A stretch of DNA of 64,000 nt from Vibrio neonatus (GTDB lineage: Bacteria > Pseudomonadota > Gammaproteobacteria > Enterobacterales > Vibrionaceae). Location of the stretch: assembly GCF_024346975.1 (NCBI RefSeq), contig NZ_AP024885.1, positions 2,232,001 to 2,296,000 of the forward strand, in the 5' to 3' direction. The notes beneath the pieces were generated by a model. That model was not told the origin of the DNA, searched no databases, and saw nothing but the letters and a program-made list of their open reading frames with translations. Positions 1 to 64,000 of the stretch are shown here, in pieces (the stretch's first letter is position 1; each line of letters opens with the position of its first letter). The position numbers and the translations under genes are program-made.

Positions 1-2
1 GT

Positions 3-584
3 ATCACAGGTGGTATAGGTAGCGGAAAAACAACCGTCGCCAATCATTTTCATGACAATTACCACATCGATATCGTAGATGCTGACCTTGTGGCAAGAGA
101 AGTGGTTGAACCCGGCAGTGACGGTCTACAGGCTATAATTACTCAATTTGGTGGTGACATCATCCATAGTGATGGCACGCTCAATCGAGTAAAACTGCGT
201 GAATTGGTTTTTGCCGATCCTAAAAATAAAGCCTGGATCGACCAACTCCTTCACCCAATGATACGACAAAGAATGCAGCAGCAACTGCAACAATCAACAT
301 CTGCTTACTGTTTATTAGTGATTCCACTGATGGCAGAAAACAATTTGCAGAGCATGGCTGATAAAGTATTAGTCGTTGATGTATCACCAGAAACACAAAT
401 ACAGCGCACCTTAGCCAGGGATGGTGTGTCTAAAGAGCAGGTGCAAGCGATATTAAAAGCACAAGCGAGCAGAGAGCAAAGATTAGCCATTGCTGACGAT
501 ATTATTAGCAATGATGGCTGTAGCGAATTGCTAACTGAAAAAATTGCTCAGTTACATCGTAAATATCTGGCGTTATGCAAATGA
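3..584 (+). CDS. coaE: Dephospho-CoA kinase, 5'-truncated by window edge
   Basis: Catalyses the last step of coenzyme A synthesis, ATP-dependent phosphorylation of the 3'-hydroxyl of dephospho-CoA, in the cytoplasm. The reading frame is open from base 3; the true start lies before the window. The first visible residues hold the P-loop GGIGSGKTT, followed by the family motif DADLVAREVVEPG and a lid region with IIHSDGTLNR. About 193 residues are visible of roughly 200 expected, so only a few N-terminal residues are missing. It is followed by zapD and yacG on the same strand, the usual gammaproteobacterial arrangement downstream of type IV pilin peptidase pilD, which would lie just outside the window. 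Confidence 0.96.
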   Translation: MTGGIGSGKTTVANHFHDNYHIDIVDADLVAREVVEPGSDGLQAIITQFGGDIIHSDGTLNRVKLRELVFADPKNKAWIDQLLHPMIRQRMQQQLQQSTSAYCLLVIPLMAENNLQSMADKVLVVDVSPETQIQRTLARDGVSKEQVQAILKAQASREQRLAIADDIISNDGCSELLTEKIAQLHRKYLALCK

Positions 585-626
585 TTTCGTGACAATACCT
601 ATTATGTCTAAAGCAGGATGCAATAT

Positions 627-1367
627 ATGACCATTCAAAAATATGAACATCCTCTGAATGAGAAAACCAGAACTTACCTGCGTATTGAAAGCCTTCTACG
701 TCAGATGCAACACTGTGCCACTTTTTCAGATACACAACATTATCAAGTTCTGTTTCGTTCACTGTTTGATCTTTTAGATATATTTGAACAGATTCAGCTC
801 AAACCAGAAATTCTAAAAGATCTCGATAAACTCAAATTAACCTATAGCAACTGGCTAAATGTACCCGGTGTCGATCAGCAACGTCTGCAAGGTTTACTCA
901 ATGAAATCGCTTTGGTGCACACTGAGGTGATGCAGGCGCAACGATTTGGTACAGAGCTAAAAGAAGACAGTTTCTTGTCCTCTATTCGACAGCGCTTTAA
1001 CTTACCCGGCGGCGCCTGTTGCTTTGACTTACCCGCATTGCACTATTGGCTCCACCAGCCGTTAGAAAAACGTATGGCAGATGCTCATCAATGGTTGACC
1101 TCTTTGGCGCCACTAAATCATGCTCTGCAACAATGGTTAAACCTAACTAGAAGCTCAGCACAATTTACCTCACAAATTGCGCGCAGTGGCTTTTATCAAA
1201 GTGATGCCCATGAAGCCAATATATTAAGGATTCATTTTAATCATGATCATGGGGTATACCCTATGGTTTCGGGACATAAGAACCGTTTTGCGATAAAGTT
1301 CATTCACTTTGATACTGGACAAGCCAGTACCCAAGATATTGAGTTTGAATTGGCCATTTGCAGTTAG
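627..1367 (+). CDS. zapD: Cell division protein ZapD (FtsZ-associated, YacF family)
   Basis: ZapD is a cytoplasmic factor that cross-links FtsZ filaments at the division ring. The N-terminus ([15 protein letters not shown]) and the inner stretch [19 protein letters not shown] are typical of the family (formerly DUF1342), and the length, 246 residues, matches E. coli ZapD (247). An in-frame ATG at 618 exists, but the AGGA Shine-Dalgarno at 614-617 touches it directly and is well spaced for the ATG at 627, which I prefer. It lies between coaE and yacG and is probably co-transcribed with them. Identity is firm; the start is likely but not proven. Confidence 0.95.
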
Positions 1368-1460
1368 TAATTCCCCTTACTGGCGTAGCCAGTTTTGGAT
1401 ACTGCAAAGCCAATACGCTAAAATAACCCAATGGGTACACATAAACCGAGAGAATGAAAC

Positions 1461-1655
1461 ATGAGCAAAATTACCATCGTACCTTGCCCAACCTGTGGTG
1501 TAGATGTTGAGTGGGGAGAACAGAGCCCACATCGCCCTTTCTGTAGCAAGAAGTGTCAAATGATCGACTTTGGAACTTGGGCAGATGAAGAGAACGCCAT
1601 TGCCGGCGCACCTGATATGTCAGACAGTGACGGTTGGTCAGAAGATCAGTACTAA
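1461..1655 (+). CDS. yacG: DNA gyrase inhibitor / zinc-binding protein YacG
   Basis: Small zinc protein of 64 residues; E. coli YacG binds GyrB and inhibits gyrase. Four zinc ligands are visible as Cys9-x2-Cys12 (PCPTCG) and Cys28-x3-Cys32 (FCSKKC), followed by the family stretch [11 protein letters not shown] and an acidic C-terminal tail. A short RBS (GAGA) precedes the ATG. It is last in the coaE-zapD-yacG run; a strong hairpin terminator follows at about 1701-1725 between it and the convergent rplS. Family membership is clear; the gyrase-inhibitor role comes from work on the E. coli homologue. Confidence 0.95.
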
Positions 1656-1696
1656 GCTGATAGCTGATACAAGTAAACAGATAAAAAACGACAGAT

Positions 1697-1730
1697 AAAA
1701 AAACGGGAGCCAACTGGCTCCCGTTTAACT
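1697..1730. terminator. Bidirectional terminator between yacG and rplS
   Basis: Perfect 11-bp stem AAACGGGAGCC / GGCTCCCGTTT with a 4-nt loop at 1701-1725. On the - strand it is followed by a run of T, as expected for a rho-independent terminator of the rpsP operon; on the + strand the tail is weaker (TTTAACTTT). It separates two convergent genes. Confidence 0.9.
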
Positions 1731-1753
1731 TTATGAGAAATGCAGGTTGTGCA

Positions 1754-2107
1754 TTACTTCTTAGCAAGTTTCTCTTTAATACGAGCTGACTTACCAGAAC
1801 GCTCACGTAGGTAGTACAACTTGGCACGACGTACTGCACCACGGCGTTTAACTTCAATGCTATCAACCATTGGAGAGTGAGTTTGGAATGTACGCTCAAC
1901 ACCTTCACCGTTCGAGATTTTACGAACTGTGAATGCAGAGTGTAGACCACGGTTACGAATAGCGATTACAACGCCTTCGAATGCCTGTAGACGCTCACGG
2001 TCGCCTTCTTTAACTTTAACTTGAACTACTACAGTGTCACCAGGTGCGAATGTAGGTAGGTCTTGTTTCATTTGCTCTTGCTCAAGAGCGTTGATGATAT
2101 TACTCAT
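1754..2107 (-). CDS. rplS: 50S ribosomal protein L19
   Basis: Component of the large ribosomal subunit at the 30S-50S interface. The 117-residue product has the L19 signature around [20 protein letters not shown] and the terminal [17 protein letters not shown]. It is the last gene of the rpsP-rimM-trmD-rplS operon, 41 bp downstream of trmD, and is followed by a strong terminator. Length and sequence are normal for the family. Confidence 0.99.
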
Positions 2108-2148
2108 GTTTCTATACCCTAGAATAAACTGAATCTATATTTAATAGG

Positions 2149-2907
2149 TTACTTGCTGTCTTTGCTCGTGCGCTTTCGCTCAATCACGAACTCGGCTAGT
2201 AAATTTTCCTGTTCGTCAGTCAGAGCTAGGTTTTCCAGCATCTCTGGCCTTCTTAGCCAAGTACGGCCTAACGATTGTTTTAATCGCCAGCGACGAATGT
2301 CCTTATGATTTCCAGATTTCAGTACCGCAGGTACTTCTTCTCCGTCTAACACTTCAGGACGCGTATAGTGGGGACAATCCAGTAACCCATTAGCAAAGGA
2401 ATCTTCCTCTGCTGACGCAAAATCTCCTAATACACCCGGAATAAACCGAGATACAGAGTCGATTAAGGTCATGGCTGGTAGTTCACCACCTGTCATCACA
2501 AAATCACCAATTGACCATTCTTCGTCAACTTCGGATTGAATGATGCGCTCATCTACCCCTTCATAGCGACCACAAATAAGAAGCAAGTTCTCGCTTGTTG
2601 CCAACTCTTCTACGCCTTGCTGGTCGAGCTTGCGACCTTGAGGGCTAAGATAGATAACCTTCGTCTTGCCGGGTGCTGCTTGTTTGGCTGTGTTAATAGC
2701 ATCGCGCAAAGGCTGTACCATCATCAACATGCCAGGGCCGCCCCCGTAAGGTCTATCATCAACAGTGCGATGTTTGTCATGAGTAAAATCGCGGGGATTC
2801 CACGTTTCTACCGACAAAAGACCTTTTTTTACCGCTTGACCTGTTACACCAAAATCAGTGACAGAGCGGAACATCTCTGGAAACAGGCTTATTATGCCAA
2901 CCCACAT
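2149..2907 (-). CDS. trmD: tRNA (guanine-N1)-methyltransferase
   Basis: Methylates G37 of tRNAs with a G at position 36, using S-adenosylmethionine, and so prevents +1 frameshifting. The 252-residue SPOUT-family protein shows [10 protein letters not shown] (residues 51-60), and the trefoil-knot cofactor motifs YLSPQGR (86-92) and CGRYEGVDE (112-120), plus [13 protein letters not shown]. The C-terminal RRPEMLENL is also typical. Lies between rimM (21 bp upstream) and rplS in the ribosomal operon. Confidence 0.99.
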
Positions 2908-2928
2908 AGTTCACTCTCTAATTTTGAT

Positions 2929-3459
2929 TTAAAAGGCAGGATCCCAGTCAACTTCGATCCGTTGAGCTTCGCGATCAACTTTGATGATCACTTGCTCTTC
3001 AAGGAACGGAATTAATCGTTCCTTTTGGCCAAAAGCATCTTTCAAATTAGCTTTCACTACTAAAACATCGTTTGAACCCGTCTCAAGCATGTCTGAGACT
3101 TCGCCTAGGTCGTAACCTTTTGTGGTTACAACCTTCATTCCAAACAATTCACGCCAGTAGAATTCTTCTTCTGACAGTTCCGGTAATGAAGATGGGGCTA
3201 CCGAGATTTCAAAGTTAGTCAATAGATGCGCGTCTTCACGTACATCAAGACCTTCCAGCTTACACACATAACCTTTGTTATGACGCTTCCAGCTTTCTAC
3301 TTTGTGCTCTACCCATGTCCCCTTTTGGTTCAAAAACCAAGGGCTATAATTGAAGATGTTTTCAGCATCGTCTGTAAAGGAATGAACTTTAAGCCAACCA
3401 CGAATGCCATAAGTAGCGCCGAGCTTTCCTACAACAATTTTCTCGTTTTGTTCACTCAT
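2929..3459 (-). CDS. rimM: Ribosome maturation factor RimM
   Basis: Binds S19 and assists 16S rRNA processing and 30S head assembly. 176 residues. The N-terminal RimM domain carries [14 protein letters not shown], and the C-terminal PRC-barrel part carries [12 protein letters not shown], then LIPF and a terminal WDPAF. Second gene of the rpsP operon, 33 bp downstream of rpsP. Length is as usual for gammaproteobacteria. Confidence 0.98.
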
Positions 3460-3492
3460 TCATTCTTTTCCTTACATCAAGATATTTGCTGA

Positions 3493-3741
3493 TTAAGCCG
3501 CTTTTTGAGCGTCTTTAACTAGCTTAGCTACGCGGTCAGAAACTGTAGCGCCTTGTGAAACCCAATGGTTCACACGGTCTAGGTCTAAACGTAGACCTTC
3601 TTCTTGACCTTGAGCAGTAGGGTTGAAGAAACCTACTTTCTCGATGAAACGACCAGTAGCTGCGCGACGGCTGTCCGCTACTACGATTTGATAAAATGGA
3701 CGCTTTTTAGCGCCGTGACGTGCCAAACGAATGGTAACCAT
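3493..3741 (-). CDS. rpsP: 30S ribosomal protein S16
   Basis: Small-subunit ribosomal protein needed for 30S assembly. The 82-residue product begins [20 protein letters not shown], the S16 signature. First gene of the rpsP-rimM-trmD-rplS operon. Its start is preceded by an AG-rich Shine-Dalgarno (AAAGAGGACGAC), and a good sigma-70 promoter lies at 3833-3860, leaving an approximately 85-nt leader. Confidence 0.99.
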
Positions 3742-3832
3742 GTCGTCCTCTTTGCTTTCTCAATAATAAAATTAACCCCAAACGACTCTTAACAGAGTTG
3801 TGTGGGGTCTCGTGCCAAAATGAAGCTCGGGA

Positions 3833-3860
3833 ATTTTACTCTTATTCCCAGTCTTTGCAA
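3833..3860 (-). promoter_or_regulatory. Sigma-70 promoter of the rpsP operon
   Basis: On the - strand, -35 TTGCAA (3860-3855), 16-bp spacer, and -10 TAAAAT (3838-3833), followed by a G/C-containing discriminator. It is correctly placed about 90 bp upstream of rpsP and just downstream of the ffh terminator. Confidence 0.75.
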
Positions 3861-3930
3861 GGGGTTTAGCTATTTTTTAGCCAACTAATTGAATGTGACC
3901 CAGTTAACAGTTTAAAAAATAGAGGCTAAA

Positions 3931-3962
3931 AAAAGCAAAGGCCCCAATAAATTGGAGCCTTG
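3931..3962 (-). terminator. Rho-independent terminator of ffh
   Basis: On the - strand the stem AAGGCTCCAA / TTGGGGCCTT (one G-U pair) with a 4-nt loop is followed by TGC and a run of seven T. It ends ffh transcription before the rpsP operon promoter. Confidence 0.85.
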
Positions 3963-3989
3963 CGAGACTATAAGCAAATAGTTCATGGC

Positions 3990-5381
3990 TTATCGGCCAA
4001 ATGGTCCACCCATTCCGCCCATACCGCCGCCACCCATGCCGCCCATCATGCCTTGCATGTTGCGCATCATGCCGCGCATGCCACCTTTCTGCATTTTTTT
4101 CATCATTTTCTGCATCTGGGTGAATTGCTTAAGCAAGCGGTTAACGTCTTGTACTTGAGTACCAGAACCTGCCGCGATACGTTTTTTACGTGAGCCTTTA
4201 ATAAGCTCTGGGCGTAGACGCTCTTTCATGGTCATTGAGCTGATGATCGCTTCCATCTGCTTGAACATTTTGTCGTCGACTTTGTCTTTTACATTGTCAG
4301 GTAGGTTACTCATGCCAGGCAATTTGCCCATCATGCTCGCCATACCGCCCATGTTTTGCATTTGACCAAGCTGTTCACGGAAATCTTCAAGGTCGAAACC
4401 TTTCTTCTCCTTGAACTTCTTCGCCATTTTTTGAGCTTTTTCAGTATCAACGTTGCGCTGTAGATCTTCGATAAGAGACAGTACGTCGCCCATACCTAAG
4501 ATACGTGAAGCAATACGATCTGGGTGGAAAGCTTCTAGTGCGTCGGTTTTTTCACCCACACCCAAGAACTTGATTGGCTTACCGGTAATCTGTTTAACAG
4601 AAAGCGCCGCACCACCACGTGCATCACCATCAACCTTAGTTAGAATCACACCGGTTAGTGGTAGAGCATCGCCAAAGGCTTTGGCTGTGTTCGCCGCATC
4701 TTGACCTGTCATGGCATCAACCACGAATAAGGTTTCAACAGGGTTGATTGCAGTATGCAGCTGCTGAATCTCAGCCATCATTTCTTCATCGACCGCTAAA
4801 CGACCGGCGGTATCGACCAAGAGTACGTCGTAGAATTTCTTCTTCGCGTGGTCAATCGCCGCATTAGCAATATCGATAGGCTTTTGGTCAGCACTAGATG
4901 GGAAGAAATCCACACCCACATCAGCGGCCAATGTTTCTAACTGTTTGATCGCCGCAGGGCGGTAAACATCGACAGAAACAACCAATACTTTTTTCTTATC
5001 ACGTTCAGATAGAAGCTTAGACAGTTTACCTACACTGGTGGTTTTACCCGCACCTTGTAGACCTGCCATCAATACTACCGCTGGCGGTTGCGCTGCTAGG
5101 TTAAGCCCTTCGTTGGACTCCCCCATCACAGCTTCTAATTCAGACTGAACAATCTTAATGAATTCTTGACCCGGAGTGAGAGATTTAGAAACCTCAACAC
5201 CCACAGCTCCCTCTTTCACGCGTTTAATAAATTCACGTACAACAGGAAGGGCTACATCCGCCTCAAGAAGTGCCATGCGCACTTCACGTAGCGTCTCTTT
5301 TATATTGTCTTCGGTCAGACGACCTTTACCGCTGATGTTCTTCAGCGTCTTGGATAAACGTTCACTTAAGTTATCAAACAT
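3990..5381 (-). CDS. ffh: Signal recognition particle protein Ffh (SRP54)
   Basis: GTPase that, with 4.5S RNA, targets nascent inner-membrane proteins to FtsY. The 463-residue product has the N domain (residues 1-95), a G domain with G1 GLQGAGKTT (107-115), G3 DTAGR (190-194) and G4 TKVDGDARGG (about 248-257), then a methionine-rich M domain from about residue 300. The C-terminus is very rich in Gly and Met (MQGMMGGMGGGGMGG...), as in other vibrios. Divergent from the CcsA-like gene at 5532. Confidence 0.98.
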   Translation of the reverse strand: MFDNLSERLSKTLKNISGKGRLTEDNIKETLREVRMALLEADVALPVVREFIKRVKEGAVGVEVSKSLTPGQEFIKIVQSELEAVMGESNEGLNLAAQPPAVVLMAGLQGAGKTTSVGKLSKLLSERDKKKVLVVSVDVYRPAAIKQLETLAADVGVDFFPSSADQKPIDIANAAIDHAKKKFYDVLLVDTAGRLAVDEEMMAEIQQLHTAINPVETLFVVDAMTGQDAANTAKAFGDALPLTGVILTKVDGDARGGAALSVKQITGKPIKFLGVGEKTDALEAFHPDRIASRILGMGDVLSLIEDLQRNVDTEKAQKMAKKFKEKKGFDLEDFREQLGQMQNMGGMASMMGKLPGMSNLPDNVKDKVDDKMFKQMEAIISSMTMKERLRPELIKGSRKKRIAAGSGTQVQDVNRLLKQFTQMQKMMKKMQKGGMRGMMRNMQGMMGGMGGGGMGGMGGPFGR

Positions 5382-5531
5382 CTTGCTCTCTTCGCGTGAA
5401 ATTGCGATTCATTAGGTAAAGTATAACCCAGAGGCACTATTTACAAAACCATGCAAAAGAAGTACATAGCCAGTAATGTGGTATTAGGTGTATAATTTTC
5501 TTTTAACTCTAAATACTAGTATCGACAATAT

Positions 5532-6326
5532 ATGAACTTTGTAGTTGTTATTTTAGCCGTGCTTTTATACTTAGCGGCAACCTTTCTTATCCTTCCCGGG
5601 CTGTTACGTCAGTCTGAGATAAATAAAAAAGTTGTTTTAAGCATAACCTCGATTGCTTTGATCCTACACTTTTCAACTCTCATCGAGACTATCTTTGCCT
5701 CATCAGGGCAAAATATGAGTATTCTCAATGTTGCTTCACTAGTTAGCTTTATTATTTCGTGTGCTTTAACCTTGGCAATGTTTAAGATCCGCTTGTGGTT
5801 CTTACTGCCTATTGCGTTTGGCTTTTCATGTTTAAGTCTTATCGCTGCTGAGTTTATCCCAGGTACGTTCATTACTCATTTTGAACACTCTCCGGGTTTA
5901 GTTATTCATATTATTCTGGCGCTATTTGCCTACGCTACACTCATGATTGCCGCGCTGTATGCTATGCAGTTGGCTTGGCTAGATTACAAATTAAAGCAAA
6001 AAACCTGTCAGGCATTAAATCCTAACCTACCTCCATTAATGAAGGTGGAGCGTCAGCTTTTCAATATCATTCTGATTGGTAATAGCCTACTTACCCTCAC
6101 TTTGATCAGTGGCCCTATGTTTGTCGACGACTTCTTCAGTAGCGGCAAAACGCACAAAGCCCTGCTCTCTTTTATTGCTTGGCTAGTTTTTAATACTCTG
6201 CTTTGGGGGCATTATAAACTAGGTTGGCGCGGTAAAAAGGTTTCTTGGTTCTCAATTATTGGTGCTTTTATTCTAACACTGGCCTACTTTGGCAGTCGTT
6301 TCGTGCGCGAAATCATATTGACCTAA
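5532..6326 (+). CDS. CcsA/CcmC-family inner membrane protein (YpjD-like)
   Basis: Polytopic membrane protein of 264 residues with about eight hydrophobic segments, starting with a helix at residues 2-22. The spacing of segments and the stretch HSPGLVIHIILALFAYATLMIAAL resemble the cytochrome c assembly / CcsA-like family that includes E. coli YpjD. It sits between ffh and the CNNM-type gene, as ypjD does in E. coli beside ffh and yfjD. The specific function of this subgroup is not settled; a role in heme handling is only family-level inference. Confidence 0.85.
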   Translation: MNFVVVILAVLLYLAATFLILPGLLRQSEINKKVVLSITSIALILHFSTLIETIFASSGQNMSILNVASLVSFIISCALTLAMFKIRLWFLLPIAFGFSCLSLIAAEFIPGTFITHFEHSPGLVIHIILALFAYATLMIAALYAMQLAWLDYKLKQKTCQALNPNLPPLMKVERQLFNIILIGNSLLTLTLISGPMFVDDFFSSGKTHKALLSFIAWLVFNTLLWGHYKLGWRGKKVSWFSIIGAFILTLAYFGSRFVREIILT

Positions 6327-6406
6327 CCTGCAATCTTAGTTTTATTGACACTGGCTCATAACTCATTCATTAATTGAAAAGACCATAACAAAAGGATTCT
6401 TTGCAC

Positions 6407-7669
6407 TTGGACAACATATCAACGGAGTTATTATTCACTCTCCTTGCATGTCTTATCGTTATCTCCGGCTATTTCTCAGGCTCAGAAACAGGAATGATGT
6501 CTCTTAACCGTTATCGATTAAAGCATCTCTCTAATCAAGGGCATAAAGGGGCAAAGCGCGTTGAGAAGCTACTTGACCGTCCAGATCGCCTTATTGGTCT
6601 TATCCTTATCGGAAACAACCTCGTCAACATTTTGGCGTCAGCCATCGCTACCATCATAGGTATGCGCTTATACGGCGATCTAGGTGTGGCTATTGCAACC
6701 GGTGTATTGACCTTAGTGGTACTGGTCTTTGCCGAAGTGACTCCTAAAACTCTTGCCGCTATCTATCCTGAGCGCGTCTCTTATGCCAGTAGCCTGCTGT
6801 TAAGAGTGCTGATGAAGGTACTTGCGCCACTGGTTATTCTGGTTAACTTTATTACCAATGGCTTTCTGCGTTTACTCGGCATCAAAAGCTTAAACAATAA
6901 AGCTGATCATCTTAGCTCAGAAGAATTAAGAACCGTGGTCAACGAAGCAGGAAGCCTTATCCCAAGTCGTCACCAAGATATGTTGGTGTCTATTTTAGAT
7001 TTAGAGCATGTGACCGTAGACGGCATCATGGTGCCACGTAACGAAATCACAGGTATCGATGTCAATGACGACTGGAAATCCATCGTTCGCCAGTTAACCC
7101 ACTCTCCGCATGCGCGTGTGGTGCTGTATCGTGACCAAATTGATGAAGTGGTAGGTATGGTTCGCTTACGTGAAGCCTATCGCTTAATGCTAGAGAAGAA
7201 TGAATTTAATAAACAGACACTGCTAAAGTCTGCCGACGAAATTTACTTTATTCCAGAAGGTACACCACTGAATGTGCAGTTGATAAAATTTCAACGTAAC
7301 AATGAACGCATCGGTTTAGTGGTGGATGAATATGGCGACATTATTGGCCTAGTCACGCTCGAAGATATTCTAGAAGAGATTGTGGGCGAGTTTACCACTT
7401 CTATGGCGCCGAGCTTAGCCGAAGAGATCACCCCGCAAGCGGATGGTTGCTATCTCATAGAGGGCAGTGCCAACATCAGGGACATCAACAAAGGTTTGCA
7501 GTGGAGCTTACCTACCGATGGTCCGCGAACGCTTAATGGTTTGATTTTAGAGCACCTGCAAGACCTTCCTGAAACCAACATCAGTATCATGATTGCAGAG
7601 CACAATATGGAAGTGATCGACTTTTCGGAAAACAAAATCAAAATGGTTAAAGTGCATCCGATACAGTAA
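6407..7669 (+). CDS. CNNM/CorC (HlyC) family membrane protein, YfjD-like
   Basis: Membrane protein with an N-terminal DUF21 transmembrane domain (first about 140 residues, GYFSGSETGMMSLNRYRLKHL, LIGNNLVNILASA), a CBS-domain pair (about 185-320, MVPRNEITGIDV and VVDEYGDIIGLVTLEDILEEIVGE) and a C-terminal CorC/HlyC domain. Homologues are linked to magnesium or cobalt efflux. Start: a TTG at 6407 gives LDNIST..., aligning with E. coli YfjD MEHIST..., and has AAGGA ten bases upstream; a TTG at 6401 is an alternative. Followed by a terminator at 7690-7719. Confidence 0.9.
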   Translation: MDNISTELLFTLLACLIVISGYFSGSETGMMSLNRYRLKHLSNQGHKGAKRVEKLLDRPDRLIGLILIGNNLVNILASAIATIIGMRLYGDLGVAIATGVLTLVVLVFAEVTPKTLAAIYPERVSYASSLLLRVLMKVLAPLVILVNFITNGFLRLLGIKSLNNKADHLSSEELRTVVNEAGSLIPSRHQDMLVSILDLEHVTVDGIMVPRNEITGIDVNDDWKSIVRQLTHSPHARVVLYRDQIDEVVGMVRLREAYRLMLEKNEFNKQTLLKSADEIYFIPEGTPLNVQLIKFQRNNERIGLVVDEYGDIIGLVTLEDILEEIVGEFTTSMAPSLAEEITPQADGCYLIEGSANIRDINKGLQWSLPTDGPRTLNGLILEHLQDLPETNISIMIAEHNMEVIDFSENKIKMVKVHPIQ

Positions 7670-7689
7670 TACCTATCAGCTAACAGACA

Positions 7690-7719
7690 TAAAAAAGGCT
7701 CCTTAATCGGAGCCTTTTT
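7690..7719. terminator. Bidirectional terminator between the CNNM gene and luxS
   Basis: Stem AAAAAGGCTCC / GGAGCCTTTTT with a 6-nt loop, flanked by A-run and T-run, between two convergent genes. It can act on both strands. Confidence 0.9.
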
Positions 7720-7735
7720 CACGAGTATTACCCAA

Positions 7736-8251
7736 TCACACTTTTAGTGTTTGTAGCATCTCTTCTGGCAGTGCTAATTCGTCATTCTTATTCACAGATA
7801 CACCCGCTTCTAAGATAGCGCTAGCAATGGCTTTTGCTTCTTCTAGAGAGTGCATTGCCGCTGTACCACATTGGTATTCGTTCAGCTCAGGAATTTTGTT
7901 TTGACCTTCTACTTTAAGTACATCGTGCATAGATGCAATCCAAGCAGTTGCCACTTCTGACTCTGATGGTGTACCAATTAGGCTCATGTAGAAACCAGTA
8001 CGGCAACCCATTGGAGAAATATCAATGATCTCCACAGCCGCACCGTTTAAGTGGTTACGCATAAAGCCTGCGTAAAGGTGTTCAAGAGTATGGATACCCG
8101 TCTCAGACAAAATGTCTTTGTTTGGCTGAGTAAAACGAAGATCGAAGACAGTAATCGTATCACCGCTTGGAGTCTGCATTGTTTTAGCCACACGTACAGC
8201 TGGTGCATTCATTTTAGTGTGGTCAACGGTAAAACTATCTAGTAAAGGCAT
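7736..8251 (-). CDS. luxS: S-ribosylhomocysteine lyase, autoinducer-2 synthesis
   Basis: Cleaves S-ribosylhomocysteine to homocysteine and DPD, precursor of the AI-2 quorum signal, in the activated methyl cycle. 171 residues, normal length. The metal site is visible as His54-x2-Glu57-His58 (HTLEH) with Cys128 (QCGT), and the catalytic Cys83 lies in SPMGCRTGF. It is 15 bp downstream of gshA in this genome and ends before a strong terminator, so it is probably the last gene of the yqaA-M16-gshA-luxS run. Confidence 0.98.
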
Positions 8252-8266
8252 ATCGGCTCTCCAAGG

Positions 8267-9832
8267 TTATTTCAGATACGCAAAGTAATCTTTTAAGTAT
8301 TGTTCAAAATCTACCGCATCGGCAGCTTCGATTTGATGTTGCTTATTGAGTGAATCAGTCACTTCTTGATCCATGATCTCTTTCGAATAAGCACCGTAGT
8401 TATGTTGACGATATTGCTCTTGATAGCTGTCGCCTAACTGCATACCAAATTGATTGTTACCGCCATATTGTTTCACTTTTTCCAGCATTTTGCCCGATAG
8501 TGTCAGCTCTGGCTCATCAATCCATTCACGCAGTTCAGTTAATACATCTTGGTAATCGTTAGTACCATGTGCTGCATCCATCTCTTTGGCGATCATTTCA
8601 AATTGATCAAAGATGCTGTGTACCCACTGTTGCAAGGTTAACTTCTCACCATCACAACCTATGGTTAAATACACGCCCTTACGACGACCTTCGGTAATTA
8701 CAGAATTCCAGTTACGCTGCCAACAGGTCAACTCACAGTCATCCATAGGCGCAGACTCACTCAGTGCACACCAAGTAATGAAGATATCTAAGAAACGTAT
8801 TTGACGCTCACTGATACCAACAGAGCTAAATGGATTCACATCCAGTGCACGAACTTCGATATATTCAACACCGCCACGCTCTAGCGCTTCAGACGGTTTT
8901 TCACCGCTTTTCGCCACACGCTTAGGTCGAATTGGTGCGTACAGCTCGTTTTCAATTTGCAGAACATTGCTGTTCAGCTGTTTAAGGTGCCCGTCTTCTT
9001 CAAGACCAATCTTAGAAAACGCTTCTGATGGTGTGCGAATGGCTCTATTTAAACCTTGCAGATACTCTTCAACGCTATTAAAGCTGATTTTTAGATCGCT
9101 TTGCTCGCTATTGGTGTAGCCCAAATCGCTTAAACGTAAAGAGGTGGCATGTGGAAGATATAAAGTGTCATCCAACTCTTCAAAAGGAAGATTGGTTTCA
9201 CGCCCTTTGACAAAGGTATTGCAAATGGCTGGTGACGCACCGAAGAAGTATGGGATTAACCAACCAAAACGATAGTAGTTTCGAATCAGGCCAAAGTAAG
9301 CCTCTGATTTCGATGCTTGGCGAGCGGCTTGGTCTTGCTCGCCATATAAGCTATCCCAGAAGCTTTCTGGGAAAGAGAAATTAAAGTGCACGCCAGAGAT
9401 GATTTGCATCAAGCTACCATAACGATGCTTTAGACCTTGACGGTACAAGGTTTTCATTCGTCCTGGATTAGAGGTGCCGTATTGGGCAAGCTCAATATCA
9501 TCTTCATTTTGTACCGCACAAGGCATAGACAATGGCCAAAGTTGCTGACCGTCTAGTTTACTGTGTGCGTAGTGATGAATATCCTGCAATTGAGCTAGCA
9601 GCTCTGGAATATCGTGCGAGACAGGAGTGATAAACTCCATCAAAGATTCTGAGAAATCTGTCGTGATCCATTGATGAGTTAAGGGAGACCCTAAACTCTC
9701 TGGATGCGGAGTAATTGCGATTTGCCCATCGGGGTTATAGCGTAGCGTCTCTCGCTCCACTCCACGTCCATACTGTTTAAATACCTGCTTGTTAGCAGTT
9801 ACCTGCTTCAGGCGCTGAGAAAAAATAGTCAA
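8267..9832 (-). CDS. gshA: Glutamate-cysteine ligase
   Basis: First step of glutathione synthesis: ATP-dependent ligation of glutamate and cysteine. The family stretch [20 protein letters not shown] (here [12 protein letters not shown]), [16 protein letters not shown] and [20 protein letters not shown] are clear. The frame is open to an ATG at 9907 but without an RBS; the TTG at 9832 gives 521 residues starting at (L)[10 protein letters not shown], which matches the usual Vibrio N-terminus and E. coli length (518), so I place the start there. Neighbours: M16 peptidase upstream, luxS downstream. Confidence 0.93.
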
Positions 9833-9931
9833 AACAAGATCACTTATATATTTAGAGAGTACTCTCTCAATAGACAGTCCAGCATCTAATGAATAAATGC
9901 TGGACATACAACTGCTTTATAGATGGGTCAA

Positions 9932-12817
9932 TTAAGGCTCAATTTCAAGTGTTTGAATCGGGAAATTTAGCGTCTTAAGCTGAGGCATTAACTGTTTAGC
10001 ATCGCCAACCACAATAATTTGATAGTCAGCAGGCTTAAACCACTTACTCGCAACCTCGTTAAGTGTTTGTTTAGAAACATCTGCAACTATGCTATTGCGA
10101 GTGGCTAAATAGTCATGATCCAAATTGTAAGTCAGTATTGAGCTTAATAAATAGGCTTTTTGCTCAGGGGTTTCATACTTAAGAGCATCTTGTTGCCCCA
10201 CGGCTAAACGCATGAACTCAATTTCTTTATCAGTAAAGCCCTCTTTTGAGGCCTTGTCCATCTCTTTAATGATCTCCTCAATAGCAGGAGCGGTAACGTC
10301 CGCTCTCACTTGAGCGCTGACCACAAAGGCACCTAACTCTCTATTACCAGTGACATAACTGCTTGCACCATAGGTGTAGCCTTTATCTTCACGCAAGTTT
10401 TGATTGATGCGACTGTTAAAGTTGCCACCTAAATTAAAGTTGGCTAATTGCGCCAAATAGCTCTCGCCGGTGGCATCAAAAGGCAGTCCACGTCGTACTA
10501 AGCGCACAACAGATTGCGGTGCGCCCGGCTTATCAACCACATACAGTTTTTGTGGCGCTGGTTTGGTCAACTTGTGATGACGTAGCATAGGAATCACTTC
10601 CCCCTGCCACTGTTGTAAGCTGCGAAGCTCTTTCTTCACTTGTGACTCAGAGATATCGCCAACCACTAAGATTTGCGTCCCTTTAGGCGTATAGAACTTA
10701 TTATGGAAATTCTTCACATCTTGCAAAGTCAGGCTTTTCACCGACGGCATAGTACCGGATGAAGAACGAGCATAAATGCTATTGCCATACAGCACTTCTC
10801 TGGTCGCCTGAGAAGCCAACCAGCTTGGGGTTTGATGTTCATACACCACACCTTCTAGCATCTGACGTTTTACGCGAGCAAAGTCTTCTTTACTAAATAA
10901 AGGTTGGAAAAAGGCTTTTTCTACCAGTGCCATAGTCGCGGTAAAGTTCTTACTTAAACTTGAAACGGTCAAGGTTGTCGCATATTGACCAGCACTCAAT
11001 GATGCCGAACTGCCCAATTTATCCAGCTCAGCTTGAAGCGCCTCACTGCTTAATAAAGTGCTTCCCTCTGCCACCATAGAAGCGGTCAAACTGGCTAACC
11101 CTTCTTTACCTCGCGGCGCATAACGATTACCCGCTGGCATTCTGATCTGCATCATCACCGTTGGCGTTTCTGAGGTTTTACTGCCCAGCACTTCGATATC
11201 ATTTTGCAGATGGAATGAATAAAGCTCTGGCATGGTGCCTGTAACCGCTGATTGAACTTGCGGCATCACCGAGCGATCAAAATCGTCATGCACAAAACGA
11301 TACTCTAAATCACTGTCGGTAATTTTTTGATGCTCAGGTAATGTTCTTGGTGGCGTAACAAACGTTGCCTCTTTCGCCGCCAATTGCAGTTTACCTTTCG
11401 GCACAACAGATAAGGTCACTTTGTGCTTATTATGAATAAACCTTTGATAAGCTTTATAGATAGAATCCGGCGTGACTTGGTGCAAACGATCTAACTCGAT
11501 TTGCAAACGATCTGGCTGCTGATAGAAGGTTTCGTTTGCAGCCAGTTGCGCCACTTTGCCGTGCACACTTTGCAAAGCAAAAATGGAGCTCGACTCGGCG
11601 ATGCCTAACACTTGTTGTAATACATCAGGGTCGATATCCGAAGTCTGCATACCTTCAATGATGTCATACACTTCATCATACAAAGGGGTCAGGTCGGCGC
11701 GCTTGCGTGAATCAGCCATAACGTACACATAAAAATTACACGACAGTTCTTCACAGCGATGGAAAGCACCAGCATCTAAAGCTTTGCCTGTCTTGACTAA
11801 TTTTTGATACAGAATACTGTTTCTACCACTGCCTAATACCGTGGCTAATACATCAAGATCCGCATTATGTTGCTCGCCAAGATAAGTGGTAGGCCAGCCA
11901 ATCACGAGCATAGGTTGCTGTATGCGATCTTCTAGGGTGATATAACGATCTTCGTTAAGTACCGCCGGCTGTTTTGGCGCAGCTTTCACTTCTGGCCCTT
12001 TTGGAATAGAAGCAAAGTATTTTTCTACCCATTGCAGCACTTGCTGAGTATCGAAATCCCCGCCTATGGTCAGTACCGCGTTATTCGGGCCATACCAACG
12101 CAAGAAAAAGGCTTTGAGATCGTTCACATCAACTTTGTCGAGATCTTCAACATAACCAATTGTTTGCCATGAATATGGGTGGCCTTCTGGATACATGGCC
12201 TCACCCATTTTCTCCCACATTAAACCATAAGGGCGGTTTTCATAATTTTGTGCACGCTCGTTTTTCACTGTGGAGCGTTGTATTTCAAATTTATGTTGAG
12301 AGACGGCCTCTAGCAAGAATCCCATACGATCAGATTCTAACCACAGAATTTTTTCTAATTGATTGGACGGTACGGTTTCAAAGTAGTTGGTGCGATCGCT
12401 ATTGGTTGTCCCATTTAGCGAGCCACCAGCTTGAGTAATCAGTTTAAAATGCTCTTGATCAGCAACATGCTTAGAGCCTTGGAACATCATATGTTCAAAG
12501 AAATGCGCAAAACCCGATTTACCGATTTCTTCTCTTGCAGAGCCCACATGATAAGTCACATCAACGTGCACTAAAGGGTCGGAATGATCAGGGGCTAAAA
12601 TTAAGGTTAAACCGTTTTCTAGCTTATATTTTGCGTAGGCAATTGAGGCTGTGCCCGGAGTCGCATCAACTTGCTCCACCAATTGAATGCCTAAATCGCT
12701 CGATTTCAATTCTGCAGGTTTATCTTGAGAGCTACAGGCAGAAAGTAGCGCTACAGCAGTGAGCGCTCCTACTAACTTATACTTCGACAATGACAAATTG
12801 AAATGAGGTAAAATCAT
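9932..12817 (-). CDS. M16-family zinc metallopeptidase, predicted lipoprotein
   Basis: Large 961-residue peptidase with two tandem M16 halves. The inverted zinc motif HxxEH is at His105-Phe-Phe-Glu108-His109 (AHFFEHMMF), with the distal glutamate expected in the NERAQNYENRPYG region. An N-terminal hydrophobic stretch ends in a lipobox LSAC with Cys28, predicting lipidation and periplasmic exposure. The second half (about 490-950) lacks HxxEH, as is usual. It lies 9 bp after the yqaA-like gene and upstream of gshA, a common Vibrio arrangement. Substrate unknown. Confidence 0.9.
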   Translation of the reverse strand: MILPHFNLSLSKYKLVGALTAVALLSACSSQDKPAELKSSDLGIQLVEQVDATPGTASIAYAKYKLENGLTLILAPDHSDPLVHVDVTYHVGSAREEIGKSGFAHFFEHMMFQGSKHVADQEHFKLITQAGGSLNGTTNSDRTNYFETVPSNQLEKILWLESDRMGFLLEAVSQHKFEIQRSTVKNERAQNYENRPYGLMWEKMGEAMYPEGHPYSWQTIGYVEDLDKVDVNDLKAFFLRWYGPNNAVLTIGGDFDTQQVLQWVEKYFASIPKGPEVKAAPKQPAVLNEDRYITLEDRIQQPMLVIGWPTTYLGEQHNADLDVLATVLGSGRNSILYQKLVKTGKALDAGAFHRCEELSCNFYVYVMADSRKRADLTPLYDEVYDIIEGMQTSDIDPDVLQQVLGIAESSSIFALQSVHGKVAQLAANETFYQQPDRLQIELDRLHQVTPDSIYKAYQRFIHNKHKVTLSVVPKGKLQLAAKEATFVTPPRTLPEHQKITDSDLEYRFVHDDFDRSVMPQVQSAVTGTMPELYSFHLQNDIEVLGSKTSETPTVMMQIRMPAGNRYAPRGKEGLASLTASMVAEGSTLLSSEALQAELDKLGSSASLSAGQYATTLTVSSLSKNFTATMALVEKAFFQPLFSKEDFARVKRQMLEGVVYEHQTPSWLASQATREVLYGNSIYARSSSGTMPSVKSLTLQDVKNFHNKFYTPKGTQILVVGDISESQVKKELRSLQQWQGEVIPMLRHHKLTKPAPQKLYVVDKPGAPQSVVRLVRRGLPFDATGESYLAQLANFNLGGNFNSRINQNLREDKGYTYGASSYVTGNRELGAFVVSAQVRADVTAPAIEEIIKEMDKASKEGFTDKEIEFMRLAVGQQDALKYETPEQKAYLLSSILTYNLDHDYLATRNSIVADVSKQTLNEVASKWFKPADYQIIVVGDAKQLMPQLKTLNFPIQTLEIEP

Positions 12818-12826
12818 TAATATTCC

Positions 12827-13282
12827 TTATAGATTACTTAAACTAGTAAATAACCAAACTAGCGTTACATAACGAACCAGTTTTCCAAAAGTGATCAGCA
12901 GCAGACAGGGTAAAAAGCGCATCCGAAGCCATCCAGCTGTTAAACATAATGTATCACCAATAATTGGTGCCCAGCTAAATAATAACGTCCAATATCCATA
13001 TTTATGTAACCAAGCTATAGCCTTATGACCATGCTTTGCTCCTTGAGTTCGATTCGGGATCCACAAACCAATCCAATAGTTGGTTAATCCTCCCAAGGTA
13101 TTGCCTAAAGTCGCCACAATTATAATGTCTGAGACTGGGTGTTGATGCTGACTGAGTGCGCCAAGCAACGCAGCTTCAGAGCCTCCAGGTAAAAGCGTGG
13201 CACTTAAAAATCCGGTAATAAATAATAAAGTGAGAGTAGAGCCTGCAAGCAAGGTATCTAATTGAGCAAATATGGCATCCAC
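12827..13282 (-). CDS. yqaA: YqaA/DedA-family (SNARE-associated/VTT) inner membrane protein
   Basis: Small membrane protein of 151 residues with about four hydrophobic segments. Motifs such as LLPGGSEAALLGAL, ATLGNTLGGLTNYWIGL and the terminal FGKLVRYVTLVWL match YqaA, a short DedA/VTT relative implicated in general in lipid transport or membrane homeostasis. First gene of the run leading to luxS. The upstream non-coding DNA holds its promoter, which I could not assign confidently. Confidence 0.85.
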   Translation of the reverse strand: MDAIFAQLDTLLAGSTLTLLFITGFLSATLLPGGSEAALLGALSQHQHPVSDIIIVATLGNTLGGLTNYWIGLWIPNRTQGAKHGHKAIAWLHKYGYWTLLFSWAPIIGDTLCLTAGWLRMRFLPCLLLITFGKLVRYVTLVWLFTSLSNL

Positions 13283-13638
13283 TAAATGATGTCCTCAACG
13301 GGAAATACAGACATCGGTAACACCTGATACGTCATGAGCCTAAGCGGCATAATATTGTTGTCTAATTTAAAAGAAGTCGTGTGACATAGTACCGATTATC
13401 ATATTGAAGATCATTGTTTTGCGGTGTTATTTGGTTGTACTCAGAGCAAAACAGGTGGCGTTGGTCTCCTAGAACGGCTGGCTGGCTAACTCGTTTGTGC
13501 CCCGAAATAATTTTGAATATTTATTCAGTTCGAGTATCTACTCAATATAAGCTCTAATTTTTCTTATGTTCAATTTGTTTAAATGCGTTCAGGTACTTTT
13601 ACCAAGGGTTGTGGAAGTGAAGGACCGATGCCTTGTTT
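13283..13638. other. Non-coding stretch upstream of the cassette-like island
   Basis: About 356 bp between the start of the yqaA-like gene (-) and the first attC-like palindrome. I find no credible gene, RNA or repeat in it. It must hold the yqaA promoter and would contain the left junction of the island if that was inserted. Confidence 0.4.
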
Positions 13639-13792
13639 GTTATCTTTAAGTGATAACATGCCGGCTCGTTTTTATGTGACGATGAAGTGAAATATTTGAT
13701 ATATATTCTTTGTTTTTCAGTAATTTATGGTGGGTTGTTTGCAAGTTGGGCTAGCGTAAAAATGAGCTAGCCTGTTATTAAGAGTGTTATAA
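13639..13792 (+). mobile_element. attC-like palindrome 0 (left of cassette gene A)
   Basis: Imperfect long palindrome. The arms 13651-13676 and 13755-13780 are complementary at 20 of 26 aligned positions (left ATAACAtGCCGGCTCGTTTT, right partner ATAACAgGCTAGCTCATTTT when reversed), separated by 78 nt. Outer GTTAT segments at 13639 and 13786 extend it. The right-end core GTTATAA (13786-13792) is the exact reverse complement of TTATAAC that begins the next palindrome at 14100. Overall size, 130-154 bp, fits Vibrio integron attC (VCR-type) sites. Assignment by eye; boundaries approximate. Confidence 0.5.
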
Positions 13793-13810
13793 CTCAAAGT
13801 GGAGATTCTA

Positions 13811-14098
13811 GTGAAATCAAACAAAAAAGTATTTTTTGCAGGTCTTATCGTTTTGGTGGTTTCTATTCCTGTTTTAGCGGACATATTTACACCTAGCCCT
13901 TCTTGTTCTAAACCGATAAAGCCCTATGAGTTCACATCACAATGGCAACTAGATAGTTTTAATAATGACGTGCAGAGGTACAAGCGGTGCATTCAAAACT
14001 TTATAAGCGAACAAAATAGAGCCGTTAAAACTCATCAACAAGCAGCAAACAATGCAATTAATGAGTGGAATAGATTTGTTCAATATGAGCTTAATTGA
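13811..14098 (+). CDS. Small secreted hypothetical protein (cassette-like gene A)
   Basis: Unrecognised 95-residue protein. It begins with a clear signal peptide: basic KSNKK, a hydrophobic core (VFFAGLIVLVVSIP) and a likely cleavage after VLA at residue 23. The mature part is Cys-poor with two cysteines (about 32 and 60) that could form one disulfide, then a polar helical stretch rich in Gln and Asn. The GTG at 13811 is preceded by GGAG seven bases upstream; an in-frame GTG at 13799 lacks an RBS. It starts 18 bp after a putative attC core and ends right at the next one, the layout of an integron cassette. Function unknown. Confidence 0.7.
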   Translation: MKSNKKVFFAGLIVLVVSIPVLADIFTPSPSCSKPIKPYEFTSQWQLDSFNNDVQRYKRCIQNFISEQNRAVKTHQQAANNAINEWNRFVQYELN

Positions 14099-14198
14099 GT
14101 TATAACAAGTTACTCAAAAGGACGCAAAACGCTGGCTTGTACTCATTCGTCGCTAATTTTAGCCAAGCATTTATGCCCCCATTAGTAAGGCATTGATA
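14099..14198 (+). mobile_element. attC-like palindrome 1 (between cassette genes A and B)
   Basis: Starts with TTATAAC (R''-like, 14100-14106) immediately after the stop of gene A. The left arm TTACTCAAAAGG with GCAAAACGC pairs with the right arm GCATTTATGCCCCCATTAGTAAGG (14167-14190). The left strand has one unpaired base in TTACT(C)AA, like the extrahelical base of real attC sites, and AACGC-TGGC resembles VCR/VPR elements. The expected terminal core GTTRRRY reads ATTGATA here, so the crossover triplet GTT is lost: probably a decayed, inactive site. Confidence 0.55.
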
Positions 14199-14224
14199 TG
14201 CAAACCCAAAGTTCGGAATAGTCA

Positions 14225-14878
14225 GTGATAAAATATTTGTACGGTAAAAAATGTTACTTGGGACCTCTTCTGCAAGGAAATGTTGGGTTCAGATTTAGTG
14301 ATTTGTCTCATTATTCTCGAATGGAAAATGAGATGATGAAAGACGAAGAAATGTCTAAACGGTTTCTTATTAATAAGAATGAGGGCACTTTAAAAATTAA
14401 TGACCACGTCATTAACCCTGAAGATTTGGTTGGTGACCCTCAAGTACGCATTAATACACAACATTGTTTTTGTTTATGCTTTAGTAATAGAAAAGACAGT
14501 TCTGAACTCTACGAGAAATTCAAAGCCGATGTTTGTATTGAAGTTAATGTCACCGAATTTGAAGAATTTCTTAGGGACTTGTTTACTCAAAAATTTCAAG
14601 GTATGTCTGTTATTGGTCGAGACATAATGTATTACGACAAGTATTTACTACCATCCACCTCTGATGCTGTAGATCTTGTCTTCTATAAACCGTCAAGTTT
14701 TAGTCATGAAGTGGAATATCGAATTGCTTTATTTTATCCCTTAAACAAACCGGGATTTGCAGATGAAAATGGTAATGTCATTCCATTCATAAAAGATGAC
14801 GAATCAATCCATATTACAATGACTAGCACAAATAAAGGTTTTTTCAATCAATTCATTGGAAAAGTATATGAAGCGTAA
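14225..14878 (+). CDS. Hypothetical protein (cassette-like gene B), weakly DUF2971-like
   Basis: Unrecognised 217-residue, AT-rich, soluble protein with no signal peptide or membrane helix. GTG start at 14225, about 30 bp after the preceding palindrome. Visible features are an N-terminal FRFSDLSHYS, a central FCLCFSNRKDSSELYEKF followed by ADVCIEVNV, then DIMYYDK and FYKPSSFSHEVEYRIALF. This order (short N-terminal fold motif, a CFS-type stretch, and a K...E.EYR motif) recalls DUF2971 proteins, which are common in accessory DNA, but the resemblance is faint. Flanking attC-like palindromes point to an integron cassette. Function unknown. Confidence 0.65.
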   Translation: MIKYLYGKKCYLGPLLQGNVGFRFSDLSHYSRMENEMMKDEEMSKRFLINKNEGTLKINDHVINPEDLVGDPQVRINTQHCFCLCFSNRKDSSELYEKFKADVCIEVNVTEFEEFLRDLFTQKFQGMSVIGRDIMYYDKYLLPSTSDAVDLVFYKPSSFSHEVEYRIALFYPLNKPGFADENGNVIPFIKDDESIHITMTSTNKGFFNQFIGKVYEA

Positions 14879-14888
14879 ATGAAAATGT

Positions 14889-15015
14889 GCATAACCATTT
14901 AAGAGTGACTCTCAACGCTTGCCATTTTTATTTGTCGTGTTGAGTTCTGTGTTTACGGTGTCCAATTATGAGTTTAAAAGTCATATTAAAATAACTCTCA
15001 GAACAAATGTTAACT
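14889..15015 (+). mobile_element. attC-like palindrome 2 (right of cassette gene B)
   Basis: Starts 11 bp after the stop of gene B. The left segment ATAACCATTTAAGAGTGACT then CTCAACGCTTGCCATTTTT closely resembles Vibrio attC left ends (VCR/VPR-type, TTAAGAGTGA-TC-CAACGCTTGGCATTTTT as I recall them). The right end (14992-15015) AACTCTCAGAACAAATGTTAAC pairs with it: ATAAC with GTTAA(C), ATTT with AAAT, TGACTCTCAA with TAACTCTCA. Both AAC and GTT cores are kept. About 127 bp, the size of a VCR. This is the best-preserved of the three sites. Confidence 0.65.
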
Positions 15016-15017
15016 CC

Positions 15018-15058
15018 AGAAAAACGCCTTAATAGACACTCTATTAAGGCGTTTTGAT
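15018..15058. terminator. Bidirectional terminator between the island and oadB
   Basis: Perfect 15-bp stem AAAACGCCTTAATAG / CTATTAAGGCGTTTT with a 5-nt loop at 15021-15055. It can end oadGAB on the - strand and any read-through from the island on the + strand. It marks the right limit of the accessory island. Confidence 0.88.
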
Positions 15059-15127
15059 TTCTGTACCAACCTATGTTTATAGCAAAGTACAATAGCTTGG
15101 CATTAACTTTTTAGACTTGTACTTTTA

Positions 15128-16258
15128 TTAACCCACTAGCGCCAGCAAAATACCCGCAGCAACGGCAGAGCCAAGTACACCCGCTACGTTTGGCCCCATT
15201 GCGTGCATTAACAAGAAGTTTTGTGGGTTGGCATCTAGACCTACCTTATTCACCACTCGTGCGGCCATTGGGACGGCGGAAACGCCTGCTGCGCCAATTA
15301 ATGGGTTAATGTCTTCTTTAGATACCTTATTCAGCAGTTTCGCCATTAGAACGCCACCTGCTGTACCAATACTAAAGGCTACTGCGCCTAAGCCAAGAAT
15401 ACCTAGTGTTTCAACATTTAAGAATTTATCCGCTTGCAGTTTAGAGCCTACGCCTAAACCTAAGAAGATAGTTACAATGTTGATCAACTCGTTCTGAGCG
15501 GTTTTGCTAAGACGATCCACCACACCGGCTTCACGCATTAAGTTACCTAAACAGAACATTCCCACTAACGGAGAGGCTGATGGTAAAAAGAGTATGGCCA
15601 TTAGCAATACGCCCAGAGGAAAACAGACTTTCTCTGCTTTACCAACATGACGTAATTGACCCATCTTGATCTTACGCTCTTCTGGGGTGGTCAAGGCTTT
15701 CATGATTGGTGGCTGGATAATCGGTACCAACGCCATATAGCTATACGCTGAAACCGCAATTGCGCCTAGCAGTTCGGGTGATAACCGACTGGCTAAGAAG
15801 ATGGCGGTTGGCCCATCCGCACCACCGATGATGGCGATAGATGATGCGTCTGCCAAACTAAATTCCATGCCCGGTACATAGTTAAGTAAGATTGCGCCAA
15901 ACAAAGTCGCAAAAATACCAAACTGAGCCGCCGCGCCTAACCAAAGTGTTTTAGGGTTAGCGATCAAGGCACCAAAATCGGTCATTGCGCCTACGCCCAT
16001 GAAGATAAGTAATGGGAAGATCCCCGTCGAGATCCCCACTTCATAGACGTAATACAGCAGACCACCCGGCTCGGTAAAGCCGGTATTTGGAATGTTTGCC
16101 AATACTGCACCAAAACCAATTGGCAGTAATAATAGGGGCTCAAATCCCTTACGAATGGCAAGAAATAGCAGACCACAACCGACCAAGATCATACAGATTT
16201 GGCCAAATTCAAAGTTAGCGATGCCCGTCTCTTGCCAGAGAATAATTAAACCATCCAT
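15128..16258 (-). CDS. oadB: Oxaloacetate decarboxylase beta subunit, Na+-pumping
   Basis: Integral membrane subunit that decarboxylates carboxybiotin and couples this to outward sodium transport. 376 residues with about ten hydrophobic segments. The conserved sodium-site stretch [23 protein letters not shown] and the later [16 protein letters not shown] and [15 protein letters not shown] are visible. It is 9 bp downstream of oadA and last in the oadGAB operon, followed by a strong terminator. The family also contains methylmalonyl-CoA and glutaconyl-CoA decarboxylase beta subunits; the adjacent oadA fixes the assignment. Confidence 0.96.
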
Positions 16259-16267
16259 GTTGTTTCC

Positions 16268-18055
16268 TTACGCTAGGCTAAGTAACGGTGAACCAACAGA
16301 GACAGCATCTCCTTCTTTAACATGTAAACCTTGTACTACGCCGCCTCTTGCTGCGCGCACTTCAGTTTCCATTTTCATCGCTTCTAGGATAAGCAGTACA
16401 TCGCCCTCTTCCACAACTTCACCACTGCTTACATTCACTTTAAAGATATTACCCGCTAAAGGCGCTGGAATATCTTCGGCATCGGTTTGAGGTGCAGGAG
16501 CAGCCGCTGGGGCTTGTTGTGCAGCAGCTGGAGCTATAGAGGTAAGCTCTCCTTGAGGGCCAACTTCTACGTTATACACTTGTCCGTCAACTTTAACGCT
16601 ATACGCTTCAATTGCCGTATTGGTGCTTGTTGCTACGACTGCAGGCGCTTTTTCTTCTGCGGCTTCTGTGCCAGGCGCTGGTTCAAACATCGCAGGATTA
16701 TGACGATTTTTCAGGAACTTAAGACCTACTTGCGGGAATAGCGCATAAGTCAGTACGTCATCTTCAATATCTTCTGCAAGTGAGATGCTTTCCTCTTTCG
16801 CTTTCTTTTGTAGCTCTAGAGTAAGGCCCGCAAATTCATCATCAATCAGATCCGCTGGGCGACACGTTACAGGCTCGGCACCATCAAGGACTTTTAACTG
16901 TAGCTCGCTGTTAAGCTCAGCAGGTGCTTTACCGTATTCACCTTTTAGGACACCAGCGGTTTCTTTAGTGATGCTCTTGTAGCGCTCACCAGTGAGGACA
17001 TTAATCACCGCTTGCGTACCCACAATTTGCGAAGTTGGTGTAACTAAAGGGATATAGCCAAGATCTTTACGTACACGAGGGATCTCTTGCAATACTTCAT
17101 CTAAACGATCGGCTGCGCCCTGCTCTTTAAGCTGGCCTTCCATATTAGTCAGCATTCCGCCTGGTACTTGAGCAATTAAGATGCGTGAATCCACACCTTT
17201 AAGCTGGCCTTCAAACTTGGCGTACTTTTTACGTACTTCGCGGAAGTAAGCGGCGATAGGTTCGATTTGATCAAGTTTCAGGTTAGTGTCGCGCTCAGTG
17301 CCTTCTAGCATAGCAACAACAGTTTCTGTTGGCGTATGCCCGTAAGTGCAACTCATAGATGAAATGGCGGTATCTAGAATATCTACGCCTGCTTCTACCG
17401 CTTTCACTGCTGTGGCAGTGCTTAATCCAGTAGTGGCATGACAATGCAAAGCAAGAGGCACATCACAAGACGCTTTAATGCGCGTGATAAGCTCTTCGGC
17501 TTCATACGGTTTAAGCAACCCAGACATGTCTTTGATACATAAAGAGTGACAGCCTAAATCTTCCAGTTTCTTAGCTAAATCAACCCACGTCTCTAAATTA
17601 TGTACAGGGCTAGTGGTATACGAAAGTGTCCCTTGCGCATGCGCGCCAACATCGACCACTGATTTGACTGCGGTTTCAAAGTTACGTACGTCGTTCATCG
17701 CATCAAAGATACGAAATACATCCATACCGTTCAAATGAGCACGCTCTACAAATTTTTCTACCACGTCATCGCCATAGTGGCGGTATCCTAAAAGGTTTTG
17801 ACCACGAAGTAGCATTTGCATTGGGGTATTAGGCATGGCTTTTTTAAGTTCACGCAGACGCTCCCACGGATCTTCACCTAAAAAACGAATGCACGAATCA
17901 AATGTCGCTCCACCCCAAGTTTCCAAAGACCAGTAACCCACTTTATCTAACTCAGCAGCGATAGGTAGCATGTCTTCTATACGCATACGAGTGGCAAACA
18001 AAGATTGATGTGCGTCTCGCAAGACCACATCAGTTATAGCTAGCGGTTTAGTCAT
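16268..18055 (-). CDS. oadA: Oxaloacetate decarboxylase alpha subunit, biotin-containing
   Basis: Cytoplasmic carboxyltransferase subunit that moves CO2 from oxaloacetate to biotin. 595 residues: N-terminal carboxyltransferase domain ([18 protein letters not shown], then metal-ligand HCHATTGLS), a PYC/OADA conserved region, a flexible Ala/Pro-rich linker (about 470-525), and a C-terminal biotinyl domain with the biotinylation motif EAMKMETE. Between oadG (29 bp upstream) and oadB. Confidence 0.98.
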
Positions 18056-18084
18056 TTTAATTAACTCCTTTTAATTTTTATATT

Positions 18085-18348
18085 CTATTGAGCTACAGTC
18101 GAGCGATGACGATGCACAGCGGCCGAAATAGCGGCCACAATTTTTGGATCGTTCTGAGCTGTCGAATCAGCAGTCTTAACTTGTTTTGTATTCTTGGGGC
18201 GTACAGGCGCAGTCGGTTGTTCAGTCGGAAGGAGTTTCGACATTAAGCGAACAACAAATACCAGTAATGTAAGAAAAAGAAAAACCATGGCCATACCAAT
18301 AGCCATAATTGAGGCTGCTTCAGACAGCAAACCTGTGATGTTATCCAT
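18085..18348 (-). CDS. oadG: Oxaloacetate decarboxylase gamma subunit
   Basis: Small membrane anchor (87 residues) that holds the alpha and beta subunits together. One N-terminal transmembrane helix (ASIMAIGMAMVFLFLTLLVFVV), then a Pro/Lys-rich cytoplasmic linker and a C-terminal AAISAAVHRHR segment where gamma subunits bind zinc or alpha. The frame extends to 18390, but the ATG at 18348 has AAGGGAA eight bases upstream and gives MDNITGLL, so I use it. First gene of oadGAB, with a strong promoter at 18407-18434. Confidence 0.94.
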   Translation of the reverse strand: MDNITGLLSEAASIMAIGMAMVFLFLTLLVFVVRLMSKLLPTEQPTAPVRPKNTKQVKTADSTAQNDPKIVAAISAAVHRHRSTVAQ

Positions 18349-18406
18349 AATATTTATTCCCTTAGTTGTCATCCTGACAAAGTGATGCATTCACACCAAG
18401 CATCTG

Positions 18407-18434
18407 ATTATCTAGATTGATAAGAGTTTGTCAA
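18407..18434 (-). promoter_or_regulatory. Sigma-70 promoter of oadGAB
   Basis: On the - strand, a perfect -35 TTGACA (18434-18429), 16-bp spacer, and -10 GATAAT (18412-18407), giving a leader of about 50-60 nt before oadG. Confidence 0.8.
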
Positions 18435-18450
18435 TTTTCTTTACGCATAT

Positions 18451-18473
18451 AATTGCACAGGAACAATTGCACA
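18451..18473 (-). promoter_or_regulatory. Paired direct repeat upstream of the oadGAB promoter
   Basis: Two identical 9-mers TGTGCAATT on the - strand (18473-18465 and 18459-18451), start-to-start 14 bp, ending 16 bp upstream of the -35 box. The position fits an activator binding a tandem site. The regulator is not identified from sequence. Confidence 0.5.
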
Positions 18474-18585
18474 TAAAATATCTGAAAGGAACAAGAAATG
18501 CGCAGATCTGCCAAAAACTTATCAAAAACGGCAAAAAGGCAACATTAAATGTTAATTTTTTGTGGGAAATGTGAATATTAAGATA

Positions 18586-18616
18586 TAAAAAAACCCCGCC
18601 GAAGCGAGGTTTTAAA
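18586..18616 (-). terminator. Terminator of the tRNA-Arg cluster
   Basis: On the - strand AAAACCTCGC-TTC-GGCGGGGTTTTTTT: a GC-rich stem with short loop and T-run, immediately after the last tRNA-Arg. Confidence 0.88.
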
Positions 18617-18619
18617 AAG

Positions 18620-18696
18620 TGGCGCGTCCTGGAGGATTCGAACCTCCGACCGCCTGGTTCGTAGCCAGGTACTCTATCCAGCTGAGCTAAGGACGC
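18620..18696 (-). tRNA. tRNA-Arg(ACG), copy 1
   Basis: 77 nt including the encoded CCA. Anticodon stem-loop CCTGG-CTACGAA-CCAGG gives anticodon ACG (A34 would be deaminated to inosine by TadA). Acceptor stem GCGTCCT/AGGACGC and T-loop GGTTCGAATCC are intact. Distal member of a tandem array with a 140-bp period. Confidence 0.97.
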
Positions 18697-18759
18697 GCAA
18701 TGCTTCTTTACAGAAGACTTTATAGAATTGCTGATATAGATATCAACATTTCGTTGTAG

Positions 18760-18836
18760 TGGCGCGTCCTGGAGGATTCGAACCTCCGACCGCCTGGTTC
18801 GTAGCCAGGTACTCTATCCAGCTGAGCTAAGGACGC
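18760..18836 (-). tRNA. tRNA-Arg(ACG), copy 2
   Basis: Sequence identical to copy 1 across 77 nt, CCA encoded, anticodon ACG. Separated from its neighbours by the repeated 63-nt spacer. Confidence 0.97.
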
Positions 18837-18899
18837 GCAATGCTTCTTTGCAGAAGACTTTATAGAATTGCTGATATAGATATCAACATTTCGTTGTAG

Positions 18900-18976
18900 T
18901 GGCGCGTCCTGGAGGATTCGAACCTCCGACCGCCTGGTTCGTAGCCAGGTACTCTATCCAGCTGAGCTAAGGACGC
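18900..18976 (-). tRNA. tRNA-Arg(ACG), copy 3
   Basis: Identical 77-nt tRNA, CCA encoded, anticodon ACG. Spacer differs from copies 1-2 by single bases. Confidence 0.97.
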
Positions 18977-19039
18977 GCAATGCTTCTTTGTAGAAGACTT
19001 TATAGAATTGCTGATATCGCTATCAACACTTCGTTGTAG

Positions 19040-19116
19040 TGGCGCGTCCTGGAGGATTCGAACCTCCGACCGCCTGGTTCGTAGCCAGGTACTCTATCCA
19101 GCTGAGCTAAGGACGC
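19040..19116 (-). tRNA. tRNA-Arg(ACG), copy 4
   Basis: Identical 77-nt tRNA, CCA encoded, anticodon ACG. The spacer on its upstream side (19117-19182) is the most diverged of the array. Confidence 0.97.
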
Positions 19117-19182
19117 GCAATGCTTCTTTGCAGAAGACTTTATAGAACCGTTAATATTTCTATCAACCATTCGTTGTAATAG

Positions 19183-19259
19183 TGGCGCGTCCTGGAGGAT
19201 TCGAACCTCCGACCGCCTGGTTCGTAGCCAGGTACTCTATCCAGCTGAGCTAAGGACGC
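19183..19259 (-). tRNA. tRNA-Arg(ACG), copy 5
   Basis: Identical 77-nt tRNA, CCA encoded. First of the five-gene block; its upstream leader (19260-19357) lies just after a terminator and should hold the block's own promoter, for which TGTGATAGACT (around 19337) is a possible extended -10. Confidence 0.96.
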
Positions 19260-19357
19260 ACAATATTTTGTACAATGCTTGTTGTACAATTTTCTTTTTC
19301 AAGAATGTTCTCTTTCAAGAAGGGTGCGAAGTCTATCACACTTTCCAAAATGAGAAA

Positions 19358-19383
19358 CAAAAAAATTGACCAAACGGTCAATA
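19358..19383 (-). terminator. Terminator after tRNA-Ser, inside the tRNA cluster
   Basis: On the - strand TTGACC-GTTT-GGTCAA is a perfect 6-bp hairpin followed by seven T, directly 3' of the tRNA-Ser at 19386. It splits the cluster into two transcription units: Ser-Arg-Ser and Arg x5. Confidence 0.8.
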
Positions 19384-19385
19384 AA

Positions 19386-19478
19386 TGGCGGTGAGGGAGG
19401 GATTCGAACCCTCGATACGGCTACAAACCGTATACTCCCTTAGCAGGGGAGCGCCTTCGGCCACTCGGCCACCTCACC
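19386..19478 (-). tRNA. tRNA-Ser(GCT), copy 1
   Basis: 93-nt class II tRNA with a long variable arm and encoded CCA. Anticodon stem-loop CTCCC-CTGCTAA-GGGAG gives anticodon GCT, reading AGC/AGU. Last gene of the Ser-Arg-Ser unit. Confidence 0.97.
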
Positions 19479-19507
19479 GCATTATATTTTATATCGAATA
19501 AACGATA

Positions 19508-19584
19508 TGGCGCGTCCTGGAGGATTCGAACCTCCGACCGCCTGGTTCGTAGCCAGGTACTCTATCCAGCTGAGCTAAGGACGC
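19508..19584 (-). tRNA. tRNA-Arg(ACG), copy 6
   Basis: Same 77-nt sequence as the five tandem copies, but placed between the two tRNA-Ser genes with different spacers. Confidence 0.97.
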
Positions 19585-19616
19585 GCATTGTTCTCGATTA
19601 AGAGAGTTCGCAAGAA

Positions 19617-19709
19617 TGGCGGTGAGGGAGGGATTCGAACCCTCGATACGGCTACAAACCGTATACTCCCTTAGCAGGGGAGCGCCTTCGGCCACTCGGC
19701 CACCTCACC
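19617..19709 (-). tRNA. tRNA-Ser(GCT), copy 2
   Basis: Identical to the tRNA-Ser at 19386 over 93 nt, anticodon GCT, CCA encoded. First gene of the cluster, directly downstream of a strong promoter. Confidence 0.97.
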
Positions 19710-19724
19710 GTCTTGCGGAGGCAC

Positions 19725-19752
19725 ATATTACGATTTACCAAAAATATGTCAA
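19725..19752 (-). promoter_or_regulatory. Promoter of the tRNA-Ser/Arg cluster
   Basis: On the - strand, -35 TTGACA (19752-19747), 16-bp spacer, -10 TAATAT (19730-19725), then a G/C-rich stretch GTGCCTCCGC before the tRNA. A GC-rich discriminator is typical of stringently controlled stable-RNA promoters; that it responds to ppGpp is inference. Confidence 0.8.
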
Positions 19753-19891
19753 ACATTTTATTAGTAAAATGACAGAAAAATCAGTCAACAGAACAACTTT
19801 CAACCAAACCGTTCAAAATTGTCAGTTATATGTGTTTATTATCCCCTCAAAACAGAAAGACTAACCCTTAGGTTAGCCTTTATAGAAAAAC

Positions 19892-20089
19892 TTAGTAGTT
19901 GCCTGTCGCAACGTTTCCATTTCCTTTTTCTGCCTGGATACGCATATAGATTTCTTCACGATGCACAGAAACTTCTTTTGGTGCATTTACACCGATACGT
20001 ACTTGGTTACCTTTAACACCTAATACGGTCACAGTAACCTCATCCCCTATCATTAGGGTTTCGCCAACGCGGCGAGTCAAAATTAGCAT
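19892..20089 (-). CDS. csrA: Carbon storage regulator CsrA
   Basis: Dimeric RNA-binding protein that represses or activates translation by binding GGA motifs in mRNA leaders; in vibrios it controls metabolism and virulence under the VarS/VarA-Csr sRNA cascade. 65 residues beginning [18 protein letters not shown], with [16 protein letters not shown] containing the RNA-contacting VHREEIY. The open frame reaches 20110, but the ATG at 20089 preceded by AAGGAGCT is the start. Between lysC and the tRNA cluster, the standard Vibrio location. Confidence 0.98.
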
Positions 20090-20166
20090 TTGATAGCTCC
20101 TTGCTGTCACTCAAATTCATTTGAGATCCATTATTCAACAAAAATAACAACTTGGTAAAGAACTTA

Positions 20167-21339
20167 TTACAATATAAGCTCTTTTTTGTCTTTAGCAACA
20201 TAATGAGACAGCTCAATATAATGAGCATGTATAAAATTAGCGGCTCGATCCAGATGTTCTGGTAATAGTAGCAATTTCACTACCCTATCACACCTAAAAC
20301 TATCAAGAACTTTGATATCATTCTCTAATAGTTGCGTTTGTACATTCTGATACAGCTTATCAAGCTCTGAACCTACCACGGTCAGCGTGCTAACTGGGGC
20401 AACGTCAATTATATCTTCTTGTAGCATCTGCAGTAATTTAGACACATCATTGCTGTCTACAGCGACTATAGAGCCCACATGCCAATGTAATGTAATTCCC
20501 AATAGTTGGCACTGCGCAGCAATAGCATCTGCTTTCAAAGGTGCTAAATCCACCCGATAAACGTCTCGTTGCAACGCCAATCCGCACACAGCAGCACTGC
20601 TTGGCAAACGCGTCACCAACGTCCCCTGTAAAGGTGAGAACGACGATAGCACGCGAATATCTAAGTTATATCTATCCGCGAACTCTACACAAGGAAGGTG
20701 TAATACCTTAGCGCCATGTTTAGCCATAGCTTGCATGTCGCTAAAATCAATACTTTCGAGTTTAATAGCGGTATCGACCACTCTAGGGTCACAACTATAA
20801 ACACCGTCTACGTCAGTGAAAATTTGGCATTCATCCGCGCCAAGAAGACCTGCCAAAGTAACCGCACTGGTATCTGAGCCACCTCGTCCGAGAGTCGTCA
20901 CATCACCGTTTTGATTCATGCCTTGAAAGCCTGCCACTATGACAATCTGATCATCAGCAAGTAAGGCGTTGAACTTATCATTATCAATAGACTTAATCGT
21001 TGCTTGATTGTGTCTATCGTCGGTAATAATCCCCGCTTGCCAACCTGTCAATGATGTCGCTTTGTAGCCTAACTTATGCAAAGTCATCGCTAACAAGGCA
21101 ACTGTTACCTGCTCGCCTGCGGACAACAGTACATCAAGCTCTCTAGCATTAGGCACGCTATCCACTTCACTGGCTAAACTTTGCAAGCGATTCGTTTCAC
21201 CAGACATAGCCGATACCACCACCACAACTTGTTTACCTTGTTGTTTAGTTTTAATGACTTGCTCGGCAACGACTTGGATGCGCTCAACTGAACCAACAGA
21301 TGTTCCACCGAACTTCTGTACGATTAATCGGTTTTTCAC
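20167..21339 (-). CDS. lysC: Aspartate kinase, monofunctional
   Basis: Phosphorylates aspartate, the first step to lysine, threonine and methionine. 390 residues. The N-terminal kinase domain has VQKFGGTSVGSVERI, SAMSGETNRL, GRGGSDTSAVTLAGLLGA and TDVDGVYSCDPRVV; two C-terminal ACT domains (about 250-390) would mediate allosteric control. Located upstream of csrA and downstream of alaS as in other vibrios. There is no space for a lysine riboswitch in the 152-bp upstream gap. Which amino acid inhibits it cannot be told; lysC is used as the family symbol. Confidence 0.93.
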   Translation of the reverse strand: MKNRLIVQKFGGTSVGSVERIQVVAEQVIKTKQQGKQVVVVVSAMSGETNRLQSLASEVDSVPNARELDVLLSAGEQVTVALLAMTLHKLGYKATSLTGWQAGIITDDRHNQATIKSIDNDKFNALLADDQIVIVAGFQGMNQNGDVTTLGRGGSDTSAVTLAGLLGADECQIFTDVDGVYSCDPRVVDTAIKLESIDFSDMQAMAKHGAKVLHLPCVEFADRYNLDIRVLSSFSPLQGTLVTRLPSSAAVCGLALQRDVYRVDLAPLKADAIAAQCQLLGITLHWHVGSIVAVDSNDVSKLLQMLQEDIIDVAPVSTLTVVGSELDKLYQNVQTQLLENDIKVLDSFRCDRVVKLLLLPEHLDRAANFIHAHYIELSHYVAKDKKELIL

Positions 21340-21374
21340 TAACTTTCCACCTTCCTAAACAATATGTTGTTCGT

Positions 21375-21390
21375 TGTACATACGCGTACA
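21375..21390. promoter_or_regulatory. Palindrome upstream of lysC
   Basis: TGTACATACGCGTACA: inverted repeat TGTAC-N6-GTACA, 36 bp upstream of the lysC start. Operator-like, but no known regulator consensus fits exactly. Confidence 0.3.
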
Positions 21391-21454
21391 TTGGACAATT
21401 AAAAACAATAAAACCAAGCACTTTAGATTTAAAATGCCTGGTTTCGATTTGCGT

Positions 21455-21477
21455 TATTGAGCCTTAACGGCTCAATA
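21455..21477 (-). terminator. Hairpin after alaS
   Basis: TATTGAGCC-GTTAA-GGCTCAATA, a near-perfect palindrome 15 bp downstream of the alaS stop. There is no T-run, so it is a weak terminator or an mRNA-end stabiliser. Confidence 0.5.
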
Positions 21478-21491
21478 TTTACCTGCTGTAA

Positions 21492-24083
21492 TTAAAGACG
21501 CTCTTCAAGCCAGCTATGCACTGATTTTAACGCCTCTGGAAGTGCAGCAACATCGGTACCACCAGCTTGTGCCATATCAGGACGACCGCCGCCTTTACCG
21601 CCAACTTGTTGCGCGACCATATTCACCAACTCGCCCGCTTTCACTTTGCCAATCAGATCTTTGGTTACACCAGCAATCAAGCTAACTTTGTTATTATCGA
21701 TGTTCGCGATAAGGATAATACCTGTGCCAACACGATTCTTAGCGTCATCAACCATGTTACGTAGGTTCTTATTGTCTGCACCTTCGAGTGCGGCAATTAA
21801 TACCTTAGTACCCTTAATCTCTTGAACCTTACCCATAATGTTAGCGCTTTCAGCAACGGCTATTTTCTCTTTCAGCTGCTGAATTTCTTTATCAAGCTGT
21901 TTGGCTTTAGCTTGCATGTCTGACACTTTTTGAGCGTGGCTTAATTGCTCGGCTTCAATAGAATCCAGTGCAGCTTCACCCGTTACCGCTTCAATACGAC
22001 GAATACCGGCAGCAATACCACCTTCAGAAGTGATGCGGAACAAACCAATGTCACCCGTATGCGCTGCGTGAATACCACCACACAATTCAACAGAGAAGTC
22101 ACCCATTGAAAGTACGCGAACTTCATCATCGTACTTCTCGCCAAACAACGCCATCGCGCCTTTTTGTTTAGCCGATTCAATGTCTGTTACTTCTGTCACT
22201 ACATCGTTGTTTTTTCTGATTTGCTGGTTAACTAGACGCTCAACAGTGCGCAACTCATCCGCCGTCACAGCTTCAAGATGAGAGAAGTCAAAACGTAGAC
22301 CTTCAGGCTTAACTAATGAGCCTTTTTGCGCAACGTGCGTGCCTAATACTTGACGAAGTGCAGCATGCAATAAGTGCGTTGCAGAGTGGTTTAAAGAGGT
22401 CGCTAAACGACGCTCAGCATCCACAACAGTTTCAACACTGTCACCTGTGCTCAATACGCCTTCGGCTAACACGCCTTGGTGTGCAATGGCATTGCCTAGC
22501 TTTTGAGTATCTTCAACTTGGAAGCTACCTAGTTCAGTTTTCAATAAACCAGTATCACCACATTGACCGCCTGACTCTGCGTAGAACGGCGTTTCGCTCA
22601 AGATGATGATTGCTTTGTCGCCTGCTGAAAGTGACTCTGACGCTTCACCTTCAACAAAAATTTCTGTCACTGTGCTGTGACCTTGTGTGGCGGTGTAACC
22701 ACTAAAGTCAGAAGTCGCTTCTGTTTTAATCGTTGCGTTGTAGTCAGTACCAAAATGGCCTGCTTCACGAGCGCGCTGACGCTGCTCTTCCATCGCTTTT
22801 TCAAAACCTGCTTCATCGATATCGAAATCACGTTCACGTGCAACATCATTGGTTAAATCAGCTGGGAAGCCGTAAGTGTCGTACAGTTTAAATACTGTCT
22901 CACCATCTAGCGTAGATTTGTTTTCAGACTTAAGAGCGTCTAGAGCATCATTAAGAATGTTCATACCGCGCTCTAGAGTACGACCGAAGTTTTCTTCTTC
23001 AATGCGTAGAATTTTTTCAACAAGTGCTTGTTGTGCTTTAAGCTCAGTACCTGCTTCGCCCATTACCTCAGCCAGTACGCCGACTAATTTATGGAAGAAT
23101 ACATCTTTCGCACCAACTTTGTTACCGTGACGCACTGCGCGACGGATAATACGGCGTAGCACATAACCACGACCTTCATTTGAAGGCATAACACCGTCAA
23201 CGATAAGGTAAGAACATGAACGGATGTGGTCGGCAATTACGCGCAAAGATTGGTTAGACAGATCGTCACAACCCACAACTTCAGCAGAGGCTTTGATCAG
23301 CGTTTGGAAAACGTCGATTTCATAGTTTGAATGCACGCCCTGCATGATGGCAGAGATACGTTCAATGCCCATACCTGTATCTACAGATGGTTTTGGCAGT
23401 GGTTCCATAGTGCCGTCAGCGTGACGGTTGAACTGCATGAACACGTTGTTCCAGATCTCAATGAAACGGTCGCCATCTTCTTCAGGAGTGCCCGGACGGC
23501 CGCCCCAGATGTGTTCACCGTGATCGTAGAAAATTTCTGTACAAGGACCACAAGGACCAGTATCACCCATAGTCCAGAAGTTATCAGACTCATAGGCTTT
23601 ACCGCCTTTTTTATCACCAATGCGAACAATACGATCCGCTGGGATGCCCATCTCTTTGTTCCAGATATCAAAGGCTTCGTCATCGGTTTCATAAACCGTT
23701 ACTAGCAGTTTTTCTTGTGGAAGTTGTAGAACTTCAGTCAAAAACTCCCAAGCAAAACCGATAGCATCATGCTTGAAGTAATCACCAAAAGAGAAGTTAC
23801 CTAGCATTTCAAAAAAGGTATGGTGACGAGCAGTAAAACCAACGTTTTCTAAATCATTATGCTTACCACCAGCACGTACACAACGTTGCGCCGTAGTGGC
23901 ACGAGTATAATTACGTTTCTCGGCTCCTAAGAAACAATCTTTAAACTGGTTCATACCTGCGTTAGTAAACAGCAAAGTAGGATCGTTGTGAGGTACAAGA
24001 GAAGAACTCTCTACTATCTGGTGCCCTTTACTCTCAAAGAACTTTAAAAAGGCACTACGAATCTCGGCGGTACTCATGTACAT
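21492..24083 (-). CDS. alaS: Alanine-tRNA ligase
   Basis: Charges tRNA-Ala and edits misacylated Ser/Gly-tRNA-Ala. 863 residues (E. coli 876). The aminoacylation core opens with [18 protein letters not shown] and [15 protein letters not shown]; the editing domain has the zinc motif [11 protein letters not shown] and the later [11 protein letters not shown]; the C-terminal C-Ala domain ends [12 protein letters not shown]. The ATG at 24083 has AGGA eight bases upstream; a second ATG two codons later is also possible. Downstream of recX, upstream of lysC. Confidence 0.98.
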
Positions 24084-24246
24084 GTGGCTATTCCTGAAGT
24101 GTTCAAGTTAGATTTTTGCCACATTGTAAAACAAGCAAGAGAGAACGACTAGTTTTCTGTCTTAATTGACCACAAATGCCGATTATTTTGTAAAAAATCA
24201 CGCTTATTGCCTTAAATTTAGCGGGCAAAATAAGAGTTATTTTCAA

Positions 24247-24714
24247 TTAATTGCTAGAAAGTGATGCAGAAGAGAGTGCGTATTGGATCTGTTCAAGGCT
24301 AAACCCTAGAAATTGTAGCGAGCGTACCTGCCGAGCATATTCTTGACTATCCGCCGTTAAAGCATCATTCAAATGCTTCTCTACCGACAACTTAGCCAGT
24401 TCAAACCAATCTTGAGGCTCCTCTCGCAGCGCTTGGTTAATAACATCACTACCAACTCGCTTCGCTTGTAATTCTTGGCGAATACGATGCTCGCCATGGC
24501 CTTTACTTGCTTGTAGCTTTACTTGATCTTTTGCGTAGCGCAAATCATCCAAATAATGATGTTCATGACAAAAAACAATGGCTTCATCAATATCATTTAA
24601 ACCAAAGCCTTTGTTGAGCAACTTTTGTTGCAACTCATAACGTCCATGATCACGAAGACTCAAAAAGCGTAATGCTTCTTTTTTAGCAGAATTATTTAGG
24701 GATCGAGAATACAT
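24247..24714 (-). CDS. recX: Regulatory protein RecX
   Basis: Binds RecA filaments and limits their extension and activity. 155 residues with the RecX repeats (ALRFLSLRDHGRYELQQKLL..., YAKDQVKLQASKGHGEHRIRQEL, and a C-terminal ARQVRSLQFLGFSLEQI). The ATG at 24714 follows GAGG by five bases; an upstream GTG at 24720 overlaps that RBS. Directly downstream of recA, separated by a hairpin at 24774-24803, the conserved arrangement that gives a low RecX:RecA ratio. Confidence 0.95.
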   Translation of the reverse strand: MYSRSLNNSAKKEALRFLSLRDHGRYELQQKLLNKGFGLNDIDEAIVFCHEHHYLDDLRYAKDQVKLQASKGHGEHRIRQELQAKRVGSDVINQALREEPQDWFELAKLSVEKHLNDALTADSQEYARQVRSLQFLGFSLEQIQYALSSASLSSN

Positions 24715-24773
24715 ACACACCTCGGAAAATTCAGTGCGAAAGAGAAAATGGATAAATTGGAAATAAGGCGGTA

Positions 24774-24803
24774 ATTACTGAGCCTTAACAGTAAGGCTCA
24801 GTA
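24774..24803 (-). terminator. recA-recX intergenic hairpin
   Basis: Perfect 12-bp inverted repeat TTACTGAGCCTT / AAGGCTCAGTAA with a short loop, just after the recA stop. It lacks a long T-run, so it would act as a leaky terminator letting some transcripts continue into recX. Confidence 0.7.
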
Positions 24804-24828
24804 ATTAGGAGCATAATTGGGAAAGAGA

Positions 24829-25857
24829 TTATTCGGCTTCGGTCGCTTCAGTTTCTTCTTCAGCAGTAGCCACTGTTAGAAGCATTTCACGAAGTTTAGC
24901 ATCGATAGCCGTTGCTGCTTCTGGGTTTTCACGTAGGAATTTACCCGCGTTCGCTTTACCTTGACCAATCTTATCGCCATTGTAGCTATACCAAGCACCC
25001 GCTTTTTCGATTAGCTTATGCTTAACGCCTAAGTCGATCAGCTCACCTTCACGGTTAAAGCCTTGACCGTACATGATCTGGGTTTCAGCTTGCTTAAATG
25101 GTGCTGCAATTTTGTTTTTAACTACTTTAATGCGAGTTTCGTTACCCACAATCTCATCGCCATCTTTGATTGCGCCAGTACGACGAATATCTAGACGAAC
25201 AGAAGCGTAAAACTTAAGTGCGTTACCACCAGTAGTAGTTTCTGGATTACCAAACATTACACCAATTTTCATACGAATTTGGTTAATGAAGATACACATA
25301 CAGTTAGACTGTTTTAGGTTACCGGTTAGCTTACGCATTGCTTGAGAAAGCATACGTGCTTGCAGACCCATGTGGCTATCACCCATTTCGCCTTCAATTT
25401 CAGCTTTTGGTGTTAGTGCAGCAACAGAATCGACAACCAAGACGTCAATAGCACCAGAGCGTGCTAGAGCATCACAAATCTCAAGAGCTTGTTCACCAGT
25501 ATCTGGTTGCGAAACTAATAGAGAATCGATATTTACGCCCAATTTTTGTGCGTAGATAGGGTCAAGAGCGTGCTCGGCATCGATGAATGCACAAGTTTTG
25601 CCTTCACGTTGCGCCGCGGCAATAAGCTCAAGAGTTAGAGTTGTTTTACCTGAAGATTCTGGGCCGTAAACTTCTACGATACGTCCCATAGGTAGGCCAC
25701 CCGCACCCAGTGCGATATCTAATGCTAGTGAACCTGTAGAGATAGTTTCCACGTCCATGGTGCGGTTATCACCAAGGCGCATGATAGAGCCTTTACCGAA
25801 TTGCTTTTCAATTTGACCAAGTGCCGCTGCGAGCGCTTTTTGTTTATTATCGTCCAT
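24829..25857 (-). CDS. recA: Recombinase RecA
   Basis: DNA-dependent ATPase for homologous recombination and coprotease for LexA cleavage. 342 residues. Starts [20 protein letters not shown]; Walker [10 protein letters not shown] at 65-73, Walker [16 protein letters not shown] region with [11 protein letters not shown]2 loop [16 protein letters not shown], and an acidic C-terminus. The open frame runs to 25899, but the ATG at 25857 has GGAG at the right distance. Controlled by an SOS box at 25906-25921. Confidence 0.99.
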
Positions 25858-25900
25858 TTTATGCTCCATGGAATAGGGTCTTTCTGTCTGATGAATCAAT

Positions 25901-25928
25901 TATTACTGTTAATTCATACAGTGTCTAG
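25901..25928 (-). promoter_or_regulatory. recA promoter with overlapping LexA (SOS) box
   Basis: CTGTTAATTCATACAG (25906-25921) matches CTGT-N8-ACAG, the gammaproteobacterial LexA operator. On the - strand it lies exactly between a -35 TAGACA (25928-25923) and a -10 TAATAA-like box (about 25906-25901), so LexA binding would block RNA polymerase. Confidence 0.9.
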
Positions 25929-25962
25929 ATGAAAAAGCGTTTTTTTTAGCATTTAAGTGAAA

Positions 25963-26457
25963 TTAGTTGGTTTCTATATGTTTTTCAATAAGTTGAAGAG
26001 CATGACAAACAGACTGATTTCTTACTTGCGTGCGATCACCCGTAAATAAACAGCGTTGTGCCTGTATAAGCTTGCTTCCTACTGCCAAGCCAAAACACAC
26101 GGTGCCAACGGGCTTATCTTGTGTACCGCCACCGGGACCAGCAATGCCTGTGATAGAAACCGCAATTTGCGCTCTTGAATGTTGCACAGCGCCAAGTGCC
26201 ATTTCTGCGGCGACCTCAGTACTTACTGCTCCAAATTGCTCAAGGGAGCATTCTTTCACAGCTAACATCTCAACTTTGGCTTCATTACTGTAAGTCACAA
26301 AAGCTCGGTCGAACCATTGCGAACTGCCAGCTATCTCAGTAACGGCTTGCGCTACGCCGCCGCCAGTGCAAGATTCTGCTGTTGCCATCATATAACCTTG
26401 TTTTTTGAGTAATTCCCCTACTCTAAGGCTCAATTTATCCAATGTTGTGTCAGACAT
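25963..26457 (-). CDS. pncC: Nicotinamide-nucleotide amidohydrolase PncC (CinA C-terminal family)
   Basis: Deamidates NMN to nicotinate mononucleotide in NAD salvage, as shown for the E. coli homologue YgaD. 164 residues consisting only of the CinA C-terminal domain, with TAESCTGGGVAQAVTEIAGSS, a YSNEAK element, and VSITGIAGPGGGTQDKPVGTV. It lies between recA and the divergent mutS, the normal gammaproteobacterial position. The N-terminal COG1058 domain of long CinA proteins is absent, as expected for this subgroup. Confidence 0.93.
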   Translation of the reverse strand: MSDTTLDKLSLRVGELLKKQGYMMATAESCTGGGVAQAVTEIAGSSQWFDRAFVTYSNEAKVEMLAVKECSLEQFGAVSTEVAAEMALGAVQHSRAQIAVSITGIAGPGGGTQDKPVGTVCFGLAVGSKLIQAQRCLFTGDRTQVRNQSVCHALQLIEKHIETN

Positions 26458-26539
26458 TTGCTTAATTCACTTTACCACTCATTTAAGATTCATTTATCCT
26501 AAGCCCCTAGAGAATTAATGGAAAGCAACAGAAGCTATT

Positions 26540-29107
26540 ATGTCGGTAAAATCTAAGCCAAAACACACTCCAATGATGCAGCAGTATCATAAGCTTAAAG
26601 CAGAGAATCCTGAGATCTTGCTTTTTTACCGCATGGGTGATTTCTATGAATTATTTTATGATGATGCCAAACGCGCCTCACAACTGTTAGATATCTCTTT
26701 GACCAAACGCGGCGCGTCTGCTGGCGAACCCATTCCGATGGCAGGCGTCCCTTTTCACGCGGTTGAAGGCTATCTCGCAAAACTGGTGCAATTGGGTGAG
26801 TCTGTCGCCATATGCGAGCAAATTGGCGACCCTGCGACTTCCAAAGGGCCAGTTGAGCGAAAGGTAGTGCGCATTATCACCCCCGGCACGGTCACCGATG
26901 AGGCCTTGTTGAGCGAGCGCGTAGATAACCTCATTGCGGCCATTTATCAGCACAACGGTAAATTTGGCTACGCCACTTTAGATATTACCTCTGGACGCTT
27001 CTTATTGAGCGAACCTGAAACAGAAGAAGCTATGCTTGCCGAGTTGCAACGCACTAGCCCAAAAGAGCTGTTATTCCCCGAAGAGTTTGTTCCAGTGCAC
27101 ATCATGGAAGGTCGTCATGGCAATCGCCGTAGACCAGAGTGGGAATTTGAACTGCAAACTGCCAAACAGCAGTTAAACATTCAATTTGGCACCAAAGATC
27201 TTATTGGTTTTGGCGTTGAAAAATCCGAAGTAGCGCTGTGTGCGGCAGGATGTTTAATCCAGTACGTTAAAGATACTCAGCGCACCGCTTTGCCACATAT
27301 ACGCTCTATTACTATCGAAAGACAAGACAACTCGGTTATTTTAGATGCCGCAACTCGCCGTAACTTGGAAATCACCACCAATTTAGCCGGTGGCGTGGAT
27401 AACACTCTGGCAGAGGTTCTTGATCATACGGCAACAGCGATGGGTAGCCGCATGTTTAAGCGTTGGTTACATCAACCAACTCGTGAGTTGACCGTATTAA
27501 ACAACCGCTTAGATTCCATTACTGAGCTAAAAGAACAGGCTTTGTATCCGGATCTAAATCAGATCCTAAAACAAATCGGCGATATTGAACGTATTGTCGC
27601 AAGGCTTGCATTGCGCTCAGCTAGACCAAGAGATCTGGCTCGCCTTCGCTCAGCCTTGCAAACACTTCCTGAATTAGAAGTGACCTTGCAAACCCTGCAA
27701 AACTCACACTTGCAAACTCTCGCCACAGACTCAAAGTCTATTGAAAGCTTGTGCGAACTGTTAGAGCGCGCCATTAAAGAAAATCCGCCAGTGGTCATTC
27801 GGGATGGTGGCGTATTAGCGGAAGGTTACAACGAAGAGTTAGATCAATGGCGCGATCTTGCCAATGGCGCAACCGAATACCTAGAAAAGCTAGAAGCGGA
27901 TGAGCGTGAAAGACACGGCATTGATACTTTAAAAGTTGGCTACAACGCAGTACACGGCTTCTATATTCAAGTGAGTAAAGGGCAAAGCCATTTAGTTCCG
28001 CCGCATTACATTCGTCGCCAAACCTTAAAAAATGCTGAGCGCTATATTATCCCTGAGCTAAAGGAGCACGAAGATAAAGTCCTTAACTCAAAATCCAAAG
28101 CATTGGCCATCGAGAAAGGTTTATGGGAAGAGCTATTTGATCTGATATTGCCACATTTAAGCCAACTGCAATTACTGTCGGCTGCACTATCAGAAATGGA
28201 TGTATTGCAAAACTTAGCAGAGCGAGCCGATACCTTAGAGTATTGCCGCCCAAGTATTCATGACAATATTGGGATTGCTATTACCAATGGCAGACACCCT
28301 GTTGTGGAACAAGTGTTAGAAGACCCATTTATTGCCAACCCAGTCGAGCTGAACCCGCAACGTAAAATGTTGATTATTACTGGTCCTAACATGGGAGGTA
28401 AATCGACCTATATGCGTCAAACCGCGTTAATTGCACTACTGGCACATATTGGCGCTTACGTTCCGGCACAATCGGCAGAAATTGGGCTTCTTGATCGCAT
28501 CTTTACCCGTATTGGTGCTTCTGACGATCTGGCCTCTGGTCGTTCTACCTTTATGGTTGAGATGACAGAAACCGCCAATATTTTACACAATGCCACCAAT
28601 CGCAGTTTAGTTCTGATGGATGAAATTGGGCGCGGCACCAGCACCTATGACGGCTTATCTTTAGCTTGGGCAAGTGCGGAGTGGCTAGCTATTCAAATTA
28701 GCGCGCTGACCTTATTTGCCACCCACTACTTTGAGCTTACTGAATTACCGGCTCAGCTACAGGGACTAGCAAACGTACACCTTGATGCGGTTGAACATGG
28801 CGATGATATTGCCTTTATGCATGCCGTCCAAGAAGGCGCCGCCAGTAAGTCTTATGGTTTGGCTGTTGCAGGACTTGCCGGCGTACCTAAAGCGGTGATC
28901 AAAAATGCACGCCAAAAGTTAAGCATACTGGAACAGCTCAGCACTCAGCCGCAAAGCAATGTCGCATCGACGGTCGAAGTGGCAAATCAACTCAGTTTGA
29001 TCCCAGAACCTAGTGATGTAGAGTTGGCATTAGGCAATATTGATCCTGATGATCTTACGCCACGACAAGCGCTTGAAGAGCTGTATCGTTTGAAAAAAAT
29101 GTTATAG
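26540..29107 (+). CDS. mutS: DNA mismatch repair protein MutS
   Basis: Recognises mismatches and starts MutHLS repair. 855 residues. Mismatch-binding N-terminal domain with the Phe-x-Glu motif in [18 protein letters not shown], connector, lever and clamp regions, then the ABC-type ATPase with Walker [10 protein letters not shown] (about residues 615-623), STFMVEMTE, and Walker [17 protein letters not shown]. The C-terminal tail ends [18 protein letters not shown], typical of the tetramerisation helix. Divergent from pncC, convergent with rpoS. Confidence 0.99.
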
Positions 29108-29114
29108 CGCTTTG

Positions 29115-29143
29115 TACCAATCACACTAAGTAAGTGATTGGTA
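29115..29143. repeat. Short palindromic repeat, copy 1 (after mutS)
   Basis: TACCAATCAC-ACTAAGTAA-GTGATTGGTA: 10-bp inverted arms around a 9-nt centre, 7 bp after the mutS stop. The core AATCACACTAAGTAAGTG recurs at the acpS 3' end (45961-46019), so this is a dispersed palindromic element, not a unique terminator. Confidence 0.7.
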
Positions 29144-29176
29144 TTATTCGACAAGCTATCTCTAGACTAGAAACAC

Positions 29177-29216
29177 AAAAGAGCCTGACTTCTTACGAAA
29201 TCAGGCTCTTCTTTTT
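29177..29216. terminator. Bidirectional terminator between mutS and rpoS
   Basis: Stem AAGAGCCTGA / TCAGGCTCTT with a 12-nt loop and flanking A/T runs; it can end both convergent transcripts. Confidence 0.88.
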
Positions 29217-29248
29217 CAATCGTTATGCTATTGCTTATTCGCTATCAA

Positions 29249-30223
29249 TTATTCGCTATCAAAGTTAAATAGCGATTCCATGTTCAGACCTTGCTTCAAT
29301 AGAATCTCTCTTAATCGGCGTAGACCTTCTACTTGGATCTGACGAACTCGCTCACGAGTCAGGCTAATTTCACGCCCTACTTCCTCTAGAGTCGATGGTT
29401 CGTAACCCAATAAGCCAAAACGACGTGCCAGCACTTCTTTTTGTTTCGGGTTCAGTTCATCTAACCAATCAATTAAAGAGTGTTTGATGTCATCATCTTG
29501 GGTAGAGACTTCAGGATCTGAGTTGTTGATATCTGGAATGATATCGAGCAATGCTTTATCGCCATCACCGCCAATTGGCGTATCTACTGAACTCACACGT
29601 TCGTTCAAACGCAGCATTTTGCTGACATCGTCTACCGGCTTATCCAGTTTCTGGGCGATTTCTTCTGCAGTCGGTTCGTGGTCTAGCTTTTGCGAAAGCT
29701 CACGAGCGGTACGCAGATAAATATTAAGCTCTTTAACTACGTGAATAGGCAGACGAATAGTACGAGTTTGGTTCATCAAAGCGCGTTCGATAGTTTGACG
29801 AATCCACCATGTAGCGTAAGTAGAGAAACGGAAGCCACGCTCAGGATCAAACTTCTCTACCGCACGAATCAGACCAAGGTTACCCTCTTCGATAAGATCA
29901 AGTAGAGCCAATCCACGGTTACTGTAACGACGGGAAATTTTCACAACCAAACGCAGGTTACTTTCAATCATACGTTTACGAGCGGCTTCATCACCGCGCA
30001 AAGAGCGTCGTGCATAGAGCACTTCTTCTTCGGCTGTGAGAAGAGGCGAGAAACCAATCTCACCAAGATACAGTTGGGTTGCATCTAAATTCTTTGCTGA
30101 AACGTCAAACTCTTCCTTGGCAAGGGTTTGTTCAACCGCTTCGACGATGCCAGCTCCTAGCTCGTCATTGGCTTTATCTTCAACTAAGTCATCCACTTTT
30201 GCTGCTGTGTTATCCATACTCAT
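29249..30223 (-). CDS. rpoS: RNA polymerase sigma factor RpoS (sigma-38)
   Basis: Stationary-phase and general stress sigma factor. 324 residues: region 1.2 ([21 protein letters not shown]), region 2 ([40 protein letters not shown] with [13 protein letters not shown]), region 3 and region 4 ([33 protein letters not shown]). ATG at 30223 follows GGAGG by four bases; a second ATG two codons later has better spacing, so either may serve. Downstream of nlpD, whose coding region carries the main rpoS promoter in enteric bacteria. Confidence 0.98.
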
Positions 30224-30269
30224 AATGCCTCCAATGGCTCAACAAACGTGCATTTTCAAATGCTATCTG

Positions 30270-31097
30270 TCAGGGTAAATATCTCTCCGGGTTAACGGAT
30301 TTTCCTTGATACCTAATCTCAAAGTGCAACTTAACGCCATTGGTACCTGAACTGCCCATAGTGGCAATTTTTTGCCCTGCGGTAACTTGCTGTCCCTCAT
30401 GGACTAGCAACTTATCGTTGTGAGCATAGGCACTAAGATAGTTGTCATTGTGTTTCACGATAATCAGGTTTCCATAACCACGTAACGCATTACCAGAATA
30501 CACAACACTACCTTTGGCAGTTGATATAACAGCTTGTCCACGCTGCCCCGCAATATCAATCCCTTTGTTTCCTGTTTCGCCAGCAGAGAACTTGTTAATT
30601 ACTCGTCCTTTTGTTGGCCATTTCCAAGACGCAATTTTTTGGTTTGCTGATGCAGCCGATGTTACAGCACTGTTAACACCTTGTTTAGAGCTAACATACT
30701 CTTTTGTTGAGTGCTTATCAACCTTTGCAGGCGCACTTTTTTGCTTTGCACTGGAAGTCTTATGAGTGTGGCTGCTAGGAGTGCTCGCCACGGCAATGGA
30801 TTTACTTGAAGTATAAGCTGGAGTTTCTGGATACCACAGGCGGATCCTCTGCCCGATTCGCAGAGTATAGGGGGCTTCTAGATTATTAAACCGAATCAGA
30901 CCGTTAACATTCCTATCCGTTACGTAGGCAATGTAATACAGCGTATCGCCTTTTTTTACCGTGTAATAACTACCACGATAACTACCTCGATCAGCTTGTT
31001 TATAACCACGATGATTATTTGTTTGCCCGCTAGGCGCACAGCCCACCAGCGAAATAATCATTAAAGCAGCAATGACTGAGCGTAATAACCTTTCCAT
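30270..31097 (-). CDS. nlpD: Murein hydrolase activator NlpD (LysM + degenerate M23 lipoprotein)
   Basis: Outer-membrane lipoprotein that activates the amidase AmiC during cell separation. 275 residues: signal with lipobox (SLVGCAPSGQ), a LysM domain (YTVKKGDTLYYIAYVTDRN ... LRIGQRIRLW, about 46-92), a Ser/Lys-rich linker, and a C-terminal LytM/M23 domain. The first zinc histidine is replaced (GNKGIDIAG), while LHFEIRYQGKSVNP is kept, so the enzyme core is degenerate, as in E. coli NlpD. Upstream of rpoS and downstream of pcm. Confidence 0.96.
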   Translation of the reverse strand: MERLLRSVIAALMIISLVGCAPSGQTNNHRGYKQADRGSYRGSYYTVKKGDTLYYIAYVTDRNVNGLIRFNNLEAPYTLRIGQRIRLWYPETPAYTSSKSIAVASTPSSHTHKTSSAKQKSAPAKVDKHSTKEYVSSKQGVNSAVTSAASANQKIASWKWPTKGRVINKFSAGETGNKGIDIAGQRGQAVISTAKGSVVYSGNALRGYGNLIIVKHNDNYLSAYAHNDKLLVHEGQQVTAGQKIATMGSSGTNGVKLHFEIRYQGKSVNPERYLP

Positions 31098-31101
31098 AAA
31101 C

Positions 31102-31728
31102 CTAAGCCAGTTCTCCCTGAACTAAAGGTACAAACCTAACGTTTTCAATAATTTCAGAGCGAATACCCGACTCTTGTTTGACAATTTTAAGCAGTTTCTG
31201 ATCCGTTTCGCCAATGGGTATGATCAAGCGCCCCCCTATGGCTAACTGATCCACTAATGCTTGTGGCAGTTCAGCGGCGGCGGCAGTCACGATAATAGCG
31301 TCAAAGGGAGCATGGGCACTCCAACCTTTCCAACCATCACCATATTTTGATGACACGTTATAGATATCAAGCTTAGCTAATCTGCGCTTGGCATCCCACT
31401 GTAAAGTCTTAATTCTTTCAATGGTATGCACTCGCTCAACTAACTGTGCCAGTACGGCCGTTTGATAACCAGAACCGGTTCCCACTTCTAAGACCTTAGA
31501 GTGGTACTCAAGTTCAAGTAACTCTGTCATTTTTGCGACAATATACGGCTGAGAGATGGTCTGCCCATTACCAATTGGTAAAGCATTATTATCATAAGCC
31601 TGATGACGCATTGCCTCAGACAAAAAAGACTCTCGCGGTAAATTCGCGATAGCCTTTAAAATTGTCACGTCCTGAATACCTAACTGTTGTAGCTGTTCAG
31701 ATAAGCGCTGTGCTTGATAATGTCCCAT
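31102..31728 (-). CDS. pcm: Protein-L-isoaspartate O-methyltransferase
   Basis: Repairs isoaspartyl residues in aged proteins using S-adenosylmethionine. 208 residues. Motifs: [18 protein letters not shown], the SAM-binding [18 protein letters not shown], and [31 protein letters not shown]. Four bases separate it from nlpD and one from surE, indicating a tight surE-pcm-nlpD unit. Confidence 0.98.
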
Positions 31729-31729
31729 T

Positions 31730-32470
31730 CTATTCTTTTAGCCATTTGTCCATGCTAAGTAGCGATTCATGCGCTGTCAGATCAACTTGCAAAGGGGTTA
31801 TAGAAACGTGTTTATGCTCAATAGCATAAAAGTCGGTTCCCATACCGGCATCTTGCTCTTTTCCCGGAGGCCCTAACCAATACACTTGCTTGCCTCTAGG
31901 ATCGAGCTGTTTGATCATAGTTTCAGCATGATGTCTTGCGCCCAGTCGAGTCACTTCAGTCTCAGTAATAGCGTCCCATGCCACATCAGGTACATTCACA
32001 TTCAGTAAACGATTGGTCGGGATCGGCTTGCTAAGATGTTGCTCCACTAACTGACGTGCAATCTTAGCTGCAGTTTTAAAATGTGTGTTACCCACCAGCG
32101 ATATTGCAATTGATTGGACACCTAAAAAGTGTCCTTCCATAGCGGCTGCCACAGTACCTGAATACAATACATCATCCCCCAGATTCGCACCGTGGTTGAT
32201 GCCACTTAATACAAGATCTGGGTAATCATCTTTCATTAATTCATTTAACGCAAAATGCACACAATCTGTCGGCGTGCCCTGCACCGAAAAAACATTCGGC
32301 TCTATCTCATCCACTCGTAGCGGATTTTCTAGCGTCAATGAGTTGGATGCACCGCTACGGTTTCTATCGGGTGCAACAATGACGATATCGGCAATCTGCT
32401 TTAGCTCTTCGGCAAGCACTCGAAGGCCTTGGGCATGCACGCCATCATCATTACTTAATAAAATTTTCAT
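31730..32470 (-). CDS. surE: 5'/3'-nucleotidase SurE
   Basis: Metal-dependent nucleoside monophosphate phosphatase linked to stationary-phase survival. 246 residues. Opens [17 protein letters not shown] with the metal-binding Asp pair, then [15 protein letters not shown], and the conserved [28 protein letters not shown]. In operon between truD and pcm with near-zero spacing. Confidence 0.98.
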
Positions 32471-32478
32471 GCAATCCC

Positions 32479-33510
32479 TTAGTCAAACGAACGTTCAAAC
32501 GGGATCTCTTCAACGACCTCTCGCATAATAGAAGTAGCAAAGCAGCCAGAGTCTAACCAGAACTTAATCACAACTTGATCGTCTTCACTAGACCAAGTTA
32601 ATTGCTCTGGGATCAGCTTGATGATTCGGCGATCATGACGCATGCGGTTGCCTCGAATCAAAGCCATCAAATCAGGTTCGGCATCTACTGCAACTTGTTC
32701 TATCTCTAGCGCTTTGTTTGCCGTTGGCAAGGCATTATCACCTGCTAAAGCGGCCGTTATTGCGCCAAGGCTTGGTGCATTGGCAAGTGTCGCTTCATCC
32801 AGCAACACAGTGCCTGTAGAAGAGAGCAATACATCACCGAGAACTGCGCTATCAAAGCACTGCTGTTCTATACGTGCCGATACGATTTGGTTAAAAATCC
32901 ATGAACGAGCTGTAGAAAGGTACAAACTGCGTTTGTTTTGATTGCGAGTACGCACGTTATCACGGCCCCAGCGACGAGCTTCATCGAGGTTATTGCCGTT
33001 ATTGCCAAAACGTTGTGCGCCAAAATAATTAGGCACACCTTGCTCAGAAATGGCTTGTAGACGTGCTTCTACCGCGTCTACATCGGTCACTTCACTCAGG
33101 GTAAGTTCAAATGAGTTGCCTTTTAGATCGCCTGGACGCAGTTTTTTATTGTGTCTGGTGGTCTGTAAAATTTCGATGCTTGGGTGCATTTGGGTAAACA
33201 AAGCAAAGTTAAGATCATCGCTTTTAGGCAGATGCACACTTAGCCACTGCTCAGTAACAGCGTGACGATCTTTCAATCCAGCCCAGCTTACATCTTTTGA
33301 TTTTACGCCACAGAATTTGGCCAGTTCGTTCGCCACAAAGCTGGTGTTCTCACCGGTTTTGCGTACTCGTAGCATTAAGTGCTCACCACTGCCTGCTAAC
33401 TCAAAACCGAGATCTTCTTTAACCACAAAGTGCTCAGCTTTTGCTTTTAATTTTGCTTTTGCTTGTGGCTTGCCGTGTAGGTAAGCCAAGTTTGATAATA
33501 TGTCACTCAT
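32479..33510 (-). CDS. truD: tRNA pseudouridine(13) synthase
   Basis: Makes pseudouridine 13 in tRNA-Glu. 343 residues. The catalytic aspartate lies in [17 protein letters not shown]; the TruD-specific insertion has [22 protein letters not shown]. Upstream of surE and downstream of ispF in the same operon. Confidence 0.98.
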
Positions 33511-33526
33511 AAGATGGAGTGCGCCT

Positions 33527-34009
33527 CTAATTATTAGGGTGTTGGATCAGAACAACAGCTTCTACTGCAATTCCTTCTTTGCGACCGGTAAAGCCCAGAC
33601 GCTCTGTTGTGGTGGCTTTCACATTCACATTGCCGATTTCTGTTTGTAGATCTTCGGCAATGGCATTGCGCATAGCTTGAATATGAGGCGCCATTTTAGG
33701 CGCTTGCGCCATAATGGTTACGTCTAGGTTGCCCAGCACATAGCCTTGCTCTTTCACTAGGCGATACACTTCTTTTAACAGTTCACGGCTGTTCGCGCCC
33801 TTCCATTTATCATCAGTATCAGGGAAGTGGTAGCCAATATCGCCTGCGGCAATAGCCCCTAGTAGTGCATCACTGACCGCATGTAAAACGACATCACCAT
33901 CAGAGTGAGCCAGAAGCCCTTGCTCATACGGAACTGAGATCCCACCAATAATGATTGGGCCTTCACCGCCAAATTTATGTACATCAAAACCATGTCCAAT
34001 TCGGATCAT
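33527..34009 (-). CDS. ispF: 2-C-methyl-D-erythritol 2,4-cyclodiphosphate synthase
   Basis: Fifth step of the MEP isoprenoid pathway. 160 residues; metal ligands in [10 protein letters not shown] and [20 protein letters not shown], with [16 protein letters not shown] and the C-terminal [19 protein letters not shown]. Three bases downstream of ispD, the preceding pathway enzyme but one. Confidence 0.99.
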
Positions 34010-34011
34010 AA

Positions 34012-34710
34012 TTACTCCTGGGTTGTCGCCACTGTTAAATAAAATTCAGCCAATGCTAAATCTTCAGGTTGAGTCACTTTAAGGTTGTCCGAACGTCCCT
34101 CTACCAACAACGGAGAGCGTCCTATCAGCTCCATACAAGACGCTTCATCCGTGACCGGATGGTGATTGTGCAAAGCCGATTGTAATGCGCTTTGTAGCTC
34201 TGGCGTACGGAACATTTGCGGTGTTAACGCATGCCACAGATGCGCACGCTCAACCGTAGAATCAATTTCATTGCTGCTCGATGAGCGCTTCATGGTATCG
34301 CGCACTCGGGCAGCTAAAATAGCGCCAACGCTATGCTGCGTGCCTTGTTCGATTAATGAGGTGATATTGTCCAAGCACACGTTCGGTCTGGCCGCATCAT
34401 GCACCAATACCCAATCTTGATAACCTTGCTCAGTAAGATAATTGAGCGCACTTAATACCGAGTCACTGCGCTCTTTACCACCGGCAACGCGAGTGACTAA
34501 AGGATGACGTGCTAGAGAGGTGTCAGAAAAGTATCCATCGTTTTCACTAATCGCCACTACCACCTCGGAGATTTGAGGATGTGATAATAACTTTTCTACC
34601 GTGTGTTCTAGGATAGCTTTCCCATGCAGCATGAGATACTGTTTTGGCTTATTCGCCTGCATCCGACTACCGACTCCGGCAGCGGGGACAATAGCTATAT
34701 ATTTATTCAA
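34012..34710 (-). CDS. ispD: 2-C-methyl-D-erythritol 4-phosphate cytidylyltransferase
   Basis: Third step of the MEP pathway: transfers CMP to MEP. 232 residues. Nucleotide-binding [20 protein letters not shown], then [25 protein letters not shown] and the late [10 protein letters not shown] and [16 protein letters not shown]. Downstream of ftsB, 20 bp. Confidence 0.98.
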
Positions 34711-34730
34711 GTTGAAAACCGCTTGTGGAG

Positions 34731-35006
34731 TTAATCGGTATCGATGATTCGATAAAAGGTTTCACCTTTTTTAACCATGCCAAGTTCATGACGCGCTCGT
34801 TCTTCAATAGCATCAAGCCCTTGTTTAAGGTCGTCAATTTCAACAAACATTTCATCATTACGCTTACGTAATTCTGCGTTCACAGAGCTTTGTATCGCTA
34901 CTTCATCTTTTACTTGGCGATAATCATTCACACCATTTTTGCCAGTCCACAGCGTAACCTGCATCAGCAATAATAAGCAAAATAACAATATAGAAAATAA
35001 ACGCAC
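34731..35006 (-). CDS. ftsB: Cell division protein FtsB
   Basis: Bitopic inner-membrane protein of the FtsQBL divisome subcomplex. 91 residues: one N-terminal transmembrane helix (residues 3-19, [17 protein letters not shown]), a periplasmic coiled coil (about 30-68), and the conserved [19 protein letters not shown]. First gene of the ftsB-ispD-ispF-truD-surE-pcm-nlpD run. Confidence 0.97.
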
Positions 35007-35320
35007 GACAAAATCCTTACTTAATCGCCAAGGGTTGAAACCAATTATGCTTATCCAGATACGTTATTATTCGCCTTAAACGGGCAAACATACTCAACAG
35101 CGTATTTGGATTGGCATTATCCTCAGCCAATTAATATTTATAACATATTCAGCTAATAGACGACACGCATCTGGGTTAATGACGAGAAAAATACGCCAAT
35201 GATGCGAAAAATACAAAAAAAAACACCCCGCTAACGCGAGGTGTTTAAAAGTATATGCAAATAATTCAACATTGTTATTGCAATAATCTGATGACTCAGT
35301 TACCGCAATAAGTCAGTAAA
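35007..35320. other. ftsB-eno intergenic region
   Basis: About 314 bp. It contains the eno terminator (35215-35247). The rest should hold the ftsB operon promoter, but I could not choose one; no small ORF or RNA is evident. Confidence 0.5.
35215..35247 (-). terminator. Terminator of eno
   Basis: On the - strand AAACACCTCGC-GTTA-GCGGGGTGTTTTTTT: GC-rich stem followed by a T-run, about 75 bp beyond the eno stop. Confidence 0.88.
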
Positions 35321-36649
<1,329 letters not shown>

Positions 36650-36702
36650 TCAATTTTTAAGGGGTGCTATAAAAATCCGCTCAACACCCCTTGCATCCTT
36701 TC

Positions 36703-38427
<1,725 letters not shown>

Positions 38428-38494
38428 CGTGAAACTTATCACAAGCCTTTTTTTAATTTTTTGCTTCAAATCAAATCAGCCTGTTTCGGCGATT

Positions 38495-39316
38495 TTACTT
38501 CCGTTCATCTAGCTTCACTAAGTCCCACAGCGAATCTAAATATTCTAGATCACACTCGTCCAATAATTTACCTTGTTCGCGCACTTTTTGCTCTACGGCT
38601 TTAAAGCGACGTTCAAACTTATTATTGGCTTTAGCCAGCGCAACTTCTGGGTTGCAATTCAAGTGTCTAACAAGGTTGACGGTAGCAAATAACAGATCGC
38701 CTAGCTCATCTTCCACTTTGTTTTGTTCAACCGTGACTTGCAGTGCTTCATCTAAAACTTCTTGTACTTCTTCATGCACTTTATCCACCACCGGCCCAAT
38801 ACTATCCCAATCAAAACCGTGTTTAGCACATCGTTTTTGGATTTTATTGGCGCGACTTAATGCCGGCAAAGACTTTGGTACAGAGTCTAGAATACTTTTT
38901 TCAACATTGCCTAGCTGGGCTTTTTCTTTCGCTTTTTCCGCTTCCCAGTTGTCATTAATTTCTTGTTCGTTAGCAAATTTGGCACCAGAAAAGACATGCG
39001 GATGACGGCGCACTAGTTTTTCATTGAGTACATCAACCACATCGCCAAAATCAAATAGCTGTTGCTCTTTAGCCATTTGCGAATAGAAGATCACTTGAAA
39101 CAGTAGATCGCCTAACTCTTCTTTTAGATTATTCCAGTCTTTGTTGTGAATAGCATCCACGACTTCGTAAGTTTCTTCGATGGTGTGCGGCACTATGCTA
39201 TCGAAATCTTGCTTAATATCCCACGGACAGCCCTGCTTTGGGTCTCGTAGCGTAGCCATGATTGTAAGCAGTTGTTGAATGGAGTTTGCCGAAGTGTTTG
39301 CGGTTTCAGATGACAT
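38495..39316 (-). CDS. mazG: Nucleoside triphosphate pyrophosphohydrolase MazG
   Basis: Hydrolyses NTPs to NMP and PPi; linked in E. coli to ppGpp levels and MazEF. 273 residues with two MazG repeats: EExx12-28ExxD-type motifs in NNLKEELGDLLFQVIFYSQ and KVEDELGDLLFATVNLVRHL. N-terminus has LRDPKQGCPWDIKQDFDSI, typical. Downstream of relA, as in E. coli. Confidence 0.97.
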   Translation of the reverse strand: MSSETANTSANSIQQLLTIMATLRDPKQGCPWDIKQDFDSIVPHTIEETYEVVDAIHNKDWNNLKEELGDLLFQVIFYSQMAKEQQLFDFGDVVDVLNEKLVRRHPHVFSGAKFANEQEINDNWEAEKAKEKAQLGNVEKSILDSVPKSLPALSRANKIQKRCAKHGFDWDSIGPVVDKVHEEVQEVLDEALQVTVEQNKVEDELGDLLFATVNLVRHLNCNPEVALAKANNKFERRFKAVEQKVREQGKLLDECDLEYLDSLWDLVKLDERK

Positions 39317-39333
39317 GGGAGTTCCAATTTATT

Positions 39334-39362
39334 GATAAAAAAGCCCCTAATAAGGGGCTTAG
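39334..39362 (-). terminator. Terminator between relA and mazG
   Basis: On the - strand AAGCCCCTTATTAGGGGCTTTTTT: a 9-bp stem AAGCCCCTT/AAGGGGCTT region with a T-run. It would separate or attenuate mazG from relA. Confidence 0.85.
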
Positions 39363-39388
39363 TAAATTTACGATTTGATACAAATAAG

Positions 39389-41611
39389 TTAGCCAAGACG
39401 CTTAACAGATATCACGTCTTTGATTTGCTCGATACGTGATTGCACGCGGGAGCTGATTTCAATATTACTGACTTGAATATCCAAATCCATGATGGCTAAT
39501 TGACGTTTGTAATCCGTGCGAGAGCGCATGCTGGCGACCTTGAGCTTCTCATTGGTAATAAGCGTAGTAATGTCCTTTAACAGACCCGTACGCTCAAGGG
39601 CTTCCACTCGCAAGGTCAGTATAAACGACCCCACAAAACCACTCCCCCACACCGTATCGATAATACGCTCTGCGGCATGCAATCTAAGCTCGTTTAATTG
39701 TTCACAATCACTGCGATGCACTGAAATGCCGCGACCTTGGGTAATATAACCACTGATGCGATCGCCTGGAATCGGCTGACAACAGCGCGCCAAGTGAGTC
39801 ATTAAGTTGTCTACCCCTTCCACCACTACTGCGTCTTTGTGAGGCTTGCTCGCAACGGGCATAGTGGAGTCTGGGCTTTTTAACTTAGCCAGTGCTTGTT
39901 TGTCTTCTTCTTCCGCGGTCGGTTTATTGACCACTGCATTGATGTGATTGATGACTTGGTTGATACGCAAATCACCACTACCAATACCCGCATAAAGCTC
40001 ATCGACTGAATTGACGTTAAAGCGCTTCAGCGTAGATGCATCCGCATCTTTTAAATTTGCGCCAATTTTAGACAGCTCATGCTCAAGGATCTCTTTGCCT
40101 GCAACAACGTTTTTCTCACGGCCTAGTTTTCTAAACCATGCGTTGATTTTGGCGCGCGCACGACCTGAATGTACAAAGCCCAGTGAAGGGTTTAACCAAT
40201 CACGAGAAGGGTTGGGTTCTTTTTGCGTGATGATCTCGACCTGATCGCCCATTTCTAGCTTATGGGTAAACGGCACAATGCGACCACCAACTTTGGTACC
40301 AATACAACGGTGCCCAACTTCAGAGTGAATGTGGTAAGCAAAATCTAGTGGCGTTGCTCCCATAGGCAAATCGACCACATCACCGCGCGGGGTAAAGGCA
40401 TACACGCGATCGTCAAAGACTTGCGAGCGCAGTTCATCCAGCATTTCGCCAGAATCGGACATCTCTTCTTGCCAATCCAGTAGCTTACGTAGCCAAGTAA
40501 TTTTCTCATCGTAGCCACTGCGCCCGCCAGATGCGCCTTCTTTGTACTTCCAGTGCGCCGCCACGCCAAGCTCAGACTCTTCATGCATCTGCTTGGTACG
40601 AATTTGCACCTCAATGGTCTTGCCTCCAGGGCCAAGAACCACGGTATGAATGGATTGATAACCATTAGGCTTAGGGTTTGCTACGTAATCATCAAACTCA
40701 CTTGGCAGGTGTTTATATTTGGTATGAACAATCCCTAATGAGCCGTAGCAATCTTGTAATTCATCGGCAATGATGCGCACAGCTCGAACATCAAAAAGCT
40801 CATCAAAGGCGAGCTTTTTCTTCTGCATTTTGCGCCAAATACTAAAGATATGCTTAGGACGACCGCTGACTTCTGCCTTGATGTTAGTCCGTTTCATCTC
40901 ATCTTTTAATGAAGCGACAAACTCTTCAATATAGTGTTCGCGGTCTATGCGACGCTCAGCCAGTTGTTTGGCGATTTTCTTGTATGTGGTTGGGTTTTGA
41001 TAGCGGAAAGCATAATCTTCGATTTCCCACTTTAGCTGACCAATACCGAGACGGTTAGCTAGAGGCGCATAGATATTGGCGCACTCTTTGGCGACCGCTT
41101 GGCGCACCTCATCGGGTGCATTTTTGACTTCACGTAGATTACAGATACGCTCAGCCAACTTGATGACCACACAGCGGAAGTCATCAACCATAGCTAAGAG
41201 CATACGTCTGACGTTATCAACTTGAGAAGAAGCGCTGCTGTTTTCTAAAGATGCGTTAAGTTGACCGATAGCGGCCATCTCTTCCACACCTTCGATAAGC
41301 TTGATAATTTCTTGTCCGTAGCGCTCTTTAAGCTCTTCGGTATCAAACAAACCACTAGATACCACAGGGAACAACTGAGCCGCCAACAACGTAGCTCTAT
41401 CCATTGATAAGGTGATAAGGATTTCTATCATCTCTCGTCCACGCCACAGCAATAATTCCTTTTGCTCATGGGTAGCCAACATCTCTTCACAATCAATATA
41501 GAGCTTGCGCAGTTTATTCTCTGTTTTTTGCCCCTGCTGTAGGCTCTCGATCCAAGAATCGAGTTTAAATTCTTCATCCTTTTTTATGTGCGCACTGCGA
41601 ACCGCAACCAT
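39389..41611 (-). CDS. relA: (p)ppGpp synthetase I RelA
   Basis: Ribosome-associated ppGpp synthetase activated by uncharged tRNA. 740 residues, similar to E. coli RelA (744). The N-terminal hydrolase domain is degenerate (no HD pair around AAQLFPVVSSGLFD), marking RelA rather than SpoT. Synthetase motifs SGRPKHIFSIWRKMQKKKL and FDDYVANPKPNGYQSIHTVV are intact; then TGS (YAFTPRGDVVDLPMGATPLDFAYHIHSEVG), zinc-finger-like CCQPIPGD and ACT domains. Between rlmD and mazG. Confidence 0.98.
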   Translation of the reverse strand: MVAVRSAHIKKDEEFKLDSWIESLQQGQKTENKLRKLYIDCEEMLATHEQKELLLWRGREMIEILITLSMDRATLLAAQLFPVVSSGLFDTEELKERYGQEIIKLIEGVEEMAAIGQLNASLENSSASSQVDNVRRMLLAMVDDFRCVVIKLAERICNLREVKNAPDEVRQAVAKECANIYAPLANRLGIGQLKWEIEDYAFRYQNPTTYKKIAKQLAERRIDREHYIEEFVASLKDEMKRTNIKAEVSGRPKHIFSIWRKMQKKKLAFDELFDVRAVRIIADELQDCYGSLGIVHTKYKHLPSEFDDYVANPKPNGYQSIHTVVLGPGGKTIEVQIRTKQMHEESELGVAAHWKYKEGASGGRSGYDEKITWLRKLLDWQEEMSDSGEMLDELRSQVFDDRVYAFTPRGDVVDLPMGATPLDFAYHIHSEVGHRCIGTKVGGRIVPFTHKLEMGDQVEIITQKEPNPSRDWLNPSLGFVHSGRARAKINAWFRKLGREKNVVAGKEILEHELSKIGANLKDADASTLKRFNVNSVDELYAGIGSGDLRINQVINHINAVVNKPTAEEEDKQALAKLKSPDSTMPVASKPHKDAVVVEGVDNLMTHLARCCQPIPGDRISGYITQGRGISVHRSDCEQLNELRLHAAERIIDTVWGSGFVGSFILTLRVEALERTGLLKDITTLITNEKLKVASMRSRTDYKRQLAIMDLDIQVSNIEISSRVQSRIEQIKDVISVKRLG

Positions 41612-41711
41612 ACCTCTTCCCTAAATTACTCTGCGTTTACTCTTACTATCATTGATACCACAGTATACCCTTTGCAGGATTGAGCTGTTTAGCAAAACCC
41701 AGAAATTTGCG

Positions 41712-43025
41712 CTATTTCTCAAATAACACCATAGATTCAAGGTGCCCGGTATGTGGAAACATATCTAACACCTTCATTTTCACTATTTTGTAGCCTTGTT
41801 TTAGCAAAGATTCACTGTCACGAGCTAAGGTGGCTGGGTTACAAGAGACATACACTATTTGCGTGGCGCCAAACTGCGACAGTTGTTCAACCACACCCGC
41901 CGCGCCCGCTCTTGCTGGATCAAGCAAGATTTTATCAAAGCTTTCTTTCGCCCAAACTTCTGCGCCCGTTAGTTCAGCAAGGTCAGCTTGATAAAAGTGT
42001 GCATTGTGAATACCCAGTGATTGAGCATTATTGTTGGCGCGAGAGACCATCTCATCGACCCCTTCGATGCCGACCACAGATGATGCCTTTTTGCTTAACG
42101 CAAAAGTGAAATTACCAATACCACTGAAAAGATCTAACACTCGGTCACTGTCTTGCACATCTAACCATTCAATGGCTTGTGCGACCATTTGTTGGTTGAC
42201 TGAGCGATTAACTTGAATAAAGTCAGTTGGCAAGAAATCTAACGTAACACCAGACTCTTCACATACTGGCGACTCGCCACACAATTTTTCAGGCTGACTG
42301 TTTCCTTGATGTAGATATAAGGTCAGCTGTTTTTGTTCAGCAAATTGCACGAGCAACTGACGGTCTTTCGCTCGCAACTCAGCACTAGTACGCAGTAAAA
42401 GCACACTGCCGTTATCAGCTTGCACCAACTCTAAATGCCCCAGTATTTTAGGCTGTGAAATTTTTTCTAGCACTGGCTTAATCAAAGGCATAATTTCAGC
42501 CAGAGGCTTTGCAATCACAGGGCAAGTCTCGACTGACACAATGTTATTGCTTTGACCTTCCCTAAATCCAAACTGCAATCTATTCTTTTTGATATCCCAT
42601 AACAGACTGATGCGAGCTCGGCGACGATAATGGGTGTCCTGCGCAATAATAGGGGCTTCTAACGTTTGCTCTGGCGCGACTTTCGACATCATTTTACTAA
42701 AGGCTTGCTGTTTTACCGTCAGTTGTTGGGCATAGGGCATATGCTGTAGAGAGCAACCGCCACATTGAGAAAACTTAGGGCAAAAAGCTTCGATTCGTTC
42801 ATCGCTGCTTTTTAACAGCTTAATCATCTTAGCGCGGATGAATTTTGATTTGGTTTCTATGGGTTGGCACACCACTTGTTCGCCGACCATAGTTCCGGGA
42901 ATGAATACAGGCTTTCCTTGGCTATACGCCATACCAGCACCTTGATTGTCATATTTTTCAATCATTAGACTTAGGTGTTTTTGAGTGCGATTGGTGTTTT
43001 TTTGCGGTTTATAAAAGTTAGCCAT
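41712..43025 (-). CDS. rlmD: 23S rRNA (uracil-1939-C5)-methyltransferase RlmD
   Basis: Methylates U1939 of 23S rRNA using SAM; carries a 4Fe-4S cluster. 437 residues. N-terminal TRAM domain (about 15-70), cluster cysteines in FCPKFSQCGGCSLQHM plus a later Cys (VETCPVI), SAM-binding DLFSGIGNFTFAL, LLDPARAGA, and the catalytic cysteine in VYVSCNPATLARD. Upstream of relA and divergent from barA, as in E. coli. Confidence 0.97.
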   Translation of the reverse strand: MANFYKPQKNTNRTQKHLSLMIEKYDNQGAGMAYSQGKPVFIPGTMVGEQVVCQPIETKSKFIRAKMIKLLKSSDERIEAFCPKFSQCGGCSLQHMPYAQQLTVKQQAFSKMMSKVAPEQTLEAPIIAQDTHYRRRARISLLWDIKKNRLQFGFREGQSNNIVSVETCPVIAKPLAEIMPLIKPVLEKISQPKILGHLELVQADNGSVLLLRTSAELRAKDRQLLVQFAEQKQLTLYLHQGNSQPEKLCGESPVCEESGVTLDFLPTDFIQVNRSVNQQMVAQAIEWLDVQDSDRVLDLFSGIGNFTFALSKKASSVVGIEGVDEMVSRANNNAQSLGIHNAHFYQADLAELTGAEVWAKESFDKILLDPARAGAAGVVEQLSQFGATQIVYVSCNPATLARDSESLLKQGYKIVKMKVLDMFPHTGHLESMVLFEK

Positions 43026-43197
43026 AAAGGTGCCTAGTAATTTTAACGGTCATACATCAAGCTTTTCGCTACATTTTTAGCCTGACTCTGTTCTTAGGAA
43101 GCAATTTTAATTTCAATGATTTAGACTTAGGTTCAAGTTTACAAAATTTGAAAGCCTGTCACGGCTTATTTTTTCACATCCGACGCATTAATAAAAC

Positions 43198-45954
43198 ATG
43201 ACCAGATATGGACTTCGTGCCCGCGTAATAACACTCACTCTTGCACCGACGCTGATTGTCGGTATGTTACTGAGCCTATTTTTCACCTCTAATCGATATA
43301 ACGACCTAGAGGCACAGCTCATTACTGCGGGTACAAATATTGTAGAACCATTGGCCATTGCCAGTGAATTTGCCATGTTGCAGCAAAATCGCGAAGCGGT
43401 GCGACAATTAATAAGCTACAGCCATAGAAAACGTTCCGATGTAGTGCGAAGTATCGCAGTATTCGATGCGCATCACGAACTATTTGTGACTTCAAATTTT
43501 CATCCTAACTTTCAAAGTTTGATGTTTAAGAAGTCCGAACCTATTCCGCTGCACAGTACGGTCGAGCTTATCGACACCCGCTTAATTATCCGAACCCCGA
43601 TTATTGCAGAAGCGCAGTTTGTCGCCCCGCAAGCAGATGCCAAACAAAGTGACCAAATTCTCGGTTATATTGCTATTGAGCTCGATCTCTCCAGTTTACG
43701 CTTACAGCAGTATCAAGAAATTGTGGTGGCATTAGTGGTGATGTTTTTAGGGGTCGGGCTTTCCGCCTTCTTTGCTTATCGGTTAATGCAAGATATTACC
43801 GCGCCAATCACCCACCTGAAAAACAGTGTTGACCGCATCCGGCGCGGACAATTGGATGTGCGGATTGAAGGCAAGATGCACGGTGAGCTCAACTCGCTGA
43901 AAAATGGTATCAACTCAATGGCAATGTCGTTGTCGGAATACCATATAGAGATGCAGCACAGCATTGATCAGGCAACCTCTGATCTTAGAGAGACCTTAGA
44001 ACAGTTAGAAATTCAGAACGTTGAATTAGATATTGCGAAAAAACGGGCTCAAGAAGCCGCAAGAGTTAAATCTGAATTCCTTGCCAATATGTCGCACGAG
44101 CTTAGAACGCCACTAAATGGTGTGATTGGCTTTACCCGCCAAATGCTCAAAACCAATCTTTCTCATAGCCAGACGGATTATTTACAAACCATTGAACGTT
44201 CGGCAAATAATCTTCTGAGTATCATCAATGATATTTTGGACTTCTCTAAACTCGAAGCCAGTAAGTTACTATTGGAAAACATTCCGTTTGATTTCCAAGA
44301 ATCACTGGAAGAAGTGGTTAACCTGCAAGCGCCAAGTGCTCATGAAAAAGGCTTAGAGTTAACTCTTAAAGTTGATCCTAAGATCCCAGCAGGCGTTGTT
44401 GGTGACTCACTGCGTATTCAGCAAGTACTGACTAACTTAGTGGGCAATGCGATCAAGTTTACTGAGCGCGGCAACATTGATGTCAGCATTGAATTACGCA
44501 CCCAAAAAGAAGAGCAAGTTGAAATTCAATTTATGGTGAAAGATACCGGTATTGGTATCTCTGAGCGCCAGCAAGCTCAGTTATTCCAAGCCTTTAGCCA
44601 AGCCGATGCTAGCATCTCTAGACGCTATGGCGGTACCGGTTTGGGGCTAGTAATCACCCAAAAACTGGTGCGCCAAATGGGCGGAGAAATCAGTTTAACC
44701 AGTCGTCTACACCAAGGCTCAACCTTCTGGTTTACCATTCGACTCAATGCTACCGATTTACCTATGGAGCAGACCGATCTTTCTTCTATCCGAGGTAAAG
44801 AAGTACTGCTAATAGAGCAGAATTTACAAGCGGCAAATGTGTTGCAGCAAATGCTGACTCAAGAAAACATCGCTACGCAATATCGCTCAGCTTTACCAGA
44901 AACCATCACCCCTCACGATTACATGTTCTATAACGTTCCAGTCAACGAGATCATCAGTGAAACTGAGCTTATCGACTTTATCAGCCAAGCTAAAGCGGTC
45001 TGCCCTAACGTCATTATTGGTCTGCCAAGTAACCAACTTGCGCTGTCTGAAACCTTGATCGAACAACATGCGGTGTCGTGTATTATCAAGCCTCTGACCC
45101 GCACTAAGATCATACAAGCTATGCTGAGAAATCAAGATGATGATTTATCTGTGTATGACAAACCTGAGCCTATCTTGTTAGATAAATTGCCATTAAAAGT
45201 CATGGCCGTTGATGATAACCCAGCCAACCTAAAACTCATTTGTGCCCTGCTCAATGAGCATGTTGAGTCTGTTGTCACCTGCTCCGATGGACAGTCTGCG
45301 GTTGATGAAGCCACCCATCATCAATTTGATTTGATTCTGATGGATATTCAAATGCCGGGCATTGACGGTGTAGCCGCTTGCCAAGCGATTAAGAAAACCG
45401 CCAGCAATAAAGATACGCCAATTATTGCTGTCACCGCGCACGCAATGAGTGGCGAGAGAGACCGATTACTAAAAGCTGGCATGGATGATTACCTCACCAA
45501 ACCGATTGAAGAGCCGGTACTTTTAAAACTGCTTAATCACTGGGGTGGACACTCCATCGAAGTGCCAGAGCCTATGATTCCGCCTCTAATTGCATCTAAA
45601 CCTTCCAGTAGTGATGTCATTATCGATTGGCGCGCCGCATTAGCTCAGCCAGCAGGGAAAGAAGAGTTAGCCAAAGAGATGCTACAAATGCTGGTCGACT
45701 ATATTCCAGAGGTCAATCAGGTTGTCGAGCAAGCCATTGATGAGCAGTTGTCATCAAAAGATGAGCTTATTCATCACATTCATAAGTTGCATGGCAGTTG
45801 CAGTTATTGTGGCGTGCCTAAACTGAAAAAAGCCTGTGCTCAATTAGAGCAAATGCTGCGTTCAGGAGACTCTATTGATGATGTGGAGCCAGAGCTTTTA
45901 GAGTTGCAAGATGAAATGGAAAAGGTACAAACTACCGCGAATTTGTACCTTTAG
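43198..45954 (+). CDS. barA: Hybrid sensor histidine kinase BarA (VarS)
   Basis: Membrane sensor that phosphorylates the response regulator UvrY/VarA, which drives Csr small RNAs that sequester CsrA. 918 residues, equal to E. coli BarA: TM1 (about 11-30), periplasmic domain, TM2 (about 178-200), HAMP, HisKA with phospho-His in NMSHELRTPLNGVIGF (about 302), HATPase (LTNLVGNAIKF, GTGLGLVI), a central degenerate segment, a receiver with Asp about 716 (LILMDIQMPGIDG), and a C-terminal Hpt with HKLHGSCSYCG (His about 864). No evident Shine-Dalgarno precedes the ATG. Confidence 0.97.
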   Translation: MTRYGLRARVITLTLAPTLIVGMLLSLFFTSNRYNDLEAQLITAGTNIVEPLAIASEFAMLQQNREAVRQLISYSHRKRSDVVRSIAVFDAHHELFVTSNFHPNFQSLMFKKSEPIPLHSTVELIDTRLIIRTPIIAEAQFVAPQADAKQSDQILGYIAIELDLSSLRLQQYQEIVVALVVMFLGVGLSAFFAYRLMQDITAPITHLKNSVDRIRRGQLDVRIEGKMHGELNSLKNGINSMAMSLSEYHIEMQHSIDQATSDLRETLEQLEIQNVELDIAKKRAQEAARVKSEFLANMSHELRTPLNGVIGFTRQMLKTNLSHSQTDYLQTIERSANNLLSIINDILDFSKLEASKLLLENIPFDFQESLEEVVNLQAPSAHEKGLELTLKVDPKIPAGVVGDSLRIQQVLTNLVGNAIKFTERGNIDVSIELRTQKEEQVEIQFMVKDTGIGISERQQAQLFQAFSQADASISRRYGGTGLGLVITQKLVRQMGGEISLTSRLHQGSTFWFTIRLNATDLPMEQTDLSSIRGKEVLLIEQNLQAANVLQQMLTQENIATQYRSALPETITPHDYMFYNVPVNEIISETELIDFISQAKAVCPNVIIGLPSNQLALSETLIEQHAVSCIIKPLTRTKIIQAMLRNQDDDLSVYDKPEPILLDKLPLKVMAVDDNPANLKLICALLNEHVESVVTCSDGQSAVDEATHHQFDLILMDIQMPGIDGVAACQAIKKTASNKDTPIIAVTAHAMSGERDRLLKAGMDDYLTKPIEEPVLLKLLNHWGGHSIEVPEPMIPPLIASKPSSSDVIIDWRAALAQPAGKEELAKEMLQMLVDYIPEVNQVVEQAIDEQLSSKDELIHHIHKLHGSCSYCGVPKLKKACAQLEQMLRSGDSIDDVEPELLELQDEMEKVQTTANLYL

Positions 45955-45960
45955 AATGAA

Positions 45961-46019
45961 TACCATTAATCACACTAAGTAAGTGCGCTAGAATGATCTG
46001 TTATTTAGTGCAATTGGTA
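45961..46019. repeat. Palindromic repeat, copy 2 (overlaps acpS 3' end)
   Basis: Begins TACCATTAATCACACTAAGT and ends TTTAGTGCAATTGGTA; shares AATCACACTAAGTAAGTG with the element after mutS. Outer arms TACCA...TGGTA and inner CACTAA...TTTAGTG pair. Its right arm is the last six codons of acpS. Confidence 0.65.
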
Positions 46020-46399
46020 TCACTTTCAAGAATGACGGTGGCGACTGCATAGTGCCTTTCATCGGATATAGAAAGGTGTACATGGGTTGCCCCTAATTGC
46101 TTAGATATTTGCAATGCTTTACCTGACAGGAGCAATTGTGGCTTACCTAGCTCATCGTTACTGACCGTAAAGTCTTGAAACGAAACGCCTTGCGCAATAC
46201 CTGTACCTAACGCTTTTGAAGCGGCTTCTTTAGCGGCAAAACGTTTAGCCAGAAACTTAGCCTTTAAATTAAGCTTTTCAAACTGAGCCATTTCTGACTC
46301 AGTTAAAATGCGTTGCGCAAAAGGTAGCCCTGTTCGATTAAGTGCTTTTTCAACGCGCTCAATCTCAGCAATATCCGTACCTAAGCCAACAATCGCCAT
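46001..46399 (-). CDS. acpS: Holo-[acyl-carrier-protein] synthase
   Basis: Transfers phosphopantetheine from CoA to ACP. 132 residues: [12 protein letters not shown] with the metal-binding Asp, [15 protein letters not shown], and the terminal [16 protein letters not shown]. The last six residues, DTNCTK, are encoded by a palindromic repeat (see repeat at 45961) and go beyond the usual family end (about 126 residues). Its start codon overlaps the pdxJ stop by one base. Last gene of the rpoE-to-acpS block. Confidence 0.97.
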
Positions 46400-47130
46400 T
46401 ATTTACGAGCCTGATCCATAATCGCTTTCATATCTGAAACGGCTTTTTCTAAGCCTTCAAATGCAGCGCGGCCGATAATTGAGTGACCAATATTAAGCTC
46501 ATAGATTTCTGGTAAAGCAGCGACTGCGGCGACGTTGTGGTAAGTCAGGCCGTGGCCCGCATTCACAATGATGCCTTGCGCAGATGCGTAAGTAGCAGCT
46601 TTAGCGATCACAGCCAGCTCTTTGTGTTGCTCTTCTTCTGTTTCTGCATCAGCGTAATGACCAGTGTGCAGCTCAATGAAAGGAGCACCTGCCGCTTTAG
46701 AGGCATCAATTTGCGCTTGGTTTGGATCGATAAACAAAGAGACTTTAATTCCAGCGTCGCTCAATGTTTTGGTTGCCGCTGTAATTTTCTCTAGCTGACC
46801 GACAACATCTAGTCCGCCTTCTGTGGTCAGTTCTTCACGTTTTTCAGGCACAAGACAAACAAACTCAGGCTTTGTTTTTAAGGCAATTTCAACCATTTCA
46901 TCGGTCACTGCCATTTCTAAATTCATGCGCGTTTGCAGAGTTTCTGCCAGTATGCGTACGTCTCTGTCTTTGATGTGACGGCGGTCTTCTCTTAAGTGAA
47001 CGGTAATGCCATCCGCTCCAGCGCGCTCAGCAATATCAGCTGCATGCACAGGATCTGGGTATTTAGTTCCACGAGCATTTCGTAGGGTCGCGATATGGTC
47101 AATGTTGACCCCAAGTAAGATTGGATTCAT
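46399..47130 (-). CDS. pdxJ: Pyridoxine 5'-phosphate synthase
   Basis: Condenses 1-deoxyxylulose 5-phosphate with aminoacetone phosphate in PLP synthesis. 243 residues: [43 protein letters not shown], and [11 protein letters not shown]. Overlaps recO upstream by four bases and acpS downstream by one, indicating translational coupling. Confidence 0.99.
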
Positions 47131-47846
47131 TTTTTGATACTCCGTGTTCGGGGCATAAACAACTCCCGACTTTTTATTGGTTTTCCGCCAAGATAAGGCT
47201 TTAAGGCTATACGTGTAAAGCGCTTTGCCGAACTCAGTTGTGATTTTGAGATAAAACGTCTTTCACTTAACGCAATCAGATCTTCACCCTTAAAAGTGAG
47301 GTTATCTTTTCGCACCGAAGCAATGAATCCTTGCTGTTCTCGATAGCGGTAAGTCATCTGCGGATCGATAGGCATCCCAGTACCTGTGCAATGTAGAAAA
47401 TCCACCCCATAGCCGAGTGCATTGAGCAGGGCTAATTCAAAACGGCGCAGCGCTGGCTCAGGATTATCCGCTTGCGCCAGTTCAGTTAAGGCGTGCAGGT
47501 AATCAATAAACAGTTCTGGATACGGCACTTCTTGGGCGATAACACGGGCGAGAATTTCGTTGATATACATAGCAGAGTAAAGGCTGACTCCGCTCAAAGG
47601 TAATCCGAGGCTAATAGGCTCAGCCTGTCGCAGTGTTTTCATTGATCCACCGCCAGACCACTTAAGCAAAAGTGGCGTAAATGACTGCAATGCGCCTTTT
47701 AAAGGTGAGCGCTTGCTTCTGCCTCCCTTACTGAGGATCGTGACTCGACCAAACTCTTCAGAGAAAACATCTAAGATCAAACTCGATTCTGTATAGGGAC
47801 GGCGATGTAATACAAAACAGCGCTGAAATCCGTCAATTACCGACAT
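47127..47846 (-). CDS. recO: DNA repair protein RecO
   Basis: RecFOR pathway mediator that loads RecA on SSB-coated DNA. 239 residues: N-terminal OB fold ([46 protein letters not shown]) and the helical C-terminal half ([18 protein letters not shown]). The zinc cysteines of some RecO proteins are absent, as in enterics. A strong hairpin terminator separates it from era upstream. Confidence 0.97.
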
Positions 47847-47857
47847 AAAATAGATAC

Positions 47858-47889
47858 TATAAAAAACTCCACCAAGGCGGTGGAGTTTT
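47858..47889 (-). terminator. Terminator between era and recO
   Basis: On the - strand AAAACTCCACC-GCCTT-GGTGGAGTTTTTT: an 11-bp stem with T-run, lying inside an otherwise continuous co-directional gene block. It likely attenuates transcription into recO-pdxJ-acpS. Confidence 0.88.
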
Positions 47890-47900
47890 AGGATGTGTTT

Positions 47901-48899
47901 TTATAGGTCGTCCATATAGCCTAATGAACGAAGTGCTCGCTCATCATCAGCCCAACCCGACTTAACTTTAACCCAAGTTTCAAGGTAGACCTTGCGACCA
48001 AACAACTCTTCCATATCCAGTCGAGCTTCACGGCCGATGGTTTTGATTTTCTCGCCACCCTTGCCGATCACCATTTTCTTCTGACCACTTCTCTCAACTA
48101 AGATAAGGGCATTGATATGGAAACCGTCGTTATCAGGGTTGTAGTCAAAACGTTCCACTTCAACTGTTACTGAATAAGGCAGTTCATCACCGGTGAAACG
48201 CATGAGTTTCTCACGCACGATTTCAGATGCCATAAAGCGCTGTGAACGGTCTGTGACATACTCTTCAGGGAAGTGATGCGTTGCTTTAGGTAAGAAATCA
48301 CGCACGTGCTTACGCAGTACATCTGTGTTCTTACCTAGCTTGGCAGAAATAGGAACGATATCAACAAAGTCCATTTTTTCCGTCATTTCTTGCATGTGTT
48401 GCATCACAAGGTTGCGGTCTTGAACCTTATCAACTTTGTTCACACACAACACAACTGGGAAATTAGCAGCTTTTAATTTATTCAGCACCATTTCATCATC
48501 AGCAGTCCAGTGAGTGCCATCAACCAAGAAGAAAACCAAGTTAACATCACTTAAAGAACTGTTTGCTGCACGGTTCATCAAACGGTTGATCGCACGCTTT
48601 TCTTCGATGTGTAACCCTGGGGTATCAACGAAAATCGCTTGATAATCACCGTCGGTATCCACACCCATAATGCGGTGACGCGTGGTTTGTGGTTTACGTG
48701 ACGTGATTGAAATCTTTTGCCCAAGAATATGGTTCAGCAGCGTTGATTTACCTACGTTTGGTCGACCCACAATGGCAATAAAACCACAGTGTTGATTTTC
48801 CGTTGAGGTAGCTTCGCTCTGATTGTTCGAGGCAAAATATGCATCTAGATCAATGCCTTGATCGTCTGCTTGGTCTTCTGGTTGATCGTGATTAGACAT
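47901..48899 (-). CDS. era: GTPase Era
   Basis: GTPase that binds 16S rRNA during 30S maturation. 332 residues, about 30 longer at the N-terminus than E. coli Era (301), with an acidic, Gln-rich extension (first 37 residues); this extension is seen in vibrios. G1 GRPNVGKST (about 46-54), G3 DTPGLH, G4 NKVD, and a C-terminal KH domain with [17 protein letters not shown]. Start overlaps the rnc stop by eight bases. Confidence 0.97.
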
Positions 48900-49569
48900 T
48901 TGTTAGTTTCTCCAACGCAAGTTCGGCAGCCGCTTGCTCAGCTTTACGGCGACTTGTTCCCTTGCCAGTGAAAGGCTTTTCAATACCCGAAACAATACAA
49001 TCAACAGTGAACTCTTGGTTATGAGCCTCACCTTTTATCTTGATCACTTCATAAGTCGGTAGAGGCTTACGACGCCCCTGCAAGAATTCCTGTAGACGTG
49101 TCTTAGGATCTTTTTGTGATACGCCAGGTTCAATCGCTTCAAGACGGCTCATATACCATCCTAAGACCATTGCACGTACCGTTTCTGTACCACTGTCTAG
49201 GTATACAGAACCGATAATCGCTTCTACCGCATCCGCTAGAATTGAATCACGACGGAAACCGCCACTTTTCAATTCACCTGGACCTAATTTTAAGTAGTCT
49301 CCGAGTTCGAATTCACGTGCTAATTCAGCCAGAGTTTTTCCTCTTACTAAGGTTGCGCGCATTCGACTCATATCACCTTCGTTTACCTTAGGAAAACGAT
49401 GGTACAAATCATCAGTGATGACAAAACTTAAAATTGAATCGCCCAGAAATTCTAGTCGCTCATTATGTTTGCCATTGGCGCTGCGGTGTGTCAGCGCCAA
49501 GTGTAGGTTATTAATGTCGTTAAACTTATAACCAATGCATTTTTCTAATCTGTTTAATTGAGAATTCAT
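48892..49569 (-). CDS. rnc: Ribonuclease III
   Basis: Double-strand RNA endonuclease for rRNA and mRNA processing. 225 residues: catalytic signature [15 protein letters not shown], second acidic cluster [13 protein letters not shown], and a C-terminal dsRNA-binding domain (from about 155, [20 protein letters not shown] ... [18 protein letters not shown]). Nine bases downstream of lepB. Confidence 0.99.
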
Positions 49570-49578
49570 ACTCTCTGA

Positions 49579-50475
49579 TTACTCTATACCGCCAATGCGG
49601 TTCAAACGAATACCGGTTGGAATCCATGAAGGTAAGAAGCTGTCGTTGTCACGATCAAACTCAAAACTCATCCAAATACCAACTGCTTTGCCAACTAAAT
49701 TGGCTTCTGGCACAAAGCCCCAATAACGGCTATCAGCGCTGTTATCACGGTTGTCACCCATCATGAAATAATGCCCTTCTGGCACAATCCACTCACGAAC
49801 ACCAGGTCTAGGCTGATACGCAGATACGTTATCTTGGCGTAGAGGGTTCACCAATACTTGGTGCTGATGTTCACCCATTGTTTCGTCTAGACGAATCAAT
49901 GGGACATTATTTTGTACAAACTCGCTTTCCGTATAGTTAGTTAGAGGCACTGGTTTACACTGCTTCTCACCACTTGGTTTAATACAAAGTTTCTTCTCTT
50001 GAGTATAGCGAATAGTATCGCCCGGCAAGCCAATTACTCGTTTAATGTAGTCAATGCTCGGTTGCGGTGGGAATTTAAATACCGCAATATCACCGCGCTC
50101 AGGCTTACCTGTTTCGACCAACTGTGTGCGCCATACCGGATCTTTCAAACCGTAAGAGAACTTCTCTACTACGATGAAATCACCCACTAGCAACGTTGGC
50201 ATCATAGAACCTGAAGGGATTTGAAACGGTTCATAAATAAACGAACGCAAAATCAATACAAAGGCAATCACTGGGAAGATAGAAACACTGTTTTCTACCC
50301 ACCACGGTTGATTTTCTACTTTTGCTTTCGTTTCTTCATCCAAACCATTGGTTTGCGCTTCAACGTCCGCCACCTTGGCTGCTCGTTTCTTCGCCCAAAC
50401 TAGCTTCTCTAAAGCGTAGACAATACCAGTAACCAAAGTCACTATGACTAGGATTAGTGAAAACGTATTAGCCAT
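49579..50475 (-). CDS. lepB: Signal peptidase I
   Basis: Removes Sec and Tat signal peptides on the periplasmic face. 298 residues: TM1 (about 5-23), cytoplasmic loop, TM2 (about 63-80), then catalytic Ser90 (QIPSGSMMPTLLVGD) and Lys145 (IDYIKRVIGLPGD), and the conserved MGDNRDNSADSRYWG. Between lepA and rnc. Confidence 0.98.
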   Translation of the reverse strand: MANTFSLILVIVTLVTGIVYALEKLVWAKKRAAKVADVEAQTNGLDEETKAKVENQPWWVENSVSIFPVIAFVLILRSFIYEPFQIPSGSMMPTLLVGDFIVVEKFSYGLKDPVWRTQLVETGKPERGDIAVFKFPPQPSIDYIKRVIGLPGDTIRYTQEKKLCIKPSGEKQCKPVPLTNYTESEFVQNNVPLIRLDETMGEHQHQVLVNPLRQDNVSAYQPRPGVREWIVPEGHYFMMGDNRDNSADSRYWGFVPEANLVGKAVGIWMSFEFDRDNDSFLPSWIPTGIRLNRIGGIE

Positions 50476-50514
50476 TGAAATCCCTTAAAATTTATATGTT
50501 TCTAAAACAACGAA

Positions 50515-50543
50515 AGTGAAAGAGCCAATAACTCTTTCACTTT
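50515..50543 (-). terminator. Hairpin between lepA and lepB
   Basis: Stem AAGTGAAAGAG / CTCTTTCACTT with a 7-nt loop, no clear T-run. It may attenuate or stabilise the lepA mRNA end. Confidence 0.5.
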
Positions 50544-50572
50544 GCAATTATTATCTAACCATTTTTGAATGG

Positions 50573-52366
50573 TTAATCTTTGCCGACATGAAGAATAGCA
50601 AGGAAAGCCTCTTGCGGAAGCTCAACGTTACCGATTTGCTTCATACGCTTTTTACCTTCTTTCTGCTTCTTCAATAGTTTCTTCTTACGACTCACATCAC
50701 CACCATAACATTTTGCTATTACGTTTTTACGTAACTGCTTAACGGTAGAGCGAGCAATAATGTGGTTACCAATCGCGGCTTGAATTGCAATATCAAACAT
50801 TTGGCGAGGAATGAACTCTTTCATTTTCTCAACCAACTGGCGACCACGAGTTTGAGAGTTATCTTTGTGCGTGATAATTGCCAATGCATCTACTGTATCA
50901 CCATTGAGCAATACATCTACGCGAACCATGCTTGATTCTTCGTAGCGATGAAAGTTGTAATCCAATGATGCATAACCACGAGAAGTGGATTTTAGACGAT
51001 CAAAGAAGTCCAAAACAACTTCTGCCATAGGCAGGTCGTAAGTCAATGCGACTTGGTTACCGTGATAAACCATATCCACCTGAATACCGCGTTTTTCAAC
51101 ACAAAGCGTAATAACGTTACCTAGGTAATCCGATGGCACTAAGATATTACAACGTGCGATTGGTTCACGGATAGCTTCTAAATCGTTAACTGCAGGTAGT
51201 TTAGCTGGGCTATCTACATATAAAACTTCGCCGTTAGTTTTCTCAACTTCATACACTACAGTTGGTGCTGTAGTGATTAGGTCAAGGTCATATTCACGCT
51301 CTAGACGCTCTTGAATAACTTCCATGTGAAGCATACCCAAGAAACCACAGCGGAAACCAAAACCTAGTGCAGCTGAGCTTTCTGGCTCATAAAACAGTGA
51401 CGCATCGTTTAGGCTCAATTTGCCTAGCGCATCACGGAAGTTTTCGTAATCATCTGATGATACAGGGAATAGACCTGCGTATACCTGAGGCTTCACTTTT
51501 TGGAAACCTGGCAGTGCAGTTTCACAGCCGCCTTTAGCGTGAGTTAAAGTATCGCCTACTGGTGCACCAAGAATATCCTTGATACCACAGACAACCCAGC
51601 CTACTTCGCCAGTATTTAACCCATCTGTATCAATACGTTTAGGAGTAAAGATACCTAGACGATCCACACCCCATACTTGGCCTGTGCTCATCACTTTAAT
51701 TTTGTCGTTTTTCTTTAGCTTGCCGTTTTTGATACGCACAAGTGAAACAACGCCAAGGTAGTTATCAAACCATGAATCGATGATCAACGCCTGTAATGGG
51801 CCGTCAGGATCACCTTCTGGTGCTGGGATCGCTTTCACGATTTCTTCCAACACTTCATCAACGCCAAGACCTGTTTTCGCCGAACAGCGCACAGCTTCTA
51901 AAGCATCGATACCAACGATCTCTTCAATTTCTTCTGAAACACGCTCAGGATCAGCAGCCGGAAGGTCAATCTTGTTAAGGATTGGCACAACCTCTAGATC
52001 CATTTCAATAGCGGTATAACAGTTAGCCAAAGTTTGCGCTTCAACACCCTGACCTGCATCAACCACCAGCAATGCGCCTTCACAAGCAGCAAGTGAACGA
52101 GATACTTCGTATGAGAAGTCTACGTGTCCTGGAGTATCGATGAAGTTCAATTGATAGGTTTCCCCATCATTTGCTACGTAGTCTAAGGTCACACTTTGAG
52201 ATTTAATGGTGATACCGCGTTCTCTTTCAAGATCCATAGAATCAAGAACTTGCGCCTCCATTTCACGAGAGCTAAGACCCCCACAGACTTGTATTAAACG
52301 ATCTGATAGGGTGGATTTACCGTGGTCAATGTGGGCAATAATCGAAAAGTTACGAATGTTCTTCAT
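50573..52366 (-). CDS. lepA: Elongation factor 4 (LepA)
   Basis: Translational GTPase that back-translocates or helps initiate on ribosomes. 597 residues: [14 protein letters not shown] (G1), [12 protein letters not shown] (G2), [12 protein letters not shown] (G3), NKIDLP (G4), domains II, III and V, and the LepA-specific C-terminal domain ending LHVGKD with [22 protein letters not shown]. Follows rseC in the block with a gap of 109 bp. Confidence 0.99.
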
Positions 52367-52475
52367 AGTAAGGTGTGGTTAGACTCATACAAAATTGAAA
52401 GGGGAAATGATGTTTACACTCATCATTTGGCTCAGATTGGCAGATTCTACCGAATTTCGGCGCTTGTCGCTATCT

Positions 52476-52970
52476 TCATTTTACTTCTAGTGGCTGACCT
52501 AAGGTGCGAATTAAGGTGACTTGCTGCTCAGATTGGTGATTAGTACGCTTTAATTTAGCTTTTACTACTGCCCCACCTATACACGCAAAGCCTACGCCAA
52601 GCACTATGCTCAGCCATTCATGACCATCTAACATCACATTAGAGATTTCGGTGCCGACTAGAGCGCCAAGGAACAGGAACAGCAAAGGCACTAGATACAC
52701 TAAGGCTGCCGCTGACAGTAGGGCTTTTTCTGGCAAGCCTATTTCAACAATATCGCCTTTGGCGACGACGGTTGAGGTAGTCACTGACCAAGCATGCTCT
52801 TTATTGCCTATGGCTTTGGTCACCTGCCCTGTGGCACAGCTTGATTTAGAGGCACAGCCACTACAACTGGTCTGTTGCTCACAGGTCAGATCGACTTTAA
52901 ATACCGCTTCATCGGTTTCAGGTGATGACACTTGTGTCACTTTGGTCACCTGAGCTAATGCATTCATCAT
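52476..52970 (-). CDS. rseC: SoxR-reducing/sigma-E regulatory protein RseC
   Basis: Inner-membrane protein of the rpoE operon with a mild positive effect on sigma-E, also linked to SoxR reduction. 164 residues: N-terminal cysteine cluster CEQQTSCSGCASKSSC and two transmembrane helices (about 83-105 and 112-132). Two adjacent ATG codons (52970 and 52967) could start it. Next to rseB and lepA. Confidence 0.94.
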   Translation of the reverse strand: MMNALAQVTKVTQVSSPETDEAVFKVDLTCEQQTSCSGCASKSSCATGQVTKAIGNKEHAWSVTTSTVVAKGDIVEIGLPEKALLSAAALVYLVPLLFLFLGALVGTEISNVMLDGHEWLSIVLGVGFACIGGAVVKAKLKRTNHQSEQQVTLIRTLGQPLEVK

Positions 52971-52985
52971 GGTCTTTACACCTAG

Positions 52986-53933
52986 CTAGTGGAAAGTCAC
53001 CGATTGTAATATACGCTGCGCCGTACGTGGAGGAATATCTCCGACTACTATGACTTCATGTTTGTTCATAATAGCACTTTGTAGCGTACGTCTGCCTTGT
53101 CGCACCAATTGACGCTTCAATGATTGGTCATCTTCTGGGGCGACATAAATAGAAAATTGAAATAATCCATCGGAATATATTTGGCTTTCAACAATGCGAT
53201 CTGAACCAAATAATGGATGACTTTGCATTTTTTTACTTACAAAGCCTTTTGGCATCCACTCGGCATTCCATGAGATCTCATCCACACTGCCATCTGGCAA
53301 AGTAACCACATCCGGTAAAGTTGCTTTTTCAAGCCCCTTCATAATTGGAATCAAGTGATCAGAAATAGAATAAGACACGGTTCTGTATTGCTCGATGATT
53401 TCGCCGTCACGATCAATAAGATCAGCACGCAAAGGCAGCGCTGTTCTTTCATCAATCCACATAATGTAAGAGTAACGCTGTCCATCTTTTGGCACCACGC
53501 GAACTACTTCACTTGGAGCGCCCGCTTCGCGTGCACGTCCAACTTTGACAAAATCGTAATAGAGTTTTAGCTTGTCTGGGTTAATGCTAAGCATAGGCAT
53601 TAACGGCGCAACCATTTTATCGGATGCGATGGTAAAAGGGTCAATGCCGGGCTCGATGTAACTGATCTCTCCACCACGACGAATCACTTCGCGCACGGGT
53701 CCACTTAAATACAACAGCTGAGCAAATCGAGTGTCATTGTCATTTGCTTGGCGATACACCAAAGGCTCAATACTACTCTTTCGAATCAGCACATAGGACA
53801 TCTCGTAGTTGAGAGTCTCAGTTGCAGTACTCATTTTGTAGATTAGGGCCTCAGCTGAGTTCTCATCAGCTAAGGCTAAAGGAGAGGCTGTTAAGCTGAG
53901 CAGCGCGCACACACTGGCCAGAAATTTCTTCAT
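52986..53933 (-). CDS. rseB: Sigma-E factor regulatory protein RseB
   Basis: Periplasmic protein that protects RseA from DegS cleavage until lipoprotein or LPS signals bind. 315 residues: signal peptide (MKKFLASVCALLSLTASPLALA, cleaved near residue 22), then the large LolA-like domain and a small C-terminal domain ending ARQILQSVTF-like. Start overlaps the rseA stop by four bases, indicating coupled translation. Confidence 0.96.
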   Translation of the reverse strand: MKKFLASVCALLSLTASPLALADENSAEALIYKMSTATETLNYEMSYVLIRKSSIEPLVYRQANDNDTRFAQLLYLSGPVREVIRRGGEISYIEPGIDPFTIASDKMVAPLMPMLSINPDKLKLYYDFVKVGRAREAGAPSEVVRVVPKDGQRYSYIMWIDERTALPLRADLIDRDGEIIEQYRTVSYSISDHLIPIMKGLEKATLPDVVTLPDGSVDEISWNAEWMPKGFVSKKMQSHPLFGSDRIVESQIYSDGLFQFSIYVAPEDDQSLKRQLVRQGRRTLQSAIMNKHEVIVVGDIPPRTAQRILQSVTFH

Positions 53934-54559
53934 TTGATTTCCGTTTCTACGTCAGAGCTCGTTTCGCTATGGTTTAGGCGAAGCTGTAGCTCATAGTCTT
54001 GCAATACTGTATTGATACGGCGACGTTGCTCGGCAAGTTGCTCATCTTTCGCTGAAATGTTGCTAGACTCTGACTTAGCTCGCACTGAGTCACGAGTTAA
54101 GCTCACAGGCTCTGCACTACCTGCAATAGGAATAGTTTGTAGCACAGGCAGTGTTTCAGGCGCTTGTGACGCATTACCGTCTACGCTACCGCCGTACTGC
54201 TGAACTCCCACAATAACCGCAAAAGAAACGCAAGCAGCCACGGCTACCTGACCAAATTGGGTGAGCCATTGAGGAAGGCCTTTTTTAACTGTCGCTGGCG
54301 TTGGTTGTTCTTCTAGCATTGGATGCACATTGCTTGAGTGAGCTGGCTCATCTTCAAGGGCAAGTGCGACTTTGCTAGCAATATCCCAGTCTGCGCCTTG
54401 TTTTGCATCACCACGCATAACATCACCAATGAGATGGTAATTTTGCCACGTTTGTTGAGCATCCTTCTCGTGTTCTACCTCAGAGATCAAACTCAAGTCT
54501 ACCGACTCTCCATCCATCAATGCTGAGATTTTCTCTTTGTTAGACATTACATTCACCAT
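53930..54559 (-). CDS. rseA: Anti-sigma-E factor RseA
   Basis: Inner-membrane anti-sigma factor that holds RpoE and is destroyed by DegS and RseP under envelope stress. 209 residues: cytoplasmic anti-sigma domain (KEKISALMDGESVD ... TWQNYHLIGDVMRG), one transmembrane helix (about 97-116, VAVAACVSFAVIVGVQ), and a periplasmic domain. Between rpoE (12 bp upstream) and rseB (4-bp overlap). Confidence 0.96.
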   Translation of the reverse strand: MVNVMSNKEKISALMDGESVDLSLISEVEHEKDAQQTWQNYHLIGDVMRGDAKQGADWDIASKVALALEDEPAHSSNVHPMLEEQPTPATVKKGLPQWLTQFGQVAVAACVSFAVIVGVQQYGGSVDGNASQAPETLPVLQTIPIAGSAEPVSLTRDSVRAKSESSNISAKDEQLAEQRRRINTVLQDYELQLRLNHSETSSDVETEIK

Positions 54560-54571
54560 TGTGATTATTTT

Positions 54572-55150
54572 CTAACGCTGAAGAAGCGGTTGCATTTTTT
54601 TCTCTACCGCTTCTCGAGCTCTAAATATTCGCGAACGAACTGTGCCCACTGGACACTCCATAACGGCGGCTATGTCTTCATAGCTCAAACCATCAAGTTC
54701 TCGCAACGTCATTGCTGTTTTTAGATCTTCGGGCAGTGCTTCAATTGCATTGAAAACTACCTCTTTCAATTCATTGGACAACGCTAAGTTTTCAGGGTTC
54801 GAAATTTCTTTTAGCGCATTACCAGTTTCTATATATTCAGCGTCTTCAGCATCCACATCCGTTGCAGGCGGTCTGCGCCCTAACGCAACAAGGTGATTTT
54901 TTGCGGTATTGACCGCAATACGATACAACCAAGTATAAAAGGCACTTTCTCCCCTAAAGTTAGGGATAGCACGATACGCCTTAATAAAGGCTTCTTGGGC
55001 TACATCAGCGACATCACTTTGGTTGTTCACATACCTAGAGATCAAGTTACACACCTTATTTTGGTATTTAACCACCAAAAGATTAAAGGCTTGCTTGTCT
55101 CCATTTTGAATCCGCTCAATCAATACCTGATCGGTCAACTGCTCGTTCAT
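54572..55150 (-). CDS. rpoE: RNA polymerase sigma-E factor
   Basis: Extracytoplasmic-function sigma factor for envelope stress. 192 residues: region 2 (FNLLVVKYQNKVCNLISRYV, DVAQEAFIKAYRAIPNFRGES) and region 4 (LPEDLKTAMTLRELDGLSYEDIAAVMECPVGTVRSRIFRARE). First gene of rpoE-rseABC, divergent from nadB, with a candidate self-regulated promoter at 55247-55275. Confidence 0.99.
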   Translation of the reverse strand: MNEQLTDQVLIERIQNGDKQAFNLLVVKYQNKVCNLISRYVNNQSDVADVAQEAFIKAYRAIPNFRGESAFYTWLYRIAVNTAKNHLVALGRRPPATDVDAEDAEYIETGNALKEISNPENLALSNELKEVVFNAIEALPEDLKTAMTLRELDGLSYEDIAAVMECPVGTVRSRIFRAREAVEKKMQPLLQR

Positions 55151-55529
55151 TCGAGCTTTTACTCCTATGTTCAGCTCTCATCTTCTCAGATATGAGTTTT
55201 ATCAATGCATAATGTATTATTGACACCATCGATTACTAGAGCACTATTGTGACTCAATCGAGACACAAAAGTTCATTTTGGTTATGTTTTTTTTATAACT
55301 TGGTCCAAAATGTGATGTACTAGACGCTTGATGGCCACTAGAAACGAACTTAAGTCTAAGATTAAAAACTTGATACAACGCATTGCTTTGCGCGACAACT
55401 AGTAGTCGAATAGTAGCACCCTAGTCCTCGTCTGGGTTAAGAACACGTCAAAACTATAAGATATAAAGTGTTCGACGAGTGGTTAATGGAAGGCGATAGA
55501 GCCTAATCGAAATAGGATAAAATATATCA
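55151..55529. other. rpoE-nadB divergent intergenic region
   Basis: 379 bp with promoters for both genes. Besides the candidate sigma-E promoter of rpoE, the + strand side has A/T-rich sequence before nadB with AAGATATAAAG near 55458 as a possible -10 region. I see no RNA gene or ORF. Confidence 0.5.
55247..55275 (-). promoter_or_regulatory. Candidate sigma-E promoter of rpoE
   Basis: On the - strand, -35 TGAACTT (55275-55269), 16-bp spacer, -10 TCACAA (55252-55247), close to the sigma-E consensus GGAACTT-N16-TCAAA. Its place about 100 bp upstream of rpoE fits autoregulation. Confidence 0.55.
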
Positions 55530-57161
55530 ATGAATTCAATCGCTCAGCATCAATGTGATGTATTGGTTATCGGTAGTGGTGCCGCAGGACTTTCGCTAGC
55601 CCTTCGTGTCGCAAAAAAATCTAAAGTTATTGTGTTAAGTAAAAGTCTAAGCCGAGAAGGGGCTACCTTTTACGCACAAGGCGGTATCGCCGCGGTATTT
55701 GATGAATCAGATACTGTAGAGTCACATGTAGAAGACACGCTGATTGCAGGCGCTGGCTTATGTGAAAAAGACAAAGTTCAGTTTATTGCTGAAAACGCCA
55801 AAAAATGTGTGCAATGGCTTATTGATGGCGGCGTGCCTTTTGACCAAGAAGAGTCACAAAAAAGTGGCGAGCAGCCTCGTTATCACTTAACTCGTGAAGG
55901 TGGTCATAGTCACCGCCGCATTCTGCATGCCGCAGATGCAACAGGCATGGCAATGCAAACTTCTTTGCAAGAGAACGTGCTAAACCACCCTAACATTACT
56001 GTGCTAGAACGCCATAATGCTGTTGACCTTATCACCGAAGATAAAACCGGTGGTGACTCAAGCAAAGTGGTCGGTGCTTATGTATGGAACCGCGACTCAG
56101 AGCATGTAGAAACAATTGCCGCAAAATTTGTCGTACTTGCCACAGGTGGCGCATCAAAAGTGTACCAATACACCAGTAACCCAGACGTATCATCGGGTGA
56201 CGGTATCGCTATGGCATGGCGCGCAGGTTGTCGTGTGGCTAACCTTGAGTTCAACCAATTCCACCCAACGTGTCTATTCCACCCAGAAGCACGTAACTTT
56301 TTGCTGACTGAAGCACTTCGTGGTGAAGGTGCATATCTGCGTCGTCCTGACGGCACTCGCTTTATGCCCGATTTCGACCCGCGCGAAGAACTTGCGCCAC
56401 GCGATATCGTTGCTCGCGCCATTGACTATGAAATGAAACGTTTAGGTGCAGACTGTATGTACTTGGACATCAGTCATAAATCAGCTGAATTTATTACTAA
56501 ACACTTCCCGACTATCCACCTACGTCTGCAAGACCTAGGTTTAGATATGACTAAAGAGCAAATCCCAATTGTTCCTGCAGCGCACTACACCTGTGGCGGC
56601 GTAATGGTAAACCCTCAAGGGCAAACCGATGTGGAACAACTATATGCAATTGGAGAAGTGAGCTACACCGGACTACACGGTGCAAACCGCATGGCATCTA
56701 ACTCATTGCTAGAGTGTGTGGTATACGCTTGGTCTGCCGCTGAAAGCATTCTTGAGCAACTGGATGATGCACAAATGCCCGGCAACCTACCTTGTTGGGA
56801 TGAAAGTCAGGTAAATAACTCTGACGAAGAAGTTGTTCTACAGCACAACTGGCATGAACTAAGACTGTTTATGTGGGATTACATGGGCATTGTACGTACT
56901 GATAAACGATTAGAGCGTGCCCTACACCGCATTCAACTGCTACAACAAGAAGTGCACGATTACTACAGCAACTTCCGCGTATCAAATAACCTGCTTGAGT
57001 TACGTAACTTGCTGCAAGTGGCGGATCTTATGGTGCGCTGTGCAATGGAGCGTAAAGAGAGCCGTGGCTTACACTACACGCTTGATTACCCAGAGATGCT
57101 TGAAGAAGCTAAACCGACTATTTTGGTGCCTCACCATTCCAATAGAACATACCCTAACTAG
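55530..57161 (+). CDS. nadB: L-aspartate oxidase
   Basis: FAD enzyme oxidising aspartate to iminoaspartate for de novo NAD synthesis. 543 residues. FAD-binding [17 protein letters not shown], the flavin-contacting [56 protein letters not shown], and the catalytic region [15 protein letters not shown]; a C-terminal helical domain follows. Divergent from rpoE as in enterics and vibrios. Confidence 0.98.
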
Positions 57162-57181
57162 GCTATATGTAACCGAAAACT

Positions 57182-57225
57182 AAAAAGGCGCTCAATGCTA
57201 AATGATATTGAGCGCCTTTCTTTTT
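57182..57225. terminator. Bidirectional terminator between nadB and sdhE
   Basis: Stem AAAGGCGCTCAAT / ATTGAGCGCCTTT with a 10-nt loop, flanked by A-rich and T-rich tracts, between convergent genes. Confidence 0.9.
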
Positions 57226-57252
57226 GTTCTGTTTATTTTTCAATAAGATAAA

Positions 57253-57516
57253 TTACGAGCGTACTTTACTTAAATTGTGTGCCACAACTTTGTCGACCAT
57301 AGCGGCTAGCGCTAAGTTTTCACTGCGTCCATGCCCCATAACCCAAGTAAACAAATCTGGATCATCACACTCAAGCAGCGCTACAAAGTCTTTCTTTTCT
57401 TGCTCGGTTAGCTCGTCAAAACACTCTTCAAAGAACGGCATAATCACGACATCCAGTTCTAACATGCCTCGACGACACGCCCATTTAATACGCGCCTTTT
57501 GTTCAGGTGTATACAT
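57253..57516 (-). CDS. sdhE: FAD assembly factor SdhE
   Basis: Small chaperone that promotes covalent FAD attachment to succinate dehydrogenase. 87 residues with the invariant RRGMLELD motif (KWACRRGMLELDVVIMPFFEE) and DDPDLFTWVMG. Divergent from ygfZ, as in E. coli (ygfY-ygfZ). Confidence 0.96.
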   Translation of the reverse strand: MYTPEQKARIKWACRRGMLELDVVIMPFFEECFDELTEQEKKDFVALLECDDPDLFTWVMGHGRSENLALAAMVDKVVAHNLSKVRS

Positions 57517-57779
57517 GCTTTACCTCAAATTAAACTCATTCCCTTGATTTGAGTGTAACAGCACTCAACCAAGGTAACTATTAGATCAATCACAGTAATT
57601 TAGTATTCAGAAATAACCAAGGAAAAATGCTGAAAACAAGCTAGGGTAATAAGTGAATGACTCGATTGGTTTTATTACTGAATATTATTGAAAATAGTCT
57701 CTTAACTAAAATTCCGCCCTTAGACATCAAGCCAAATTCTGATTACCATAGACAAAACGACTGAGTTCAAGGAACCACT

Positions 57780-58721
57780 ATGAGCGCGCAACCTTCTGTA
57801 TCTTTAAACACCCCACCTTTAGCATGGACTGAATTGGCTGACTGGCAATCGATCACTGCAATAGGGGAAGAAAGTAAGTCTTACCTGCAAGGCCAAGTGA
57901 CGTGCGATGTTGTGCAATTAGAGGCGACAGAAGCTACTTTAGGCGCCCATTGTGATGCAAAAGGTAAAATGTGGAGTCTATTTCGCTTATTTCACCACAA
58001 GGGTGGTTACGCTTTATGGCAACACAAGTCAGGTATAGAGACCGCACTTCAAGAAATCAAAAAGTACTCGGTATTCTCTAAGGTTGATATTGAAATCAAC
58101 TCGCAACAAGTTAGCCTTGGCATACTTGGTGAGCAAGCCGAAGCCTTCATAGACTCAATAAGTGAAAACACTGGGGATGTACGAGAGCTTGGTTTTGGTA
58201 GCGCAGTAAAAATTGACGCTATGCGCTGGCTATTACTAGTAGATGAAAGTGCCGTTGCTGCGCTAACTGAAAAATTAACCGATGCAGAAAAAGTACAACC
58301 GAATTATTGGGACTACTTTGATGTAAGAGCAGGACTTCCTCGCCTTACCGCGGCTCAACAGAACACCCATATTCCTCAAATGCTAAACCTACAAGCATTA
58401 GGTGGTATTAGCTTTGAAAAAGGCTGCTATACCGGACAAGAGACGGTAGCCCGCGCCAAATATCGCGGTACTAATAAAAAGGTAATGCGCTTAATCCAAG
58501 GCAAGGGAAATGCAACCACTCCATTCACGTTTGAACGTGCCGTCGGCGACAATTGGCGCGGAGCGGGTGAAGCTATTGCTCAATATTGTAATGAAAATGG
58601 GGATGCTCTGGCTCTGATCGTACTGAACAAAGATATTGAGTTTGATACTCGCTTTAAACTGGCAGGCGATAGTGACGCATTCTGGCACTTAGTTGAGTTG
58701 CCATACGATTTAGACGAATAA
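57780..58721 (+). CDS. ygfZ: tRNA-modifying / folate-binding protein YgfZ
   Basis: Folate-binding protein that supports iron-sulfur enzymes such as MiaB. 313 residues, GcvT-like fold, with the signature KGCYTGQETVARAKYRGTNKK (catalytic-looking Cys in KGCYxGQE) and an early SYLQGQVTCDV. A terminator-like hairpin follows at 58766-58800. Confidence 0.96.
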   Translation: MSAQPSVSLNTPPLAWTELADWQSITAIGEESKSYLQGQVTCDVVQLEATEATLGAHCDAKGKMWSLFRLFHHKGGYALWQHKSGIETALQEIKKYSVFSKVDIEINSQQVSLGILGEQAEAFIDSISENTGDVRELGFGSAVKIDAMRWLLLVDESAVAALTEKLTDAEKVQPNYWDYFDVRAGLPRLTAAQQNTHIPQMLNLQALGGISFEKGCYTGQETVARAKYRGTNKKVMRLIQGKGNATTPFTFERAVGDNWRGAGEAIAQYCNENGDALALIVLNKDIEFDTRFKLAGDSDAFWHLVELPYDLDE

Positions 58722-58765
58722 AAACGTAATTTACCCCATAAAAGCTCACAAAAACCTTACACTGA

Positions 58766-58800
58766 AACCTAGTTCTCAAGAGCTAGGTTTTCTACTTTTT
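58766..58800 (+). terminator. Terminator of ygfZ
   Basis: AAACCTAG-TT-CT loop AG-CTAGGTTT stem followed by TTCTACTTTTT. Confidence 0.75.
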
Positions 58801-58919
58801 ATAAACAAACACCCTTCATACCTGACTCTGTTACCTCCTCTTACATCCTTATCGACTATATTTACCCATAGTGATAGAACTTTTTCTAACAACACGCTGT
58901 CTATATGAATGTAAGCGCA

Positions 58920-58939
58920 CTGATAGTATATTTTATCAG
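58920..58939. promoter_or_regulatory. Inverted repeat, possible operator
   Basis: CTGATAGTATATTTTATCAG: 6-bp arms with an 8-nt spacer, about 135 bp upstream of the small gene's -10 box. Regulator unknown. Confidence 0.25.
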
Positions 58940-59131
58940 CACGTATAACTAGCGATGGGGAAGTGGTCACTATTAAAATTCAACCAAGACCACAAAACCA
59001 GATAAAAACGTCAAGAAACCTAGGTGTTCTGTTTATTAATCTAGTTGCATCACAATTTTGTAGAACAAACTATTTATAATGTGCCCCGCCATGGAGGCAA
59101 AGAATAAATTAAAATTATAAAGGTATCAGAA

Positions 59132-59338
59132 ATGAGACTGTTCAAGCGTTATGTTCCAAGCATGATTGCAAAACACGTAAGTAGGTTATTCAAGGGAAGA
59201 ATTTTCATTTACGGTATTGGTAAGTTTGAGTTTGATAATGGGAAGTTAATCCTCCCACATCACGCCGAAGAGCGTCACTTCAAAGCAGTAACTGAAGTGA
59301 ACACTGAGGTGAAAAGGCTTAGAGCTTGCTATATTTAG
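59132..59338 (+). CDS. Conserved small hypothetical protein (Vibrio-type)
   Basis: 68 residues, very basic N-terminal half (MRLFKRYVPSMIAKHVSRLFKGR), then a short beta-like segment with IYGIGKFEFDNGKL and a helical VNTEVKRLRACYI end. AAAGG lies seven bases before the ATG, a TATAAT box lies at 59075-59080, and a terminator follows, so it is an independent transcription unit. I recall similar small proteins as conserved across vibrios, but no function is known to me. The basic surface hints at nucleic-acid or membrane contact only. Confidence 0.75.
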   Translation: MRLFKRYVPSMIAKHVSRLFKGRIFIYGIGKFEFDNGKLILPHHAEERHFKAVTEVNTEVKRLRACYI

Positions 59339-59352
59339 TTGGCTAAAATAAG

Positions 59353-59377
59353 GAGGCAATTGCCTCCTTTTTTATTA
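59353..59377 (+). terminator. Terminator of the small hypothetical gene
   Basis: GGAGGCAATTGCCTCC is a perfect palindrome (8-bp arms, minimal loop) followed by TTTTTTATT. Also useful to the convergent ubiI. Confidence 0.88.
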
Positions 59378-59392
59378 GTTAGTCACACACTT

Positions 59393-60595
59393 TTATTTAG
59401 CCAGTTTTGGCAGGTCGCCTTTTAGGCCAAGGGCGTGACGTATCACTTCATTTTTCATTCCGGGCAAGGTCCCGACTAGGCTCATGCCTACACCACGAAA
59501 CAGTTTCTTTAAAGGATCATCTCCAGCAAACAACTCTTTGAAGCCTTGCATACTAGAGATCATTTTGACCGCTTCGGCTTTTCTCCAACGCTCAAAATGA
59601 CGCAAATTGGCGTATTCACCAATATCTTTGCCCTTGTTCCAATATTTTTCTATTTCTTCAGCTAACGTTGCGGCATCCAGTAAACCTAAGTTCACGCCCT
59701 GCCCTGCTAATGGGTGAATGGTATGCGCAGCATCACCGATTAACGCCACTCGCTGTTTCGCAAAATCACGAGCGTAGCGCATTTTTAAAGGTATCGCCGT
59801 GCGACCACTAAGCTGCTTTACCTTACCTAAACGCATATCAAAATCGACCGCCAACTGTTTGCAAAACTCTTCTTCGGTCGCTTGCATCAGTTGCTGTGCT
59901 CTATCGGTGTTTTGCGACCACACTATAGAGCATAAATTAGGCTCATGTAGCGGTAAGAAGGCTAATGGCCCAGAGGGAGTAAACACCTGTCTTGCCACAT
60001 GTTGATGCGGCTCTTCCATCTCGACATTGCTGACTATGGCGGTATGCTCATAATCCCACTCAGTTAATGGGAAGTCTTGTTGCTGACGAACCCAAGAGTT
60101 TGCGCCATCGGCAGCCACCACAAGTTTGGCGGTCAGGTTTTGTCCATTATCTAAGGTGAGCCAAGCTTCTCTTTCGCCAACCGCTAAATTAGTGCAAAGA
60201 TTGGCATGGAATAAGGTGACATTATCTAGCGTTTTGACTTGCTCAAGTAAGGCGTGTTGAATAATTTGATTCTCAACAATATGCCCAAGGTTATCTTCAA
60301 AAAGATCAGCGGCTGAAAAATCAATGCTAGAGAAAGCGTCTTTTTCCCAGACTTGCATAGCAGTGTAAGGGGTATAGCGGTTATTTAAGATCTCTGGCCA
60401 AGCACCTAATTTGTGCAGTATTTTTTCACTGGCTCGGCTCAGCGCTGAGACTCTTGATGCAGGCTGTTCACTCACTTCAGTCGGTGCATTGCTTTCAATA
60501 ATCGCAATTCGAATGTCCGTCTCTTTGAGTGCCAAGGCTAGGGTTAGCCCGACCATGCCACCACCGACAATCACTAAGTCTACATTTTTAATCAT
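59393..60595 (-). CDS. ubiI: UbiI/VisC-family ubiquinone hydroxylase
   Basis: FAD-dependent monooxygenase; the E. coli homologue hydroxylates C5 of the ubiquinone ring. 400 residues: Rossmann GGGMVGLTLALAL, the DG motif VVAADGANSWVRQQ and the FAD-binding RVALIGDAAHTIHPLAGQGVNLGLLDAATLAEEI. Eight bases downstream of ubiH. UbiI and the paralogues UbiF/UbiH are similar; position makes UbiI the best call. Confidence 0.9.
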   Translation of the reverse strand: MIKNVDLVIVGGGMVGLTLALALKETDIRIAIIESNAPTEVSEQPASRVSALSRASEKILHKLGAWPEILNNRYTPYTAMQVWEKDAFSSIDFSAADLFEDNLGHIVENQIIQHALLEQVKTLDNVTLFHANLCTNLAVGEREAWLTLDNGQNLTAKLVVAADGANSWVRQQQDFPLTEWDYEHTAIVSNVEMEEPHQHVARQVFTPSGPLAFLPLHEPNLCSIVWSQNTDRAQQLMQATEEEFCKQLAVDFDMRLGKVKQLSGRTAIPLKMRYARDFAKQRVALIGDAAHTIHPLAGQGVNLGLLDAATLAEEIEKYWNKGKDIGEYANLRHFERWRKAEAVKMISSMQGFKELFAGDDPLKKLFRGVGMSLVGTLPGMKNEVIRHALGLKGDLPKLAK

Positions 60596-60603
60596 TGTAT
60601 GTT

Positions 60604-61761
60604 CTACACCAGTCCTAGACTACGGTTCTTGACCGGGCCTTGTATACAGGGGGCTATGTCGAAGATAGCAAGCCCTAGGTTTCTAGCTACCACCATAGGT
60701 AACCAATCATTTGAAAATATTCTGACCAATGCTGAGGTCATGTCACAAGTTGCCTCGCGATCCGCTTCTCGGTTATCTCTAAATTGGGCTAAACAGGAAT
60801 AATCGCCACAATCGGTATGCTGAGCCAATACATCAACCAAGCCTGCCACATCACGAATGCCCAGATTAAACCCTTGCCCTGCAATAGGGTGCAAGGTTTG
60901 CGCCGCATTGCCGACAAAGGCTATGCGATGATGAATTAAACGTTCACGCTTATGCAGTTGTAAGGGATAACTGGCTAATGCGCCCACTTTATCAAACCGC
61001 CCTAAACGCCAACCAAATTCTTGCTGTAATTCATCTAAGAATTGCGCTTTACTCCAAGACAGAGCCTGTTGCAGCATCGGCTCTTTCATACACCACACCA
61101 GTGACATACGCTTACCTGTCATAGGCAATAATGCGACTGGACCATGGGAAGTAAATCGCTCATAAGCTTGATTGTTGTGCGCTTTATCTAGCTCTATATT
61201 GGTAATCAGCGCATGCTGCTCGAAATCATCGAGTGATTTAGGGTTTTTAATCAGCTCTGCAACTTTAGAATTTGCGCCATCCGCCGCCACCACTAATTGC
61301 CCGCATAAACGAGTACCAGATTCCAATACCGCCTCAATATGCTGCTGTTGTTGCACGATATCGACAATGGCATCTGGACAAAAAACGTCTATGTTCGCAT
61401 CAAGCTGTAATTGCTCTCGGTATACCGCGCCAACATTAGCAAGCTCAACCACTGCGCCTAACAAGGGCTTATCCAACTGCTTGGCATTAAAACCGGTTTG
61501 TGCGAAGTGTCCACGATCTGACACATCGATACGATTAATCGGCGTGGCATCACTAGAGAGTGCTTGCCACAGCCCATAACGACGTAACAGCTCGATACTT
61601 CCCAAAGATAGGGCTATCGCTCTAGAATCGAATCCGGGGTGCTGTAGTGACTCAGAGAACGCTTCTACTACAGCCACTTTTTTATTGGCGGTACGGCTTA
61701 ACGCTAGCGCGAGTGTCGCCCCGCTCATTGCGCCACCAATAACAATCACATCGTACTGCAA
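60604..61761 (-). CDS. ubiH: 2-octaprenyl-6-methoxyphenol hydroxylase UbiH
   Basis: FAD monooxygenase for C1 hydroxylation in ubiquinone synthesis. 385 residues: GGAMSGATLALAL, VAADGANSKVAEL, and FVGNAAQTLHPIAGQGFNLGIRDVAGLVD, in which Asn replaces the usual Asp of GDAAH, a UbiH trait. In enteric bacteria pepP lies between ygfB and ubiH; here only 37 bp separate ubiH from ygfB. Confidence 0.93.
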   Translation of the reverse strand: MQYDVIVIGGAMSGATLALALSRTANKKVAVVEAFSESLQHPGFDSRAIALSLGSIELLRRYGLWQALSSDATPINRIDVSDRGHFAQTGFNAKQLDKPLLGAVVELANVGAVYREQLQLDANIDVFCPDAIVDIVQQQQHIEAVLESGTRLCGQLVVAADGANSKVAELIKNPKSLDDFEQHALITNIELDKAHNNQAYERFTSHGPVALLPMTGKRMSLVWCMKEPMLQQALSWSKAQFLDELQQEFGWRLGRFDKVGALASYPLQLHKRERLIHHRIAFVGNAAQTLHPIAGQGFNLGIRDVAGLVDVLAQHTDCGDYSCLAQFRDNREADREATCDMTSALVRIFSNDWLPMVVARNLGLAIFDIAPCIQGPVKNRSLGLV

Positions 61762-61798
61762 TAGAAAGCTTCCTTCTTACTTAACTCACTAAACTCAA

Positions 61799-62365
61799 TT
61801 AATGAACAGTCTTAGACTCTGGTTTTGCCGGTTTGCGACCTAATTCAGTGTGAATAGTCAGTACGCACACTTTAACATGTTCAAGAACTTGCTCTAAAAG
61901 CGCGGCTTGTTCTTCTTGATCATCTTCTGCATCCACTTCAAGTTTTGCAATTTCTAGCAGGTCTTGCAGGGCTTCTTTGGTTTGAGCACTAGCCTTATTC
62001 ATCTGTGCATCAATTAAGCCAAGCCCCGAGACAAAGTGACTTACCCACTCCGCCATTGCTTGTGCGTACACCTGAATATCTTGGTCTTCAGGTAGCAATG
62101 TGCTTAGCTCAAAATTATCATCCGCCAATTCAGCACGAGCCAGTTTAAGGCTTTGTTCAGCAATCGCTAGACACGCCATCGGCCAACCCATTCCATCATT
62201 GGTGTAGTCAAATAATAGGGATTGCCATGCTTCGCTATCGTTGCTTAATCCACCGCTTAACATGCCAATTAGAAGACCATGCATTTCAGCAGGAGTAATT
62301 GCAATTTCTGCTGTCTTTAGTTCATCAGCAACGGTGAGGTAATTAGGTAAAGAGATCTGACTCAT
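61799..62365 (-). CDS. ygfB: UPF0149 family protein YgfB
   Basis: Cytoplasmic alpha-helical protein of 188 residues. Typical segments: SQISLPNYLTVADELK, HGLLIGMLSGGL, GLGLIDAQMNKASAQ and an acidic DAEDDQEEQAALLEQVLEHV. The ATG at 62365 has AGGA upstream; a TTG at 62374 has no RBS. In Pseudomonas a homologue affects alginate and amidase regulation, but the role here is unknown. Divergent from zapA. Confidence 0.94.
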   Translation of the reverse strand: MSQISLPNYLTVADELKTAEIAITPAEMHGLLIGMLSGGLSNDSEAWQSLLFDYTNDGMGWPMACLAIAEQSLKLARAELADDNFELSTLLPEDQDIQVYAQAMAEWVSHFVSGLGLIDAQMNKASAQTKEALQDLLEIAKLEVDAEDDQEEQAALLEQVLEHVKVCVLTIHTELGRKPAKPESKTVH

Positions 62366-62565
62366 GAGGTACAATTCCTATTAGGGATTAATCGCATTAT
62401 CTTATCATTTGACTGGAACTCATTACAGATGCAAATCAGCATGCAAACTAGTCAGTTCTGTTCAAATACTACTATGCTTCTATATCAAGAATGTAGATCA
62501 AATGAGCAAATTGCTTTGTTTCTGACTAGTTAGCACCATAACCTGATGCTCATGTTCGGAAAAGC

Positions 62566-62594
62566 TTGAATCTTGGTGGGGGTTTTTCTATAGT
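62566..62594 (+). promoter_or_regulatory. Sigma-70 promoter of zapA
   Basis: -35 TTGAAT (62566-62571), 17-bp spacer, -10 TATAGT (62589-62594), about 35 bp upstream of the leader ORF that precedes zapA. Confidence 0.65.
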
Positions 62595-62639
62595 TTCTTG
62601 CCTGTATGTGCATGGGATGCACAGACTTTTGGAGCAGCA

Positions 62640-62657
62640 ATGAGTTATCTAGCATGA
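62640..62657 (+). CDS. Five-codon leader ORF coupled to zapA
   Basis: ATG at 62640 has a good GGAG eight bases upstream and encodes MSYLA then TGA. The stop overlaps the zapA start as ATGA (62654-62657). zapA itself has no separate Shine-Dalgarno, so ribosomes ending the leader may reinitiate on zapA. Inferred from arrangement only. Confidence 0.4.
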   Translation: MSYLA

Positions 62658-62944
62658 GCAGTCAAGCAGTTGAAGTTGAAATTTTAGGTAAGATCACTCG
62701 AGTAAATTGCCCTGTCGGCAAAGAAGATGCATTACGACAGGCTGCACTTAACCTTGATCAACGTATTAAGGATATGGCGGACAAAACAAAAGTCGCTAAT
62801 ACCGAGAAACTCATTACCATAGCAGCTCTAAATATTTGCTATGAATTGTTAGAACAAGAGGCAAGTAGCGAAATTCAACAAGATATCGCGCAGCGCCTTG
62901 AGTTTCTGGATGACAAGCTAGACAAAGCTCTAACGAAAGAGTAA
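62654..62944 (+). CDS. zapA: Cell division protein ZapA
   Basis: FtsZ-ring stabiliser that bundles FtsZ and binds ZapB. 96 residues: VEVEILGKITRVNCPVGKEDALRQAALNLDQRI (globular head) then a C-terminal coiled coil ending DDKLDKAL. The open frame begins upstream at 62606, but the ATG at 62654 matches the family start. Upstream of 6S RNA and fau, the standard order. Confidence 0.96.
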   Translation: MSSQAVEVEILGKITRVNCPVGKEDALRQAALNLDQRIKDMADKTKVANTEKLITIAALNICYELLEQEASSEIQQDIAQRLEFLDDKLDKALTKE

Positions 62945-62977
62945 AAAAGTAGCCAACTGGACGGCAGAATTAAAATT

Positions 62978-63157
62978 ACCCTGGGGTGTGCGTCAGCTGG
63001 ATTTATGTCCCTGAGCCGATAAGCAACCCTTAAGGGTTAGTACTTGATGGCTATTGAGCAAGCTCGACTCGTATCGAGAAGCCTACGGTCCTCATTGCTG
63101 ATCCGCCTTGAACCAGCTGGTTCAAGGGCCAAAATCCGCAACGGCACTCTGGGGTCC
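62978..63157 (+). ncRNA. ssrS: 6S RNA
   Basis: Regulatory RNA that binds sigma-70 RNA polymerase in stationary phase. The terminal stem is visible: ACCCTGGGGTG (62978-62988) pairs fully with CACTCTGGGGT (63145-63155) allowing G-U. Inner conserved blocks GTCCCTGAGCCGATA, GAGAAGCCT and CCTTGAACCAGCTGGTTCAAGGG match 6S RNA. A -10 TAAAAT at 62971-62976 precedes it, so the mature end may be a few bases downstream. Position between zapA and fau is the universal gammaproteobacterial one. Confidence 0.95.
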
Positions 63158-63160
63158 CTC

Positions 63161-63760
63161 ATGCAATTACCCGCAACTCGTAACGAGATACGTAAGCACA
63201 TTCGCACGCTTCGCAGTGCACTCACAACGTCTCAACAAACTTTTGCTTCCTTGCAATTAATTGAGCAATTTAAACAACTTCCCGAGCTTACTCAGGCTAA
63301 ACATATTGCGCTGTATTTGGCGAATGATGGCGAAATCAATCCCGAATTAGCCATTCAATGGTGCTGGGAAAACAACATCAATACTTATGTTCCTGTGTTG
63401 CACCCTTTTGCAAAAGGCCATTTGCTTTTCCTTAGACTCACCCCCACCACTGAACTCATAGCCAATAAATACGGTATTTTCGAACCTAAGCTATCTGTGA
63501 GCAATATTATTCCTGTCGCTGAACTTGATGTGATATTCACGCCACTGGTTGCCTTTGATGTACATGGGCATCGTCTAGGTATGGGCGGCGGATACTACGA
63601 CCGAACGTTAGCACCTTTTATTGACGGCAATGGTCCAAAAGCGATTGGTATTGCCCATGACTGCCAGCAGCTTGCCGAGCTCCCTATCGAAGAGTGGGAT
63701 GTGCCGCTCAATAAAATTGTCACTCCCAGCAAGACTTGGAATTGGTCACTTTCATCGTAA
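63161..63760 (+). CDS. fau: 5-formyltetrahydrofolate cyclo-ligase (Fau/YgfA)
   Basis: Converts 5-formyl-THF to 5,10-methenyl-THF. 199 residues: N-terminal RNEIRKHIRTLRSAL, HIALYLANDGEINPE, VFTPLVAFDVHGHRLGMGGGYYDRTLAPF (the phosphate and substrate loop). The open frame extends upstream into the 6S RNA gene to 63044, but the ATG at 63161, four bases after the RNA, matches the family. Translation from a processed 6S-fau transcript is likely. Confidence 0.95.
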   Translation: MQLPATRNEIRKHIRTLRSALTTSQQTFASLQLIEQFKQLPELTQAKHIALYLANDGEINPELAIQWCWENNINTYVPVLHPFAKGHLLFLRLTPTTELIANKYGIFEPKLSVSNIIPVAELDVIFTPLVAFDVHGHRLGMGGGYYDRTLAPFIDGNGPKAIGIAHDCQQLAELPIEEWDVPLNKIVTPSKTWNWSLSS

Positions 63761-63835
63761 GCACTTGATTCAAATATTTCACAGATGAGTATATACTCTT
63801 GCTGATCCCTTTACTCTCGATCTGGAGAACTAGAA

Positions 63836-64000
63836 TGACCCAAGATGAAATGAAAAAAGAAGCTGGTTGGGCAGCACTTAAATACGTTGAAGCTGGCGCA
63901 ATTGTCGGTGTAGGAACAGGCTCGACCGTAAACCATTTTATTGATGCCTTGGGTACAATGAGCGATAAAATCAAAGGGGCTGTGTCTAGCTCTATCGCAT
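63836..64000 (+). CDS. rpiA: Ribose-5-phosphate isomerase A, 3'-truncated by window edge
   Basis: Interconverts ribose 5-phosphate and ribulose 5-phosphate. The first 55 residues are visible: [18 protein letters not shown], then [17 protein letters not shown] with the conserved phosphate loop and the start of AVSSS. GGAG lies nine bases before the ATG. Follows fau, as in other vibrios. Confidence 0.97.

Follow-up and report, generated by a model that had tools for sequence, protein, structure and literature searches.

A probable decayed class 2-like integron between yqaA and oadB, and its relatives dispersed among Vibrio genomes

Integrons are usually pictured with a single platform for each array. 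Several described systems invite comparison with the locus analysed here, among them the sedentary superintegron of Vibrio and the class 2 integron of Tn7. The attI2 region of class 2 integrons holds two active cassette promoters, as stated in the available text of the source (PMC5559693), and the accessible part of another report gives the structural elements and binding sites of attI2 as not yet defined (PMC12901181). The other two systems are the clusters of attC sites lacking an integrase (CALIN), for which the portion of the source at hand sets a threshold of at least two attC sites (PMC9024848), and the strand-biased circularizing elements (SE), considered below. Within the covered literature on related integrons and elements in Vibrio, which took in few subscription papers or preprints, the family reported here is not described.

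The yqaA-oadB interval of the window, the 64-kb stretch of Vibrio DNA examined in this work, is 1845 bp long and contains two co-oriented plus-strand ORFs (99 and 217 codons); long imperfect inverted repeats precede, separate and follow them (Table 1). The initial annotation had described the interval as two co-oriented genes bracketed by three attC-like palindromes, without an integrase and away from the usual superintegron. The two genes were found as described. Beyond this, our analysis indicates that the interval is very probably a decayed integron of a class 2-like (IntI2/attI2) type and a member of a family dispersed among Vibrio genomes.

Table 1. Features of the yqaA-oadB interval in the window and, in the last four rows, P2-type integrase genes adjoining ends of related elements at other loci
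Feature	Position	Strand	Remarks
yqaA	12827-13282	-	
Native yqaA upstream DNA, common to relatives	13283-13422		82% identity to G090 up to 13422
Unexplained 68 bp from native DNA to the left end of the element	13423-13490		absent from the G090 gap
CTAACTC host-side half-site adjoining the left end	13486-13492	+	consensus outside 22 left ends
Left end (TTTGTGCCCC...) to intI 3' flank	13495-13570	+	nhmmer left-end profile and similarity to L105
intI fragment, gene interior only	13571-13646	-	89.7% identity to pVgang intI
attI2-like site (palindrome 1)	13648-13790	+	ends at the GTT core, the start of the first cassette
Cassette 1 gene, 99-aa ORF	13799-14098	+	alternative starts possible
attC of cassette 1 (palindrome 2)	14100-14198	+	model R1, 65 bits
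Cassette 2 gene, 217-aa protein	14225-14878	+	ORF
attC of cassette 2 (palindrome 3)	14889-15057	+	model R2, 37 bits; right border uncertain
Terminator-like hairpin downstream of oadB	15021-15055		16-pair stem; overlaps possible right end of last attC
oadB	15128-16258	-	
P2-type integrase gene in L176	11261-12238		
P2-type integrase gene in L175	13513-14547		
P2-type integrase gene in L178	966-1994		
P2-type integrase gene in L203	1007-1981		

Comparison of the interval with that of other Vibrio genomes, proposed in the initial annotation, showed that the island is absent from the nearest relative examined (G090): the gap of this relative measures 196 bp, against 1845 bp here, its DNA is native on both sides, and the flanks are 82-84% identical. 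Eight of the 37 relatives for which the locus was fetched have gaps of 120-214 bp and the remaining 29 have gaps of about 1.04-1.22 kb; one gap of the approximately 1-kb class, when translated, contained an unrelated oxidoreductase-like ORF (named by eye). Among the matches listed, none to the island part of the query fell inside the intervals of the 37 relatives. The 68 bp that separate the native DNA from the left end of the element gave no match in any search made.

Rfam search of the whole window returned tRNAs and 6S RNA only, none of them in the yqaA-oadB interval; eight consecutive tRNA genes are located at 18623-19709 and a 6S RNA gene at 62975-63159. No transposition genes were seen when the ORFs of the 11-18 kb region were read by eye, and the flanks are yqaA and oadB, not Tn7. 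The promoter scan yielded five promoter-like sites versus 7.8 expected from shuffles, which is not beyond chance, and no such site on the plus strand inside the attI-like site, so no promoter is claimed for the cassettes of the window. Folding as single-stranded DNA, another check put forward in the initial annotation, was uninformative, with bottom-strand z-scores of -1.5, -0.9 and +0.6 for the three repeats, that is, not beyond chance. The palindromes alone therefore decide nothing, and folding is not used here as proof of attC sites.

The evidence from homology and from covariance models, on the other hand, is beyond chance. In place of the IntegronFinder model, we built two attC covariance models (R1 and R2) from attC sites of other genomes. 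This genome was left out of both, R1 was also built without an attC-like site of G052 that is 95% identical to palindrome 2, and R2 derives largely from the large arrays L101 and L113. Against the window, R1 matched palindrome 2 with an E value of 1.6e-15 (next match, 17.5 bits), whereas R2 matched palindrome 3 (E value of 1.9e-6) and, weakly, palindrome 2, with nothing else up to an E value of 10. Palindromes 2 and 3 are accordingly attC sites, as the initial annotation had anticipated, the second of them degenerate on its right side. The left half of this last site is clear, its right border falls at about 15015 or about 15055 without a clear right core, an unfiltered scan places it at 14895-15035 (30.5 bits), and the full R2 match passes through the terminator-like hairpin. 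The right core of the first attC is ATT, not GTT. The core pair that had been noted at the ends of the first gene is real: cassette 1 starts with TGTTATAACTCAA (13785-13797) and its attC with TTGAGTTATAACA (14095-14107), and the two are complementary at 13 of 13 positions, as would be expected of the halves of one attC in a circular cassette.

Neither cassette protein produced a hit to a Pfam or NCBIfam family above the cut-off or a PADLOC match. Homologues at E ≤ 0.001, not counting the own entry, number 26 for the 99-aa protein, the named ones including Colwellia and Shewanella, and 56 for the 217-aa protein, including Vibrio, Shewanella, Pantoea, Erwinia and Pectobacterium; such a patchy, wide spread fits mobile cassettes. 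The AlphaFold2 model of the 217-aa protein (pLDDT of 93.8) had no PDB match at E ≤ 0.001 in a structure search (best E value, 0.27). A weak hint of DUF2971 was seen in 3 of 32 cassette 2 homologues (best E value, 0.053).

The remaining palindrome, also taken for an attC-like repeat at first, is of a different kind. An unfiltered attC scan inside palindrome 1 gave a best score of only about 4 bits, which is not that of an attC. Instead, the palindrome shows 78% identity over 143 bp to the segment that, on plasmid pVgang (L031) of V. gangliei, separates intI from the first cassette. In both V. chagasii integrons, V. halioticoli, V. fortis and G107, a copy of it is found at a distance of about 170-180 bp upstream of intI. 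A GTTA core ends 22 of 25 aligned copies, beyond which the sequence is variable; the three copies without a GTT end are those of L114 and two in L102. On their right edge, the copies mostly reach a GTT core, followed by cassettes, and on their left they run into the intI upstream region. Altogether, 56 distinct near-full-length attI-like copies were collected. Judged from these alignments, palindrome 1 is an attI-type docking site and not an attC.

For comparison with other integrons, the attI profile, built from Vibrio copies only and without Tn7, was compared with seven loci that carry other integrons (two of these loci are the same place). R721 holds the Tn7 integron, and its record shows the dfrA1-sat2-aadA1 cassettes. 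Here the profile match (12.4 bits, E value of 0.005 for seven loci) sits between intI2 and dfrA1 and ends at the GTT before the first cassette; the match is weak in bits although exactly placed, and none of 300 dinucleotide shuffles of this R721 stretch reached 5 bits. V. tubiashii gave a weak match (7.1 bits, E value of 0.22) and the remaining five loci none up to an E value of 1. Palindrome 1 thus appears to be related to attI2 without being the identical site.

Further support comes from the remains of intI. The initial annotation was right that the interval lacks a working integrase gene, in that our genome-wide search recovered no intact intI (the best of four matches, E value of 2.2e-12 over about 50 residues, is probably XerC/XerD), but not in that the locus lacks any trace of one. 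The minus-strand fragment of 76 bp matches the interior of the pVgang intI (89.7% identity over 78 columns, E value of 3e-23), and 13511-13570 matches the DNA just downstream of intI in V. chagasii L105 (78%, E value of 8e-7); these remains (13511-13646) lie mostly just outside the stretch considered originally (13639-15015). Two internal stretches are missing from the window relative to pVgang; the order and orientation of the intI fragment, the 3' flank and the attI-like site are those of the intact V. gangliei element. Over 318 residues, the IntI of pVgang shares 61% identity with the IntI2 reading in R721; its identity to the IntI encoded beside the large array L101 is 45%. The scrap in the window thus matches, at 90%, an intI gene that encodes a protein with 61% identity to the IntI2 reading.

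The likeness to the class 2 integron of Tn7 accordingly extends from IntI to the attI site, which in this family aligns with attI2 up to the crossover; the distance from the intI start to the crossover is about 316 bp in pVgang, compared to about 311 bp given for attI2 in the available text of the source (PMC12901181). The differences are equally clear: the family is not located in Tn7, has left and right ends of its own and occurs in many copies per genome, the cassettes of the window are not the Tn7 resistance set, and intI is usually lost or broken in the copies that we read. Close counterparts are the pVgang integron and its relatives in V. chagasii, V. halioticoli and V. fortis, which have the same intI and attI as the window. 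The left end is present in pVgang, V. chagasii and V. halioticoli, and the right end in pVgang, one V. chagasii copy and V. halioticoli NBRC 102217. In the pVgang-type integrons, intI is intact or nearly so, whereas the window retains only scraps. The pVgang element (2570-6750 in L031) is a complete member of the family; the plasmid that carries it is typed as mobilizable, and the cassettes of the element are annotated as quinolone and fosfomycin resistance. Another element, extending from left to right end at 2864-6402 in L134, contains an intI scrap together with an IS605 OrfB/TnpB-like gene, and no attI-like copy was detected in it.

The following history would account for the interval. A small integron of the IntI2/attI2 type would have inserted between yqaA and oadB. 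As long as its intI was intact, the GTT core at the end of the attI site (palindrome 1) would have been the point at which IntI integrated circular cassettes; two would have been gained in this way, with palindromes 2 and 3 as their respective closing attC sites. Afterwards, and probably in this order, intI would have been deleted down to the 76-bp scrap and the 3' flank, the last attC would have decayed and the right end would have been lost.

The annotated contrast with the usual superintegron did not hold, as neither the attC nor the intI search revealed a superintegron or large array anywhere in this genome. R1 and R2 together detected at least 14 attC sites at E ≤ 0.01, distributed over eight places with a maximum of three together; these counts are lower bounds, 150 of 1320 and 150 of 1641 first-look candidates having been scored. 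Like the sedentary superintegron of Vibrio, the window has attC sites of the Vibrio type (those of R2); unlike it, the locus belongs to another IntI clade, as reflected in the 45% identity to the IntI beside L101, and to a genome with no large array found.

Instead of a single array, we found a dispersed family. The attI-like element is present in 29 of 148 Vibrio genomes, with at least five copies in this one (G000); only the five best candidates were scored per genome, so that copy numbers are lower bounds. We read 40 loci in detail (41 minus a duplicate), with 40 attI-like copies of at least 60 bits; some of these loci had been selected for carrying intI or a right end, and L031, L102, L104 and L105, counted among them, had also supplied sequences to the attC models. 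An attC lies within 2.5 kb downstream of 32 of the 40 copies and none does so in the other eight. All 52 downstream attC sites are on the same strand as the attI-like copy, the better strand being taken for each site; upstream attC sites (seven in total) accompany five copies. Left out of this count were 12 R1 rows that were weaker antisense matches to sites represented on the opposite strand (the counted downstream ranges include four such sites), R1 rows duplicating R2 sites, L176, which is the same place as L105, and attI-like matches below 60 bits. For the 11 copies mapped in G000 and G015, attC sites were located downstream in six cases and upstream in none. Sequence of intI (>60% identity) lies within 1.5 kb upstream of 13 of the 40 copies, and the left end is present in 17. 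Family members combine a left end with the attI region, one or a few cassettes and, on the other side, a right end; they occur in varied states of decay and probably moved whole, by site-specific recombination at a quasi-palindromic host site. The empty attI that this reading predicts, in which attI would be joined directly to the right end, was not recognised in a search of 227 Vibrio genomes with up to 3 mismatches, which counts against the reading: the 17 matches in 15 genomes comprised 11 attI-like copies that continue differently and six matches without a profile match.

L106 and L109 of this genome and L117 of G015 lack intI and share the same module of about 430 bp from the left end to attI (86-91% identity) at different places, which suggests that it was the shortened form that spread. 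For L106 and L117, the similarity includes a further 1.3 kb of neighbouring DNA (81%), which makes segmental duplication possible for that pair; L109 has the module in common with both, but not the neighbouring DNA. Several G015 copies share further pieces downstream.

While the relic itself is solid, movement of whole mini-integrons is a separate question, for which the support comes from the common ends and the half-sites next to them. Copies used for the left-end profile included those of the window, L031 and L105-L109, and the left-end counts lean on this profile; the window copy, itself part of the profile, scored 47.6 bits (nhmmer). The right end (GTTACTTTYCCATAC...TTTTGTCC), which follows the last attC, is common to many elements and was lost from the window copy; matches to it at E ≤ 0.001 occur in 60 of 148 genomes. 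The consensus on the outer side of 22 left ends reads CTAACTC (each position at 59-82%), and that on the outer side of 34 right ends, at a fixed distance, reads CGnGTT (59-88% per position); the rows used were 22 of 26 left and 34 of 44 right ends, tandem junctions and weak rows having been removed by hand. Furthermore, two tandem pairs have one common TTTTGCCCC junction. The non-random DNA outside the ends looks like the target of a site-specific recombinase, and together with the common outer ends it suggests that the elements moved as units by site-specific recombination. We also observed that the DNA outside the right end is itself a dispersed repeat in L107 (5188-5332) and at several places in G090, and that several right ends have another left-end-like TGCCCC within about 50 bp, as if modules were chained at the same sites.

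No recombinase consistently tied to the outer ends was found, and the mobilising enzyme was thus not recovered. A P2-type phage integrase adjoins the left end in L175, L176 and L178 (two of the three from one strain) and the right end in one locus, L203; it could be the mobiliser or a chance neighbour. We did not accept it as the mobiliser given that the motif is missing upstream in most further homologue loci: of 18 inspected out of 20 fetched, 13 had no motif upstream beyond a start-codon coincidence and one had a chance-like GGGGCA only. The four mutually homologous loci L208, L209, L211 and L217 carry TTTTTGTCC about 97 bp upstream of the integrase gene, preceded by CTAAC in three; this sequence upstream of the integrase relative resembles the end junction of the family. 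SE were considered as a carrier as well. Like SE, as these are presented in the available text of PMC9345347, the elements end in imperfect inverted repeats about 20 bp long and have a T-rich junction, a likeness judged by eye; unlike SE, the elements of L107, L108 and L140 span only about 1.4-1.5 kb. Moreover, the two complete elements listed, those of L134 and pVgang, contain no int operon with two tyrosine recombinases between their ends, and SE were rejected as the carrier.

The most serious alternative to movement as units is that segmental duplication, or homologous recombination between repeated attI regions, gave rise to the copies without a site-specific system at the ends. We regard this as unlikely, though it accommodates several observations, namely that no recombinase is consistently present at the ends, that the modules are alike enough (about 75-91%) to recombine, and that neighbouring DNA is shared by L106 and L117 and by G015 copies. 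It is harder to reconcile with the consensus half-sites outside both ends (n = 22 and n = 34), with the junction common to the two tandem pairs, with the native flanks that surround the window copy and with the module that L109 shares with L106 and L117 in unrelated surroundings.

As for the locus itself, the annotated cluster of attC sites without an integrase stands in so far as the window contains cassettes with attC sites and no working integrase: with R1 and R2, at least two attC sites and no integrase gene nearby place it within the definition of a CALIN. Cassettes might then have inserted away from any integron, for instance at a secondary or attG-type site. Two attC sites on one strand and the lack of an intact intI in the genome are in line with this, and IntI is said, in the part of the source available, to act on attG sites too (PMC12901181). 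Nevertheless, we consider such an origin very unlikely. The window differs from a CALIN in that it keeps an attI and intI scraps, its parent can be named and its copies form a family with shared ends. Immediately upstream, between the host DNA and cassette 1, come the left end, the intI scraps and the attI-like site, ordered as in intact integrons, which is not the arrangement of an attG-type insertion; the cassettes thus sit where an integron would hold them. Compared with a complete integron, the locus has an attI at the array head, by homology, and cassettes with attC sites, and lacks an intact intI, and decayed integron is the description that we prefer.

Even less probable is that palindrome 1 is a MITE-like or other dispersed repeat lying beside an integron remnant by chance, the cassettes having arrived by another route; its long inverted ends, its multiple copies in G000 and in 29 of 148 genomes and the eight copies without a nearby downstream attC would be compatible with such a repeat, yet we set this aside owing to the fixed relation of the palindrome to intI and attC, evident from its constant orientation (52 of 52 downstream attC sites on the same strand versus seven upstream), its position upstream of intI, at about 170-180 bp, where the element is intact or nearly so, its right edge at a GTTA core followed by variable sequence, and its relationship to attI2.

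Returning to the class 2-like integron family, we tentatively put forward, as a possibility that falls short of being probable, that these mini-integrons constitute a transposon-like Vibrio family, in which an attI2-type region and a few cassettes, framed by the conserved ends, would be moved in trans as one unit into a quasi-palindromic host site by a site-specific recombinase, and within which the Tn7 class 2 integron would represent a captured branch. If this is true, docking sites would be scattered and cassettes would be caught, and perhaps expressed, at many chromosomal places rather than in one array. The promoters known from the attI2 region may be the reason why the intI-less L106, L109 and L117 keep the whole region. 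Dispersed attI2-type heads, many without intI, would show an origin of integrase-less attC clusters, and a dispersed family would show by what route cassettes arrive at numerous chromosomal addresses. Together, the 56 distinct natural attI-like copies amount to a conserved map of this site that is directly testable, and the clinically important attI2/IntI2 pair would fall inside a marine Vibrio family.
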